Source: Prostheceraeus crozeri (taxonomy: Eukaryota > Platyhelminthes > Polycladida > Euryleptidae). Taken from it: a stretch of DNA of 64,000 bases. The stretch spans positions 124,001 to 188,000 of the forward strand of contig CAJQUW010006864.1 in NCBI GenBank assembly GCA_907163375.1, given 5' to 3'. Below, piece after piece: positions 1-64,000 of the stretch; the stretch's first letter is position 1; each line of letters begins with the position of its first letter. Below the pieces are notes generated by a model, which was given only the letters and a program-made list of their open reading frames with translations, searched no databases and was not told the DNA's origin. The position numbers and the translations under genes were made by a program.

Positions 1-147
1 TGTCCTTTGTTTTCATATCTAGTCAGGTCATCATTAAGTTGCTATTGGTCCTATGCAACAATAGGCCTATTCCATAGCCCATCCCCTTTTTATTTTCAGT
101 CAATATGCTATTATGATACAGACATCGGTGTGAATTTTAAATTTATA

Positions 148-351
148 CTACACCTTTTCCATTCTATTTCAGATATTTCCATTTCAGACATTTCCAGATG
201 GATTTCAGATTACTCCAATTGAATTTCAGATATCTATGAGAGACTCAACTTTGAAGATATCTGAAATTCAATTAGAGAAATCTGAAATCCATCTGAAAAT
301 GTCTGAAATTCATTTTTGGAAATATCTGAAATAGAAATGGAAAAGGTGTAG
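148..351. repeat. Fold-back inverted repeat (MITE-like)
   Basis: The two ends are near-complementary: CTACACCTTTTCCAT at the left and ATGGAAAAGGTGTAG at the right. The interior is built of repeated TTTCAGATAT/ATATCTGAAA motifs, so the whole ~204 bp can fold on itself. No coding capacity is seen and no clear target duplication was found. It is probably a non-autonomous fold-back element. Confidence 0.7.
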
Positions 352-699
352 ACCATATATAATTTCCTTCCTTCTTACCGGAAGAGTTAACGAATGTTGA
401 TTGAAATTAATTGTAAAAAATAACAAAAAAGAAAATGAAATCACTTGGCTCTTTCTAATTAGGCCTATACATTCAAAACATGAAAATTAGCCAAGACAAT
501 ATATTCAGAATTAAAGCTAGGTTGATCGATCTACCCGGTGTAAGATGTTTTTAGGACACCACTTGTGCCATTTTGTTGACCCTTCTCGGGCCAGGGTTGC
601 ACGTTTCTGTTCGTGGCCCTTAACCCGTGCACAATTTTTTATTCATTAGTTCAAATTATTTCACTTTTTTTGACTTTTCTTTATGTTTGTCACATCTGA
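352..699. other. No gene seen
   Basis: AT-rich sequence with nothing supportable. It leads into the piggyBac relic, and any left terminal repeat of that relic would lie here but was not recognised. Confidence 0.5.
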
Positions 700-729
700 C
701 ACGTTGCGCTACGATCTCGTAAACCAGGT

Positions 730-1400
730 GTTTGCTTTGGTGGGAACTTTGCCCAGAGCCATGCCGGAAGTTCCACCGGACTTTCAAAGAAGTTCTCAAC
801 GTGAAGTTCCATCTTCGAGAAGACGTTTGGCTTCCATCTTGGTTTCACCGAAAGTCTAATGCTATATTCTTGCGTTCCGAAGAAAAGGAGAGCAGAATTA
901 TCTTAGTTTTTTCACGGCATCTTGATGCCTTCATCTCAGATGGAGGGCAGAGGAAACCTACATTGATTTTGGACTACAATTCAAAGAAGGGTGCTGTGGA
1001 CACCATCAACACTATCGAACACCTACAGTTGTAATCGTCAAACACGCAAATATCCCACAATTTTTTACAAACATGTTAAATGTGGCATGCTGGAACAGTT
1101 TCGTCATGTGGATAATAAATAATCCAGAATGGATTTCGCGGGAATCTTGTGAAACGCAAACTTTTCCTTGAAGAGTTGTCAGAAACGCTGAAGAAGCGTC
1201 ACATTGGCGGACGTTCCTTGAGCCGAAGACTCCTTAAGCTTCACGAACTAATGGAATAAAGTGGCGTGCAGCCTCCACAAGGTGATGACCATTTGCCTGC
1301 TGCCGGCGTACATCGAACTGATCGGGGTCACGTGTGAAAAGCGTCACCAAGTTCGAGGAGCTTGTGTGCAACGATAACTCCAACAAAGTATCTCTTTGTT
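730..1400 (+). pseudogene. piggyBac-type transposase relic (C-terminal half)
   Basis: Three reading frames together show the order of a piggyBac (DDE) transposase C-terminal half. An ALVGT..PEVPPDF segment near 738-785 matches the usual GT-RKN--E-P stretch. KPTLILDYNSKKGAVDTI at ~955-1010 matches the family K-P-x-I-x-YN-x-x-KGGVD block. SCNRQTR follows at ~1035, then a W-N-S-F-V segment (~1090) and a KRKLFLEEL segment (~1150) typical of the region before the Cys-rich tail. Frameshifts separate these blocks, so it is inactive. No terminal repeats or TTAA sites were located. The assignment rests on motif order alone. Confidence 0.75.
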
Positions 1401-1576
1401 TGTATGTACATGTAAATTTTGAACTACGGTCTGTTCGTTTTTTGTTCTACATAACACTATAATGTCACATTTTGATGAAGTGACGTCTTTGGCTATTTCG
1501 CATACATACCCGAGACATTACAGAATATATGATCTTTTTAAGGGCGTGGTATAGAAGGGTTAAAGGGCCAAAACTT

Positions 1577-1680
1577 TTTCCACGTTGAAAGTTGTGTTTT
1601 TATACTTTTATTTGCTTTTCTAGTAGTTGTAGCTACCAGAAAAGCAAATAAGAGCACTAAAGCACCATTTTCAACGCAGA
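1577..1680. repeat. Short hairpin inside non-coding sequence
   Basis: A perfect 13-bp stem, TATTTGCTTTTCT (1609-1621) with AGAAAAGCAAATA (1638-1650), lies inside a weaker longer inverted repeat whose outer parts contain GTTGAAA and TTTTCAAC. It may be a MITE remnant. Confidence 0.45.
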
Positions 1681-3394
1681 AAAATATTGAAGGGCCCCGA
1701 CCAGAAACTTCGGCCCTGGCCGGAGAAGGGACAACAGTTATGACCCACATGGGCTCTAAAAGCATTATGCCCCAGGTAGTTTTTATTAATGCAATTTTCA
1801 CACTTCTATTTATGGATGAAAGGATCTTGCGAGACAACACGTAAATAGCAATAATCTCAATACGAGGGATTTAGCTCAATGACTATGAACTGCTCACAAT
1901 CCAAAATCCACAAATTGCAGCGACTGCTTCTCAGGTAGACGAAAGCAATAAATGATGCCTAAGTATGACTGGTTCCTGCTTTCTACCTCAACTCTAACAT
2001 CTATAAGAACAAGAGCCAAAACATATTCCCTTATTTTTCAAAAATATTTAATGCAGCAAACTTCGTCCGATTCTCAAAAATGTAAAGAGAATAAAAGTGC
2101 TACCCATTCACAAGATCTCAAGTGGGATCAGAAATTCGATGAAAAATAGTAAAAGTTTATATCAGGAGTAGAGTTAATTGAATTAAGCAGACAAAATGTG
2201 TGATACTGAATAAACACCGTGAAAATCAACCAAAAGTAGATTTGCAATCACCATATCAGCGATGACCTGCAACGAAAAATGTACGCATTTAATTATCATT
2301 ACATGACGCAGTGTCACAATCAACAAAAATGCGAAGACCCATGCTGAAAAGATAATAAGCCGAAGGTTAACATTATATACATGCACCATTTGAGACGCAA
2401 TAAACAAATTAAGCAAAATTTCGGTGGGCATTCATTATTCATTCATTTAGCACACTACTGACATACCGTCTTAACTCGTGCGCCTGCAATAGTTAATAAA
2501 TGCTGCTCTTCGCAAACACATTGCAAATAGAACAATTAAAACGTGGGGCGTATATTCAGTTGAGAAATGAGAACAATCCTGAATAGCTGCTACTTCATCT
2601 ATTATCAGGAATCATCAGCAGGCCTAGTTCACATCATCCAATATCAACACAACTCCGTATTCAAACTTTCAGTAATATCCGGGTGAATTAGAAATTCGCA
2701 ATTAGCGCATTAAGTGAAATTTCGGTGTGTGTTCATTAAATACTACTTTTAGCACATTACTGACGTCGTCTTAGTTATCGCACATGTAATGATTGACAAA
2801 CGTTGCGTTTTTGCGAATGCACTGTTGATGGAATGATTAAATATTGGGTTGCATCCTCAGTTGAAAAGTGGGAGTAGGCCTGAATAGCTCCCATAATTGT
2901 CGATTGATTTATTGCATTTTGAATGAATCACCATCAGAACATCGAGCAACAAACAAGCATTTAGATTTATGCAGATTCAAATGATCAGCGAGTGAACACA
3001 GTTAAGGACCGCTTAAGTTAAAGGTAAAATAATAGAACGAAGAGGTAAGTATACATTTACAGAGCAAATTACTGTGTAAGTACATTACAAAAATATGTTG
3101 AGTAACTCGCTCCTTCAGTAAAATGACAGAAAGGAAAGCAGGATTGGCAGAAGGGAGGAGGTATTTAAATTTATGTCGTTACAAAGCGGACTGATAAATC
3201 TGAAAACTACTTTGCCAATAAGTAAGTTCAGCAGCAGACGTATAGCGAGCTTATGACATCTCACAGAAGAACTTCAATTTTCTAACCTATCATTTTGAAT
3301 TCATTCTTCGCATGACAATATTAGGCGATGTTAGAATAATTGCATGAAGTGCAAAGAGATTCAATCATAAGTAATTTATTCAACATAATGCATC
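1681..3394. other. No gene seen
   Basis: AT-rich intergenic DNA. Short open frames lack codon structure or recognisable motifs. Two similar stretches around 2,400-2,560 and 2,700-2,850 (both with TTTCGGTG..CATT followed by AGCACA.TACTGAC) suggest an old, diverged direct duplication. Confidence 0.4.
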
Positions 3395-5571
3395 TTAACA
3401 CTAGAATGCCCAAAATTTCGGAACCGCTTACATGCCCAACTGCGGTCATTTTGACCGCAATTATTTCTTATTGGGTAATGTATGATTATTGCTTTTTTTT
3501 CAATTGCTGCTTTAGATGAATAAATCAAAGATCACTATTTCCCATGACAAAATTTATATTCAAAACTTGAAATTCAAGTTTTTAAAGATATAATGGAGAA
3601 TGCATGTACATGTATATAGAGCAATATCCAAGAAATGTTAAAATGCGTGTCATTTAAGTGTCACACGTCTTACAAATCCACACCTTTGATGATGCACATG
3701 TTCCACAGACAGTTTTCCTGCATACGTTGCACAGCATACATGATTTACTTCTACACTGATGGCATTGCTTCTTTTCTGAGTGAGGGTTGCTGCAAATTGG
3801 AGTGCTTGGAGATACATTACATTGTATGGCTAATTGGACAAAAATCTTCACTCATGCTTTGCAAACAGGTTCAGCGACTGATATGACTGCCATTTATAAG
3901 TCTGTAAATAATCCGTGGATTTATTGCTGCCAAATCAAATAATTTGAGTAACACTGCTTTAGCGTCATCTTCACGTTCCACAGTCGAATACAGATTTGCC
4001 ATCTAATCCAGGGAGTCCACTCCTCCCTTTGCTTGATTGTAGTACAAAATTGTCTCAGGTTTGCGTTTGCTAGTATCACTGACCGAAAACTTGCAGAAAA
4101 CGTAATACTGGAACAGTTTTATTCTTCTTTGCTTTATATGTGGTGAGGATCACAGCAGAATCCGACTTATAAAGAAGTGTGGTGTACAATTCCTTAGTTT
4201 TTCATGCTATCTGCGTACTCAACTCTATTGTGTCTTACTGTTTCAACACAGCTGATCGACTGCTTCAGCAAATCATTGTAGAGACGAAGGGGCATGAAGA
4301 AATTTTCTAGGGTTACATTGTAGCCCTTGCCTTCGAGTCCGTGAAGTAATTTCAGCGTCACATGCTGACCTAGCTGCATGCCAGCAGGTATAATGTCATC
4401 TTTTCCCAGGCATTGATCAAATATTTTGTTTTGACATCGTTGAGGAGCCAAAATTGAATGCCAAACTTCAACAAATTCAATGTCAGGTTTATTTCCAAAC
4501 AATCCCTCTTTATGAGACCATAACTGATGCCGCGGAATGTTTCTAAATCTAAGAAGTCCTCTCAAATAGCAAAGTCTGCTATATCGACTGTAAGCAAATT
4601 CTCTACCGAGTTATTTATGAAATTAATCAGCGAAAAAATTGGAGAGTCGGTCATTGCTATAAGAAACTTGCATCTCATAATTATCGATTCGATTACAGGT
4701 GAGTTACTTGATAACTTCATTTCTATCTGATTAAATGCATGCTATCTGTATATATGTTCTTGCATTATATTTTGACCGGCTCTCCAAAACCTAGTAATGA
4801 AACTTATAAATACATTGAGTGTTATATGATGACGACATAAAATGAGACATAATCCAGGAAAAGATGCAAAATCATGACTAAAACTTATTCATTCACAAGA
4901 ATATTAAGACGTGAGATAATGTTAATATTATTGAGCATACATGTATTTCAATTCCAGATTATTCATGATAAATTCTGACATTACTGACATATGATTTGCG
5001 TAATGATTTACGCATGGCCCTTTCTTCCGATCTGCATTATCATTAATCTTACTTGTACGTCTGATCCTCCGTCTCTCATTCATTGTATATAGCCATTTTA
5101 TCATTTTATCACTCATCACATATTTGTATTACGTTTTTCAATTTGGAAATAAACGTTTTGAATTTTGACTCATATAGGCTATGTACTGTATGTTATTTAT
5201 GACGTATAGTGTCATTTCGTATTTGCAACTTACAAAACAAAATAACACAGTTTTCATAGATTTCATATTGCATAGGCGAAATATTATGATTATGAGATGA
5301 TAATTCAATATATTATATATTTCTTGATGATGCATACCGCCTTTAATATATTTGCGGTTAAAATGACGTTGCATTTGACCGCAATGGCATTGCCCCCCTT
5401 CCAGCAAGCCATTTGTAAACCATTGAATTTACATAAACGATCGCTACATCAGTGTAAGCTTGGTAAAAATTGACTTAAGTCAGAAAATGTTAGGGCGGTT
5501 TGATTATTTATCTGATCGTGAGAGATGTGCTAATCTAATTAAAAATGACCGCTTGGGCAGTCTAGTGCTAA
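3395..5571 (-). mobile_element. piggyBac element, degraded, with TTAA-type target site
   Basis: The left end reads TTAA then CACTAGAATGCCCAA; the right end reads TTGGGCAGTCTAGTG then CTAA, a one-base decay of the TTAA duplication. The 15-bp termini are inverted repeats with one mismatch. Both ends continue into similar sub-terminal text containing a GACCGC motif. The 2.17-kb span is typical for an autonomous piggyBac. The enclosed minus-strand frames are transposase pieces, described separately. Confidence 0.85.
3654..4565 (-). pseudogene. piggyBac transposase, broken
   Basis: Reading the minus strand from 4565: an LGQHVTLKLL..GKGYNVT-ENFF block, the part of the catalytic core carrying the second conserved acidic position, then SCVETVRHNR. 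Around 4,060-4,000 a KPETILYYNQAKGGVDSLD block follows. At 3,851-3,654 comes a Cys-rich tail (C-x2-C, C-x2-C-x2-C, C-x2-C) of the zinc-binding type that ends many piggyBac transposases. Frames change between these blocks, a stop follows the GGVD block, and the N-terminal third is unrecognisable. The protein is dead but the family call is solid. Confidence 0.85.
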
Positions 5572-6290
5572 GGATCAAATCACTGTCTTTCAAAATTCCA
5601 ATGGTACATGACATGTGGATGACTTACTAATACATCAATTAACCCAGAATGATTAGCAAATGGGATTTAATTAACCACCGTTCATCATATGCATTAAAAA
5701 AAGTTGAACTTCATTCAGTATTAAGAGGCATGCTTCATCAATCTGTAATTTTGCTTTTCTGTCTACTATAGGCGACAGCGCTTAGTTCACTCAAATGTAG
5801 CTGAATCACATTCGAATCGCCGCAAATCAGGCAATATCAACCATCTTGACTAGGCTTGACATCTACTTTAATTCCTGGTTTTCTATCCCGCACACTATTA
5901 ATCCACTGAATATATAATTTTTTGACCATCACTTTCTAAGGGGTTTAATTATTTTCGCAATTTAAAGAGTATTATTTCAAATGACTTTGAAATGCTTTAG
6001 AGTTGGTCCAGCCGCAATTGACTCTCGACAAAAATTTTGTAGAGTAGTTTTCCATTTGACTTTAACACTTCGGAATATTGTTACGTTCAGCGGCTTTAGC
6101 AGATGCATGGATTTTGGAAGAAAATAAATTTGCCATTTCAATCACTTCAGCAAAAATATGCTGCAAAGTCGTCTCAAATTGTCCATGTAGACCAAAAATT
6201 GCAAATAATGTGATATCGTACGAAACTAATATAGAAAAGTGTCTACGTCGAACAAATCGTTATATGTATGTCTTTATTTCCGAAAATTAC
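5572..6290. other. Spacer, no gene
   Basis: AT-rich flank between the piggyBac element and the 3' end of the minus-strand LINE. No motif seen. Confidence 0.4.
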
Positions 6291-7411
6291 AGCAGGGCTG
6301 ATAGTTTTACAATAAAAAAGGCACATGTACAATCATAAAAATTTCACTGCACAAGGTAAAAAAGATCTACGATATCGCTCAGTTCTTGTCCGTATTGTCG
6401 TTGTGGTCCGTCGTAACTCCTCGAATATTCGCTCTTCTGAGGAATCTTCTGCTTCAGGTCACTGGAGAGATTCAGCATTGCTTTCCGGCACAATAGCTCT
6501 CGTCTGTCACACAGTTTTTGCAGCTTACAGACTTCAAGTATATTTTCATAATTATAGCTATGGTCTTGGTAGCGTATCCCACATATCATTTTCAAAGCTC
6601 GTTTTTGAACTCCTTCCAACAGGTCTGAACACTTCTTGGAAAGTCCGTATTGCCAAACAGGGGCAGCATACTCTAGCAAGCTTCGGATCGACGCACAGTA
6701 GAAATGAACAAGGTCAATTTGAGAAAATCTTGCTCTTTTCATCTGAACAAGGAAATAGATTCGCTTGTTAGCTTTCTTCACGAGATCTTCAACATGTTTG
6801 TTCCAAGTTAGGTTGTTGCTTATTGTTACACCAAGGAGCTTTATACTAGAGGCTGCAGTTATTTGGTCGCCATTTACAGATAAAGCTTCCCACTCCGGCT
6901 CCGATTTATTAAAGGAGATTCTCATTTCTTGCGTTTTTATAGGATTCAATTTCATTTTGTGCTCAATTGCCCAATCATTAATTAAATGTAGTTTGGAGTT
7001 GATACGACTCTCTTGTACGCAGTTGATTGTCTCCATAATAGTGCAATCATCCATATATTTGACATCCGCAATCAGTTCGTTTACCAATACAATAAATCCC
7101 ACGGGCCCAAATTTAGTTCCTTGTGGGACTCCAGTTGTGATTTGTTGCCAGCTGGTGTACGATCCACGATACTTCACTCTCTGGTATCGAGAAGTAAGAA
7201 ATCTCGATTCCCATCTACATAACCATGTTGGCACGTCAAGACTCAGCAATTTTCTGAATAAGATGGTATGATCAATTCTTTCAAAGACTTTATGAAAGTC
7301 AATTGTAACTAATCTTGATATCTTGCCCTCATCAGAGCCACTGATTAAAGTGTCTATTAGCAGCAGCAATGCGTCGACACTAGAGCATGCCTTTCCAGCT
7401 CCAAATTGTAC
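6290..7411 (-). mobile_element. CR1/L2-type LINE, 3' part (reverse transcriptase)
   Basis: This is the 3' half of a LINE whose 5' half lies at 15,003-17,150. The minus-strand frame runs from 7411 to the stop near 6344. It holds reverse-transcriptase motifs: VTIDFHKVFERIDH (catalytic-region Asp), GVPQGTKFGP, and VKYMDD with the catalytic Asp pair. Downstream come IKLLGVTISNNLTWNKHV and the thumb-like LLEYAAPVW..GVQKRALK block. After the stop, a short 3' region contains AATAAA (~6,275). Removing the 7.6-kb insert and one GTAC keeps it in frame with the upstream half. The exact clade within the jockey/CR1/L2 group is not settled. Confidence 0.9.
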
Positions 7412-7967
7412 GTGTGTGAAGTTAGCCGTACCAATATCCGTACCACATCGAAAATTGCATGTGCCAATCTCGAGAACAGCATTTACACATAATTTTAGAG
7501 TGTGCCAGCTTGTGCCACCAATAATTTTTCAAAATAATGCTGCAGTTTGCGAGAAATCGTCCATCAAAACTTCGAGGTGGTACGGATGTGAAGCTAGCCG
7601 TACCAATTTACAGAAAAAATCTTAAATCGCATCTTCATGAATTTTCATCCACGTGGACGTCTAAAATAACACGTCTAAAGCATGTGCCACCCACCACTTT
7701 GCCAAAATTCACAATAGTTACTGAGAAAATGGACAAAATGACCTCAAAGTGGTACGGATGTGAAGCTAGCCGCACAAATGCGGATTTTCCTCCGCAGCCA
7801 CGACCACAGCCCATCCGTACCACTTGTGAAAATCGCGTGTGCCACTCGAATCAACCCACCGAATACACTTATTGGGAGTGTGCCAGCTTGTGCCACCCCT
7901 CAGACGGCCCCAACTGTGCGTAGAATGCGCACAAATGCGGATTTTCCTCCGCAGCCACGACCACAGC
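7412..7967 (+). repeat. Left TIR of the 7.6-kb element
   Basis: It mirrors 14,447-15,002 with few differences. A sub-repeat starting GCACAAATGCGGATTTTCCT recurs at ~7,775 and ~7,932, so the left arm extends as a direct duplication to ~8,025. The many short open frames here, on both strands, are by-products of these repeats and not genes. Confidence 0.9.
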
Positions 7968-8472
7968 CCATCCGTACCACTTGTGAAAATCGCGTATGCC
8001 ACTCGAATCAACCCAACGAATACCAGAAATTCTGAATCCACCAGAAATGTCAATGGTTTTACAAGAAATTGTAGTAGTTGTATTTAAATAGCGATAATTC
8101 AAAATTGGACATATTTCATTCACGTGATCATTATGTTGTTTTTATCCTGCAAAAACATACAACGAACTTGGTATCATTGGATAGAGAATTGTTCACTCTA
8201 TCAGGAAATATCAACGCCTTTTCAGAAAATGCTGAGACAATGTCGGAAACTACAGATTGATGTATTTTGTGCAATAATGTCTCTGTCACAAATTCCTTCT
8301 AAATTTATGTTAGATTTTGTTTAAACACTGCACGCATTTCTAAACGTACCAGCTGGACGTGGAATTTTGTGGTCTGCCGCTATTAACGAAGCTGTCAGCC
8401 TTTATCTACGCACACGGCATGTTTCAAGGCAGCAGGGAAAGTAAGTAGATTTTATTTCAAAAAAGTTATCAG

Positions 8473-8793
8473 TTCAATCTTGCAAATTTTTACCGATACG
8501 ACGACCTGTTCACGTAAAAAGGATTTTCAAATTACATCTTACATAAAAATCAAAATATCAATGTCTGATAAGTTGAACATTTATCTTTGTTATTGAGGCT
8601 TGGTTTCATAGATTTTATTAATATGGCCTCTCTGAAACGTAGGTTAATGCTGTTTGTATCAAACGCTATGATTTTGACTGTAAACGGGAAAGCTATGTTA
8701 GGAGAGCAACTTAGGTGATGTTTGAGTACACTTGAGTCTTTGTTTGTGGCATGTTCTTTAATGCGTGTATGGAGTGAACGGACTGTACTCCCG
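8473..8793 (-). repeat. Inverted 3' copy of the Penelope-like fragment
   Basis: This is an inverted copy of 9,438-9,758, position by position (coordinate sum 18,231), and covers the end of the GIY-YIG coding region and the 3' flank. Partial inverted copies next to the main copy are a known habit of Penelope-like elements. Confidence 0.85.
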
Positions 8794-8853
8794 TAAAGTT
8801 TATGTTAGGATGAATTGAAGAATGAAGGACGCTATGAATGCCCTTCATCCTAA

Positions 8854-9681
8854 CACTTTTCCATAGAGCATCCCACTGATGAGAATTGCCTTCCATTACT
8901 TGATTTCACAATAACAATCAAAAATGGGGAAGTAACTTATAATTATTACCAAAAATCAGATAAAAAATTCCTCTTCATAAATTGCAAGTCTGCGTTACCA
9001 ATTCAGCAGAAAATCAATATCATCAAAAATGAAAAGCACAGAAGAATTCAAAGGTGTTCGACACAAAATAATAAGAATGAATGCTTAAGTGAATTTGATA
9101 AGATACTAACTTTAAATGATTATCCTGAGCATTTTTCTAAAAATTTGAAAAGCGTCCATAATCTACCCCCGTTAAGAACGAAAGCAAAATACTTCTTTTA
9201 TTTGCAAATTCCTTTCATATCTGATTGCTTCGATAACAAGGTGTTAAGAATTTTTCGTAATCTTGACTTACCTGTGCGCGTATCTCATCAGTCGTACACG
9301 CTACGAATGGCTTTGAGAAAATCACATTCCAAACATAAGTGTAAATTGAATCAGTGCGTTATTGCTAACAGCAACATCTGTTTGAGAGCTATGGTAGTGT
9401 ATGAAATAACATGCAAAACGTGTAAAAGTAATTATATCGGGAGTACAGTCCGTTCACTCCATACACACATTAAAGAACATGCCACAAACAAAGACTCAAG
9501 TGTACTCAAACATCACCTAAGTTGCTCTCCTAACATAGCTTTCCCGTTTACAGTCAAAATCATAGCGTTTGATACAAACAGCATTAACCTACGTTTCAGA
9601 GAGGCCATATTAATAAAATCTATGAAACCAAGCCTCAATAACAAAGATGAATGTTCAACTTATCAGACATTGATATTTTGA
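8854..9681 (+). pseudogene. Penelope-like element fragment: RT end plus GIY-YIG endonuclease
   Basis: The frame is open from 8854 (an in-frame stop lies at 8851) to 9681, about 275 codons with no initiator at the left, so it is 5'-truncated. The first part reads like the last reverse-transcriptase region of Penelope-like elements (PTDEN-LPLLDFTI, then ALPIQQKINIIKNEKHRRIQ). After ~residue 170 comes a Cys-containing linker and a GIY-YIG nuclease: VYEITCKTC..NYIGST, HIKEH, and a late Glu in REAILIK. Penelope retroelements usually carry this domain at the C-terminus. It was probably retroposed into the 7.6-kb element. Confidence 0.8.
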
Positions 9682-9759
9682 TTTTTATGTAAGATGTAAT
9701 TTGAAAATCCTTTTTACGTGAACAGGTCGTCGTATCGGTGAAAATTTGCAAGATTGAAT

Positions 9760-12700
9760 AATAATACAGCAGCTTGGCTAACTGATAACTTTTTTGATTT
9801 AATTTAAATATGCTGCTTAAAGAAAATTATATCTCAGCTTTTATTTCATTGCAATGAATGTTCAGTCTTATTGCAGGAAGTTAGATCAGTGGAATCGGCT
9901 TGCAGACTGATGGACGGAGCTTATGATTGATTGGCTTAGTTAGGAGCAACCCTATATAGATAACTAAAGAATAAAAGGGTGATTATAAAGAATAAAGGTA
10001 CTGTGTATATACAGCAGATGAATAATAAGCAATGAATAAGCAGATGTTGGTGGAATGGCTATGGCTACTGCATAGGTTGAGTCGGCAAATATTTGGTCTC
10101 GCATCTATTACATCCGCTATCTGGTGCAGCAATCTTCCATTTTTGTTGTCGTGTCTAGCTGCTCAGAAATTTCTGACTCCAAATCCCTCAATGAAATAAA
10201 TGTGTGTCTTGATTTGTTTATTTGTCTTGCTTCATCTTTCTTCGTCCTGCTTTGCATCCTACAGGCACGCGTGAACAGGGGACTAGGAAGGCTCAGCCCG
10301 CCTGCCTAATCTTTAGCCAGACACATTGATCTCGGACTTTTGATTGCACATGAATGATATAGAACTACATATAGATAAGTTGGCAGTGGATTTCAATGCA
10401 ACTATCGCATGCACTTATCTAAGTCATGAATACCCTTAGAGTGTTCAAATTGTCATGATTCCATCAAATTTTAGGAAATCCAATCCACATGTCAGACTCT
10501 TTTTGTATGCATCAGATATTGTGATCGATTTCTACCACCATGACAATTAGATAATTAGATTCTAAGAACATCTCCACGACAACTTCGGAAGCCGGGTCGA
10601 CCAGAGAAATTCGACTTGTGCCTCGAAACAACCCTCAGATACATGGCTACTAAGACAGAGATTCGAACAATCAGGCATGATGATTGCAGCAATCCTCGAA
10701 GCCTAGTTCGTCAATACAAGAGGCTTCGGTTCTCTTTTGAAATAATATCTCCTGTGATGAGTTTCAGCGATGGAGCTGCGATTATATTAAACACTTCTAA
10801 AATCATTCTTTACATTTGGAATGTCTAGGGAAATCGGTTACAAAGTAAAAAGTTATAGCATGATGCTGTGTATATCAGTGATGAAACTGGTTCAAAGGCA
10901 CCATTCGGTGACCCACTCAATGACTCGGGTTCTTTTTGGGTTCTTATGCTTTTGTTGTCATAGAGCAAGCTTGTAGCTCAATTGTGGTCGAAGTGAATAA
11001 TCCGTTAGCCTGTACTAAGTCTATCACTGGGCGACTGGAGATGCAATTAGTCATTGTTCAATGGCGAATGACAAGTAAGGATTTAGTGCAAGTCGCTTGG
11101 ATTATCACTAGCCGACACAGCTCTGAAAGAGGCGCCATGAGGCTATGATGTAAATTCACTGATAATTTTTCAGGAAACAAGTAATTATTAAGGGAGTGAT
11201 TTTCCAATATTTAGTAGTTTTTAGTAGTATGTAGTCCCATTTTTTCGATGGGGCACTGTCAGAGGCTCGATGTGACCTGATCTGTAATATAGTTGGTGCG
11301 GGACATGTTCAAATTAATTTCACTTCCCCTGAAGAAACTGCGTTGCTCGTGATAGGCATTGCAAATTGTTACAGCCACAAAAATAATGAATGACAGCATT
11401 AGTAGCTAAGTAGTTGTAAAACGCCTTCAATTTCAGGCAAATGACATGATATACAATGATAATGACCTTAATACTTATATATTACAAAATAAATTCGAGA
11501 AGCATGGCATAATTACATGTAAGTGCAGATGCTTTACGCCAATTGTGATCGTTGCTATAAACTTACATGCGCAATTAAAGATTGGACATAAGTGAGCATG
11601 TTTGATATGCATATATCATATTTGAGTGCTTGATGCATAGGCCCTATGTCAATTTGACGTTTTTTGCATCAACTATCTTCAACTTCATCAATAATAATTT
11701 TAGTGCAGTTCATCGGTCTCATTTGATAGTGATATTTCATCTCTTTACATTTTTATAGAGAGCTTTAGTTGCCTCACACTTGCTTTGCTGCCATTGCTTG
11801 AAACGCAACTTCTTTTCTTTGTCAGCGCTTTCCACTTCCGAATTCCACCATCAGGTCTCTTATGCCTGCCCAGCCTTTGCTGCGACCACACTCTTTTTCA
11901 GCACTGTGTATCCAAGCTGTCTTCATCCTGTTCCACTCCAAGTCTAATGTATTTTGGTCTGCAATATGTCCTTCATGGTTCATAACCTCCTCGTTAAAGT
12001 GCATGGTTAAAGTACAACTCCACAATGAACTCAGAATGCCAACGCATGACAATGTGCCATATATTTACATCGTGCTGAAAACGAAAGATAAAACGTCTAG
12101 AAGGCTATTCTTTTTATTATCTACTTTGATCACTGCATGATGACGATTGACGCTGTTGGAGATTCGTGCGCAACATTTTTTGCTTCATCTCTGAAATATA
12201 AAAGATTAATTGGATTGAATGATAAATTGATTATAATATTTATTTATTTCGTGTTTCCATGATTGCATGTATTCATTGACTAAGGAGACATCGAAACCTT
12301 GCTCTATAATTCATCCAGGGTAGTTTGATTGATTTGCTTAAGTATCTGGATGTGTATTATAAATGGCTGCTGGGATGATTTTCATCATCGTATGAGAATG
12401 TATAAATTCTTGATCAAATATCAGCATACCGATAGTGAGAAACCAAGGAAATCGTTATTCGCACGCATAAATTCTTGCGAATAACGGATTAGCAATAAAA
12501 TTACTATTCAGACGAATTTTTGCGTCGGAATAACCGCGCCACAGTGGCCTGGTAAGGAGCAGGAATCTGAGACAAAACTATTTACAACCCATGAATGCGC
12601 CAATGGATCAGGAACGTGATCATTTTCATTTTCTATGTAAGACACAGTCAACAATGACCCAATTTTATTTCGCAGAAAATACGTGATCTAGCTAGACGTG

Positions 12701-13690
12701 TTTACTTGCTTCTGCTCGTGAATATCATAGTCAATGTCGATTGTGATTTGTGGATCTGACTGTGACAGTCAGTCCCTAATTCTACTGTTGAAAGTAAACA
12801 GTTAACATCTTGTAAATATTATTCCTTTTTTCTTCAACAGGTTGTCTACGCTAACCCAAAGGATTTTCAGAAACCGTTAACGATGTGTCTTGGTGTTGGT
12901 CAGTGCAATGAATCAAATTTCAAAGCTGTTCAATGAGCCGAAGATTGTGGATTGATGAGCTGGAAAATGAAGTGCACTTCTCTTCTGTTTCGCTTCAGTG
13001 TCCTGAAGTCTTCAATATAGTGGAAATTAGTGTAACTCGTTGCGAAGAACGAGTTTCAGCATGATGTGGCATTTTTGGTGAATTGTGATATTCCTGTGTA
13101 TGATAGTGGTATGTAGAATGGGACGGTGTCACGACTTTGTTGACATATGTTTTGGTAAAGTTGGACAAATTGTATCTTTCATGTGAAAACCAGTCTGTTT
13201 TTGAAACTTGTCAGTGTTGTGAATTTCTATATGAATAAAATGTGAAGTTAATGACCTGTTGTTATAATTTGTTAAGTGTATGGAAGGTAGTAGGCGAATG
13301 GGCAAGGCATGGGAAGCGGAAATTCAATAACAGTTAAATTTGTGTTTGAATATGCAGTCGGCTAGTGTTAGGGTTAGGGTAAGGTTTGGCGAACGGGCTA
13401 GTTTCCAGGGATGAGGTCTTCGGATCTGGATTGTAGGTGAATAGAGGATCAAGACGAGTATAAGTTTGCCTAGGGTTTGGTGTTGGGTCGTGTCTTAAGA
13501 AAGAGTTAAAGTTTCACAATGATGACTTCTATATTTCATGCGCATAGGCCTGCATGTCATAGTGATGGTAGTTGGCATGTGTCAGGTAAGTTTGCATAGG
13601 TGATAGAGCATGCTCATATTACCCACAGGCATTGTTAGTAATGTTTGACAACAGATTAGAACAGTAGAAATATGCTACGAAGGAGGCATG
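9760..13690. other. Interior of the 7.6-kb element, mostly no gene
   Basis: No transposase or conserved domain was recognised on either strand. An 11-bp perfect hairpin, CGTTATTCGCA/TGCGAATAACG, lies at 12,453-12,486. A short TTAGGG-like run at ~13,368-13,380 is only two units. Confidence 0.5.
11822..12060 (-). pseudogene. Possible LINE remnant (pre-RT region)
   Basis: A short minus-strand frame contains L-E-W-N-R-M-K-T-AW followed by AEKECGRSKG, resembling the region just before the reverse transcriptase in RTE/CR1-type LINEs. No RT motif follows. The call is weak and based on pattern only. Confidence 0.25.
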
Positions 13691-14108
13691 GTTATAGGCA
13701 GAGGCGTCGCGACCGGGGGTGTGGGGGACCGTAACACCCCCAATATGAAATTATTAAAAGATTCAGGAAAAATGAGAAATTTCAGGTAAACCGCAGGTTT
13801 GCCGGCGATTCAGCTCCAATATTCACTGACGTTGTTCTTAGCCACAAAAACACGTCTTGTCACAAAAACACATCGTAATGTCGGGAAATTCTCACCCTTT
13901 CTAGACACCAGAAAGTATATGGTTGTTGATGATATTGATTTGTCACGCGAAAGCGGTCAAACATAGCGCGCTGAAACATGTTGGAATGTGTGTGAGTATG
14001 CGTGTGTGCAATAATCAGGTAAATTTTGGTTCTTAGTTGTAAATCAGGTAAAATTTAGCAAACACCCCCCCCCAATGATGTTTCCTTAGCGACGCCTCTG
14101 GTTATAGC
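13691..14108. mobile_element. hAT-type MITE, 402 bp
   Basis: The element runs 13,699-14,100. Its ends are inverted: CAGAGGCGTCGCGACC at the left, and GGTTTCC-like text then TTAGCGACGCCTCTG at the right. This is the CAG-GGCGT-GC form of hAT termini. Flanking 8-mers GTTATAGG (13,691) and GTTATAGC (14,101) match at 7 of 8 positions. G- and C-runs sit just inside the ends. No coding. Confidence 0.85.
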
Positions 14109-14446
14109 CCGTAATTTCAGTTGAACATAAATTTTAGTAATGAGTTGTATTGTAAGTGATGGATAAGCGCTAGGACTTCATGGAGGAAAGACACTGAAGA
14201 GGTCTAAATATGTCCTTAAAAACTGTGACAGTCACGGAACTAAGTTATGCAAATCACATGTACATGCAATTGTTATGCAGGCCTACACCAACTTTGTAGA
14301 TACATGTGCCAATTGCAGCAGGTAAGAGGGGGCGCGTGAATTCAGCAGGAACTTTTTTCATCTCGAGATCATTTCATGCATATGCCAACTAGAATTCCTT
14401 CCTCAATCCACTCCTGCTCAATTCACGCGTAGCTACATGTACGTGG

Positions 14447-15002
14447 GCTATGGGCGTGGCTGCGGAGGAAAATCCGCATTTGTGCGGATTCTACGCACAG
14501 TTGGGGCTGTCTGAGGGGTGGCACAAGCTGGCACACTCCCAATAAGTGTATTCGGTGGGTTGATTCGAGTGGCACACGCGATTTTCACAAGTGGTACGGA
14601 TGGGCTGTGGTCGTGGCTGCGGAGGAAAATCCGCATTTGTGCGGCTAACTTCACATCCGTACCACTTTGAGGTCATCTTGTCCATTTTCTCAGTAACTAT
14701 TGTGAATTTTGGCAAAGTAGTGGGTGGCACATGCTTTAGACGTGTTATTTTAGACGTCCACGTGGATGAAAATTCATAAAGATGCGATTTAAGATTTTTT
14801 CTGTAAATTGGTACGGCTAACTTCACATCCGTACCACCTCGAAGTTTTGATGGACGATTTCTCGCAAACTGCAGCATTATTTTGAAAAATTATTGGTGGC
14901 ACAAGCTGGCACACTCTAAAATTATGTGTAAATGCTGTTTTCGAGAGTGGCACACGCAATTTTCGATGTGGTACGGATATTGGTACGGCTAACTTCACAC
15001 AC
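14447..15002 (-). repeat. Right TIR of the 7.6-kb element
   Basis: Inverted partner of 7,412-7,967 (coordinate sum 22,414), differing at scattered single positions. It abuts the right GTAC copy directly. Confidence 0.9.
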
Positions 15003-17150
15003 GTACAAAACGTCGAGAGTCGACTTTGTACTTAATGAAATGCCAAATATGTTTTATCATAATATTCTCACATACGTCTTTGCTAACGACACAAGTTAAT
15101 GCAATCGGTCGAATGTCTGTTTCAATGGAGTCTGTATGCTTAGTTTTTGTGATCGGACTGATGTCTGCACAACGCCACAGAGTAGGCCAGGAGCCTTCTC
15201 TCATAGATGAACAGATTATTGATGTAATTGGTCCAGCTATCCACTCACTTCCATCCTTCCAAATCCAATTCGGGATTCCGTCAGGTCCAACCGTTTTGTT
15301 GATATTGATAGCCGTTTAGTGCTGAAATTCGGGAAATTCTGATGCATTCAGAGGCTTAATGTCACTGGCCACGGAAATCAACTGATCGTTCACTAAGTTT
15401 GTGAATAGGTTCAAGTCGTCACCACACACCATAGTAGCAAGTGGCTTTAGGGGACAGGTCACGCTTTTATTCTTCCCAAGAACATCCTTCAATCCAGACC
15501 ACCACTTTCTGGGGTTCTTCATACGCTTCATGTTGTTTTCGACGAATTGTTTTCTCAAAGTCTTGCGAAGACTATCCACCTTGTTCTTGTAGTGTTTGTA
15601 CATCACTTTATCGTTACAGGACCAATAGAAGTCGCGAATATGAACAAGTTCGATGAAGTGAGGCGTAACCCAAGGCTTAGAGTTAACAGGAATCGGTACC
15701 TGCCTCCAAGGAAGACATTCATCCATCATTTTGTATAGAGTATCGTAGAATATGTTAGACTTTAATTCGGATGAGTTAGCGTAATAAACTTGTGACCAAT
15801 TCTGATTCTCTAGGAGCGTCAATAAGCTGCCTTTGTTTCTATTAGTTTGCGATCTTACCCATCGGTATTCGATTTCGATGGAATTATTGCCGAAAATAGG
15901 GCTAGAAAGGACCATGTTGTGATCTGATGACGCCAGTGGAGGCAAAATTTCAACTTTGTAACTCTCATGCATATTCGTAAAGAACAGATCCAAAATTGTA
16001 TTCTGTCTTGTTGGGCTTTGTACTATTTGTTTGAGATGATAGGCAGATTTTATGTATTTAAATCGACAATGATCAAAGTCTCCAGTGATAATGATGCCTA
16101 GACTTGAATACTTCTTCAGAAGTACGTCCAGACCATACATGAGATGCTGTTCGCGATCTGCGTCATTCTCGGAGGGTGGGTGGTAAACATTAATAACCAC
16201 TAAGGAGGAGAAATTGCGATGAGAGCTTTGATTCTGTTTTAGAAGCAACCACAAAGATTCGATGTCTTCGTTATGAAATTGTTCCAATTTTGAGCAAGTA
16301 TACTGAGAGTTAATGGCATATGTTGCAACCCTTCCACCAATTCGATGTAATCTATCTTTTCTGTACATAGTGTAATTATCTAATTGAACCACTTCATCAA
16401 GAATGTCCTCCATTAGCCAAGTTTCACACAGGCAAATAAGCGAGGGATTGTAGATACGAATGACAGCTTCCATTTCATCAACCTTTTGAACTATTGATCT
16501 GACGTTAGCTGTAATACACACAGGGAGTCTGGTATCAACCTTTGTAATTGGAATTTCAATTAGATTGTCATCGCACCGAGTTGAATGGGAGTTGTGCTGA
16601 TGGGATGAGTGAGACCTTGGTACATGTCTGTTTGAGGCACATTCACGATTATGCAAACAGGGAAATCCAACTGCAGGTGAGGGAAATCTAACTGTAGGTG
16701 AGGGAAATCCATTTCCATGGCGCCTTGAGATGTGAACTGGAATTGCGAAGGTCATATCATCACGTGGATGTGTAAGCAGGCATGAGGCATCGGTCGCAGC
16801 GAGGTCAGAATCTACAGAGCCATCAGGGGAAAATGGGAAGATAACTTTGGCGAGGAAGGAGGCGGCGAGCTGAAGGCACAATTAATGCGAGAGGGTGATG
16901 TATAAGGTAGATTTAGCAAGCAATGGTGATGCAGAGGGAGAGCAGAGGTCGCTATCGTGATATTGAGACACAGGCCACAGGGGAAAAGGAGGCTCGCGAC
17001 GTGGGATACCGTGGAACCAGACGATACGTTTGACAGCTCGTCTGACCTTCGGAGCGAGATAGCGCAGCTCCAGTAAGACGCTTCTGGAGTAAACAAGGCG
17101 AGGTGAGGCCATCAATATGAAGTTGCAGCGTCGCAGCAAGAAGATAATGC
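15003..17150 (-). mobile_element. CR1/L2-type LINE, 5' part (AP endonuclease and start of RT)
   Basis: The minus-strand frame from 16881 carries an apurinic-type endonuclease: ITANVRSIVQKVDEME, LICLCETWL (catalytic Glu), VVINVYHPP, IIITGDFDH (Asp) and ASSDHNMV (Asp-His). The pre-RT linker (W-TPHFIELV, RKWWSGLKD) follows, then VGPDGIPNW and CADISPITK, the first RT motifs. A single TAA at 15,316-15,318 interrupts an otherwise continuous frame that resumes at 7,411. An upstream Pro/His-rich stretch up to ~17,150 may belong to a 5' leader or ORF1. Little decay is visible besides the stop and the insertion, so it is a fairly young copy. Confidence 0.9.
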
Positions 17151-17159
17151 AAAGGAATA

Positions 17160-17762
17160 GAGATTTCTCACACGGTGAAGGCCAGATTTTGTAGCAGGTG
17201 TTGGAAATTGATACACGATTAATATGAGAACTCTAATCCACTGAGTAGAAGACACTGGTACAGCGATTTAGGGCTAGCGAAGACAATGAATATCTCTAAA
17301 CAAGTCACTGAACGCCAGGCGACAGAGAGGACAACCTCCCTGCTCGCGCGCTTCACAGCGATATAAAATGTAAGTTAGATGTAATTTAACCCTACGCTGC
17401 GATTTGAGTCCATAACTGGCATACTTCTTTTAGGCTTGAAGAGTGGAAGTGGTTTCCCGTCAGCGAAACCAGAAAAAAATCTCTGAATGTTCTTGAACGA
17501 ATTTGATGCTTTGTATGTTTCATATAGGTAAAATAAATTCAGTCTTAAAAATGTAGCAAATGAGACCAATGCGTAAGTTTATTATTTCAATAAGTGGACT
17601 ATATTATCATAATATTATCTAATAAAAGAAAGACATATTAAGTGGACAAGGTTATTATTTCAATACATGTTTTACGATATACCATTGGTAAAAATGTTCA
17701 TAAATTCATTTGTTGGTTATCATTCATAAATAATGCATTAATAATAATCGCTATGTACGCAC
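17160..17762. other. No gene seen
   Basis: AT-rich flank. If the host gene continues past the exon at 17,763, its next exon is not recognisable here. Confidence 0.4.
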
Positions 17763-18063
17763 CTGGAGGGGGTCCACCTGGGTAGGGATAACCACCTTGC
17801 ATTGGATAGCTACCAGGAGGAGGCGGGCCACCTTGCATTGGGTAACCTTGAGGTGGAGGCCCATAACCGGGAGGTCCACATGCAGGTCCAGGAGGTACAC
17901 AACCAGGTGGCGGCATTCCACCGGGAGGATAAGCGACTCCATGGGGAGGCATTCCACCGTGAGGATATGCAACTCCAGGCGGCATTCCTCCCGGCATTGG
18001 TGCTCCAGGATAATGCGGCGGCGGCGCACCATGCGGATATCCATGCGGCGGTATCATACCATG
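17763..18063 (-). CDS. Host-gene exon: Pro/Gly/Tyr-rich low-complexity segment
   Basis: On the minus strand, a polypyrimidine/TTATTACAG acceptor precedes CAT-GGT-ATG at 18,063, and CCAG/GTGCGT at 17,763-17,758 is a good donor. The 301-nt exon is fully open and encodes ~100 residues of repeats built from PPHGYPHG, GGMPP-G-AYP and GYPMQGGPPPPG. The frame enters in phase 0 and leaves after one base. Phase 0 matches the end of the Lys-rich exon at 22,955-23,063, so both probably belong to one gene with a ~4.9-kb intron. The composition recalls disordered PGY-rich tails such as those of annexin A7/A11 and proline-rich proteins, but no family can be named. One Cys pair lies in the middle. Confidence 0.7.
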
Positions 18064-21000
18064 CTGTAATAAAGAATAAATGAAGCAGTCTGATCGAATT
18101 CAGAGCAGAATCACATGCAACTTTTAGCTACGAAATAAGTGCAGTGATAATTCCTTACGGAGGCTGATCTGCACTTGTGCCATCATCATGTAGAATAGAG
18201 GGGCCTCATAACACCGTCATAAAAGCTGAGCATTGAGACAAAATACTATGACACGCACGTACATACATGCACATACGCGCCAATATATTCAATATTGAAA
18301 GATTCAATTCAAATTCAATACAATTATTTCTTAGGCCTATTCAAATTTCAATTTCTGTTCTGAATCAATTTCATGCTTTGAATCTTGAAGATTCTGTTTG
18401 AGGTATGAATTTTGATTAAATGCACATTTGTAGATTCGCAATTCAATTGAATTTGTTGTTGTTGCTTGGAGAAAACAACACGTTCGGTGTGAAAACACAT
18501 TGACGTCAGTCGCTAGAGAAAACCGATTGCCCTCAAATAATTCAGCAACTGGGTGGCGGAAATTTGGGTGAGGTTTTGTTGGATGGCATGAAAACTTGTA
18601 CAACGCTGCAAATCGGGAAGAATGGGACTTAGCACACCTCATCACGGAACTCCCTCCTTCAAAGTTCTGTATCTACAATGGCTGCCGTGCATGACTAACG
18701 GACTGTCTTCCACTTAAAAAAGCAAATATCCACTTGATCATGCACATACATGTAGGGATACGTTTTTCAATTGAATTTAAGCAGCATCTTTATAGATAAA
18801 AGAAAGCAACTATAAAGAGCCTTGGTGCTGAAAAAAATTTGGTCTCAACGTTCACCGATTTGACGGTCTGTTGAAAAAGAAAAAGAATCTTACAAAAAAT
18901 TGCAGAGGTAAAATCAAAGATAGCCATAAACTTTAGTGCTTGGAGTTCATAGTTTTCACATCTGTTATGAACTATTCACATCTATTCATCATGGCAACCA
19001 TTGATTCACTAACCTATTGCTATTAAAATCAAATTCCGTGTGGCATTCATTTGAGAATTGGAATAATGTCTATCCCAATAAGAAACATGCTGATGCTAAT
19101 GTTGATTGAACATACTAATCATGATTGTGCACAATTTCAAATTATGCTTCCTCTATCTTAAGGCTGCAGATAAAAGGCTGTAAGAGCAGATACATGATTG
19201 CTCTTGGAATAAACAAAGAGATATCTGGTGTGAAGTCAACCTTGATATTTTCCTCTCAAACTGCGTGTGAGAGGCGGTAATTTCTTTTTCGTTTCAATGC
19301 CTAATGCTGGAAAACAGGACTAGAGAAACAGCGTAAAACTCTATATGAACAAGGTGCTTATAAATAGCTGTTTTAACCATTTCAACAAGGGCACTTGGTA
19401 CACTTACCGCACCAAGCGCCCTAATTTTGAACCTAACATTTGAAAAGTTTAATTCTATTGCACGTGTTGGAACTACACAAATTTTGTACCAAAACGCCAA
19501 ATTGTCTTGAACTTCGTGGAGATCGCCCATTTTGTTCCCACCGCCCTGAGTTTTGTTGTAATGTACGAATTTGGAAGCGCGCTAATTTCTGATAATCGCG
19601 TGCACAAAGATGGCTATCAATTTTATATTACTCGACAGAACTTCACTCATCGCAATTAAGCTCAACACCTTGGAATATTCCAGGTTCTATATTGGATGCT
19701 GCCGGTAAGGATAACCTTACCCGGAGAAATATCAATAGGTGTTTAAAAGCATAATATTCGAGTGTGAGATTCTTAGTGCATACATTCGTACTTTGAATTG
19801 CTAGTTCAGATCAATTCCTCGTGTGTTCCAGGTACATCGACATTGTAACTATTAAACAATCTGACAAAAAAGTAGCGATCTCGAAATGGCACTATGTCAG
19901 ATCGTTGCCATTGGCTCACCATCAAGTCAAACTACAATGACATCGAAATCTTATGACATGATAGGCTGCATCAAAGATCGGAAGAACTTTTGTTATCAAT
20001 ATCGCAAGTCAAAAATGAAAAACAAGCAAATTTTGGTGACGATCTAACATTTTTTTTGATATGCTTGCTTTAACTATATTGAAGAATAACACAGGTAAAA
20101 AAACAAAAAATTAGATAGTTATAGAGTTGAAGCAGCGAAATTCCGACCCCCTTCACCTGATTTGCCACACAACAGAAATGTTCCAGTATTCGCTCCTTAC
20201 TGATCAGAGACTAGGGAGTCCTAAGATTCCGTTGTCCACATCCGTCCCTCGAAGAAAAGAGTTTGCAGTACCAGTCGACAAGTTTTATTCGTAGCAAAGG
20301 TAATTTTGCCCACTCATTATACACACTGCACACGGATAACGCAAGGGGAATTCAATGACAATCGAATTCTTCACACTTGGTCGTATTCTCCTTTAGTCCT
20401 CTTCATCAATGACATGACGGTCATCCCTCGTCCACATTCGCGGCATCAAGTGATTCTAGGCTCAGCAGATGAGTAAGATCTAAAGCTGATGTATGTTCAC
20501 GGCACAAATGGTCAAGGATGCCATGATGGCAGAAGAATGTTTGCGATGATCATCTTCAATGTCTAAACCCCAACTACTCAAAACTCTGAAACTTGATACC
20601 CACGTTGGCAGGATTGGAATATGCAAGCCAGTAAAAAAATCGCCGGTTCGCTTACTCTAACTCCGAATCCGGACGTGAGATCGAGATATCTAGACCGGGC
20701 AATGTGCTATGAAGGACATGTTTGACACAACACATTTGGTGTCTAATCCGAGCTCAATTCTTTCCCTCTTCAATCGCTATTATGACTGTCTGTTCTGATG
20801 TACTTGCTTCGTTCTCGTGGATTTACCCAGACGCAAAAGAGGAAGTGACTGCCCAAACCCGTGCCTTGCTGATAATTCTCGTTGTCGGACTTAGCATTTT
20901 CAGGTTTGCTTCATTCACACAACAGCAACGTAGTGAAATAGTCTTCCGTTGGAGATATTTCCAACATGCATTGGCGTTAAAGCATTCAAGAGGGCCGTCC

Positions 21001-22954
21001 AATAAGTCAATAAGCTTCCAATCTTCCATTAAGCCTTATGGAGAGTTGACAATTTGAAGGGTTTTGTCTTATGTGATTCTGTTATGTGATCTTGGATTTT
21101 AACATTATCGTCTTTTTCTTTATTTCCATTTCTACCCCTGCGAGGAATATGCTCTTAGCTATTAGCGCTTACTTAGTTATTATGCATTTTACATCCCTAT
21201 ATCTGTCTATTCACATTTCTACTAAATTTTCAGTGTTTCTGTTACCAGCCTACTTAGTTACACAGTTGTCAGTCATTTTCTGCTTCTATGCCTCTGACTT
21301 TCTGCTGAGGGACACCTTTCGGGCAAAAATTCGCTCTCTTCCTTCATGCCTTGATTAAAAACAAAAAAGAGCCACTAATTGAAGAGCATCTGTATTTCAT
21401 GAGCATCCGAAATGAAGAACCAAATCACCGCGGTCAGTAAGATGCGTGTGAAACAGATTCAGCTTTCAATATCACTTGCTGTACTGGTGAAAGATGCTGT
21501 AGCTGTTTAAAAACTTACGAGGTCTCGAAAGAGCGTCAACGTTATGCAGTTTGCTTACATGCAGTTTTTTGCAGTCATTTCTCTACGTGTTCTGCCGCAT
21601 CAATAGTTGTCGAAATAACCATTAATCTATATTCTGAGGGAAACTATGGATTGATAATATTTCACGAACACTTGCGAAATCATGCGTGTAACATGAAAAT
21701 TCAAATTTTCAGGAAGGATAAATTTGCATTTTCAAGCTGGAATTTATGAACTTCATTTAACACCGGTAATCATTCGCACATTTTTAATCAAACCTTAGCA
21801 AAAAAATTTGATAAATGATAACTAGGGCTTGCATAATTTTGACCCATAGATTAGAACAATTTTGACTAAATCAGCTCAAAATTTTGATCTATATAATTGA
21901 CTGAGCGGTTATAGGGGTCTACACAATGAAATTTCATAAGATAGAAGGAAGAAAATTATTTTTCTTATTTTCCTTACTATTACAGAAGGAAGAAAAGAAC
22001 TTTATTTCAGCGTAAAGTCAAGCAGCTACTCTTGCTAGTACACAAGATGTAACAAATTTGCTGGATGATTCTGACACAAAAGTTGATGACAACAAACCAA
22101 CGTATGTTTTCTGGATTGAATTTACAATACCCACTCAAATATACCTAAGAAATCCGAAAAAAGCAATTGAGGATTGATGAAATTTTATGTGCATACTTTC
22201 TTTGTTGCTTTAGCATTGCCGCTTCATGGAAATCTTACTGACATAGAATCCACGCACTACATGAAGTAATTGTTGGAATAGGTACATGCATTTAATGTGT
22301 CAGCTGAAGTCGTCCTCTGTTACTTATTCCTTGTCTATTTGTAGGTTAGCCCCAATAGTCATGTAAACTAAGAAGAAACGTATAAAACTCTCTTTAAATT
22401 CTCTCATTCACTTTTCAGTCAAGGCATGACAATTTATCACAATTGATTACATTGGCACCCTTTTGGAAAAAACAATAATCTGCTTGGTGATTGTTCAGCA
22501 AAATTAGCTGCACTAGTTGTTCACAGCCTTCTTTAACGTAATTTTTCTCAACCTACAAGATATTTTACTGAATGTTAACTTTTTAACGTATTGAAGAATT
22601 TTGACTAAATAAATTGCAGTAGATAGTTTATGCAGATGATTTGCCAAACTGCTTCGAGTTTAACTCGATAAAATTACCTCACTTTCAAATTTTGACTTTT
22701 GTAAGCCCTAGCGATGACTAAGAACTGTACTTGAATACATTTATGCAAATCCGAATTCCATTTTTGAGAAATAAAACCAATCAATTGTATTCCATTTAAT
22801 GTTCTATCTTTATCTAAATCAGTCTCCCTAGCTAAGACTGTTCTTGTACATGCATATATGCAATTGGTCTATCAATTAGGTTGCATTGGATACATCAAAA
22901 TCAATCTATCGGGAGATTGCTAGCATGTACGGGGATGAAAGACAAATATTTTAC
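18064..22954 (-). other. Probable intron of the Lys/Ser-Pro/Gly gene; otherwise no gene
   Basis: A non-coding AT-rich span lies between the two phase-0-compatible exons. It holds a possible old reverse-transcriptase relic near 20.4-21.0 kb and nothing else recognisable. Confidence 0.4.
20400..21060 (+). pseudogene. Possible degraded LINE reverse-transcriptase relic
   Basis: An LFINDM string at ~20,401-20,418, a degraded ADE/ADD-like position ~60 bp on, and TLTPNPDVRSR further downstream follow the spacing of RT domains 4-6 in L2/CR1-type LINEs. Frames shift and stops are frequent. Weak call. Confidence 0.25.
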
Positions 22955-23063
22955 CTTGGCCATCTTCTTCTCCATTTTCTTTTGCTTCTTCATTTCTTTC
23001 TTCCAATGTTTCTTACCACCATCGCTGCTGGAGCTGCTACTACTGCTGCTCTTCTTCTTGATC
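22955..23063 (-). CDS. Host-gene exon: Ser run and Lys-rich helix
   Basis: The acceptor TTTGTTATAG lies at 23,064-23,073 and the donor AAG/GTAAAA at 22,955-22,950. The exon is 109 nt: one base completing a codon, then 36 codons. It encodes IKKK, nine Ser, DGGKKHW and a KKEMKKQKKMEKKM-type basic, probably helical stretch ending in AK. It leaves in phase 0, matching the exon at 18,063. Ser-run plus Lys-rich plus Pro/Gly-rich composition is reminiscent of small proline-rich nuclear proteins, but order and homology are untested. Earlier exons, upstream at higher coordinates, were not identified. Confidence 0.65.
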
Positions 23064-25403
23064 CTATAACAAAGGATAGTAATCATGAATAGCTTTGCAA
23101 ATCTCACGTTTGTTCATCAAATCATACCGAAATGAAAGGAAATAATGTATTAACAATCAAATTTTACCATCGCAGAATTGGAAAAATATAAGTAAAAATG
23201 CCATCATGACTAGAAATGTTATCAGAATGTGTTATACTGAAGTTCAGTACTTCACAACCTAGTGAAGATTTCAAATTAAATTAGGAGCCGATATTTCATC
23301 ACAACATCACCAACATTTTCATGGTATATCAAATGTTCGCTGTTTTTGTTTTCAAGCAATGGTGGCAATGCTTGCCGAGTAGAGGCAGCATTATATAGAT
23401 TCAATCGCCATACTTATTAAGTGTAAAATTTAAATTGCCAACCACAAAAACAGGAAAGATCAAATATAGTAACAAATTACAGTAATATACAGTAACTGCG
23501 TAATTTGATATTACTTGCATGACTTTCTCTTAATGACATTCTTTTGTTATTTGTGTTTATGTAATTCTCGGATGCGTTTGTTTGTGTGAGTTAGTCACAT
23601 GCACGCTACGTGTCGTGAAATATATATTGAATTGAAATTGAACATGACGATATGAAAATCATTAAAAGTATTGTATTGACGGACAAAATATCGTTCTTGT
23701 TTCGTGAACAGGTCTATTCCCACAATGAAGATATATATATATATCTTAATATATATATATTAATGTCAAATGGAACAGGTTGGATACTGATAATTTATTA
23801 CAGTAGACAAATGAGATTGAGGAAAATGATATAACAAATTGTAGAGAATTCACTATCATCGATGTTGATGATAAGTATAATCAATGTATGTAAATAATGA
23901 CGAAATAATAGAAAAAGTTAATATAAACATGAATTCGATAGTGCATGTACATAATATCCATATCATACATACGACGTGAATGATCCTTATCCTTCACTTT
24001 CAAACAATAACATCAGTTATAAAGCAAGACATCTTGGGCCATGGACATCTGATAAGGACGAAATTAATAACGTACAGCTGGTGCATGGTTGTAAAGTTCC
24101 ATAAGCAATAAAGCATTATCTGCTCAATGTTCAGTTGGATACCTTATCAAAAGGAGCTTCAAGGATTACTCAATTTGGGTTTTCACTTTACAAAAAAGAA
24201 TTCTGAGATCGAATTCATTGTCTTTATATTGATTGCTAATAATAGCAATCAATATCAGCCGCATTTTATTGTAGCATATTTCGAAATTAGATTATCGATC
24301 ATATTCAAATCACCTAAAACCGTTTATACATCTGCATGTTCATATTTAAGTGATACTTCATAGAAAAGGTACAGAATTGACAGTTGCACCATGACCACAC
24401 CATAATTCGTCTTTATACATTAGAATTTCATGTATTGTGCTAAATCATCGGTAAATGATACGATAGAACATTTTCAGAATATGTTTTTTGAAATTGATTT
24501 TTCTAGTGTCGTCGAGCATTTGCTATGTACATTAAACGGCATATAGATTTTCAATTAAAATTTGCTTTCTTAAGTACAGCGCTTTCTAGTGATAGATTAT
24601 CAGTGTTTGAAAAAAGAGAATTCTCAATTGCTTCGTAGTTGTCACAAACATTGATAGAGCACTAATACTTATGTATTACAATGCCCACATCACCGCAAGG
24701 GCTGAGCGAGGCATTAGCTTGATATTGGACACAAATAAGTTACGATGTCGGCGAGTAAGATTCGATTTGTCTGGAACCCGTACGATGTTAAAAGCTGTCA
24801 GGAAGGCAAGAAAGACGTCAATTATTGTTAACCTATTTCTGAAAAAATAGTGTTGAAAATATTAATCAATGATAGAACAGCAACTTATCATGAGATGAGA
24901 TTAAATCAATACAAAAGCTGGAATGACCCGATATTTTGCTATCAGCGTAGGCGTAAATCATTTGTACTGAAAATATTTTTGTACTTAACATTTCGCCTCA
25001 GACATGTAGGACGCATGCCCCCCGTCGTCCGCTCGGTGATCTTTCCTCTCTAGCAGTGATTTTCTCCGTCCTCCTCATCATGGACTTTGCATACATTTCG
25101 AATGCTCGTCTCATGCTCTCTTCAACTACCGCTCTTCTCAACTCCTCTATTACTCCTCTCTCAACTCCTCTATAACTCTAGTTTTTGCAGTTTCTTTTGT
25201 CTTGCGCGCGGTGCTCCCCAGCCACGATATAGTCATCGATGAGTAATCACTGCTTCGTGTAAAACCCAATACCCCTCCCAGGTTGCAAAGACAGGCGAGG
25301 CGGTATCTGTGGTTTCATCGGCTCCTGAAGCCACCCACACACAACGTGCTTGTGCATTCGCCTTCAGTAACGCTTGCTGACCTCATCAGCCGATCATGCT
25401 GTT
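23064..25403. other. No gene recognised
   Basis: AT-rich DNA with a short (AT)n run at ~23,730-23,760 and a CT-rich stretch (CTCTCAACTCCTCTAT repeats) at ~25,110-25,180. Earlier exons of the minus-strand host gene may lie here or beyond the window, but none was supportable. Confidence 0.4.
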
Positions 25404-25878
25404 CTCATATGCAGTAGCGTAGCCAGGATTTCGTTTCGGGGGGGGGCGGCGATGTTTTTCAGTTTTTAGGCTTTATACGCATATAAATGGTTTTAGGCAC
25501 AATAAGACATATTTTTCAAAAAATGTGCCGTTGAAACATCGGAGGACACACAAACATTCACAAACTAATTGTAGGCCTACTGCACCGGCTTTCAGATATG
25601 CGCTTCATGCTGTCATTTTCAATCAAGAAGTTAGGCTAATTTAGCAGCGATTCTTCTGTGCTGCTGCTGCGAATGGCTCCTAACCTCTCTGCTCCTAACA
25701 CGATGAACATGTACATAATGCAATAACCAGATGTTGTTGTGTCTGATCCCTCTGCCCGGTGGCGGTGTAGTGAGTCAGGAACTACAGAATGCCAAATTCC
25801 TCTATGATGGAGCTCTGCTCGGTGTTCGGGGGGGGGGCGGCCGCCCGTCCGCCCCCTGGCTACGCCCCTGCTCATATG
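25404..25878. mobile_element. hAT-type MITE, 459 bp, perfect 8-bp duplication
   Basis: The element runs 25,412-25,870. Its ends are CAGTAGCGTAGCCAGG and CCTGGCTACGCCCCTG, inverted with two mismatches. CTCATATG flanks it on both sides (25,404-25,411 and 25,871-25,878). Long G runs lie just inside both ends. No coding. It sits at or beside the 5' edge of the plus-strand LINE. Confidence 0.92.
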
Positions 25879-27319
25879 GGATACTAAACTCAACAAGCAA
25901 TATGCAACAGTTAAAAAGGAGATTCGCGATTTCAGTAGGATGAATCAGCGATCTTTCTCCACGGCTATTGCTCTTGTTGATTGGACCTTGTAAATGGGGA
26001 TTGAAAACCCTGACTTAGATGATATCGCATTTCAGAATGTGTTGTGTTACTTCTATGACAGTATTTTTCCCTCGGTAAACAGTGCGTTTCAGAAGTTCGG
26101 ACCCACCTTGGATGACCGGTACCCTCAAAATTTTGATTGACAAAAGAGACCATGCTTTTACTTGTAAGCAGTTTGATAAGTACCGAAATCTACGTGACAT
26201 GGTATGTAAATTCATGGTGGACTTGAAGAAATATTATGTGACAAAAGTTGAAAAATTGAATAGTAGTGACGCATGGAAACGTCTTCGTGTTGTCTCGCGG
26301 AACCATATACATCCCAATGTGTGTGCTTTCTTGTCTGCTGAAAGGTTTAAGCATTACTTTTCATCTGTGCTTAATAATGGCTCAGATTCCAATATTTCGC
26401 CAAATGATTCGTGCTCATTACCTGACCATCCGCTTGTGGTAACTGAATATCAGGTCAACGATTACTTGCTTAAACTCAAGAAAGGAAATGGTGGTCCTGA
26501 TGCGATACCTTTTTGGGTCTTAAAGGGGAATTCATATGAGCTTGAGAGTACTATTGCATGCGTCTTCAATGCCTCACTCTCTCGTAGTTGCTTTCCATCT
26601 GTTTTCAAATGTGCTGATATTATCCCAGTTGCAAAGACTACAAATTTGAAACTGACGTCTAATTTCCGCCCTATCTCTCTAACAAGCGTGTTATCCAAAG
26701 TCATGGAAGGATTTGTACTACATTAATGGATTCTCTCGCATATTAAGAATAACATGGACTCATTCCAGTTTGCTTATATCCCGGGAGTTGGTAAAGGAAC
26801 AGCCTTGACGTATATCCATCATCATATTCTTCAATTTCTAGATGCAAAATCAGGTGATGTGAGAGTAGTGGCGGTGGACTTTTCCAAGACGTTTGACTGA
26901 TTAACTTTCGATTCTATACTATCCGCAATTTGCAAATTCCAAATTCCCTGCCAAGCTTTTCATTTCTTACAAAAATTCCTTTGTGATCGCAAATGAATCC
27001 ACTTGAATCATGAGACATCGACATGGTCAACGATCACTACCGGAGTCCCTCAAGGGAGCGTAGTTGGCCCGTACTTTTTGCAATGGTGATTGATTATCTC
27101 AAACCGTCGCGCCACAATTCTATAATTGTCAAATATGCGGACGATGTAATCTTCTTGCACTTTGTACGAAAAGAAAGTGATGATAACTTGCAAAGTGAGT
27201 GGACACATCCAGACGACTGGTCCTCTGATGTTGGTCTTGCGTTTAATGATGAGAAAAGTTGTGTCATGAATAGTGTCACGAAGAGATCACTGTATTTGAA
27301 TTCCTTAGTTTTATTACAC
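25879..27319 (+). mobile_element. Second CR1/L2-type LINE, 5' piece (reverse transcriptase)
   Basis: Starting at 25,880 a frame reads W-D-T-K-L-N-K-Q-Y-A-T-V-K-K-E. This is pre-RT sequence, continuing after frameshifts as SDPPWMTGTLK and FKHYFSSVL (26,082-26,370). RT motifs follow: GGPDAIPFWVLK, FKCADIIPVAKT, NFRPISLTSVLSK (26,480-26,720), GVPQGSVVGP (~27,040) and VKYADDVIFL with the catalytic Asp pair (~27,130). Several stops and frameshifts, so dead. The sequence stops abruptly at 27,319, where an LTR begins, and resumes at 31,772. Confidence 0.88.
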
Positions 27320-27729
27320 AAGTCATGTGCAAGCAATCTATGCCTCTATGTTATCTATGTTATTTTAAGCTTGTCTTGTCATGATGACTAATGGATGCAC
27401 ATGTAGACCTATATTTATAAGTTCTATGTTATTCACGTAATGGCTTGGAGATTTGATTTTTAAGATGACTAAAGACTCTCGCCCTCAAGACCTGCCTTAG
27501 CTATGTGATGTCGGTATTTCCTGCTCTAATCCTTATCCGTTTAAGTTTTATTATTTATTAAGTTTTATTAGTATTAATTATTTATTAGTATTATTAAGTT
27601 TTGTTAATGCAAGTTACATATATATCGTCTACTTTTATACTTAATTGATTTTTCAAGTAACTTCATTAAATATTTCTTCATGCTGTCGTGTGTTTGTTTT
27701 TCATTATAAACACATATTTACACGTAACA
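27320..27729 (+). repeat. 5' LTR of the Gmr1-like element
   Basis: It shares its first ~140 bp (AAGTCATGTGCAAGCAATC onward) and its last ~110 bp (ACTTTTATACTTAATTGAT to CACGTAACA) with the 3' LTR. The ~145-bp middle, rich in TTTTATTA/TTATTTATTAG, is absent from the 3' copy. The precise first base is uncertain because no TG start with a matching target duplication was found. Confidence 0.75.
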
Positions 27730-27966
27730 TAAATTGGGTGCTCAGCCATTCGATCATTATTCGCAGAACATTACATCTAACTTCAGATTTATTGCTACGG
27801 TTTCACTAACTATCACGTTGATTGACATCTGGTTTCATTACATTCTGTTTTTGCTGTGCAAAATTGTACTTATGTTATCAGTATGTCTGATTTTGATCCA
27901 GAATATTTTATGTCTAGTCCTAGTGAAAAGGTTTTTATGAATATTCGTTGAAAAGAACTATTTTGT

Positions 27967-28905
27967 TTGGCAAAGCATTTGAATATAAATGCAAAACAAA
28001 ATAAGTTAAGGAATCTTTTGAGGTCGCATCTCGTAGCTAATGGTATTTTTGATGATGTAATTTCTGATATTGAAAATGAATGTGATAATGATTTAGAAAT
28101 GATGAAATTTCGACTTACGTTTAAGGAAATGGAAATACAGAAAGAGAAAATGCGTCTAAACCATGAACTCGAAATGAAAAAGTCAAAAGTGAACTCAATT
28201 TTGTCAAAAGACAGCGAATTACGTGAACAGGAAAATCGCTTTGATGTCACTAAATTCATTAGATTTGTACCGCCATTTCATGAATCTGATGTTGACAAGT
28301 ATTTCTTACATTTTGAAAAAATTGCATCAAATTTTCATTGCCCAAAGCAACATTGGGTTATACTTCTACGAAGTGCTCTTACAGTGAAGGCTCGAGAATT
28401 ATACATTCAATTATCTGTTGATCAGGCATCTGATTATGATTCTGTAAAAGAACAGATTTGAAGAGCGTATGAGTTAGTTCCGGAGGCATATCGCCAAAAT
28501 TTTAGAAATTTTAAGAAAAGAATGAGCAAACGTGCGTTGAATTTGCTAGAATGAAAGAACAGCTGCTTCAGAGATGGATTTTCTCGAAGAAAATTGATAA
28601 CGACTTTGAAAGTTTGAGACAAATAACATTACTTGAAGAATTTAAGAACTGCATTAATAGTGACTGCGTACTTTCATTGAAGAACCACGAATCGATTGTT
28701 TGGAGTCTGCCGCCCGTTTAGCAGACGAATATGCCCATGCTCATATCTCTGATGACACAAGCAAATACCCACAAAGGGGAAAATGTTTTGAATTCAAGTC
28801 TCAGTCTATCCGAAACAGTGCTGAAAATAAGACATTGAGTTAACCCAATGATAAAAACATTGGCAACAGAAATATTTTTTCTCGAAAAACGTGCAATTAT
28901 TGTAA
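27967..28905 (+). pseudogene. gag of the Gmr1-like element, broken
   Basis: The intact part (to 28,461) holds a coiled-coil-like Glu/Lys-rich segment, FRLTFKEMEIQKEKMRL, then FVPPFHESDVDKYFLHFEKIA, the usual opening of this capsid type. After a TGA at 28,459-28,461 the frame continues as RAYELVPEAYR. After further frameshifts an AARLADEYAHAH stretch follows at ~28,710-28,745. A CNYCKR..DCF zinc-knuckle-like remnant lies near 28,890-28,935, with a stop inside it. Structural protein of the retroelement particle; not functional here. Confidence 0.75.
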
Positions 28906-29109
28906 GCGTTAAGGTCAGTTAATAGCTGATTGTTTTAAACTGAAAAACGAGAGTTCAAAACCTGTCAGTGCTGTACCTACATGTACTTCTGATGCAATCT
29001 TGCCTGATCGGATTTTAGGTGCTAGTGACAAAGATTCCGAGATCATTGACGATGCATGCAATGATATTTTTTACATGCATCAGCCTTTTATTCATGATGC
29101 GCGAATTTC

Positions 29110-29660
29110 TTGCGAGATTGATTAAAACTCCACTTCTATCAAGCTTCTTCGTGACAGCGGCGCAATTCAGTCTCTTCTTTTGGATGATGCTTTACCATTT
29201 TCTATAGAAGTTTACTGGTAAAACAGTTTACATTAAAGAGGTTAATGCTTCAACTTGGTTACCAGTTCCTTTACATAAAGATTATTTGTCATCTCAACTT
29301 CTTAACGGATTGATTACAGTAGGGCTTGTTGGTTCAGATTCATTACCATTTGATAATATTCATTTGGTGTTGGTTAATGACCTTGTTGACACTAAGGTTC
29401 ATGTAAATGAAAACCCTATTGTTTCAAGTATACCATGCCTTGAAATATCTCCTGATTTAAAGGTTCAAGAAGAATCTGGTCTGTATCCATCGTGTGCAGT
29501 CACCAGCTCAATGAGTAAGAAGCATAATCTAGATATTAATGATGAAATGGATTTGACAGATACTTTTCTCTTTGCGGAAAACCTAATTTGTCTGTTTCAG
29601 ACAATTCCGATCTTGGTGAGAACAATTTATTTACCGAACAACGGAATGATCTAGACATAG
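29110..29660 (+). pseudogene. Retropepsin-type protease region of the Gmr1-like element
   Basis: An IKLLRDSGAIQSLLL segment near 29,130-29,175 carries the aspartic-protease DS/TGA active-site motif, and GLVGSDSLPFDNIHLVLVN near 29,330 fits the flap/late strands. Frames are broken in between. It lies between gag and integrase, as expected. Confidence 0.7.
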
Positions 29661-30861
29661 CAAAATTTCTGCATCAAGTGGTTTCCGAAAATGAGTTATC
29701 GCAACTTCCTGTTTGTTATTACTTAAGAAACGGTATCTTGATGCGGAAGTGCAGACCTCCACATGTCCCGTCTGATAATGAATGTTTCACAAAACACCAA
29801 ATAGTTCTCTCCAGTCGCTATCATCATGAAGTTCTGAAACTGGCTCATGAAATTCCGTTAGCCGGTCATCTGGGGGTAAATAAAAGGCATCATAAGATTT
29901 CAAATCCTTTTTACTGGCCGAGAATGAGAACCGACATTTCAAAATTTTGCAAGTCTTGCCAACTAGTTGGTAAGCCGAATCAAACTATTCCAAAAGCTCC
30001 TATAAAACCAATTCCTGTGATAGTTGAAGCATTTAGTTACGTATTGATTGACTGTCTCGGACCTCTTCCTCGTACTAAGTCTGGCAATAAGTATTTACTT
30101 ACACTAATGTGTTTATCCTCACGTTTTCCGGAGGCAATGCCATTGAGAAATATAAAGGCAAAAACAATAATCAAAGCCCTGATTAAAATTTCTACAACTT
30201 TTGTACTCCCAATTTCATTTCAATCTGATCCAGGCTAGAATTTCATGTCGGGAATTTTTCAGCAAGTAATGCATGAGTTGAATATTTCACAGCATACATC
30301 TTCAGCCTATCATCCGCAAAGTCAAGGTGCTTTGGAAAGATGGCATCAGACGTTAAAAAACATGCTGAGAACATATTGTCATGATCCTGATAAGAATTGG
30401 GATGAGGGTGTTCCGTTTTTGCTCTTTACGCCAGGGAATCAATACAGGATTCGGTAGGATTCAGTCCATCTGACCTTGTCTTTGGACATACTGTTAGAGG
30501 ACCTATAAAAGTTGTTAAGGAAAAACTTTTGTCAGATGAATCTATTCCAAAAACATCTTTGTTGCAGTATGTAGTTGATTTTCGCTCGAAGTTATCGGAG
30601 GTTTGCGAGTTAGCTAGAAGTAATTTGAAATCGAATCAAGATGTTATGAAAAGTAGATATTATTCAGAGTCGACTGATCGAGATTCCAAAGTAGGACAGA
30701 AAGTCCTCGCTTCATTACCCACTTATGGAAGTCCTTTACAATGTCGATATGTTGGTCCGTATGTCATTAACAAAAAGTTGAGTGATCTGAATTATGTCAT
30801 TAGTACGCCTGATAGGCGCAAGAAAAATCAACTGTGTCATGTCAATATGCTGAAATTGTAA
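29588..30861 (+). pseudogene. Integrase of the Gmr1-like element (IN before RT)
   Basis: An HHCC zinc-binding region (H..LAGHLG..CKSCQLVG) is followed by the catalytic core: LIDCLGPLP (first Asp), FQSDPG (second Asp) and HPQSQGALERWHQ (Glu). A GPY/F-type C-terminal module (CRYVGPYVINKKLSD) ends near 30,861. Breaks are a TAG at 30,236-30,238 directly after the second Asp motif and a frameshift near 30,440. The right inverted arm copies this gene only from 30,109 onward, i.e. from within the core. Confidence 0.88.
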
Positions 30862-31059
30862 GTTGATAGAAACGTTGATATCACCAATAATGTGGTTGAT
30901 ATCGCTAATAATAACACTTTGCGATCAGTGAGTGTAAATGTTCTCAGTATGAATGATAAAGGTTAAGCGATTCATAACACCTGCGATGATTTCGATAGAT
31001 TACATGAATTTTGTGCTAAATTTTCAAACACAGACACTTTACAGAATCAGGAAACGAAG

Positions 31060-31416
31060 TTGTCACACTTATCAGCAGATGAAAGAGTCGAGATATCTAC
31101 ATTGATTTCTGCATATTCCGAACTATTTTCGGATGGGCCATCAAGAACTGATCCAGTGTTTCATGATGTTGATGTCGCTGATAGTTTACCTATCAAGAAA
31201 CACCCGTACAGGCTCAATCCAATAAAAGAGCAATATTTGCGAAAAGAAATCGAGAATCTTCTCAAAAATGGATTCATTGAGCACAGCAACTGGAGCTCTC
31301 CATGTATACTAGTTCCTAAAACGGATGGGACTTACCGCATGTGTACAGATTACAGAAAAGTCAACATCACAAAAACTGATTCATATCCAATTCAACATAT
31401 GGACACTTGTAAATGA
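31060..31416 (+). pseudogene. Truncated reverse transcriptase of the Gmr1-like element
   Basis: The frame holds LPIKKHPYRLNPIK, NGFIEHSNWSSP, ILVPKTDGTYRMC and DYRKVNITKTDSYPI, i.e. the first RT motifs. It ends at HMDTCK just before where the next RT blocks should begin. YxDD, RNase H and everything else are absent; a ~75-bp spacer leads to the purine tract. Confidence 0.88.
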
Positions 31417-31506
31417 AAGACAATGTAATTGCCGATTGTTTGTTGTGTCTGTCATGATTTTGTATTTTGCTATTGCAAATTTTTCCCTTTTATGGGGAAA
31501 GGGTAT

Positions 31507-31771
31507 AAGTCATGTGCAAGCAATCTATGCCTCTATGTTATCTATGTTATTTTAAGCTTGTCTTGTCATGATGACTAATGGATGTGCATGTAGACCTACA
31601 TTTATAAATTCTATGTTATTCACGTAATGGCTTGGAGATTTGAATTTTATACTTTTTACATCAGATACTTTTATACTTAATTGATCACAGAGTTTTTAAG
31701 TAACTTAATTAAATATTTCTTTATGTTGTCGTGTGTTTGTTTTCCTTATAAATACATATTTACACGTAACA
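31507..31771 (+). repeat. 3' LTR of the Gmr1-like element (shortened)
   Basis: Matches the ends of 27,320-27,729 but lacks the ~145-bp middle. An inverted, near-identical copy lies at 55,338-55,602. Confidence 0.8.
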
Positions 31772-32370
31772 GTTTGACACAACTTCGATATTATATCTAC
31801 GGTGGATTCTCTGAAATTCCTTGGTGTTCACTTTTCAGCTGATCTTACTTGGAACTATTATATTGATAAGACTGTTCCCAAATTTTGTTTCAGAAGATTT
31901 TTCATTCTTAGAAATCTAAAGTGAGCTAAATATATTCAGCTACAGACTTTTCATTGCTATGAATCTTTTGTAAGATCTGTTTTGATTTATGCAATAACTT
32001 GTTTCTGCAATCTTTCCAAGTATTTGCTGTGCAAGCTTGCAAGAGTTGAACGATTTGCAGCAGGATATTTTTCTAGAATTGAATTCTGTCCATTGGAATC
32101 ATTTATTGACAAGTTGTGCAAGAAATTGTTCAGGGAAATGATGAAACATGATGATCATCCTTTGCGTGTGATGTTTGAGACGAAGCGCCCAACACTGAGA
32201 GATACTAGATGTATTAGAGCTCCTCGCATCTCCACAGAATGTTTTAGTAAATCTTTTACACGCTATGGAAGATAACTGCCACTGCCTTTTATGTTCTTAA
32301 TTGTCTTTTATCAAATTGTAATGCATTCACCGCATATTGTGAATCAATAAAGATGATCTATTTATTTCTA
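31772..32370 (+). mobile_element. Second LINE, 3' piece (RT thumb region and tail)
   Basis: Continues the LINE interrupted at 27,319. STVDSLKFLGVHFSADLTW (~31,800-31,855) is the conserved LGV-x-W block after the RT core, followed by FVRSVLIYAITCF and RVERFAAGYF, the family thumb region, to the stop at 32,273-32,275. A polyadenylation-like AATAAAGATG tail lies at ~32,345. It carries one in-frame TGA near 31,920. Mirrored at 54,739-55,337. Confidence 0.85.
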
Positions 32371-32887
32371 TTCAAGAAAGTATCGTAAAAATCTGTTTAA
32401 TATGTGATTATAAATCAAATAATGCAAACTGTTTTTTATCTTTGTATATCTTTTACTGGTGATAGAGTAAGCATGAATCGTAGCTTTTGACAAAAAGCTG
32501 TATTGTAACTTGTGATTTCTATTTACGATGTGCATCTCTCAATTCTGTCGAGAATGTTGCGCTGTAAACGTGTTGATCAACGTCAGTTAATCGCATTGTT
32601 ATCTAAATGTCAAGCGATCACGATGCTCTTGAATTTGTTCATGCCCTCACTTATATAGATTCCTGAATAATGCTATTCATGCAGTGAGTATAGTGATTTC
32701 GAAGTTATTGAGCTGATGACGAATCTACAATTACAAATACGCACATATAGTTGCTATGTCGTGTTCAACAACACTACATTTGGTAATATAAAGAAGTTAA
32801 GGAAAGAAGTTTATCGCTGAAGGTGGCAGACCATAGTATAGGTGCAATAGTATCATAGAATTAAATAATTGTATATGGCTTATGAGC
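32371..32887. other. Non-coding flank between LINE tail and Polinton end
   Basis: AT-rich, no gene. It is mirrored in the right arm (54,222-54,738). Confidence 0.5.
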
Positions 32888-33170
32888 AGTAAGTAAATCT
32901 ACACCACTGGACCGCGCAAGATGGCCGCCGTCGACCGACCTCCCCCCTCCTGTCAGACGAGGACGTCGGCCCTAGTCCGCCACCGGGTTGCTTCGAGTCC
33001 GACTCCCCCCTCTGGACCGACGGCGTAGCGAGAGGTTGTTCGTGGTGCGCTCTCCAGGTTGGCGTGGTGTGCCGGCCAGGTTGGAAGGGTGGAATTTCGG
33101 TGCGAGACCCCTCCCATCGTGTTTCTCGTCAAAAGTTGGGTTAACAAAATTTTTCCACCCCCCCCCCCGG

Positions 33171-33870
33171 CAGCGATCTTCTAATTTTGGTTCTAGTGGA
33201 TGGATTTTGTCTTATAGATACTCATTTGAAAGAGGAGAAAAAACTGCTCAATGACATTTTTGTTGCGAGTCAATCGGATCAGCCGCTCAAAAGTTAGAGC
33301 TGTTACAAGATTTCACGTCGGACCTCACCTGAAAAAATCCTAAGTGTCAGAGTGACTTTGTGTGGCAAAATTTTTTTTCCAAAGTGTCGAATTTCGACCT
33401 GGGACCCTGACCAAAGTTTGTTTCATCAAATTTCACCGACCCCCCCTCGGTAGCGATCTTCTAATTTTGGTTCTAGTGGATGGATTTTGTCTTATAGATA
33501 CTCATTTGAAAGAGGAGAAAAAACTGCTCAATGACATTTTTATTGCGAGTCAATCGGATCAGCCGTTCAAAAGTTAGAGCTGTTACAAGATTTCACGTCG
33601 GACCTCAGATTTGACGAAAAAATCCTAAGTGTCAGAGTGACTTTGTATGGACAAAATTTTGAAAATTTTTCCAAAGTGTCGCATTTCGACCTGGGACCTT
33701 TACCAAAACATTTTTCATCAAATTTCTCCGAACGGTAGGGGGGAGGGGGGGTCAGTGAAAAGTGATGAAAAAAGTTTTGGTAAGGGTCCCAGATTGAAAT
33801 TCGGAAGTTTAAAATTTTTCAAAATTTTCAACACACTGGAGCTCCCACACTTAGGAATTTTTTCACTTGT
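33171..33870. repeat. Sub-terminal repeat module, left end (direct and inverted copies)
   Basis: A ~280-bp module begins GCGATCTTCTAATTTTGGTT after a C run and contains AGATACTCATTTGAAAGAGG and CCTAAGTGTCAGAGTGACTT. It occurs at 33,171 and again at ~33,450. A diverged copy in the opposite orientation (GGGTCAGTGAAAAGTGATG ... CACACTTAGGAATTTTTTC) follows at ~33,745-33,866, forming a large hairpin. No coding value; the overlapping open frames are repeat by-products. Confidence 0.8.
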
Positions 33871-34027
33871 GGCATGTTACATGGCCATGTGCTGACCCAC
33901 CCACTTCCCGTGGTCACATGAGAATGGTTCAGGTGTCATATGATAGAGAATAATGAGACGAATCGTTTGCAACAAACCTCATGTCGCTACGATGAATACT
34001 TTCGGAGATAGAGCCATTTTAAGTTTT

Positions 34028-34085
34028 CTACTGAGCATATATAAACCCCCGGCAACGTAAGTCTGATCACTTCATCGAAAGACGA
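34028..34085 (+). promoter_or_regulatory. Candidate TATA promoter and 5' non-coding exon
   Basis: CATATATAAACCCC at ~34,029-34,042 is a good TATA box. The next ~40 bp end in GACGAG/GTAAGC, a donor site. The first matching acceptor, ACCTTACAG at ~34,970-34,978, is followed within seven bases by the ATG at 34,986. Inferred: a leader exon spliced over an ~890-bp intron made of tandem repeats. Confidence 0.4.
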
Positions 34086-34324
34086 GGTAAGCGACGGTCG
34101 TCGCTCTGAGCTCCCGATATCAGGTGTTTCAAAGGACTCTATCTTTTGAAGTAGGCAAGCTATCTTCTTACTTCAAAGTTTGTGTGATAAAATAATAATA
34201 ATAGTGTCTTTACTACTGATAAAATTTTTTAAAAGTAGTATGAGAAGTAAAATGCGGAATTTTTTAAAAATTTTTAATTTTCAGTTTTTTCTAAGTTTTA
34301 ACATGTAGTCTAAGGTTTTCAAGT

Positions 34325-34930
34325 ATGCTGAGTTCAAATCTGCTATCAGATTTGAAATTTAACTAAAGATAAGGCAGCTTTGAGGGGTTAGATCCCAGCT
34401 ACTGATCACTACCTTTGACTCGGCGTTGCTGTTACCACTTCGGGGCAGTGAAAATGATGTCTTCAGCTGTAAAGAGCGGGTATCGGGGAAGATCTCTCAC
34501 TTCCCTAGTGATCAGTACAAGGCCTTCGGGCTGTCGACGGGATCGAGTGCCACTCACTACACTCAAATCTATCATTCCTCACTAAGTGTTGACATTATGT
34601 TGACTAAGTTGAATGTTGAATAAGTGTTGAATGATGACATTATGTTTTAGGCCGTATGCTACATTCAAATCTGCTATCAGATTTGAAATTTAACTAAGTC
34701 TAAGGCAGCTTTGAGGGGTTAGATCCCAGCTACTGATCACTACCTTTGGCTCGGCGTTGCTGTTACCACTTCGGGGCAGTGACAATGATGTCTTCAGCTG
34801 TAAATAGCGGGTATCGGGAAAGATCTTTCACTTCCCTAGTGATCAGTACAAGACCTTCGGGCTGTCGACGGGATCGAGTGCCACTCACTAAACTCAAATC
34901 TATCATTCCTCACTAAGTGTTATGCTTTAG
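34325..34930 (+). repeat. Two tandem ~335-bp units
   Basis: Each unit starts near TCAAATCTGCTATCAGATTTG and runs through CAGCTACTGATCACTACCTT, CTTCGGGGCAGTGA and GGGCTGTCGACGGGATCGAG to CTCACTAAGTGTT. Units begin at ~34,331 and ~34,668 and are ~95% alike. They lie in the proposed leader intron. No coding. Confidence 0.85.
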
Positions 34931-34985
34931 GCTGTATACTACATGATTCAAAACTTATACTAATTTCATTACCTTACAGTTAACC

Positions 34986-35349
34986 ATGGTAAACAACGAT
35001 AAAAACAAGAAGTTTCATATCAAAATGTGTGTGTGCGGTCGAATCAACCGCCGAGACGGTCTCAAGGACCACATAAAGAAGGCAGGGGCCCGCGAGACTA
35101 CCCAAGGATGGCTAACTTGGTAAGTGAAAAGCAAATAAGATAGTATATCCTATTCTAATACATATCATTTTCATTGCAGATCATTTCCCTGCCTTCACCA
35201 CTCCCGAGAACGAACCAACGGCTCTCATAAGGGTGTGGACTCCTAATACCACCCGCATCCGAAAGGTGCCAGATGCACCACCACGGCTTAGGCGGTACAG
35301 GGTATATGACAACCTAACTGTCATACCTATTGACTTTTCAAGTCAATAG
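34986..35349 (+). CDS. Small spliced Polinton ORF with a zinc-finger-like motif (broken frame)
   Basis: Exon 34,986-35,119 encodes MVNNDKNKKFHIK followed by CVCGRINRRDGLKDH, a short C-x-C...H zinc-finger-like motif. A GTAAGT donor at 35,120 and a TTTTCATTGCAG acceptor at 35,168-35,179 bound a 60-bp intron. The downstream exon (35,180-35,349) has one long open frame (FPAFTTPENEPTALIRVW...), but joining at these sites gives the wrong phase (TG then A). One base has been lost or gained, or a different site is used. A perfect 9-bp hairpin at 35,328-35,348 overlaps the stop. Function unknown; possibly DNA-binding. Confidence 0.45.
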
Positions 35350-35810
35350 TCAACTTGTCGCTGAGAACGAACCCCCGGCCCTGTTAAGGGCCACCATGGG
35401 GCAAGACCTCCACACGGTTTGCCCTGGGCAGTGTTCAAACTGGCGAATACTATCATTAAGTTGAATCTGCTATCAGTCAACTTGAACGTTGCAAATGAAG
35501 TTCGGTGTAATACTTCCTTTCGACGGGCGTTCCTGTAAAGGGCGGCGGTGAAACCCGTAGCTATGTATACCGCAAGGGACATTCGGCAATGGTCAATCTT
35601 GTTAAACTTCTCTGCGTCATGTTTGCAAGTGATTGCCTCTGTCTCAACGTAGTATGCATTCGCGCCAGGGTGACATTTAGCCAACTGTCGAAGGTTGCCT
35701 TATAAACTTTCCATTGCATACGTTATGAGAACCATGAGTTCTACCTGTCTCTATCAATGAGACGAATTGATGAATGGAATGAAATGGGAGGACACTCACG
35801 CGCCACACGC
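35350..35810. other. No gene seen
   Basis: Contains a GC-richer stretch (35,360-35,440) with no recognisable product on either strand. Confidence 0.4.
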
Positions 35811-35814
35811 AAGA

Positions 35815-36600
35815 TAACACACTTCTCTCTTCCGTAGTCTAACAAGCTCTTTACACATGGATCGCAGTCGATTGCTATCCCTGTATCAGAAGTGTAAGCT
35901 ATCTTAATTTTATTTAACACTATTTCATCTACCATCTTCAACCATATGAAATGTTATAAGATTTACAAGTTAAACTAAGTGTGCTACTATTTCCAAATGA
36001 AAAAGTATACATGGTTAAATCATCCACTTAAGCCCATCCGTAGTCCAACAAGCTCTTTACACATGGATCGCAGTCGATTGCTATCCCTGTATCAGAAGTG
36101 TAAGCTATCTTAATTTCATTTAACACTATGTCATCTACCATCATCAGTTTCCAAATGAAAAAGTATACATGGTTAAATCATCCACTTAAGCCCATCCGTA
36201 GTCCAACAAGCTCTTTACACATGGATCGCAGTCGATTGCTATCCCTGTATCAGAAGTGTAAGCTATCTTAATTTCATTTAACACTATTTCATCTACCATC
36301 ATCAGCCATATGAAATGTTATAAGATTTACAAGTTAAACTAAGCGTGCTACTATTTCCAAATGAAAAAGTATACATGGTTAAATCATCCACTTAAGCCCA
36401 TCCGTAGTCCAACAAGCTCTTTACACATGGATCGCAGTCGATTGCTATCCCTGTATCAGAAGTGTAAGCTATCTTAATTTTATTTAACACTATTTCATCT
36501 ACCATCATCAGCCATATGAAATGTTATAAAATTTACAAGTTAAACTAAGCGTGCTACTATTTCCAAATGAAAAAGTATACATGGTTAAATCATCCACTGA
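35815..36600. repeat. Four tandem units of ~156-208 bp
   Basis: Units start at TCCGTAGTCYAACAAGCTC at 35,832, 36,040, 36,196 and 36,403. Each carries GGATCGCAGTCGATTGCTAT and AAGTATACATGGTTAAATC. The second unit lacks ~52 bp. Units are almost identical, so expansion is recent. They follow the 3' end of the minus-strand gene at 36,656-37,111. Confidence 0.9.
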
Positions 36601-36655
36601 AGCCCCATTCAAGTAAGTCAGTATAAAAGCAAAGATAATACGAAATAAAAATTTA

Positions 36656-37111
36656 TTATGGCATGTATTTCAAAAGGTCTTCATTGTCAATATCGTCCCA
36701 GAGTCTGACTTCACATAGATCACAAAAACAGTTCACTTGCTTCAATCGTTCTTCTACCGCGAGCCTCACTTTGTCGATGTACTCCCACTCCGCCATAGTT
36801 CGTGGCTGGGAGTTAGGGGTGTACCATTCCCATAATTGATGGAGGAATTTGGTGCTGGTGATCTCCATCACATCATCAGTATCGTACTGCAGATACTTCC
36901 ACCTCACGCCTGTTAAGTCGGGACACTCCTTCTCACATACACTCTCCTCTTCGTCGTCCGCTGGTAATGACAACTGTCTAATGTTGTCGAGTCGGTATAC
37001 TTTCTCCACCTTCCCCTTCGTTGGAGCGTTTGGTGCAACGAGCGCCTTTGGCGATGAGCATGGAGAAGAGAACTCCAATGTAGTGTTCGGTGTTTTTGGA
37101 GGGCTTGTCAT
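36656..37111 (-). CDS. Polinton ORF, 151 aa, unknown function
   Basis: Intact ATG-to-stop frame on the minus strand. The N-terminus is Ser/Pro-rich (MTSPPKTPN...CSSPKAL), the middle acidic (DDEEESVCEKE), and the C-terminal half contains Trp-rich LHQLWEWYTPNSQPR and FCDLCEVRLWDD with a Cys pair. An AATAAA for this strand overlaps the stop. It is divergent from PolB across a ~250-bp promoter with two CCAAT boxes. No family recognised; the position near the element end suggests an early or accessory role, which is inference. Confidence 0.6.
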   Translation of the reverse strand: MTSPPKTPNTTLEFSSPCSSPKALVAPNAPTKGKVEKVYRLDNIRQLSLPADDEEESVCEKECPDLTGVRWKYLQYDTDDVMEITSTKFLHQLWEWYTPNSQPRTMAEWEYIDKVRLAVEERLKQVNCFCDLCEVRLWDDIDNEDLLKYMP

Positions 37112-37164
37112 GTTGACTGTGAATAATAACTTTGAAATGTTTTCTAATTCTTAAGTATAAACAA

Positions 37165-37220
37165 GCAACCAATCAGAATGAACAGCCAATGAATGATGAA
37201 TATGAAAGTATATATGCAAA
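37165..37220 (+). promoter_or_regulatory. PolB promoter: two CCAAT boxes and a TATA box
   Basis: CCAAT at 37,169-37,173 and 37,186-37,190 (17 bp apart), then GTATATATGC at 37,208-37,217. The ATG is ~150 bp downstream. The same spacing is seen in mirror orientation at 53,335-53,382. A TTTATAC on the opposite strand may serve the divergent gene. Confidence 0.65.
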
Positions 37221-37359
37221 GTGACATTCGTGTCATTTCACTCTGTCTTTGAGACGTGTAAGTGAACTGTTCTCTAGTAAATTACAAATCTGAGACGTAT
37301 TATTTGAGTGAAGTCTCTTATCTTGTTGAAGAATCAACCTTAAACATAATTTCCTTGAA

Positions 37360-40300
37360 ATGTTAAGTTAAAGATTTCCTCTCTCATCTCCCTCAAACGT
37401 GTGGCTAATAGCATCTTCCTCAATTTCAGGCATCTACTTCATCACCAAAGCCCTCCCTTCTCGAGGAAAGTTTAGAGTTGTTGAGTGAAGGTAGGTTGTA
37501 ACAATACACTGAGACTTAAACAGAGATGATAGAATGATTTCTCTTTCAGGTGATGTTAGTTCCAGCTCAGGACTCTCGCGACAAGGCAACGAGTGGGAAT
37601 GTGCTGACTGCGGACATATTTTTACAAGGAAGCACAGTCTCCTTCGACACATCAAACAACGTGTGTGTCAACGCAAAGCGTCATCAATCTCCTGAGGTGA
37701 AGTTGATTCTGACGATGACATCTCCTTTCCTTGTGATTTGTGCCCTCTTTCTTTCGATAGCCCCTTTCAGCGATCTTCGCACAGACTTCAACACACGCAT
37801 GCAAATGATCACTACACCAACGGTACCTCTACAATCTCCCTCATTAACGTTTCCCATAGTCATTTAGTACGCGACTACTGCATGGAGTCCAATACTCAAA
37901 TAGTAGATTTTCCTGAGTGGCTCCTTCAAAATTCTAACATTATCGAAGCGCTCTTCAACAATTTAGACAATTTTAGAATGAAGGCGCTCATCTACCTCAA
38001 ACTAAAATATATTAAAATAGATTTTCAAACGGGTCAAGTGACGGAGAATACAGTTTCATGTTCCTTCCTCTTCCGCAACCGAAGTTGTAGACTGCGAGTC
38101 TTGGCTAAATTTCCATATTCAATGTTTAAAATCAAATGTAGATAAATTCAATCAACGGGAAAGCGCTCTCATTTTTGATGGTGTGGACTCAGCCATATTC
38201 AAAATTTCCCTATTAGAAAGTCATGCAGCTCGAGGCACATTTAAACTACCAAAAACGTTGTATAATAAGAAAGCTGTCATCAATGTCGATTGTAAATCGC
38301 AGTGTTTCAAATATGCCGTCCTATCCATTCTCCACTATAATGATATCAACGCTCATCGAGATCGCACCTATAGCTATAGACAGTGGGAGGATGAACTAGA
38401 CTTTGAAGGTTGTGATAGTGACAACATGAAAATCAAAGATGTAGAAACGTTCGAGAAACATAATCAGATGAAAATTGTAGTTCACGTGTAGGAGAAGGGG
38501 TTGAAGGGTGTCCGCTATAATTCACGTTCAACTTGTTATGAACGTGTAGTTAACCTCTTATTAGTAAAACAAGATGATAGCGAGGAATGGCACTACTGTG
38601 GTATTCCGAAAATCTCTCGCTTGTATACACACTTGGGACACTCTAAAAGTGGTGAACATTTTGTATGCGACCGCTGCATCCGCTCCTTTTGGAGTAAACA
38701 TAAATTTCTAAGTCATTATGAATGGTGCAAGCGGGGTAAATTACAAATGGAACGCATGCCCAAAGACAAAATCTTTTCACATAGAATGGCGATGAACTAA
38801 GTCCTCTTCGTGTCATTTACGCAGACATAGAATGCTATATCGATGATATCATCCACAAGCCAGCAGCCATATCCTGCTATGAAGTATGGCATGACCATTT
38901 CCAAAATAGAAAAAATAAAATGCACGTCTGGCAAGGTGAGGATTGTATTTACCAATTCCTACAATTCCTCGAACAGGCTGTAAAATTTCAACAAAAGTAT
39001 GATGGTGAACTCTATCGCAGATCATTGCATATGACAGCAGATGATCAAGCAAAATTTGATAGTTGCAACGTTTGCCTCAAATGTAGTAAAACATTTGATG
39101 ATGATAAGATTAAGAAAGTGCGCGACCATGATCACATCACTGGTAAATTTAGAAACGCACTCTGTTCAAAATGCAATTTTTCACTTAGGATGAAACGGCG
39201 TACATTACCCGTCATTTTCCATAATTTCAAGGGCTACGACAGCCATATGATAATAAAAGGAGGTTTAGGTCAAATGAAAGAGTGGAAGTTTAATGTAATA
39301 GCACAAACGAGAGAGAAGTTTATGGCCATGACAGCAAAAGTGCCTGTCGATAAAACTAAAGAAAATAAGACGGTCTATTTTGATATAAAATTTTTAGATT
39401 CCTACCAATTTATGACTGCATCACTGGCCTCTCTCGTACAAAATCTAAAGTCTCTTCCACTAACACAAAATCTTAAGAAACAATATCCAAATCTAACCGA
39501 TGAAGTCATCACACGGAAAGGAGTCTTTCCATATGCATATTTTGATGCGATTAGTAAACTCGGTGAGACTTCTCTTCCACCCATAGATAAATTTAAAAAT
39601 GATTTGACCGGCGCAGAATGTAAGACCGAAGATTATGATCATGCACAAGATGCCATACATTTGGCAAATATAGGATTGCCTATCTTAAGTTAGATGTATT
39701 TTGCTGGCTGATGTATTTCAGGAGTTTCGACGAGTGGCATTAGAAGAAGATAATTTAGATCCCGTCCACTTTGTCAGTCTGCCAGCCATGTCCTTTAAAT
39801 CAGCCTTTAAAATGACTGGTGAGACCATTCATCTCTTACAAGACCCGGAGATGTATAACATATTTGAGCGCGGAATACGCGGTGGTCTCACATTTGTAAA
39901 TAAACATCATATAAAATCTGAAACAGTAGGTGATGATCATATCCACCTAAAGTACTATGACCAAAATAATTTATATGGCAGTTCACTGTCTAAACCACTA
40001 CCTCATTCCGAGTTTAGTTGGTTAAAACAAGATGAGCTTGAGTATTACTCCAACCCTTCAAACATACTGAAGATTCCAGATGAAGGTGATTGGGGATATT
40101 ATTTTGAAGTGGATTTGATTTATCCAAATAGCATTAAAAATAAAACTGCTGATTTCCAACTCGCACCTGAATCTGGTGAAGTGACTGAAGATATGTTTTC
40201 ACCATTCATGTCACAATTTCATGATAACTTAAGAGAGTGTGGACAGCCAAGGTATAAACCATGCCGCAAACTTTTACTCACCCAATATGATAAGAAAAAT

Positions 40301-41310
40301 TATCTCGTGCACTTCTGCATGCTAAAATTCTATTTAGAAATGGGCATGCTTCTAAAGTCAGTTCACCGCATCATCAAATTTAGACAGAAAGCCTTCCTCA
40401 AACCCTACATTGATAGTAACAGCCAGAAACGTACACTAGCCCAAAATAATTTTGAAAAGGATTTTTTTATAAGTATAAGAATAATAGTCTACTTGGTAAG
40501 ACGATGGAGGATGTTAGAAAACGTGTAAACTATAAACTAGTCATTGATGATCAAAAATATCACAAATTGACCTCATCACCTCTTTTCATTGATAGAGACA
40601 TTATCGATGAGGACCTTGTAGGTGTTAAAATGATAAAATCTGAAGTTGAGTTGTGCAAGCCCATCTATATTGGCCAAGCTGTACTAGATTACTCTAAGCT
40701 TTAAATGTACCAACTCTTTTATAAAATACTAAAACCATGTCTTCTCGTAAAAGAGGTTCGTTTGTTGGGTGGTGATACAGATAGTTTCTTCTTAGGTATT
40801 ACCACTCAAAAAGATTTAAATTTTAATGAAGTAGCTAAGTCATTAGAAAAATATTTCGACACATCTAACTACAATCCCACTCATCCACTCTATTCCATAC
40901 AGAATAAAGCCAAACTTGGTTGTTTTAAGGATGAAACAGCAGGAAAGGAAATAGATGAAATGATTCTCCTCCGTCCTAAAATGTGTTCCATGAAATTAAA
41001 AGAATGTGCAGATAGTATTAAGCGTGCTAAAGGTATATCAAAATCCATTGTTCACAAAATGAAACATCGCTCCTATAAGAAGTCCTATAAAAATAAAACT
41101 ATAACGTTTGTCAATATGAAAATCTTAAAATCTCAAGTTCATACTGAGAAAACGCACACGTTCAAGAAACGAGCGCTTTCAGCATGGGAGGATAAGAGGT
41201 GTTGGATAGGACATAACACATCTCTTCCACATGGACATCCTGACACAAACATACCTCCACCCAAAAGAATAAAACTCACGCTACCACATTCAGGAGACGT
41301 CTTAGCATAA
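37360..41310 (+). pseudogene. Polinton DNA polymerase B (protein-primed), multiply broken
   Basis: Role in the family: copies the element by protein-primed DNA synthesis. Proposed ATG at 37,360, a 67-bp intron (37,363-37,429; donor now TTAAGT, acceptor TTTCAG), an exon 37,430-37,490, a 59-bp intron, and the main exon from 37,550. The main exon has two C2H2 fingers near its start (C..C at 37,600; PCDLC at 37,730), the 3'-5' exonuclease motifs VIYADIE (~38,815) and HNFKGYDSH (~39,225), a Cys/His cluster with RDHDHITGK between them, and polymerase motif A YYDQNNLYG (~39,955), motif B NNSLLGK (~40,480) and motif C GDTDS (~40,773). Stops: 37,693, 38,489, 40,702. Frameshifts near 38,050, 38,800, 39,695, 40,460. 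Confidence 0.92.
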
Positions 41311-41454
41311 TCAACTTTAACTCAGTATTTTGATGTTGCTTTTTGTAGATATACATGGTTGTTTTATGTATCGCATTAGATCGTTTCTTCCTTGTGAATA
41401 TATGCCTACAGTCACCCCATTCCCCCTATATCTGTGAAAAGACTTTTTCATACA

Positions 41455-41495
41455 CATATTTTTATTTCAATAAACATATCAGAATGACTTCACTT
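41455..41495. terminator. Back-to-back polyadenylation signals
   Basis: TTTATTTCAATAAAC supplies AATAAA on both strands between the converging PolB and the minus-strand structural gene, so both transcripts probably end here. Confidence 0.6.
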
Positions 41496-43007
41496 TGTTT
41501 TCCGAAACACTAAAGTTACGAGGGATTTAGTATCTTTGGCATGGATGCACTCATGTAGACCATTTGTAATTTTGATAGAAATAGAGGGTATAGTTTGTTT
41601 GATAACAGGATGGTAGAAAATAGGTTGAAACATCTTCTCGACTATTCCATATAAAGCATCCTTATCATGAATGAAATCACGTAAAATGTGTTCTTTTTCC
41701 TCGCCAACAGAAATAGGTAGAATCAAATCACTTTGAATGTAAAGGTGTTGTTCATGTTTATCAAGTGTCATTGGTGTTTCTATACCAATCGTATGCGCAG
41801 CAGTAAACATATTTTGTAGCATTGAAAAACCAAAGAGTTTTTTCAAATTTTTACTCAATTGACATTGAATGTCATCACCCAGTTTCAGAACAACGCGTTG
41901 ATTTTCAATTGAAAACGAAATGTGGTGTCTTTACATCATATTTACTTTTCATCACATGCTTCAACTTCTGTTGTATATAAGGATTTACTACATGAATGAA
42001 GCTTTCAACTGTATGATATAGACGCGGCATTATATTGATACCAACTTTAGATTCTTGATAAGACTGGTAAATTTTCTTGATGCGATCACCATAGATGTCC
42101 ACCCACCATTCATCATTAACTGAATCAGCTTTAGTGTGATATTCATGAGAAGCATACACCACACCGCTTCCAATAATAGGTGTATGATGTCTTACAAAAT
42201 GACGCAAGGTTGGAGAGAATAAACTGTAAGTTTGTCATTATATTTCTGAATAACCAACTTATTTTTGTCCGCCATAATTTTCTCTCCATACTTCTTACCC
42301 ACAGTCTCATTCCATCGTTTTACTAACTCAATAAGTGATAAAGGTTGAACACCACGCTTTTTCAAAATGATGCGTTCTTCACATTCTACAACATCTTCAT
42401 CAAATATTTTAAATTTATAATGAAATTTGTTGATTCGATTTGAATAAACTTTTTTAACATTTGCAGTAGGAATTGACGTTAGATGTAGTCCATGGCCAAA
42501 ACCGAGATGTGGATAGAATTCATTATCCAACCTCAGTGCAAGACCTTTAGTAAAAGAATGAAAGCGAAGGAACTGTCTCCCACTCCAATGATAGATAGTA
42601 AACTCATAAACTTTCTGATCCTTATTCTTCATGATGGAAGTATTACCACTACTGAACGCCTTAATAATTTTCTCATTCCCAAATGGGCCATAATAATCTG
42701 ATTTTATCTGAATCCATTCATAGTTCCACTTTCCATCTGATGTTAAATTGTATGGGAACTGGAATGCATTATTCATCGTTATTCCATCATGGGTGCGAGG
42801 AGTCAATATCATTTCTTTCAAATCATTCACATTCTGAATATTGCTATCATAGCAAATGCTGGAAACACCTACTTCCCATTCACCTTCTAGATGTAGTGAG
42901 CGACTTAATTCTACTCGATAGTCTGATGGTTTATTATTAGGAAATTTATTCATAGAAGCATTACTGGGTAAGTAAATTAGAAACGAATCTCTATTTTCAC
43001 TTTCCAT
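41490..43007 (-). pseudogene. Polinton structural protein (candidate minor capsid), broken
   Basis: Starts at the Met of MESENRDSFLIYLPSNAS (43,007). The opening is LPSNAS-x-FPNN..Y-V-L, then LEGEWEVGVSSICY, a pattern common to a Polinton structural-protein family that I link to the minor capsid (single jelly-roll) group with moderate certainty. A frameshift near 42,220 and another near 41,890 break it; the last part ends LVTLVFRKTK at 41,490. About 500 codons in total. The start and end resemble those of the neighbouring gene at 43,049-44,169, so the two look like paralogues. Confidence 0.7.
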
Positions 43008-43048
43008 ACTAATCACATTGGAAAAATATATTAGCATACTTTTGCATT

Positions 43049-44169
43049 AACTCTTCATTCGGAAATGGAGTGTGATACTTGTTACAGCATCTTTATGAAA
43101 AGGAATCAACGCACCAGCATCGTCATAAATTGAAAATAGTTAATACGACGCGATAGCGACATGTCTGCACTAGCTTTGGTTACAGTACCACTTTTAAAGA
43201 TATTTTTATCAAAACCCAAAATGTCCATTAGAGTTTTCTCCATAATTAGTTCAATACCTTTTCCACTTATAGTGAGAGACAAAATACCTTCTTTTTCAGA
43301 AAATGAATTATGTTGCTTATTAATCACTTCATTTAAATAATCTACAACCAATTTAACTGAAGTAATAATGCGAGGCATCAACACTCTTGTTTCATGTAAG
43401 ATACCACCTAAAGGCTCTACACACTTTCTGTATAAAGATACGGTCCATTCTGTATCAAATTGATTTGACCTTTCACATGGCAAATGTTGCATATCAAATT
43501 TTCCATGAACAGCTGCAGAACGATGTCGTAAGAACTGATGAAAATCTTTTGAACAAACTAATACTAGATCATCATCATTTAATTTACTTATTGCAATATG
43601 ATTAGATGATTTGATATAAGTCAATGTTGCCACTTGTTTACCATCAACACGAAGGAGATAATTAAATTTCTTCAATAATGTTTCAGGAGTCATGTTTGTC
43701 TTTCTTGGTTTAATCACAATCTTCTTCACCAACGTCTTCTCATTTTTTGGAATAAGATCTACATAATAAGCTTCCTCTCGATATATTAACTGTTTATGAC
43801 CACTTGGGTGGTAATTAACGTTATAATTATCATAGCTTGTTAAGGCGCTAGCGAGGTAACCTAAATCATTTCTTAAACTTGGACTTAAACCAACAATCCA
43901 ATCTTTCTCAACTACATGATGTACATAATTATGATCATCATTGTGCGGAGTAAATTGGACAATATGTTTACACGCTTTATTCAGGAAATCATATATAAAC
44001 TTTTTACATGATAAGAGATCTTTCTTTGGCCACTGTGGAATGTATACTCGGCAGCCCTTTTCACATTGGTAAGCAGCTGTTCGTCTCATATTAATAATCA
44101 CCTCATGATCAAAAGTATAGACACAGTTGCTATGAACAAGTTGAGTGACACCCACTTCTCACTTTCCAT
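43049..44169 (-). pseudogene. Second Polinton structural protein, paralogue of its neighbour
   Basis: ATG at 44,169 begins MESEK. A frameshift within ~15 bp moves into the long frame GVTQLVHSN...MTMLVR, and another near 43,125 leads to the end SITLHFRMKS. Shared features with 41,490-43,007 are the MESE start, a DILGF/HLGFG-type block in the last third and the V/I-T-L-x-FR end. Probably a virion surface or minor capsid component. Transcribed away from the PC4/TBP-like cluster across a ~125-bp gap. Confidence 0.65.
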
Positions 44170-44295
44170 TTAGCTGTTGTATATGATCAATGGGAGTAGA
44201 AAAGAGTGCGGCTGGATTACTAGCAAATCTATTTGCGGCCGCATTGCTAAGCAAAATATGATAAAATGACATTTTTATATTGCTAATCTGCAACT

Positions 44296-44664
44296 TTGCA
44301 TAACATCATGAAGACTTGGATTTTGGACTCTCTACAATATATCAGAGTTGATCGTGATGGAAACGTACATTTCAAAAATTCTCATGGTCATACATCAAGA
44401 GGTATTACATTAACATGGCGACAATTTGTCAACCTCAATGATATCATGAGGGATTTGAAATATTTTGAAACATTAAGATTCATCTCCTTGGGTGATCAAG
44501 TTTGGCTTCAACGTTGCAACAATGAAATTCAAATCTGCCATTCTCATTCCGCAAACTGTTTCTCATTTCGCAAATACAATTGGGAGAAGTATAGAAGATA
44601 CATACATCGCTCCATCATAACATTTATTCGTCGTGAGTTCATCGCCCTACTATGCAAATCTTAA
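44296..44664 (+). CDS. PC4-like protein 1
   Basis: Intact; the first Met at 44,296 or a better one at 44,308 (MKTWILDSLQ). It contains two half-repeats of a beta-strand block followed by a helix. The first, QYIRVDRDGNVHFKN..GITLTWRQFVNLNDIM, resembles the PC4/SUB1 domain (R-Y-V-x-V..GKKGISL-x-x-x-W-x-L). The second is ISLGDQVWL..FSFRKYNWEKYRRYI. PC4 binds single-stranded DNA and acts as a coactivator with TBP/TFIIA at Pol II promoters. It is a paralogue of the next gene, in line with the TBP-like gene. The fold call is by eye; other small DNA-binding folds are possible. Confidence 0.5.
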   Translation: MHNIMKTWILDSLQYIRVDRDGNVHFKNSHGHTSRGITLTWRQFVNLNDIMRDLKYFETLRFISLGDQVWLQRCNNEIQICHSHSANCFSFRKYNWEKYRRYIHRSIITFIRREFIALLCKS

Positions 44665-44686
44665 TCAAACATGACTACCACGCACC

Positions 44687-45337
44687 ATGAGTTGGAAATT
44701 AGATTCCCTACAACGTATTGAAACGGATCATGATCGAAACGTCTATTTCAAAGATTCAACTGGAAATGTGAGAAGAGAGTTTGCTTTATCTTATCGTCAT
44801 TTTCAATCTCTACATCATATCATGAAGGATTTGAAATACTTCTATATGAAAAGACATTCACGTATTGGAAATCGCATATGGTTGCGCGTCAACAAACGGC
44901 GAATTCAACTCTATCATTCCCAACTCCATACTAACTTCACATTTCATCAAGGTAGTTGGGAAAAGTATAAAAGGAAGGTACATAGCTCAATTTACTCATT
45001 CTTTCATCATGAAGCGCCATCGCTACACCATCGTCAACATTCTCCGTCGCTTCAGACTCTACACCAAAATCGATCTCACAACATTACACCAACACCTTCC
45101 AAACAGCAAGTATTACCCGGGCCGACCTCAAATGTTAGTGGTGAAGATGAACAATTCACGGAATCTTCAACTCTTCCCAAATGGGACTGTACAGATTCTC
45201 GGCGCCCTTTCTCATTCATCGGCGCAGTCAATGCGCTTAGAGCTACAGAGACTACTACGTCGGATATGGAAGAGGGAGAGGTGTGTGATGTCGAATCTGA
45301 CTGTGGACAATATGGTGATCTCTACTCAATTGAGTGA
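44687..45337 (+). CDS. PC4-like protein 2 (long C-terminal extension overlaps the TBP-like gene)
   Basis: Begins 22 bp after gene 1. Residues 1-110 align with it throughout: WKLDSLQRIETDHDRNVYF, LSYRHFQSLHHIMKDLKYF, RIGNRIWLRVN and WEKYKRKVHSSI. Beyond residue ~112 the frame continues for ~105 residues of His/Ser/Thr-rich and then acidic sequence (SDMEEGEVCD). It lies over the TBP-like gene in another frame. Gene 1 has no such tail, so the tail may be accidental or a real overprinted extension. Confidence 0.5.
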   Translation: MSWKLDSLQRIETDHDRNVYFKDSTGNVRREFALSYRHFQSLHHIMKDLKYFYMKRHSRIGNRIWLRVNKRRIQLYHSQLHTNFTFHQGSWEKYKRKVHSSIYSFFHHEAPSLHHRQHSPSLQTLHQNRSHNITPTPSKQQVLPGPTSNVSGEDEQFTESSTLPKWDCTDSRRPFSFIGAVNALRATETTTSDMEEGEVCDVESDCGQYGDLYSIE

Positions 45338-45554
45338 AAGTGTATCATTTTTGAAGATTCGTACCAGCAGTTACAATTTGTGTTATGAACCCGAACTTTT
45401 TCCTGCAGCTCTCATTAGTTGTTGGTTACCTGTGCATGTTGCAATCTTTCATAATAGTAAAGTGATCATTACTGGACTAAAATCTCATGTACAAACAAAT
45501 ATGATCCTAGACTATCTCATCGAGTATGTACGTACCCAGCGGATTGTAAAATAA
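45009..45554 (+). CDS. TATA-binding-protein-like protein (complete two-repeat core)
   Basis: ATG at 45,009, 181 residues, the length of a bare TBP core. Repeat 1 (~residues 7-85) has NILRRFRLYTKIDL, YYPGRP, VVKM, LQLFPNGTVQILGA and a helix LELQRLL. Repeat 2 (~residues 95-178) has LTVDNMVIS, SYNLCYEPELFPAALI, VAIFHNSKVIITGLK and a closing helix. The YEPELFP signature is that of TBP. Of the four DNA-kinking Phe positions, three appear kept (LQLF, ELFP, VAIF); the first is replaced in RPQM. No stop or frameshift. AATAAA overlaps the stop. Expected role: binding TATA-type promoters, probably the element's own. Alternative start further upstream: none needed. Confidence 0.85.
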   Translation: MKRHRYTIVNILRRFRLYTKIDLTTLHQHLPNSKYYPGRPQMLVVKMNNSRNLQLFPNGTVQILGALSHSSAQSMRLELQRLLRRIWKRERCVMSNLTVDNMVISTQLSESVSFLKIRTSSYNLCYEPELFPAALISCWLPVHVAIFHNSKVIITGLKSHVQTNMILDYLIEYVRTQRIVK

Positions 45555-45592
45555 AAAACAATTTTTCCAACATGTTTTATTTCAAATCATGA
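45548..45592. terminator. Converging polyadenylation signals
   Basis: AATAAA on the plus strand at the TBP-like stop (~45,552) and TTTATTTCA (AATAAA on the minus strand) at ~45,575 for the protease transcript lie about 25 bp apart. Confidence 0.6.
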
Positions 45593-46038
45593 TAGAACTT
45601 ACAAATCATTTTTTCATTAGAGGATGGATTACATGAAAAGTTTTGAATAACAGATACAAATCGAGATACATGTAAACGTTTTAAGATGAAGTACAGTACA
45701 AAAGCACCACACGTTGATGAAAGTGGATGTTGTAGCATGCGTTCATTTCGCTGATATTGACGCGTATGTTTTCTCAACCACTGCTGTGTTGGTATATTTG
45801 GAGGTTGAGCAAGAGAGTCAAATAGTTCACCACGTCGGTCTTCTCCAATAAAGATCGCTTTTCAATGCTCACCGCCTAAATTCTGCGAATGAGTGTTTAG
45901 CACAATAAAGATGGGATAGTGATTTACTGCAGGTGGTAAGGTATCGAGCGAATAGACATTATCGAAAGCTTTCAACGTCGCTTCATCTGCATTACGCTGC
46001 ACTTTAGTCTTAATATCGTCAGCAGTCAACCAACTAAT
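45577..46038 (-). pseudogene. Polinton adenain-type cysteine protease, broken
   Basis: Processes virion precursors in the adenovirus-type maturation scheme. The catalytic order is seen: GGEH (His, ~45,866), ELFDSLA (Asp, ~45,820) and LSSTCGAF (Cys, ~45,700) in a LYFILKRL helix. The residue after the catalytic His, Trp in the family, is a TGA stop at 45,862-45,864. The expected ATG is ATT (46,036-46,038), overlapping the capsid stop. Both changes are single-base. Otherwise open and well conserved, so decay looks recent. Confidence 0.85.
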
Positions 46039-47308
46039 TAACGATTATATTGAAGAATCACGTCACGATACTTTGTAATTTCAATGTTTGAATCGAAGAC
46101 TGCATAAATTAATACATTGATCGTCTCAGGTAGTGTTCTTTTGAACGTCAAATCCAAACGAATATTATGAGGCACGTTCGCTTGACGATAGGGTGCACTA
46201 ATATCGCTGTCAGCAGTCAAATCAAATGCATAAATAGTATATCCACTCTTAAACTCTTTCATAGTCAGTCCGTTGGTGTCATCCGTATTGTAAAAGCCAA
46301 AAACATCCATAAAATCAACATAACTGCGCATAAATTGATCCGAAGCAAAATCTGGTTTGTAGGGTGGACCAGGATGACTCACACCATTTACACGTAAAGC
46401 AATTTCACTTAACTGATTGTGTTTAAAATTGAAAGGATTCTTCTTTATATTACCATTAAATGCATCATTTTCAACCATTGCCACCATGAGGAGCTTCGGT
46501 GCTTCCGATGGAAAGAGGCCATCTTTCATGAAACTCTTTTGATCTTTCGGAATTGTAAAGGTGAGAAGCTTTGTATGCTGAACGGGGTAAATGGCATTTT
46601 GACGGTTAAGACCTTCAGCATGTCCTCTAATGACACTTGGATTCGGTACTACTCGACGAATGTAAAGTGCAATATCCTCCACATGAATTCTAAAATTGTC
46701 AACTTTACCAAATGCATTCAGCGCAAATTCAGGCTTATTCAATGTCAGCTTGAGTCGCATGCTGGTATTACAGAGTAAAAACTTTGACTGTCTAAAGAAG
46801 TCTAAATTCAGCGGACCATATAGCTGACATACTTTACTATCTTTAATCATAGCAGATCGCTTTACAAAGCCACTGTTTGTTTCAGCATCAAATTTTCCTG
46901 CTTCATCTCTGTACCATCCCATGGCTTCCATATGACTTTTTTGTGCTGCTGGATAAAACTGTGATACATGATTGAAATATGATTTATAGGGATAATCGTT
47001 AGAGAAATCGTTATCTCTCCAATCGTTAGAGAAACATCGCGAAGTAATGTAGTCAATGGTAAATTGTTCAGTCCAACTTTATGTGTATCGTCAATAGCAG
47101 TTCCATCTGCTTGCTGAATTCTAAACCTCAAATCAAGCATCGCATAACTCAAATCTATGTAGTCATCACTACCACCAGGAATAACAAATTCAATGGGGCC
47201 AGCATTCTCAGCTGTTCGAGGATGATAATCTACAATACTTGAAATAAGAATATCTGTCTGTATGGCTTGTTGATCAAACAAACAAAAACCGGAAGTTTTA
47301 CACTCCAT
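46038..47308 (-). pseudogene. Polinton major capsid protein (double jelly-roll), one frameshift
   Basis: Starts at ATG 47,308 and would be ~423 residues. N-terminal part: YHPRTAENAGPIEFVIPG, DDYIDLSYAMLDLRFRI, VGLNNLPLTTLLRDVSL. C-terminal part: LVKR-like FVKRSAM, LNLDFFRQSKFLL, FTIPKDQKSF, ENDAFNGNIKKNPFNFKH, GYTIYAFDLT and VLIYAVFDSNIEITK. These match the Polinton capsid family. The frame changes between 46,860 and 46,932, next to a run of T residues. A 13-bp direct repeat (TTTCTCTAACGAT) at ~47,000-47,040 makes a short insertion-like stretch. Confidence 0.9.
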
Positions 47309-47310
47309 GA

Positions 47311-47763
47311 TTAGAAGTTATGGCAGCGTCGTCGTTTAGCGCCTGATGAATGATTAGAGCCTCTGCGACGTTTGCGTGAATGCCTTTTGACTGAAGATCG
47401 TACCTTACCAGTTCCGCGATGTTTCCTTCCTTTAGTCATTCGTTTAGGCGATTTCTTTCCTTGAGTAACACCAGCAAAGGTCTGCTTCAATGTTTTTAAA
47501 CCGCGTTCCTTCTCACGATTCAACAAACTGCTCTTAAAACTTCTACCTCAGGAAAGATCACTAGCAACATCACCAGCAAAGCCAACGGCATTACTTAAAA
47601 CATTTCGTTTTAAAGATCTTCCGACATTGGATATGAGAGGTGCTACAACAGATTTCAGTGCACCAAGTATGCTACCTCCACGTTGGCGGCGAGCGCCGAT
47701 GTAAATTTGTCCTCCACCACTTACATAGGAGGGTCGTGAATAAAATGAGGCAGTTGGATTCAT
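47311..47763 (-). pseudogene. Small basic virion-type protein, one in-frame stop
   Basis: ATG 47,763. The N-terminal part has GGGQIYIGARRQRGGS followed by ILGALKSVVAPLI, a Gly-rich then amphipathic stretch like capsid-cement or lytic peptides. A TGA lies at 47,548-47,550, in phase with the continuation, which ends in a Lys/Arg-rich tail (KHRGTGKV, KRHSRKRRRG) suited to DNA condensation. Ends 3 bp before the capsid ATG. About 150 residues. Comparable in layout to adenovirus minor core/pVI-pX proteins; homology is not shown. Confidence 0.6.
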
Positions 47764-47804
47764 AGCTCAAACTCTAAACATTGTTAGTTACAACTTTGCA
47801 TGAA

Positions 47805-48900
47805 TCACTGTCGATCACTTAGATGAAAGATGTCGGCACGACGCATCCAAGAGTTCATACTTGAAGGATAACCAGTCCATTTAACATGACACCATTCTTC
47901 ACCTTGCCGTTTTTTACATCGAATGATTTTCTCTACCAAATATGTTTCACTTTCAGTGACTACCTCAATCTTATCGCGGTAAAAGCTATCCTCAATTTCT
48001 TCATTATCGTAATCTTTCAACTTGTAGGTGGTGGGAGAGTCTTTTTGATTAATCCTTGATACTGTAAATACCTCCTCTGTCCAATTCGGAAGGTACCCTT
48101 TAGCAAAAACACTCTTCACTTTTGAGATACGAACTTTATCACCAATTTTCACATCACTTTTCACATGAGTGCATTTACGTTGGAATGATTCGTGCACTTT
48201 ATCTACATTGTCAGCATTTACACCTACTGGTCTGAGTCCAATAGAACGATGGATAGAGTGATTGTAGGCATGGAGTGTATCTTGTAGAACCTTTGTCCAA
48301 TTTTGTGTCAAGTTGGCAGTAAAATGTCGCCACAAGCGATTTCTTAATGTGCGATTAAAACGTTCAACGAGTGCAGCTTTATAAGCACTCTTTACACTAA
48401 ACAACTCAATGTCATGCCTCTCAAATAATCTTCTCACATGCTGATTTTCAAACTCTTTTCCTTGATCACTCTGAATTCTTTTTGGAATGCGACCTTCTCG
48501 AAAAATTGTTTGGAATGCTTTTGCTACTCCCTTCTTTAGTTTTTAAAGGTTGAGCCCACGCATAACGAGAGAAAATATCAATGACGGTTAAAATAAAATT
48601 ATTGCCCGAGTTATGTTTTGAAATGGAGGCGACATCACACAAATCTGCTTGCCACTGTTCATCAATGTCATGAACAATATAATGGCGGGTACGGTACTTC
48701 TTTTTCGCTTGTTTGTGGAGTGTATAGGTAGCCTGACCCTTTAACCATCGTTTCACTTGTGATTGTGGAAGACCACTCGCTTTTGATAATTTCTTGATAG
48801 ATGCAAATCCTGCCGGATGTTTTACATCATAATAGATTGACTTCAAACGCTCAGTCGATAACGACTGACTCTTTTTCCTCCTTCTCATCTTTTTGTTTTC
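47805..48900 (-). pseudogene. Polinton integrase with chromodomain-like end, one frameshift
   Basis: Inserts the element into host DNA (DDE family, retroviral type). Likely start MRRRKKSQSL near 48,885. A helix-turn-helix-like N-terminal region (FASIKKLSKASGLPQSQVKRWL), then the core: WQADLCDV (Asp), SDQGKEF (Asp, in the second frame) and AALVERFNRTL (Glu). The C-terminal part has GDKVRISK and a short chromodomain-like end, YLVEKIIRCKKR..EWCHVKWTGYP..NSW, at ~47,905-47,835. The frame breaks near 48,535. Confidence 0.9.
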
Positions 48901-49066
48901 TTCCCTTTCTACATTTACAACAACTACAGCATTTAGCTTTAGCGGTTTTGCGATCGTGTTCACATTGCTTAGGAGTTTCATTGTGAGAGCTGGCGCAGCA
49001 AGTGCAAGTGACAACGACATTCACCTCTGGCGGCTCATTACATGGCAAGCAACACATCTGCTTCAT
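48851..49066 (-). CDS. Small Cys-rich ORF overlapping the integrase start
   Basis: 71 residues, 12 Cys arranged as MCCLPC, CTCCASS and CCSCCKCRK, then a KDEKEEKE acidic/basic tail. The Cys spacing suggests metal binding. It overlaps the integrase 5' region in another frame. Starts just after the 49,068 stop of the upstream gene. Function unknown; could be a remnant of a zinc domain. Confidence 0.4.
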   Translation of the reverse strand: MKQMCCLPCNEPPEVNVVVTCTCCASSHNETPKQCEHDRKTAKAKCCSCCKCRKGRKQKDEKEEKESVVID

Positions 49067-49067
49067 A

Positions 49068-49756
49068 TTAATAGTCTGAGAACATGTATTTCTTGGGAGG
49101 AACTGTTTTACGTTTTCCTTTTACTAGTTTTAGTGGTGGCGTAGATCTACGTCGAGTTCTTCCTCTTGTTTGCTTAGTGAGTGTGGGAGGGGATGTAGCA
49201 GGTGACGTCTTAAACCAATTTGTTGGCATTTTCATCGTCTGAAGCATTGGAGCAGTAGCCACTGTTGAATCAAGTTCTTTCAATGTCTCATTATTCAAAG
49301 CAAATTTTGGTACATTATGCTTTTTCAATAGTTTAAGAAAGTATGTCCAGCCAGGTGGAACATAGTCCTGACGGCGCTTTCTACGTGTCGCATACTGAAT
49401 CAAGTCTTCATAACGTGAAGCATCAATCACTTTATTTTCATCTGTAATGATTTCTCCTCTATCATTTACATTGAGAAGGGTTCAATACTGTTGAAAAGAG
49501 ATATGGCATGTGCACGAGATGCTAAAGGTGTAGCAGTCGACACAGAGTCACGCATCTTATTCTTCAAATTTTTCAATTGTTCAACAGTTTCCGATTGTAA
49601 TAATACATCACGATGTGGATATTTGATGTGAACATTTTGCTGATATATTTCTTTCCTATACATTTGATTTGCAAGAGGTTGCTTTACTTGCTGCATGGAA
49701 GTCAATTGTACATATTCATCCTGAGGAATAACAATCATGCGAGAATAAGAACTCAT
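49068..49756 (-). pseudogene. Conserved Polinton protein of unknown function, one frameshift
   Basis: ATG 49,756: MSSYSRMIVIPQDEYVQLTS, KQPLANQM, LLQSETVEQLKNLKNKMRD, RAHAISLFNSIEPF. The frame shifts near 49,470 into NDRGEII, RYEDLIQYATR, PPGWTYFLKLLKKHNVPKF, then a Thr/Pro/Lys-rich tail ending KKYMFSDY. This pattern recurs in Polinton-encoded uncharacterised proteins between ATPase and integrase. Start overlaps the ATPase stop by 4 bp. Confidence 0.65.
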
Positions 49757-50370
49757 AGTTTGTAGATAATCATGGGAGTTTTCAAAATATCACTTCGAAA
49801 TCTAAATTCTTCCGGACACTCTTGCGTAAAGTCAATGAATAAGTAACCGTGTGGTTTTTCAGTAGCTGCTTGAAAAATTTCAATTAAGGCTTTTGATCCT
49901 CTTGGTGCAACTTGTCGCGCTAAAATTTCAAATTGACTTTTATCTCGCGGATTCTTGGAAATAGCATAATAGTGTGTATTCAGGTTTCGTGTACGAGCTT
50001 CTTTTCCATCAGGAAACAAATTTTGTGTGATATAGATGATAAAGCACCTTTTATGATGTGCTGCGCGAGTGAACATATCTGTAACATCTTTGGAATTCTT
50101 ACATTCTTTTAATAGATCATCCAATACAACAACAACATTAGACTGAAGTTTATCCACTGGAATAATTCCTTCATGTCGAATAAAGTTGCGACTTTGCAAT
50201 TCCTGAAACAGCGACGGTTGATAAATACCATAACACCAAATCACTCGATTGATAGGTTCCTTAAACAACTCCCTTCTTTTATCCAATAAATTCAGCGTGA
50301 AAACAGTTTTACCTGCATGAGATGGACCTGATACAGTCAGAACTTTATCACATTGAAGTCTGAAATCCAT
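49753..50370 (-). CDS. Polinton genome-packaging ATPase
   Basis: FtsK/HerA-type packaging ATPase, which would drive DNA into the capsid. I start at the Met of MDFRLQCDKV (50,370) because the frame upstream has no ATG and overlaps the previous gene; 205 residues. Walker A is GPSHAGKT at ~residues 14-21, Walker B VVVVLDDLL at ~80, and a QNLF sensor-like element at ~117. It ends YLFIDFTQ...MIIYKL. No stop or frameshift: one of the few hallmark genes still whole. Confidence 0.92.
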   Translation of the reverse strand: MDFRLQCDKVLTVSGPSHAGKTVFTLNLLDKRRELFKEPINRVIWCYGIYQPSLFQELQSRNFIRHEGIIPVDKLQSNVVVVLDDLLKECKNSKDVTDMFTRAAHHKRCFIIYITQNLFPDGKEARTRNLNTHYYAISKNPRDKSQFEILARQVAPRGSKALIEIFQAATEKPHGYLFIDFTQECPEEFRFRSDILKTPMIIYKL

Positions 50371-50401
50371 TATAATACTTTCAGATTCAACATTTGCATA
50401 A

Positions 50402-50760
50402 TTAACGTCTAGAGCCAAAGATATTACCCAATACGTTGCCCACGATAGGAGCTAGCATCGGTAGTAACGCTGGAAGGAAACCACCCTTTTGTGTTAGAGT
50501 TTCCCTCTTTCTTTGAAGGGTGACTTTAGGATTGGAGATGAAACGCAATTTCGTAGCATATCGCTTAAGTAACTTTCGTTGTTTTGGTGCTAATTTCTTC
50601 GTCCTCAACTTTCTCACATGAGAAATAATTTCACGAATGATTTTATCGTTAGCATGTAGTATAGCATTGTATCGCTGATTTGCTTTCATTCGTCGGAGAG
50701 CTTGAATGGCTGAAGAAAACTTTGAAGACTTTTGACTTACTTTTCGTCATTTTACGTTTC
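50402..50760 (-). pseudogene. Small basic protein with hydrophobic Gly-rich end
   Basis: The open part starts at 50,689 (MKANQRYNAIL) and ends QKGGFLPALLPMLAPIVGN..GSRR at 50,402, an amphipathic, probably membrane-active end. Upstream in-frame residues (AIQALRRM) and an ATG at ~50,766 (MAKRKMTKS) suggest the true start was further up, with one frameshift between. Adenovirus pVI-like in style; homology not shown. Confidence 0.55.
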
Positions 50761-50816
50761 GCCATTTTCCGTGTTAGTCTTTGCTAAAACCTGTCTTTAC
50801 CACATTTGCATAGGTA

Positions 50817-51140
50817 CTAACTATTGTGGCATAAGTGACACTCGAAATGAGCAATATCACAGTGGTTACATTTGTAAAGTTGAATGCAATTACGTATGAA
50901 ACAGCGTTGACAAAAAGCATGCTTACATCTCTTGAAGATGCGCTTTTCATTTCCATCCTTTCGCTTACATACATCGCAACACATAGTTTCACCGTTACTA
51001 ATGTCTATAGCAAGTCTTTTTGAAGATATGAATTTGCTAGCCTTTTCTAAATAATAGACGCATGTACAGAAGGAATATACTTCGAGAGTGAGCAGGCATA
51101 GGTCGAAAACCAGTTGTGCTACAATCAAGTACCACTGCAT
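50817..51140 (-). CDS. Membrane-anchored RING-type zinc protein
   Basis: From MQWYLIVAQL (51,140), 107 residues. One or two N-terminal membrane segments (LIVAQLVFDLCLLTLEVYS, FCTCVYYLE) precede a RING-like array: CCDVC, C-x-H-x-FC-x2-C (CKHAFCQRC), C-x2-C, C-x2-C up to HLCHNS. RING domains recruit ubiquitin ligase activity; a membrane form might alter host proteins. Intact. Confidence 0.65.
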   Translation of the reverse strand: MQWYLIVAQLVFDLCLLTLEVYSFCTCVYYLEKASKFISSKRLAIDISNGETMCCDVCKRKDGNEKRIFKRCKHAFCQRCFIRNCIQLYKCNHCDIAHFECHLCHNS

Positions 51141-51142
51141 TT

Positions 51143-51481
51143 TCAATTTTTCTTTATAGAAAGTTGAATGTGAATATCTGAAATCGCTTCAATCACTAGA
51201 CTGCTGCCATGATGGTTAAATGCGTTAAGACGTTCAGCAATTTTTATCATATGTCTTTTAAAAAATTCTTCGGGGTGATCTACCACTTCCATTGAATAAG
51301 AAGCAAAATGGAAAGAGCGACTTTCCACCTCTTCCTTTCCAAAATGACTAAACTTAATTTTCGGTATTAATCGCCCCATGACAATGCTATCAGAGAATGT
51401 ATTCATTAACTCTAGAAATAGAGTGCTAGCATCATCGACCACTGCTTCGATGTCGGTCTCATCTTTATGAAAATTTATCAC
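51143..51481 (-). CDS. Polinton ORF of unknown function, ~112 aa
   Basis: Open from a GTG at 51,481 (an ATG two bases upstream is out of phase, so the start may be damaged). Features: DDASTLFLELMNTFSD, IVMGRLIPKIKFSHF, FFKRHMIKIAERL and SDIHIQLSIKK. The layout resembles a small Polinton protein family often found close to the polymerase, but I cannot name it. Confidence 0.4.
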   Translation of the reverse strand: MINFHKDETDIEAVVDDASTLFLELMNTFSDSIVMGRLIPKIKFSHFGKEEVESRSFHFASYSMEVVDHPEEFFKRHMIKIAERLNAFNHHGSSLVIEAISDIHIQLSIKKN

Positions 51482-51500
51482 ATAATCTTGAACAGCTCCT

Positions 51501-52167
51501 TTAAACTTTGCATATGAAAATGTAATGTTCCGCAGTCATTTGAGAAAGACATGATCGCCCTTTATCTAACCCATCCATTGCATGAAAACAACTCTTCTCA
51601 TAGTAACATTTATTGAATAACTGTAACAAGCATGCATTATAAATCAATGGTTTGAAACAGATAAAATAGATACAGCTGGTAACTATCATACAGCGAGCAA
51701 TGATAACCATACAGGACTTTGGCAGTGTTGAGTTAAGGAGAAAAGAAGCATTGGTTATGAACGTAGCTACTACAACGAACAGACAAAATAGGAACAGACA
51801 AATCCTTAAAACGTTTCGTGACTTCATGATAATGTTGATTCACTCTACTATCCCAAGGCGGGAGCAAAATATCATCAATGATTAGATTGGGAAATACTTT
51901 CCTCTCCTTACCAGGATTATTACAAAAGATGCGTATAACATTGAAAGCAGCTAACCATCGTTTAAAGTCAATAAGAAGAGCACTGTCACAAGAAAAGCCG
52001 TAGTCTTGCAAATATTTCAGATTAAGTCCATGAATGTCTTTTCTCGCCCATTGATCAACATTGGGATTGCAGTTGGCATGTTGATGATAGACACTAACAA
52101 TCTGATATGTCCAATTGTTCATAGCAATAGCACTGAGCTCCTGTACAGGTTCACCCTCACAATCCAT
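51501..52167 (-). pseudogene. DEDD-type 3'-5' exonuclease-like protein, frame broken at the end
   Basis: ATG 52,167. The start MDCEGEPVQELSAI gives a D-x-E as in exonuclease motif I. WARKDIHGLNLKYL, LLIDFKRWL and a following Asn-rich stretch fit the DnaQ-like layout. The open frame ends at 51,733 after SVRCSSYVHN, and the expected His/Asp-bearing last motif lies in a shifted, degraded continuation down to ~51,501. Separate from the exonuclease domain of PolB. A splice-acceptor-like TTTTAG lies just upstream. Confidence 0.5.
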
Positions 52168-52219
52168 AAAAATAATGATAGAAGCCTAAAACGGAAATTT
52201 ACAGATCTAAGGAAACGTT

Positions 52220-52345
52220 CTATAACATATTACAAAATGAAGAATTACATCGATGCTTTTCACGACAAAATACACAAATGATATGATGGCAACGAAGAAG
52301 TAAAATGTATCTAATAAGACCACGTCCACGACACTCAAAGCACAT
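52220..52345 (-). CDS. Short RING-like zinc motif ORF
   Basis: From the Met of MCFECRGRGLIRYIL: C-x2-C, then RCHHIICVFC and HRCNSSFC. About 41 residues, similar in pattern to the RING half of the 50,817 protein. May be a real mini-RING or a broken duplicate. Confidence 0.4.
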   Translation of the reverse strand: MCFECRGRGLIRYILLLRCHHIICVFCREKHRCNSSFCNML

Positions 52346-52379
52346 AAGCGAATTGTCATAGGGTAGAGTTAGGAAAGGA

Positions 52380-53154
52380 CTAGTAATTCTCCTTCTTTGA
52401 TTTGCGTTTTGAGGCAGCATTCTTCTCCGACTTGCGCTTCGTACCACTGCTGTTAAGGATTTGATCAATTATATCATCCACGTTGGGTGGTTTTGGAATA
52501 TATAGGATGGATTCCATATTCATGGAGAGAGAGGCTATTTTATTATCCTTGTGCCGACCATAATATAGCCCATTCACTTTGAAAAGGATATCCCAAGTAC
52601 CTTCTCCGAGCTCGTCGCATGTGATGGATGTTGAATGATCTCCCTCCTTCTTATAGTAAGTGCAGCAATGTGATACCGGTAGGCAAATTTGATTACAATC
52701 CCAAATCTTTCTACAGGGAGTATCCTTGTCATCTCTCGCCTTCCACTCTTGAGCAAGAGGAGTAGGAATGTCCATATTTAATGTCACGTACTCCTCAATA
52801 ATATCAAGTTGGCGGCGAATGTACGGACTCACGGGGATCAGTATGTAGTCCCCATACTGATTGCGCATTATTTTGACATCCGTGGAAGGGAGCATTCCCG
52901 TTTGGAGTACTACGCTATGATCGTCATAACGCAAGACTTGTTTAAATTTACGCTGTAGCGGTGTAGGATTATGTACCTTGGTTGTTTCTTCCATTGGCCT
53001 CAGTTGTAGATGATCTGATCGTAGCGAACCTTGTAACGTTTGACCGCCATTTTGTCCTACTAGTGCAGCAGATGGAGTAGATGCCTGAAAATGAAAAAGA
53101 TTGTATTAAGTTTACGTTCAAGGGAGGAGAGGGAGGGAAGTAGCGACTTACCAT
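52380..53154 (-). CDS. Spliced Polinton gene with an intron directly after the ATG
   Basis: ATG 53,152-53,154 is followed at once by GTAAGT; the acceptor TTTTCATTTTCAG ends at 53,085. The 67-bp intron removed gives ATG-GCA-TCT-ACT and an open frame to 52,380, ~236 residues. Motifs: GLTQ-free; HSVVLQTGMLPSTDV, YILIPVSPYIRRQLDIIEEY, WDCNQICLPVSHCCTYY and a basic tail KRKSEKN..KRKSKKENY that looks nuclear-localising. No family recognised. The only gene here with this leader besides PolB. Confidence 0.65.
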
Positions 53155-53171
53155 TTTAGTTGAATAATAGA

Positions 53172-53275
<104 letters not shown>

Positions 53276-53334
53276 TGTGCGTCCGTTACTCGTGCGATTC
53301 AACGATGGAATGATTCTCACTGTGGAAGGCTCGC

Positions 53335-53382
53335 TATTTATATAGAAATGCTTGATTCTCATTGGATGATGATCCTCATTGG
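53335..53382 (-). promoter_or_regulatory. Right-end promoter: TATA box and two CCAAT boxes
   Basis: On the minus strand: CCAAT at 53,382-53,378 and 53,365-53,361 (17 bp apart), then TATATAAATAG at 53,345-53,335. It drives the spliced gene at 53,154. Same order and spacing as at 37,169-37,217. Confidence 0.7.
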
Positions 53383-53519
53383 ACAATAACATCAAGCTGA
53401 TTCCAAATCTGGCCTCCGTTTACCAATCCGAGCCTTCGTTCGCCCGCTGGAGCTGTTTCTTGGGAAATTCTACCTCTGTCGTTTTTCGTCAAATCTCCCA
53501 AATATTAAATGGCGTCTCA

Positions 53520-53938
53520 CATCTAAACGAAGACAGATATGAACAAGCCGTTTCTTTCACTGAATTTGTCTCACTCTTAGCTTTCAAACGAGCTATTGCT
53601 CGACTTTCTACGATCACTAGAACCGAAATTGGAAGATCGGTGCCGGGGGGGGGGGGTCGGTGAAATTTGATGAAAAATGTTTTGGTAAAGGTCCCAGGTC
53701 GAAATGCGACACTTTGGAAAAATTTTCAAAATTTTGTCCAAACAAAGTCACTCTGACACTTAGGATTTTTTCGTCAAATCTGAGGTCTGACCTAAAATCT
53801 TGTAACAGCTCTAACTTTTGAACGGCTGATCCGATTGACTCGCAACAAAAATGTCATTGAGCAATTTTTTCTCCTCTTTCAAATGAGTATCTATAAGACA
53901 AAATCCATCCACTAGAACCAAAATTAGAAGATCGCTGC
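53520..53938. repeat. Sub-terminal repeat module, right end
   Basis: One full ~295-bp module between CTAGAACCGAAATTGGAAGA (53,617) and CTAGAACCAAAATTAGAAGA (53,912), each followed by a long G run, plus a diverged partial copy before it (from ~53,540). Related to the left-end module at 33,171-33,740. Confidence 0.8.
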
Positions 53939-56900
53939 CGGGGGGGGGGGGTGGAAAAATTTTGTTAACCCAACTTTTGACGAGAAACACGATGGGAGGG
54001 GTCTCGCACCGAAATTCCACCCTTCCAACCTGGCCGGCACACCACGCCAACCTGGAGAGCGCACCACGAACAACCTCTCGCTACGCCGTCGGTCCAGAGG
54101 GGGGAGTCGGACTCGAAGCAACCCGGTGGCGGACTAGGGCCGACGTCCTCGTCTGACAGGAGGGGGGAGGTCGGTCGACGGCGGCCATCTTGCGCGGTCC
54201 AGTGGTGTAGATTTACTTACTGCTCATAAGCCATATACAATTATTTAATTCTATGATACTATTGCACCTATACTATGGTCTGCCACCTTCAGCGATAAAC
54301 TTCTTTCCTTAACTTCTTTATATTACCAAATGTAGTGTTGTTGAACACGACATAGCAACTATATGTGCGTATTTGTAATTGTAGATTCGTCATCAGCTCA
54401 ATAACTTCGAAATCACTATACTCACTGCATGAATAGCATTATTCAGGAATCTATATAAGTGAGGGCATGAACAAATTCAAGAGCATCGTGATCGCTTGAC
54501 ATTTAGATAACAATGCGATTAACTGACGTTGATCAACACGTTTACAGCGCAACATTCTCGACAGAATTGAGAGATGCACATCGTAAATAGAAATCACAAG
54601 TTACAATACAGCTCTTTGTCAAAAGCTACGATTCATGCTTACTCTATCACCAGTAAAAGATATACAAAGATAAAAAACAGTTTGCATTATTTGATTTATA
54701 ATCACATATTAAACAGATTTTTACGATACTTTCTTGAATAGAAATAAATAGATCATCTTTATTGATTCACAATATGCGGTGAATGCATTACAATTTGATA
54801 AAAGACAATTAAGAACATAAAAGGCAGTGGCAGTTATCTTCCATAGCGTGTAAAAGATTTACTAAAACATTCTGTGGAGATGCGAGGAGCTCTAATACAT
54901 CTAGTATCTCTCAGTGTTGGGCGCTTCGTCTCAAACATCACACGCAAAGGATGATCATCATGTTTCATCATTTCCCTGAACAATTTCTTGCACAACTTGT
55001 CAATAAATGATTCCAATGGACAGAATTCAATTCTAGAAAAATATCCTGCTGCAAATCGTTCAACTCTTGCAAGCTTGCACAGCAAATACTTGGAAAGATT
55101 GCAGAAACAAGTTATTGCATAAATCAAAACAGATCTTACAAAAGATTCATAGCAATGAAAAGTCTGTAGCTGAATACATTTAGCTCACTTTAGATTTCTA
55201 AGAATGAAAAATCTTCTGAAACAAAATTTGGGAACAGTCTTATCAATATAATAGTTCCAAGTAAGATCAGCTGAAAAGTGAACACCAAGGAATTTCAGAG
55301 AATCCACCGTAGATATAATATCGAAGTTGTGTCAAACTGTTACGTGTAAATATGTATTTATAAGGAAAACAAACACACGACAACATAAAGAAATATTTAA
55401 TTAAGTTACTTAAAAACTCTGTGATCAATTAAGTATAAAAGTATCTGATGTAAAAAGTATAAAATTCAAATCTCCAAGCCATTACGTGAATAACATAGAA
55501 TTTATAAATGTAGGTCTACATGCACATCCATTAGTCATCATGACAAGACAAGCTTAAAATAACATAGATAACATAGAGGCATAGATTGCTTGCACATGAC
55601 TTATACCCTTTCCCCATAAAAGGGAAAAATTTGCAATAGCAAAACACAAAATCATGACAGACACAACAAACAATCGGCAATTACATTGTCTTTCATTTAC
55701 AAGTGTCCATATGTTGAATTGGATATGAATCAGTTTTTGTGATGTTGACTTTTCTGTAATCTGTACACATGCGGTAAGTCCCATCCGTTTTAGGAACTAG
55801 TATACATGGAGAGCTCCAGTTGCTGTGCTCAATGAATCCATTTTTGAGAAGATTCTCGATTTCTTTTCGCAAATATTGCTCTTTTATTGGATTGAGCCTG
55901 TACGGGTGTTTCTTGATAGGTAAACTATCAGCGACATCAACATCATGAAACACTGGATCAGTTCTTGATGGCCCATCCGAAAATAGTTCGGAATATGCAG
56001 AAATCAATGTAGATATCTCGACTCTTTCATCTGCTGATAAGTGTGACAACTTCGTTTCCTGATTCTGTAAAGTGTCTGTGTTTGAAAATTTAGCACAAAA
56101 TTCATGTAATCTATCGAAATCATCGCAGGTGTTATGAATCGCTTAACCTTTATCATTCATACTGAGAACATTTACACTCACTGATCGCAAAGTGTTATTA
56201 TTAGCGATATCAACCACATTATTGGTGATATCAACGTTTCTATCAACTTACAATTTCAGCATATTGACATGACACAGTTGATTTTTCTTGCGCCTATCAG
56301 GCGTACTAATGACATAATTCAGATCACTCAACTTTTTGTTAATGACATACGGACCAACATATCGACATTGTAAAGGACTTCCATAAGTGGGTAATGAAGC
56401 GAGGACTTTCTGTCCTACTTTGGAATCTCGATCAGTCGACTCTGAATAATATCTACTTTTCATAACATCTTGATTCGATTTCAAATTACTTCTAGCTAAC
56501 TCGCAAACCTCCGATAACTTCGAGCGAAAATCAACTACATACTGCAACAAAGATGTTTTTGGAATAGATTCATCTGACAAAAGTTTTTCCTTAACAACTT
56601 TTATAGGTCCTCTAACAGTATGTCCAAAGACAAGGTCAGATGGACTGAATCCTACCGAATCCTGTATTGATTCCCTGGCGTAAAGAGCAAAAACGGAACA
56701 CCCTCATCCCAATTCTTATCAGGATCATGACAATATGTTCTCAGCATGTTTTTTAACGTCTGATGCCATCTTTCCAAAGCACCTTGACTTTGCGGATGAT
56801 AGGCTGAAGATGTATGCTGTGAAATATTCAACTCATGCATTACTTGCTGAAAAATTCCCGACATGAAATTCTAGCCTGGATCAGATTGAAATGAAATTGG

Positions 56901-57000
56901 GAGTACAAAAGTTGTAGAAATTTTAATCAGGGCTTTGATTATTGTTTTTGCCTTTATATTTCTCAATGGCATTGCCTCCGGAAAACGTGAGGATAAACAC
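53680..57000 (-). repeat. Right arm of the giant inverted repeat
   Basis: Mirror of 30,109 to ~33,430 with very few differences (e.g. a C/T change at ~31,465 against 55,644, and one base in a homopolymer). It carries copies of the LINE 3' end (54,739-55,337), the 3' LTR (55,338-55,602), the RT start (55,693-56,049) and the integrase end (56,248-56,999). The repeat stops sharply at 57,000 inside the integrase core; sequence beyond is unrelated to the left side. Confidence 0.9.
55338..56999 (-). pseudogene. Inverted partial copy of the Gmr1-like element
   Basis: Copies 30,110-31,771: integrase from the middle of its catalytic core, GPY-type end, truncated RT and 3' LTR. It carries the same TAG after the second integrase Asp motif and the same internal deletion, so it derives from the left copy (or the reverse) and not from an independent insertion. 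Confidence 0.9.
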
Positions 57001-57202
57001 CGGCACGTCTCGACGATAGTTCTGATAGAATTCTTTAAAAATGGATGAAAGTAGCTCAAATCAAATAGATATGTGACAAAAAAATCACAATGATCAAATT
57101 GCTAAGTCAGTGGCGGAAAGTTTGTAATTCATTCTTTTCAAATTAAAGACATAGAACAGGAATTTCTAAATACGTTGGCCATACCCGAGTTTGAATAATG
57201 AA
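57001..57202. other. Junction sequence, no gene
   Basis: First unique sequence after the inverted arm. A 16-bp direct repeat, CATAGAACAGGAATTT (57,150), recurs with one change at 57,567. Confidence 0.5.
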
Positions 57203-57564
57203 GTTGATTTGCGCTAATAGCCTTGCGGGTATAAAATAAAAATACTCTGTTACATTTTGTCAACAGACCGACCCACCTGTGACAATAGACAGGAACAATC
57301 ATCGCCCCTCGCTGCGTTTGCTGACCGCTCATCACAGGAGGCGGGGGAAAATATCCAACGGTGATGTAACTTGACACCCTGCCGGATTGATGGCATAAGA
57401 GAATCTTCCTAATTGTGAAGTGACAATCTTTCTTTTCATCTTTCTTATAAAAGCTCTTGTAATTCATGCCTTTATCAAATGTGAGTCTGACGAAGATTAA
57501 TCGAAAATTATCGAAAACAGAGTATTTTTATTTTATACCCGCAAGGCTATTAGCACAAATCAAC
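57203..57564. repeat. MITE-like element with 49-bp terminal inverted repeats
   Basis: 57,203-57,251 and 57,516-57,564 are inverted copies with one mismatch (GTTGATTTGYGCTAATAGCC...). The interior is ~260 bp and non-coding. The CATAGAACAGGARTTT direct repeat outside both ends may be a target duplication of a larger unit. Confidence 0.7.
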
Positions 57565-57582
57565 TCCATAGAACAGGAGTTT

Positions 57583-58477
57583 ATTTTTAATTTTTTGAAA
57601 TGTTGAAAGAATTCCAAGCAATGCTGCCGCTATCTACGAATTGCTGGAGCAAGATAGCCTACATCTTAGGCAAAGTACGCAGTATTCATTATGAGATTCA
57701 GAAATTCTCAGGTCGCAGAAATTGAGATTTCGTGACCTAAAATGATTTATCATGAACTTGATGTTGATATATCAAATTTTCGTCACTATTTCACATTTTT
57801 TCTCAACATCAGGAAGTGCATCAGTTATATAATGACATAACCGTGATTTCAAAAGGTTTCTTTTTCATGACAACTTTAAATTGAATAGGATGTCCTCCTC
57901 GTTGAATAAATTATACTGTATTCTCAAAACATATTTCTCTCCAATTTCCTGTGACTAAGATTACAGATAAAATGAATTAATTACTATTGAAACAATGCAG
58001 TAAAGCATCTATTTAATCGAAATTTGCACATTTCGGTGCACCGGCCGAGAACCAGTGCAAGCAGATGAACGGTTGCACCGCGTACAGTCCGAGACTAAAC
58101 ATATCCAAAAATATATATCTCCTTTCTGTGTACTCAAATTCCTTTGGAGATTAGACTAAACTGCAAGGCATTTTGAGCTTCATGGAAATTGTATTCGTAG
58201 ACTGAAATGCTTATACAAATTATCTTCACGTAGGGTATTCAAGGTGTCCTAAGAGTTTGGCATTCGAGAAGGTTGTAAGTTCCGAGTCACAGATGAGATA
58301 CAAGTATTACGGGATTAGCCTTAGTAAACAGCGTTAAAAATTCTAAATCGCAATCTAATCAGGGACACGCACGATGAACGTAGCATGTTATTGTTTAAAA
58401 CTACAGAAAAGCTTCATAAAAATGTCTAATCTGGTCATTCTCTGAGTTGAGACGAGACCGGATTAGGCAAGTTGGTG
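57583..58477. other. No gene seen
   Basis: AT-rich non-coding sequence. Confidence 0.4.
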
Positions 58478-58529
58478 CTAAATAATATTGTAAGCATCTT
58501 TCTTATTCCTCATCCGTCCTTGCTTCATT

Positions 58530-59065
58530 CTCTTTTTACAAAATGCCTTATGTTCTGTGCAGTATGCGCACAAAAAGCATGCAAGAACAGGAATATTTTC
58601 AGTTTCATGCACATTTAAAATTACTGTGCTCAGGCTGAGCTTATCTACGCATATCACATCAAATGTCTTTGTGCAATGTGCACATAATTCGATAGCCTCG
58701 AAGTTCGCTCTATCAGTCTGTTCGATAAATCTAAGCCAATCTTCCTTTATCCCTCCTGGCTTCATTCCCTTTACATTGAACGCCTATTGTTTTGTGTATG
58801 TGAGAGGTATATGCATAAGAAAACACATATGAAAGAACATGAGTGCTTTGAGCATATATGTACATGTCAAATTACTTTGTTGAGGTTAAAGTTCGGTTAC
58901 GCATATTGCATCAAGCACACTTTGGCAATGTGCACACAAATAGAAAGGGATTGGATTGAAAAAGTCCGTGCTATTAGTCTCTTTGACAAGCTCACCAATA
59001 GCTACCGAATATCTACCAAGTGTCCACAAAGATCGGTGTGCTCGATGAGATTTCTCATCAGGCTA
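58530..59065 (-). other. Two diverged tandem exon-like units encoding a Cys-rich motif
   Basis: On the minus strand, 58,765-58,550 encodes ELCAHCTKTFDVICVDKLSLS..LNVH..FLCAYC. The segment 59,060-58,800 encodes YLCAHCQSVLDAICVTEL..HVH in the same relative frame. The nucleotide text is also alignable (e.g. GCAATGTGCACA, TACGCATAT). They look like duplicated exons of an unidentified gene or a duplicated repeat. Clear splice sites were not settled. Confidence 0.4.
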
Positions 59066-59840
59066 AAAAGTTTCAGATGCTCGATTGAAGAGAGGGCCAA
59101 CTCGGAAATGGAGCGGTCGTGAGGCAGACTTTTCCCTCTCATCCACGATATCTCTACAACATGCTCCTCACATCAATTAGGCGACAGCTCCTAAGTCGCG
59201 GTGCGCAGGAGTCCATGTCACAGTGCTGAAAATAAGTGTATCCTGGAAATGGAACTAGGAGAAATTCCCACTCTGCGGAAACTTCAGTCTCGTATAAAGA
59301 TGCCTCTGCAGTCTGCACTCTGCACGGAAACCAGCGTGAACATAGCATCTGGTAATTGTTTCTGGTTTCAGCTTACGAATTACACCAGCGATCCACTAAC
59401 ACGCTTCGAAAACAGTGTGACTCAATTTACTGGCTCTCGAATGAAAGTCGTCGTGGCATTTGCAGAAATATATCGGGATATTTCAGTTGATGCACCTGTA
59501 AGATCCTTATTTAGTTGAGCCAAGTTGAAGTCTGTTGTACATCTCCCAATGCAATGCAGAGTGATCATTTAAGACAAGTAAGCATGTCCGTTCGTGACAA
59601 AATATTCTGGCCACAGTCGTAAAAAGCAGGTGACCGGTTTGTTAGAATGACTAGAGATTCTCTTCTAGGGGGCCCACACGTTACTTTTATTTTTTGGGGC
59701 CCAATTTCAGTCAATCTTAAATAGTTATGAATCTTTGTGCGCCTACACAAAATAGGTTCTATGCTGCGACTATAAATACACATGCTGAATTATTAATGCA
59801 CTAAGGCCACAGATAGGAATTAATTAGAGCTCAACCATGT
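59066..59840. other. No gene recognised
   Basis: A plus-strand open frame at 59,201-59,518 (105 codons) shows no recognisable motif and is probably chance. Confidence 0.35.
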
Positions 59841-59844
59841 TGAG

Positions 59845-59965
59845 GCAAAGCGCCAGGCGAAACTTCCATCCTTTTGGGAGTGTAATAAGTAGAATTTTTA
59901 TGTTTTATAAAGCGCCACAGGCGAAACCTCAGGCTTTTTGGGAGTATAACTGGTAGAATTCAAGC
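59845..59965 (+). repeat. Short imperfect tandem duplication
   Basis: AAGCGCCA-GGCGAAAC..TTTTGGGAGT(G/A)TAA..TAGAATT occurs at ~59,848 and ~59,920, a ~72-bp period with small gaps. Confidence 0.7.
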
Positions 59966-62900
59966 TGAGAGAATTTTTGTATATGTAATTTTTACATATT
60001 TTAGAATGAATTTTTGGTTGGGAGGTTGGGGAGAGATGGTTTGGCAGCATATTTCTGCTGCCAGATATCTTTCCATTCTACGCATAATAGATATCATTCA
60101 TGTTTCTAAGTCAATACGGTGTTAATTCTATGATTCTCTACATCAAATTTTAAATCTTTTGTATAAACCATGAATTTTGCTTATCTCATTCTTTCTTGGT
60201 AATGGCTATAGTGTAAATAGTCGAAATATATTGATCAACTTTTTGTACGAATTTACAATAAATAACTTGACTCTCTTCCAAAGCTATTTTCAATCATCAT
60301 GAACAGTCAAGGCATATTTCCTCACCATGACTTTTGTATACATTTGTAAGCGATCAGTGAAAAGGAATAAAATTATTTGTAACTCGGAATATTGCGGTTA
60401 CACTTTTCATTTCACAAACATTTATAACGATCAATACTTTTTTGAAAATCTGCTATGTAGCTAATTCGTAGTAAATTCAGTTGTTATCAATATCAGAGAA
60501 AATACGAGTAGTAGACGCTAGGATATTCACAAACCAGTTATTCTGAATGCGAATAGTAAGCACATTGGTTGATCATCATAATCTACAAATTAAAAAATTA
60601 ATTTCAACAGTTCATTGCTTCGGAATGTTGTTATCTTTTTCCATAACAAACTCGCGCAACCAATCACATGCACGAAATCTAGCTCACTATTTATTTATAA
60701 ATTTTACAAAAATCGATCAAACTATCTGAAAAAAACCAAACTTCCACCACGATACGATGTACTGTATATAAATGGAGCAGGGATTCCAATTCAATCCGAG
60801 AAAAAATTCGGAAAAGCATTGTGGCCTCTTAAAAAAAGAAGAAACGGCTGCGGTGTTCATTGACTCCAAACCCAGCAAGCTGGTACCAGATAAAGGTCGC
60901 TACACGACTGAATAGACGACTGTGCGCATCGCTTGTGATGCATCTGCCCACAACATGTATGTAAAGCTAAAATATAGCGAATTTCGGAAAACCGGGATTC
61001 CTGATTTCTAACTTCAGAGCCTCCGACCCACCTTCCTCGCCATATTTACAGTACCTTCCGAAGAATATCGAGACCCTTCAATTCAGCTGAAGTTCACAAC
61101 AAACCGAATTTATCGAAAATATAAGCTTGATGTTTTTTCATTGACCAGCAAACCCAGTTTATAAAACAACTGATTAATTAAAGACGATTACTTCCATCAG
61201 CAATGAAATGATTATGCCATATCGACTGCATCATGATATCACATTGCGCATACCAATGTCGATGTTTGTTTATCCATGTTAATTTCAAGTATTAAGAAGT
61301 CTGCTGATGTCGTCATGCTTTCTGAATTATCGCTTGCATTGTCGGCCGCTTTTACAATAGACTGACACACCTACAGGTGGGAGAGTATTTACCACAGAAT
61401 TAGATTGTTTAAGCTACTTCGAAAATAATGATCGATTAATAAAAATAAAATAAAATAAAATAATAAAATAAATCGATGAAACAACGACAGCAAAGCACTG
61501 GCGACAATTAGAAATCATCGTAAGGTACTACTCCGAAAATCGTGAACGCACTGTCGTTTGTCATCTGAGCTCCATTACTCTTGGAAGGGCTCAAGCTCAT
61601 ACGCTATGCTCGAAAATCTCCGAAGTGGCGACGCCATTGTATACGTCAAAGCTTCTGCAAATATCGAGTGACTTGTTTAAGATTGTTCAATGATTAAAAC
61701 TGAGTGCAAACTGATTCAATGGCACATGCAGGAGCTTGCTAAATGGGAAAAAGAAGATCTTAATGTTTTACTGAGATAAGAAAAATATTCGTCAGAGAAG
61801 TCACTCAAGTAGAGCACAATAAACAAGACAAAATTTCGAGATGAAGTGTCAATGGAGTGTGTTTAGAAAGTGCATTTTCAAGACAAGTGGCAGAAGCGGT
61901 AGAGATTATGAAGAGCAAGCAGTGAGAAATTAATTAACAGTAAGAAGGAATTCAATGTCAACTGCATACATGAAGTTATCTTAAGGATCAAAGATTGCTA
62001 TCACTTTATGATACTATCCATATATAGGCCTACCCGAAAGCGACAGTCATGAATTGGTAGATGGACATGATTTCAAATTTAAAAAACCAGCACATATCAT
62101 AGAAGTAGAACTATAATCATTGTAAATGCTAGATTTTTTGCTTTAGTTGAAGCGGCCTGATCGACGAAATATCATTTCGCTATTGATAATAAGAACATTT
62201 TTATTCCGTAATTTAAGGTTACATATTAACTTTATCGCTTAATAATTTAGAAGATAATTATTTAATTCAAATGAAACAAAACGACAGGCCTGGTATGTTC
62301 TCGAAGGGCGGTAGGTCAGATGGAAAGACCTCAGAAAGCAGCGACACGAGATAATTCGAATAATTTTCAACGGCGTGGTTATCCTAGCGAACAAGAGCTA
62401 CAGAAATTTCATGTTTGCGTGTCAATCCGCATCTCGCATGCTAATCAGACCACAACAGATCAGACCTACATGTATTTATAGTGCTCACCACCAAACGACT
62501 ATGATGATGGCCTAAGTGGCAGAAATCTACACTGAACCACAGAATTCACCTAACAAAGCTGACGGTAATGTCGATTCAAGAAAAGGCATGTTCTAGTGAA
62601 ACATGTAAGTGCAGGAACACGACGAACGCATTGGATAGTGAGGGAAACGATCAATCCATTTGTTAAACCTGTGGAGGCATCTCATAATTTTCAGGCATCA
62701 AAATCAGCAGCATTACGGAAACATACGTATCAAAGCGTGATTTATCTATTCCAGCAAAACTGCATTGGAGCCAGTCCAATTTAGGCAACACTGAAATTGA
62801 ACCGGTGAATCAACAATACAATTTAATGAATTTTCAAAACGTACATCACACGTGCAGGGATGGTCCGATGTGACAAAATGAAATTCTACTGAGTATTTGT

Positions 62901-63680
62901 CAACATTTGCCCGGGTCTACTTACATCTGATGACATAATGAATTAATTTCTTGAAACTTTGACATATTTCAGATAAGATGGACCTTTACAGATAAATGAG
63001 ATGACCTCATTTTGTTGAATGTTCTTTGAGAATGTATCTATGATTTTTATGAATATGTAGATAAATGAAAATAGGCGTTGGGTATAGGCGTACCATATTC
63101 CTAATATTTCACAAATCCTTTTCTGATGTTTCGTGAATGAACTCTCCATTCTCATGCTAACCGTTTCTCACTTCTGCTTCTTACGCTGGAAGTCAACATC
63201 AACAACACAATGTCTTCAAGCTGTATGTAAATTTCGCGCTTAAGTTTCAAAAACGCAATACGTGTGTGGACAGTAAAGCATTTATGCCATGATCAAGCTG
63301 TGATTCTGGACAGACTTCAGTGCTCAGTCAAGTTGTCACTCGCTTTGCTTTTTTTTCAATTTTTTGTTCCAGTTTTCAGACATTGTTATTATTGTATTGA
63401 CGTTGTTTATCACCACTTTTGGTACCATTTTACCCTGGTTTAAAATTCAATGGTTTGAAACAGGCTAGTTTGCCACGACAAACGTGAAGCATGTGATACT
63501 CTTTTCTACTTCAATTGTTCCATTTAAAGTTGATATATTTTCAAATGTGATGATATTTTAGTAAACAAGTGAACGAAATGTTCTTTGTTTTTAATTAGAC
63601 GCATGTATAAATGAAATTTGGGTATCGATTTTGTACTAAAGCGGAGGCTAGTACATACGCTTTGTATCCTATCGCAATGA
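59966..63680. other. No gene seen
   Basis: AT-rich sequence with an (AAAAT)n-type run at ~61,440-61,472. Open frames are short and lack motifs. Confidence 0.4.
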
Positions 63681-63689
63681 CTAGACCTA

Positions 63690-63790
63690 CCGTATTTCTT
63701 CGAATAAGCGCCGCGGCGTCTATTCGAAACAACCCAAATTTTGCTGCGGCGTTTATTTGAGGGCGGCGTTTATTCGAAACATGCTCAAAA
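63690..63790. repeat. Dispersed-repeat edge with GGCGTYTATTCGAAAC units
   Basis: CTTCGAATAAGCGCC followed by GGCGTCTATTCGAAAC and GGCGTTTATTCGAAAC forms short inverted and direct copies of one motif, as at the ends of a widespread MITE-type repeat. The other end was not found before the window ends. Confidence 0.5.
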
Positions 63791-64000
63791 TCTACCAAAA
63801 CTTTTTGATCTCTTTATGTTTAGGAACATCTAGCAGCAGGGTTATTGCGATTTTTCAATAATACACCATTCAGGGAGATGTGCTTTGTCTTTGAAAGCAC
63901 AAAATTGTCTAATTGTGCACGGATATAGCAAGCAATTGATTGCCCGCTTGCCTGGATTACGCAAATCGTGAGACTCTTCATTATGTAGCTTCCTAACGTT

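Follow-up and report, generated by a model that had tools for sequence, protein, structure and literature searches.

The element and its TBP gene

The window, a stretch of 64,000 nucleotides from the polyclad flatworm Prostheceraeus crozeri, carries an element with a gene for a two-lobed TATA-binding protein (TBP) of 181 amino acids on the + strand (45009..45554). The initial annotation placed the gene between PolB and the virion genes. It lies between two + strand ORFs upstream, ORF1 (44308..44664) and ORF2 (44687..45337), and a protease and a capsid gene on the − strand downstream. The protease ORF (45577..45861), named from the initial annotation and the gene order, encodes 94 amino acids here and 155 in most of the 150 copies listed from the genome. 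The capsid gene (46038..47317), also named in the initial annotation, is split over two frames. Neither has a Pfam match, and the capsid has no PDB match. Further along the − strand are an integrase with a chromodomain, again split over two frames (47805..49020), and a packaging-ATPase-like ORF (49753..50451). Pfam scores the integrase with Chromo at 28.2 bits against a cut-off of 25.1 and with rve at 22 bits, below its cut-off of 32.6; the IS481 and IS3 transposase models also match it, with E-values of 5e-10 and 1e-7. The ATPase-like ORF has a weak Pox_A32 match of 16.1 bits, below the cut-off of 22.8. A short − strand ORF at 50405-50746 matches the adenovirus mu/PX core protein weakly, with E 0.0008 and 19.7 bits where the cut-off is 25. 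On the + strand, pieces of PolB occupy several frames (38492..41310); Pfam places Endonuclease_7 above its cut-off and DNA_pol_B_2 at 22 bits, below 25.8, and the pieces contain what we take to be PolB motifs.

Terminal inverted repeats of ~290 bp lie near 33.1–33.7 kb (33131..33731) and 53.6–54.0 kb (53615..53977), which suggests an element length of ~20.8 kb. The right end lies 7.44 kb from the protease in this copy; in two others, the distances are 7.38 and 7.37 kb. The element was classed as a Polinton because of its integrase with a chromodomain, the PolB pieces, the gene order and the end repeats. Outside the end repeats there is a perfect inverted repeat of 3,060 bp (window positions 30109-33168 and 53941-57000), for which a duplication, homogenised ends or an assembly artefact are candidate explanations. 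In its right arm, ORFs at 55693-56142 and 56248-56703 look, by eye, like fragments of a Gypsy-type retrotransposon. No 6-bp target site duplication was found at the ends of these outer arms, the ends of the element itself being placed approximately.

The 181-residue ORF matches the Pfam TBP model (PF00352) in two stretches at 73.1 bits, against a cut-off of 22.9, which bears out the earlier description of a complete ORF of TBP-core length with both repeats. A 61-member family profile searched against the PDB matched 35 distinct sequences at E ≤ 0.001 (best E 1.5e-24), all of which are TBPs or TBP fusions. The gene is homologous to TBP and shares its fold: in structure alignments, the two-lobe saddle spans the whole length of the element protein, at 20–26% identity to cellular TBPs. 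Its closest matches are archaeal TBPs. The NCBIfam archaeal TBP models score 69.1 bits at best, against a cut-off of 181, and by these scores the protein is related to the archaeal models and is not an equivalog.

Copies, selection and the overlapping ORF2

A search of the animal’s own 2.05-Gb genome with the TBP gave 11,878 candidates, the best 150 of which are full length, 98–100% identical and stop-free, in a selection by TBP similarity that favours whole copies. With the Pfam TBP model, the best 150 of 10,983 candidates comprise 146 element rows and four host rows, the latter presumably the host TBP and a TRF2/TBPL1-like gene; a stop falls inside the matched stretch in 8 of the 146. The true number of element copies is probably several hundred or more. 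Among the 150 protease matches listed, 149 are copies other than that of the window, at 99–100% identity; tied matches take up all the listed places ahead of any contig numbered above C10000, with the exception of C9845. At one locus (G000:C5587:286378-292527), three whole TBP copies occur within ~6 kb, one of them on the strand opposite to the other two, and a rearranged cluster, a small derived unit and an assembly fault are the candidate explanations.

The open frames of 48 loci fall into lineages A (that of the window), A′, B, C and D. Protease and capsid adjoin TBP in 20 of 21 lineage-A loci of 3.2–3.5 kb, in all three C loci and in the single D locus. In lineage B (9/9 loci of 3.2–3.5 kb), the gene after TBP is PolB, on the opposite strand, in place of protease and capsid; the loci with this other gene order are L014, L016, L022, L026-L028, L030, L031 and L036. 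The TBP gene is an element gene and not a stray fragment, and the claim that a Polinton-type element carries a complete TBP-like gene holds for many copies and several lineages, in which its neighbourhood is fixed. Metagenomes hold 61 relatives of the element TBP at E ≤ 10. A search with the family profile retrieved 1058 proteins at E ≤ 1e-5, a count in which the best 120 all have a TBP domain and the remainder may include cellular TBPs.

Selection was assessed on copies chosen through the protease, regardless of TBP. Of 30 such loci, five were dropped for lack of the full ORF2–TBP region, two of which (L081 and L085) are short only at the alignment edge; this left 25 with the window’s copy included. 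TBP is whole in 20 of the 25 and ORF2 is whole in 20 of the 25. Removal of five further gapped loci left 20 ungapped copies, in which TBP has a pN/pS of 0.44 and the part of ORF2 outside the overlap one of 0.25. Copies picked by TBP itself, a choice that biases pN low, gave 0.37 for 20 copies of lineage A and 0.40 for 8 of lineage B, with a stop in 3/20 and 3/8, respectively. Between A and A′, dN/dS is ~0.24 in the overlap and 0.30 after it. These low pN/pS and dN/dS values show that TBP was under purifying selection during the spread of the lineages. The gene had been described as intact while those around it are broken. This stands for the window’s copy, in which PolB, integrase and capsid are split and the protease is short, but TBP is not uniquely spared, as the equal count of whole ORF2 copies makes clear.

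ORF2 encodes 216 amino acids and, over its tail, shares 329 nt (45009-45337) with the TBP gene, read in a different frame. ORF1 is its paralogue (~41–43% identical) and is without the overlapping tail. The nearest known systems for ORF2 are PUR-alpha, PC4 and Whirly, to which its first part bears a weak likeness; the Pfam PC4, PUR and Whirly families match none of eight ORF2 family members, sequence comparison with solved structures gave no credible match (best E 0.24), and PHROGs and NCBIfam returned nothing useful for ORF2 or the capsid. ORF2 matches occur in 9/9 B, 2/3 C and 0/1 D loci. Two JGI metagenome proteins (P0063 and P0110) comprise a near-identical lineage-A ORF2 (99%) and a protein that resembles the TBP of lineage B, and their presence suggests that the source animal or a close relative was included in a sequenced sample.

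It is improbable that the overlap is an accident in which the ORF2 frame is merely open by chance, although several observations would fit such an origin. In recent copies, pN/pS of the ORF2 frame within the overlap is 2.44 (protease-picked) and 1.05 and 1.51 (TBP-picked), the overlap does not evolve more slowly in lineage B, and the D copy has stops in the ORF2 frame there. Against this, synonymous shuffling of TBP codons (20,000 shuffles for each of six related sequences) left the frame open as far as seen at frequencies of only 1e-4 to 2.25e-3. In five metagenome proteins, the match runs over the full 216 residues and takes in the tail, and A and A′ are 89.6% identical in the overlap compared with 83.5% and 82.2% in its flanks.

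DNA-facing and TFIIB-facing residues and putative promoter motifs

Residues were counted in 139 family proteins aligned to the host TBP, with our own assignment of columns to the named contacts and with the positions of the four DNA-kinking phenylalanines as we take them to be. The window’s copy has three of these four, as had been noted, the first of the N-lobe being Pro; the full set is not strictly defining for a TBP. The change extends across the family, with Pro at this N-lobe position in 133 of 136 proteins, while the C-lobe kinking Phe is present in 138 of the 139. Because of this loss, DNA binding by the element TBP could be weak. The L5.1 Phe is retained in both lobes in 139/139. The C-lobe Asn is equally invariant (139/139) and the N-lobe Asn nearly so, at 115 of the 116 rows that align in its column. 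L, M or F occupies the N-lobe Thr position, and Ala the C-lobe Gly position, in all 139 proteins. In the C-lobe stirrup (YEPELFP), the two glutamates that contact TFIIB are E in 139/139 and 135/139 (D in the other 4), and the Leu after them is L in 126 of the 139. Judged by these residues, the element TBP appears to retain the surface that recruits the host transcription machinery. The initial annotation missed three features: the conserved gene that overlaps TBP, the loss of one kinking Phe across the family, and the preservation of the residues for TFIIB contact.

The available text of a study of large DNA virus TBPs (PMC7221094) describes the contact of the stirrup glutamates with TFIIB. 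According to the same text, viral TBPs retain the L5.1 Phe and mostly lack the TFIIB contacts, the N-lobe signatures for host regulators are mostly gone as well, and almost all TBP-bearing viruses encode their own TFIIB, poxviruses excepted. The element thus shares with these viruses a TBP in a dsDNA virus-like genome and the L5.1 Phe, and differs in its retained contacts and in the lack of a TFIIB match: among the ORFs of at least 90 amino acids between 36.6 and 53.7 kb, scanned as 37 stop-to-stop entries (at most 36 distinct, since two were entered twice with different starts), none has a TFIIB-type Pfam match.

A TATA box, TATAAAAG (44966..44973, +), is located 43 nt before the TBP ATG, and an initiator-like TCATT (44996..45000, +) has its A at 44998, at a distance of 32 nt downstream from the initial T of the TATA box. 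The distance from TATAAAAG to the ATG is 43 nt in A, A′ and three B copies and 46–47 nt in three C copies; the TATA is absent before the TBP gene of the D copy. The spacing from TATA to the A of TCATT is 32 nt in the A, A′ and B copies and in two of the three C copies (7/8 overall); the remaining C copy has 33 nt. The upstream extension is of sufficient length in 25 metagenome family proteins, and 14 of these have Ile-Lys, as TATAAAA would encode, 10–18 codons before a Met; 5,000 trials with shuffled extensions gave a mean of 1.4 and a maximum of 6. As both motifs lie within ORF2 codons, ORF2 coding may explain their conservation.

It had been suggested that the protein could steer Pol II to TATA promoters of the element. 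A scan for TATAWAW 20–120 nt before the first four ATGs of stop-to-stop ORFs of at least 90 amino acids (36.5–53.3 kb; the true starts of broken genes are uncertain) did not find such promoters throughout the element. The motif occurred only at the TBP gene and at internal ATGs of the broken capsid gene.

Origin and possible role of the element TBP

Polintons are widely viewed as being near the root of many eukaryotic DNA viruses. In a maximum likelihood tree of 45 rows, 32 family rows lie on one side of a branch with 100/100 support. On the other side are the host TBP, part of the host TRF2, a microsporidian TBP, two archaeal TBPs and eight viral TBPs from IMG/VR, from all of which the family is set apart by long branches; several outside rows are themselves long, and the tree describes the separation of the family and not its point of attachment. 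Of the two origins put forward initially, capture of a host TBP or TRF and descent from an ancient viral TBP, the viral one is the likelier. The host genome does contain both a TBP and a TRF2 from which a recent capture could have been drawn, yet both fall outside the 100/100 clade, and the host TBP matches human TBP at E 2.7e-87 while the element TBP is closest to archaeal TBPs. Recent capture was rejected on the tree and is extremely improbable. An ancient capture from some eukaryote or archaeon is possible. IMG/VR was scanned with the capsid, the ATPase and two alignments of the TBP family, and these scans returned pattern matches and no confirmed free relative. In phage records, the sole TBP match was that of a haloarchaeal virus, present in two records at 23.7% identity and E 0.04, and a PolB piece had no match. 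Two IMG/VR contigs of ~174 kb (L052 and L054) encode a divergent TBP with a C-terminal extension, in open frames of 244 and 243 residues; that of L052 is outside the Polinton family in the tree.

It is proposed that host TBP and Pol II would first transcribe the element TBP gene from its own TATA/initiator promoter. The element TBP would then bend element promoters with its changed N-lobe and recruit host TFIIB through the retained C-lobe stirrup, so that host Pol II might be brought to element genes without a consensus TATA. ORF2 and ORF1 may act as cofactors at this point by binding single-stranded DNA. That the gene is a true two-lobe TBP, long part of one Polinton group, and that it acts by this recruitment are together given a probability of roughly 0.55. 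A fuller version is held more tentatively, at somewhat short of even odds. Here, an old viral TBP lineage, typical of a large Polinton group, would work, with altered DNA specificity, in a hybrid preinitiation complex. The other members of that complex would be TFIIB and Pol II of the host, together with a PUR/PC4-like cofactor encoded out of frame over the TBP gene.

The same residues could serve host shut-off, with the element TBP competing with host TBP for TFIIB or TATA boxes and lowering host transcription; kept TFIIB contacts beside a changed N-lobe are what an interfering TBP might show. This is unlikely, as the constant position next to virion or replication genes across the lineages seen and the long-term constraint on the DNA-facing Phe and Asn suggest a positive use of DNA binding. 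Alternatively, the TBP fold might have a task other than transcription start, such as DNA bending during replication, packaging or integration. PolB adjoins TBP in lineage B, the N-lobe kinking Phe is lost and most element genes are without a TATA, all of which would suit a role of this kind, but it would leave the conservation of the TFIIB-contact glutamates without a reason and is decidedly unlikely.

For the recruitment model, the nearest parallel is the viral TBP of beta- and gamma-herpesviruses, which, in the available parts of its descriptions, directs the Pol II of the host to late promoters of the virus that carry a TATT motif, and belongs to a six-protein complex. By description, this protein is the likely functional analogue of the element TBP. 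Cellular TBPs of archaea and eukaryotes share with the element TBP the two-lobe saddle, the L5.1 Phe of both lobes, the C-lobe Asn and the TFIIB-contact glutamates; the element TBP differs in its low identity, the N-lobe Pro, the replaced N-lobe Thr and C-lobe Gly, and its separate clade. TBP genes are also described in integrated virus-like elements of the eukaryote Cymbomonas (PMC10675990, available part). These are likened by description; they are tied to mirusviruses and, by that paper’s account, are without PolB, packaging ATPase and double jelly-roll capsid genes. A mirusvirus TBP is also reported (PMC10132985).

The statement that TBP is not a standard Polinton gene agrees with its absence from the core genes named in the available parts of PMC3671162 and PMC4028283. 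A full-text literature search, whose scope did not extend to the adintovirus description (PMC8502044), found no report of TBP in Polintons, nor was one found in the available parts of those two papers or of PMC10675990, PMC12220804, PMC11464507, PMC10120064 and PMC11071308; the available text of PMC7221094 has 0 occurrences of Polintons. A Polinton-borne TBP is likely to be new.

The element TBP is a natural TBP with a changed DNA-binding lobe. To our knowledge, little is known about the transcription of Polintons, and the question becomes directly testable with a dedicated TBP in which the contact to host TFIIB seems to be preserved. Caution is also advised in annotation, as a TBP match in an animal assembly or a metagenome can be an element gene; one source labels such proteins TFIID or TBP outright.
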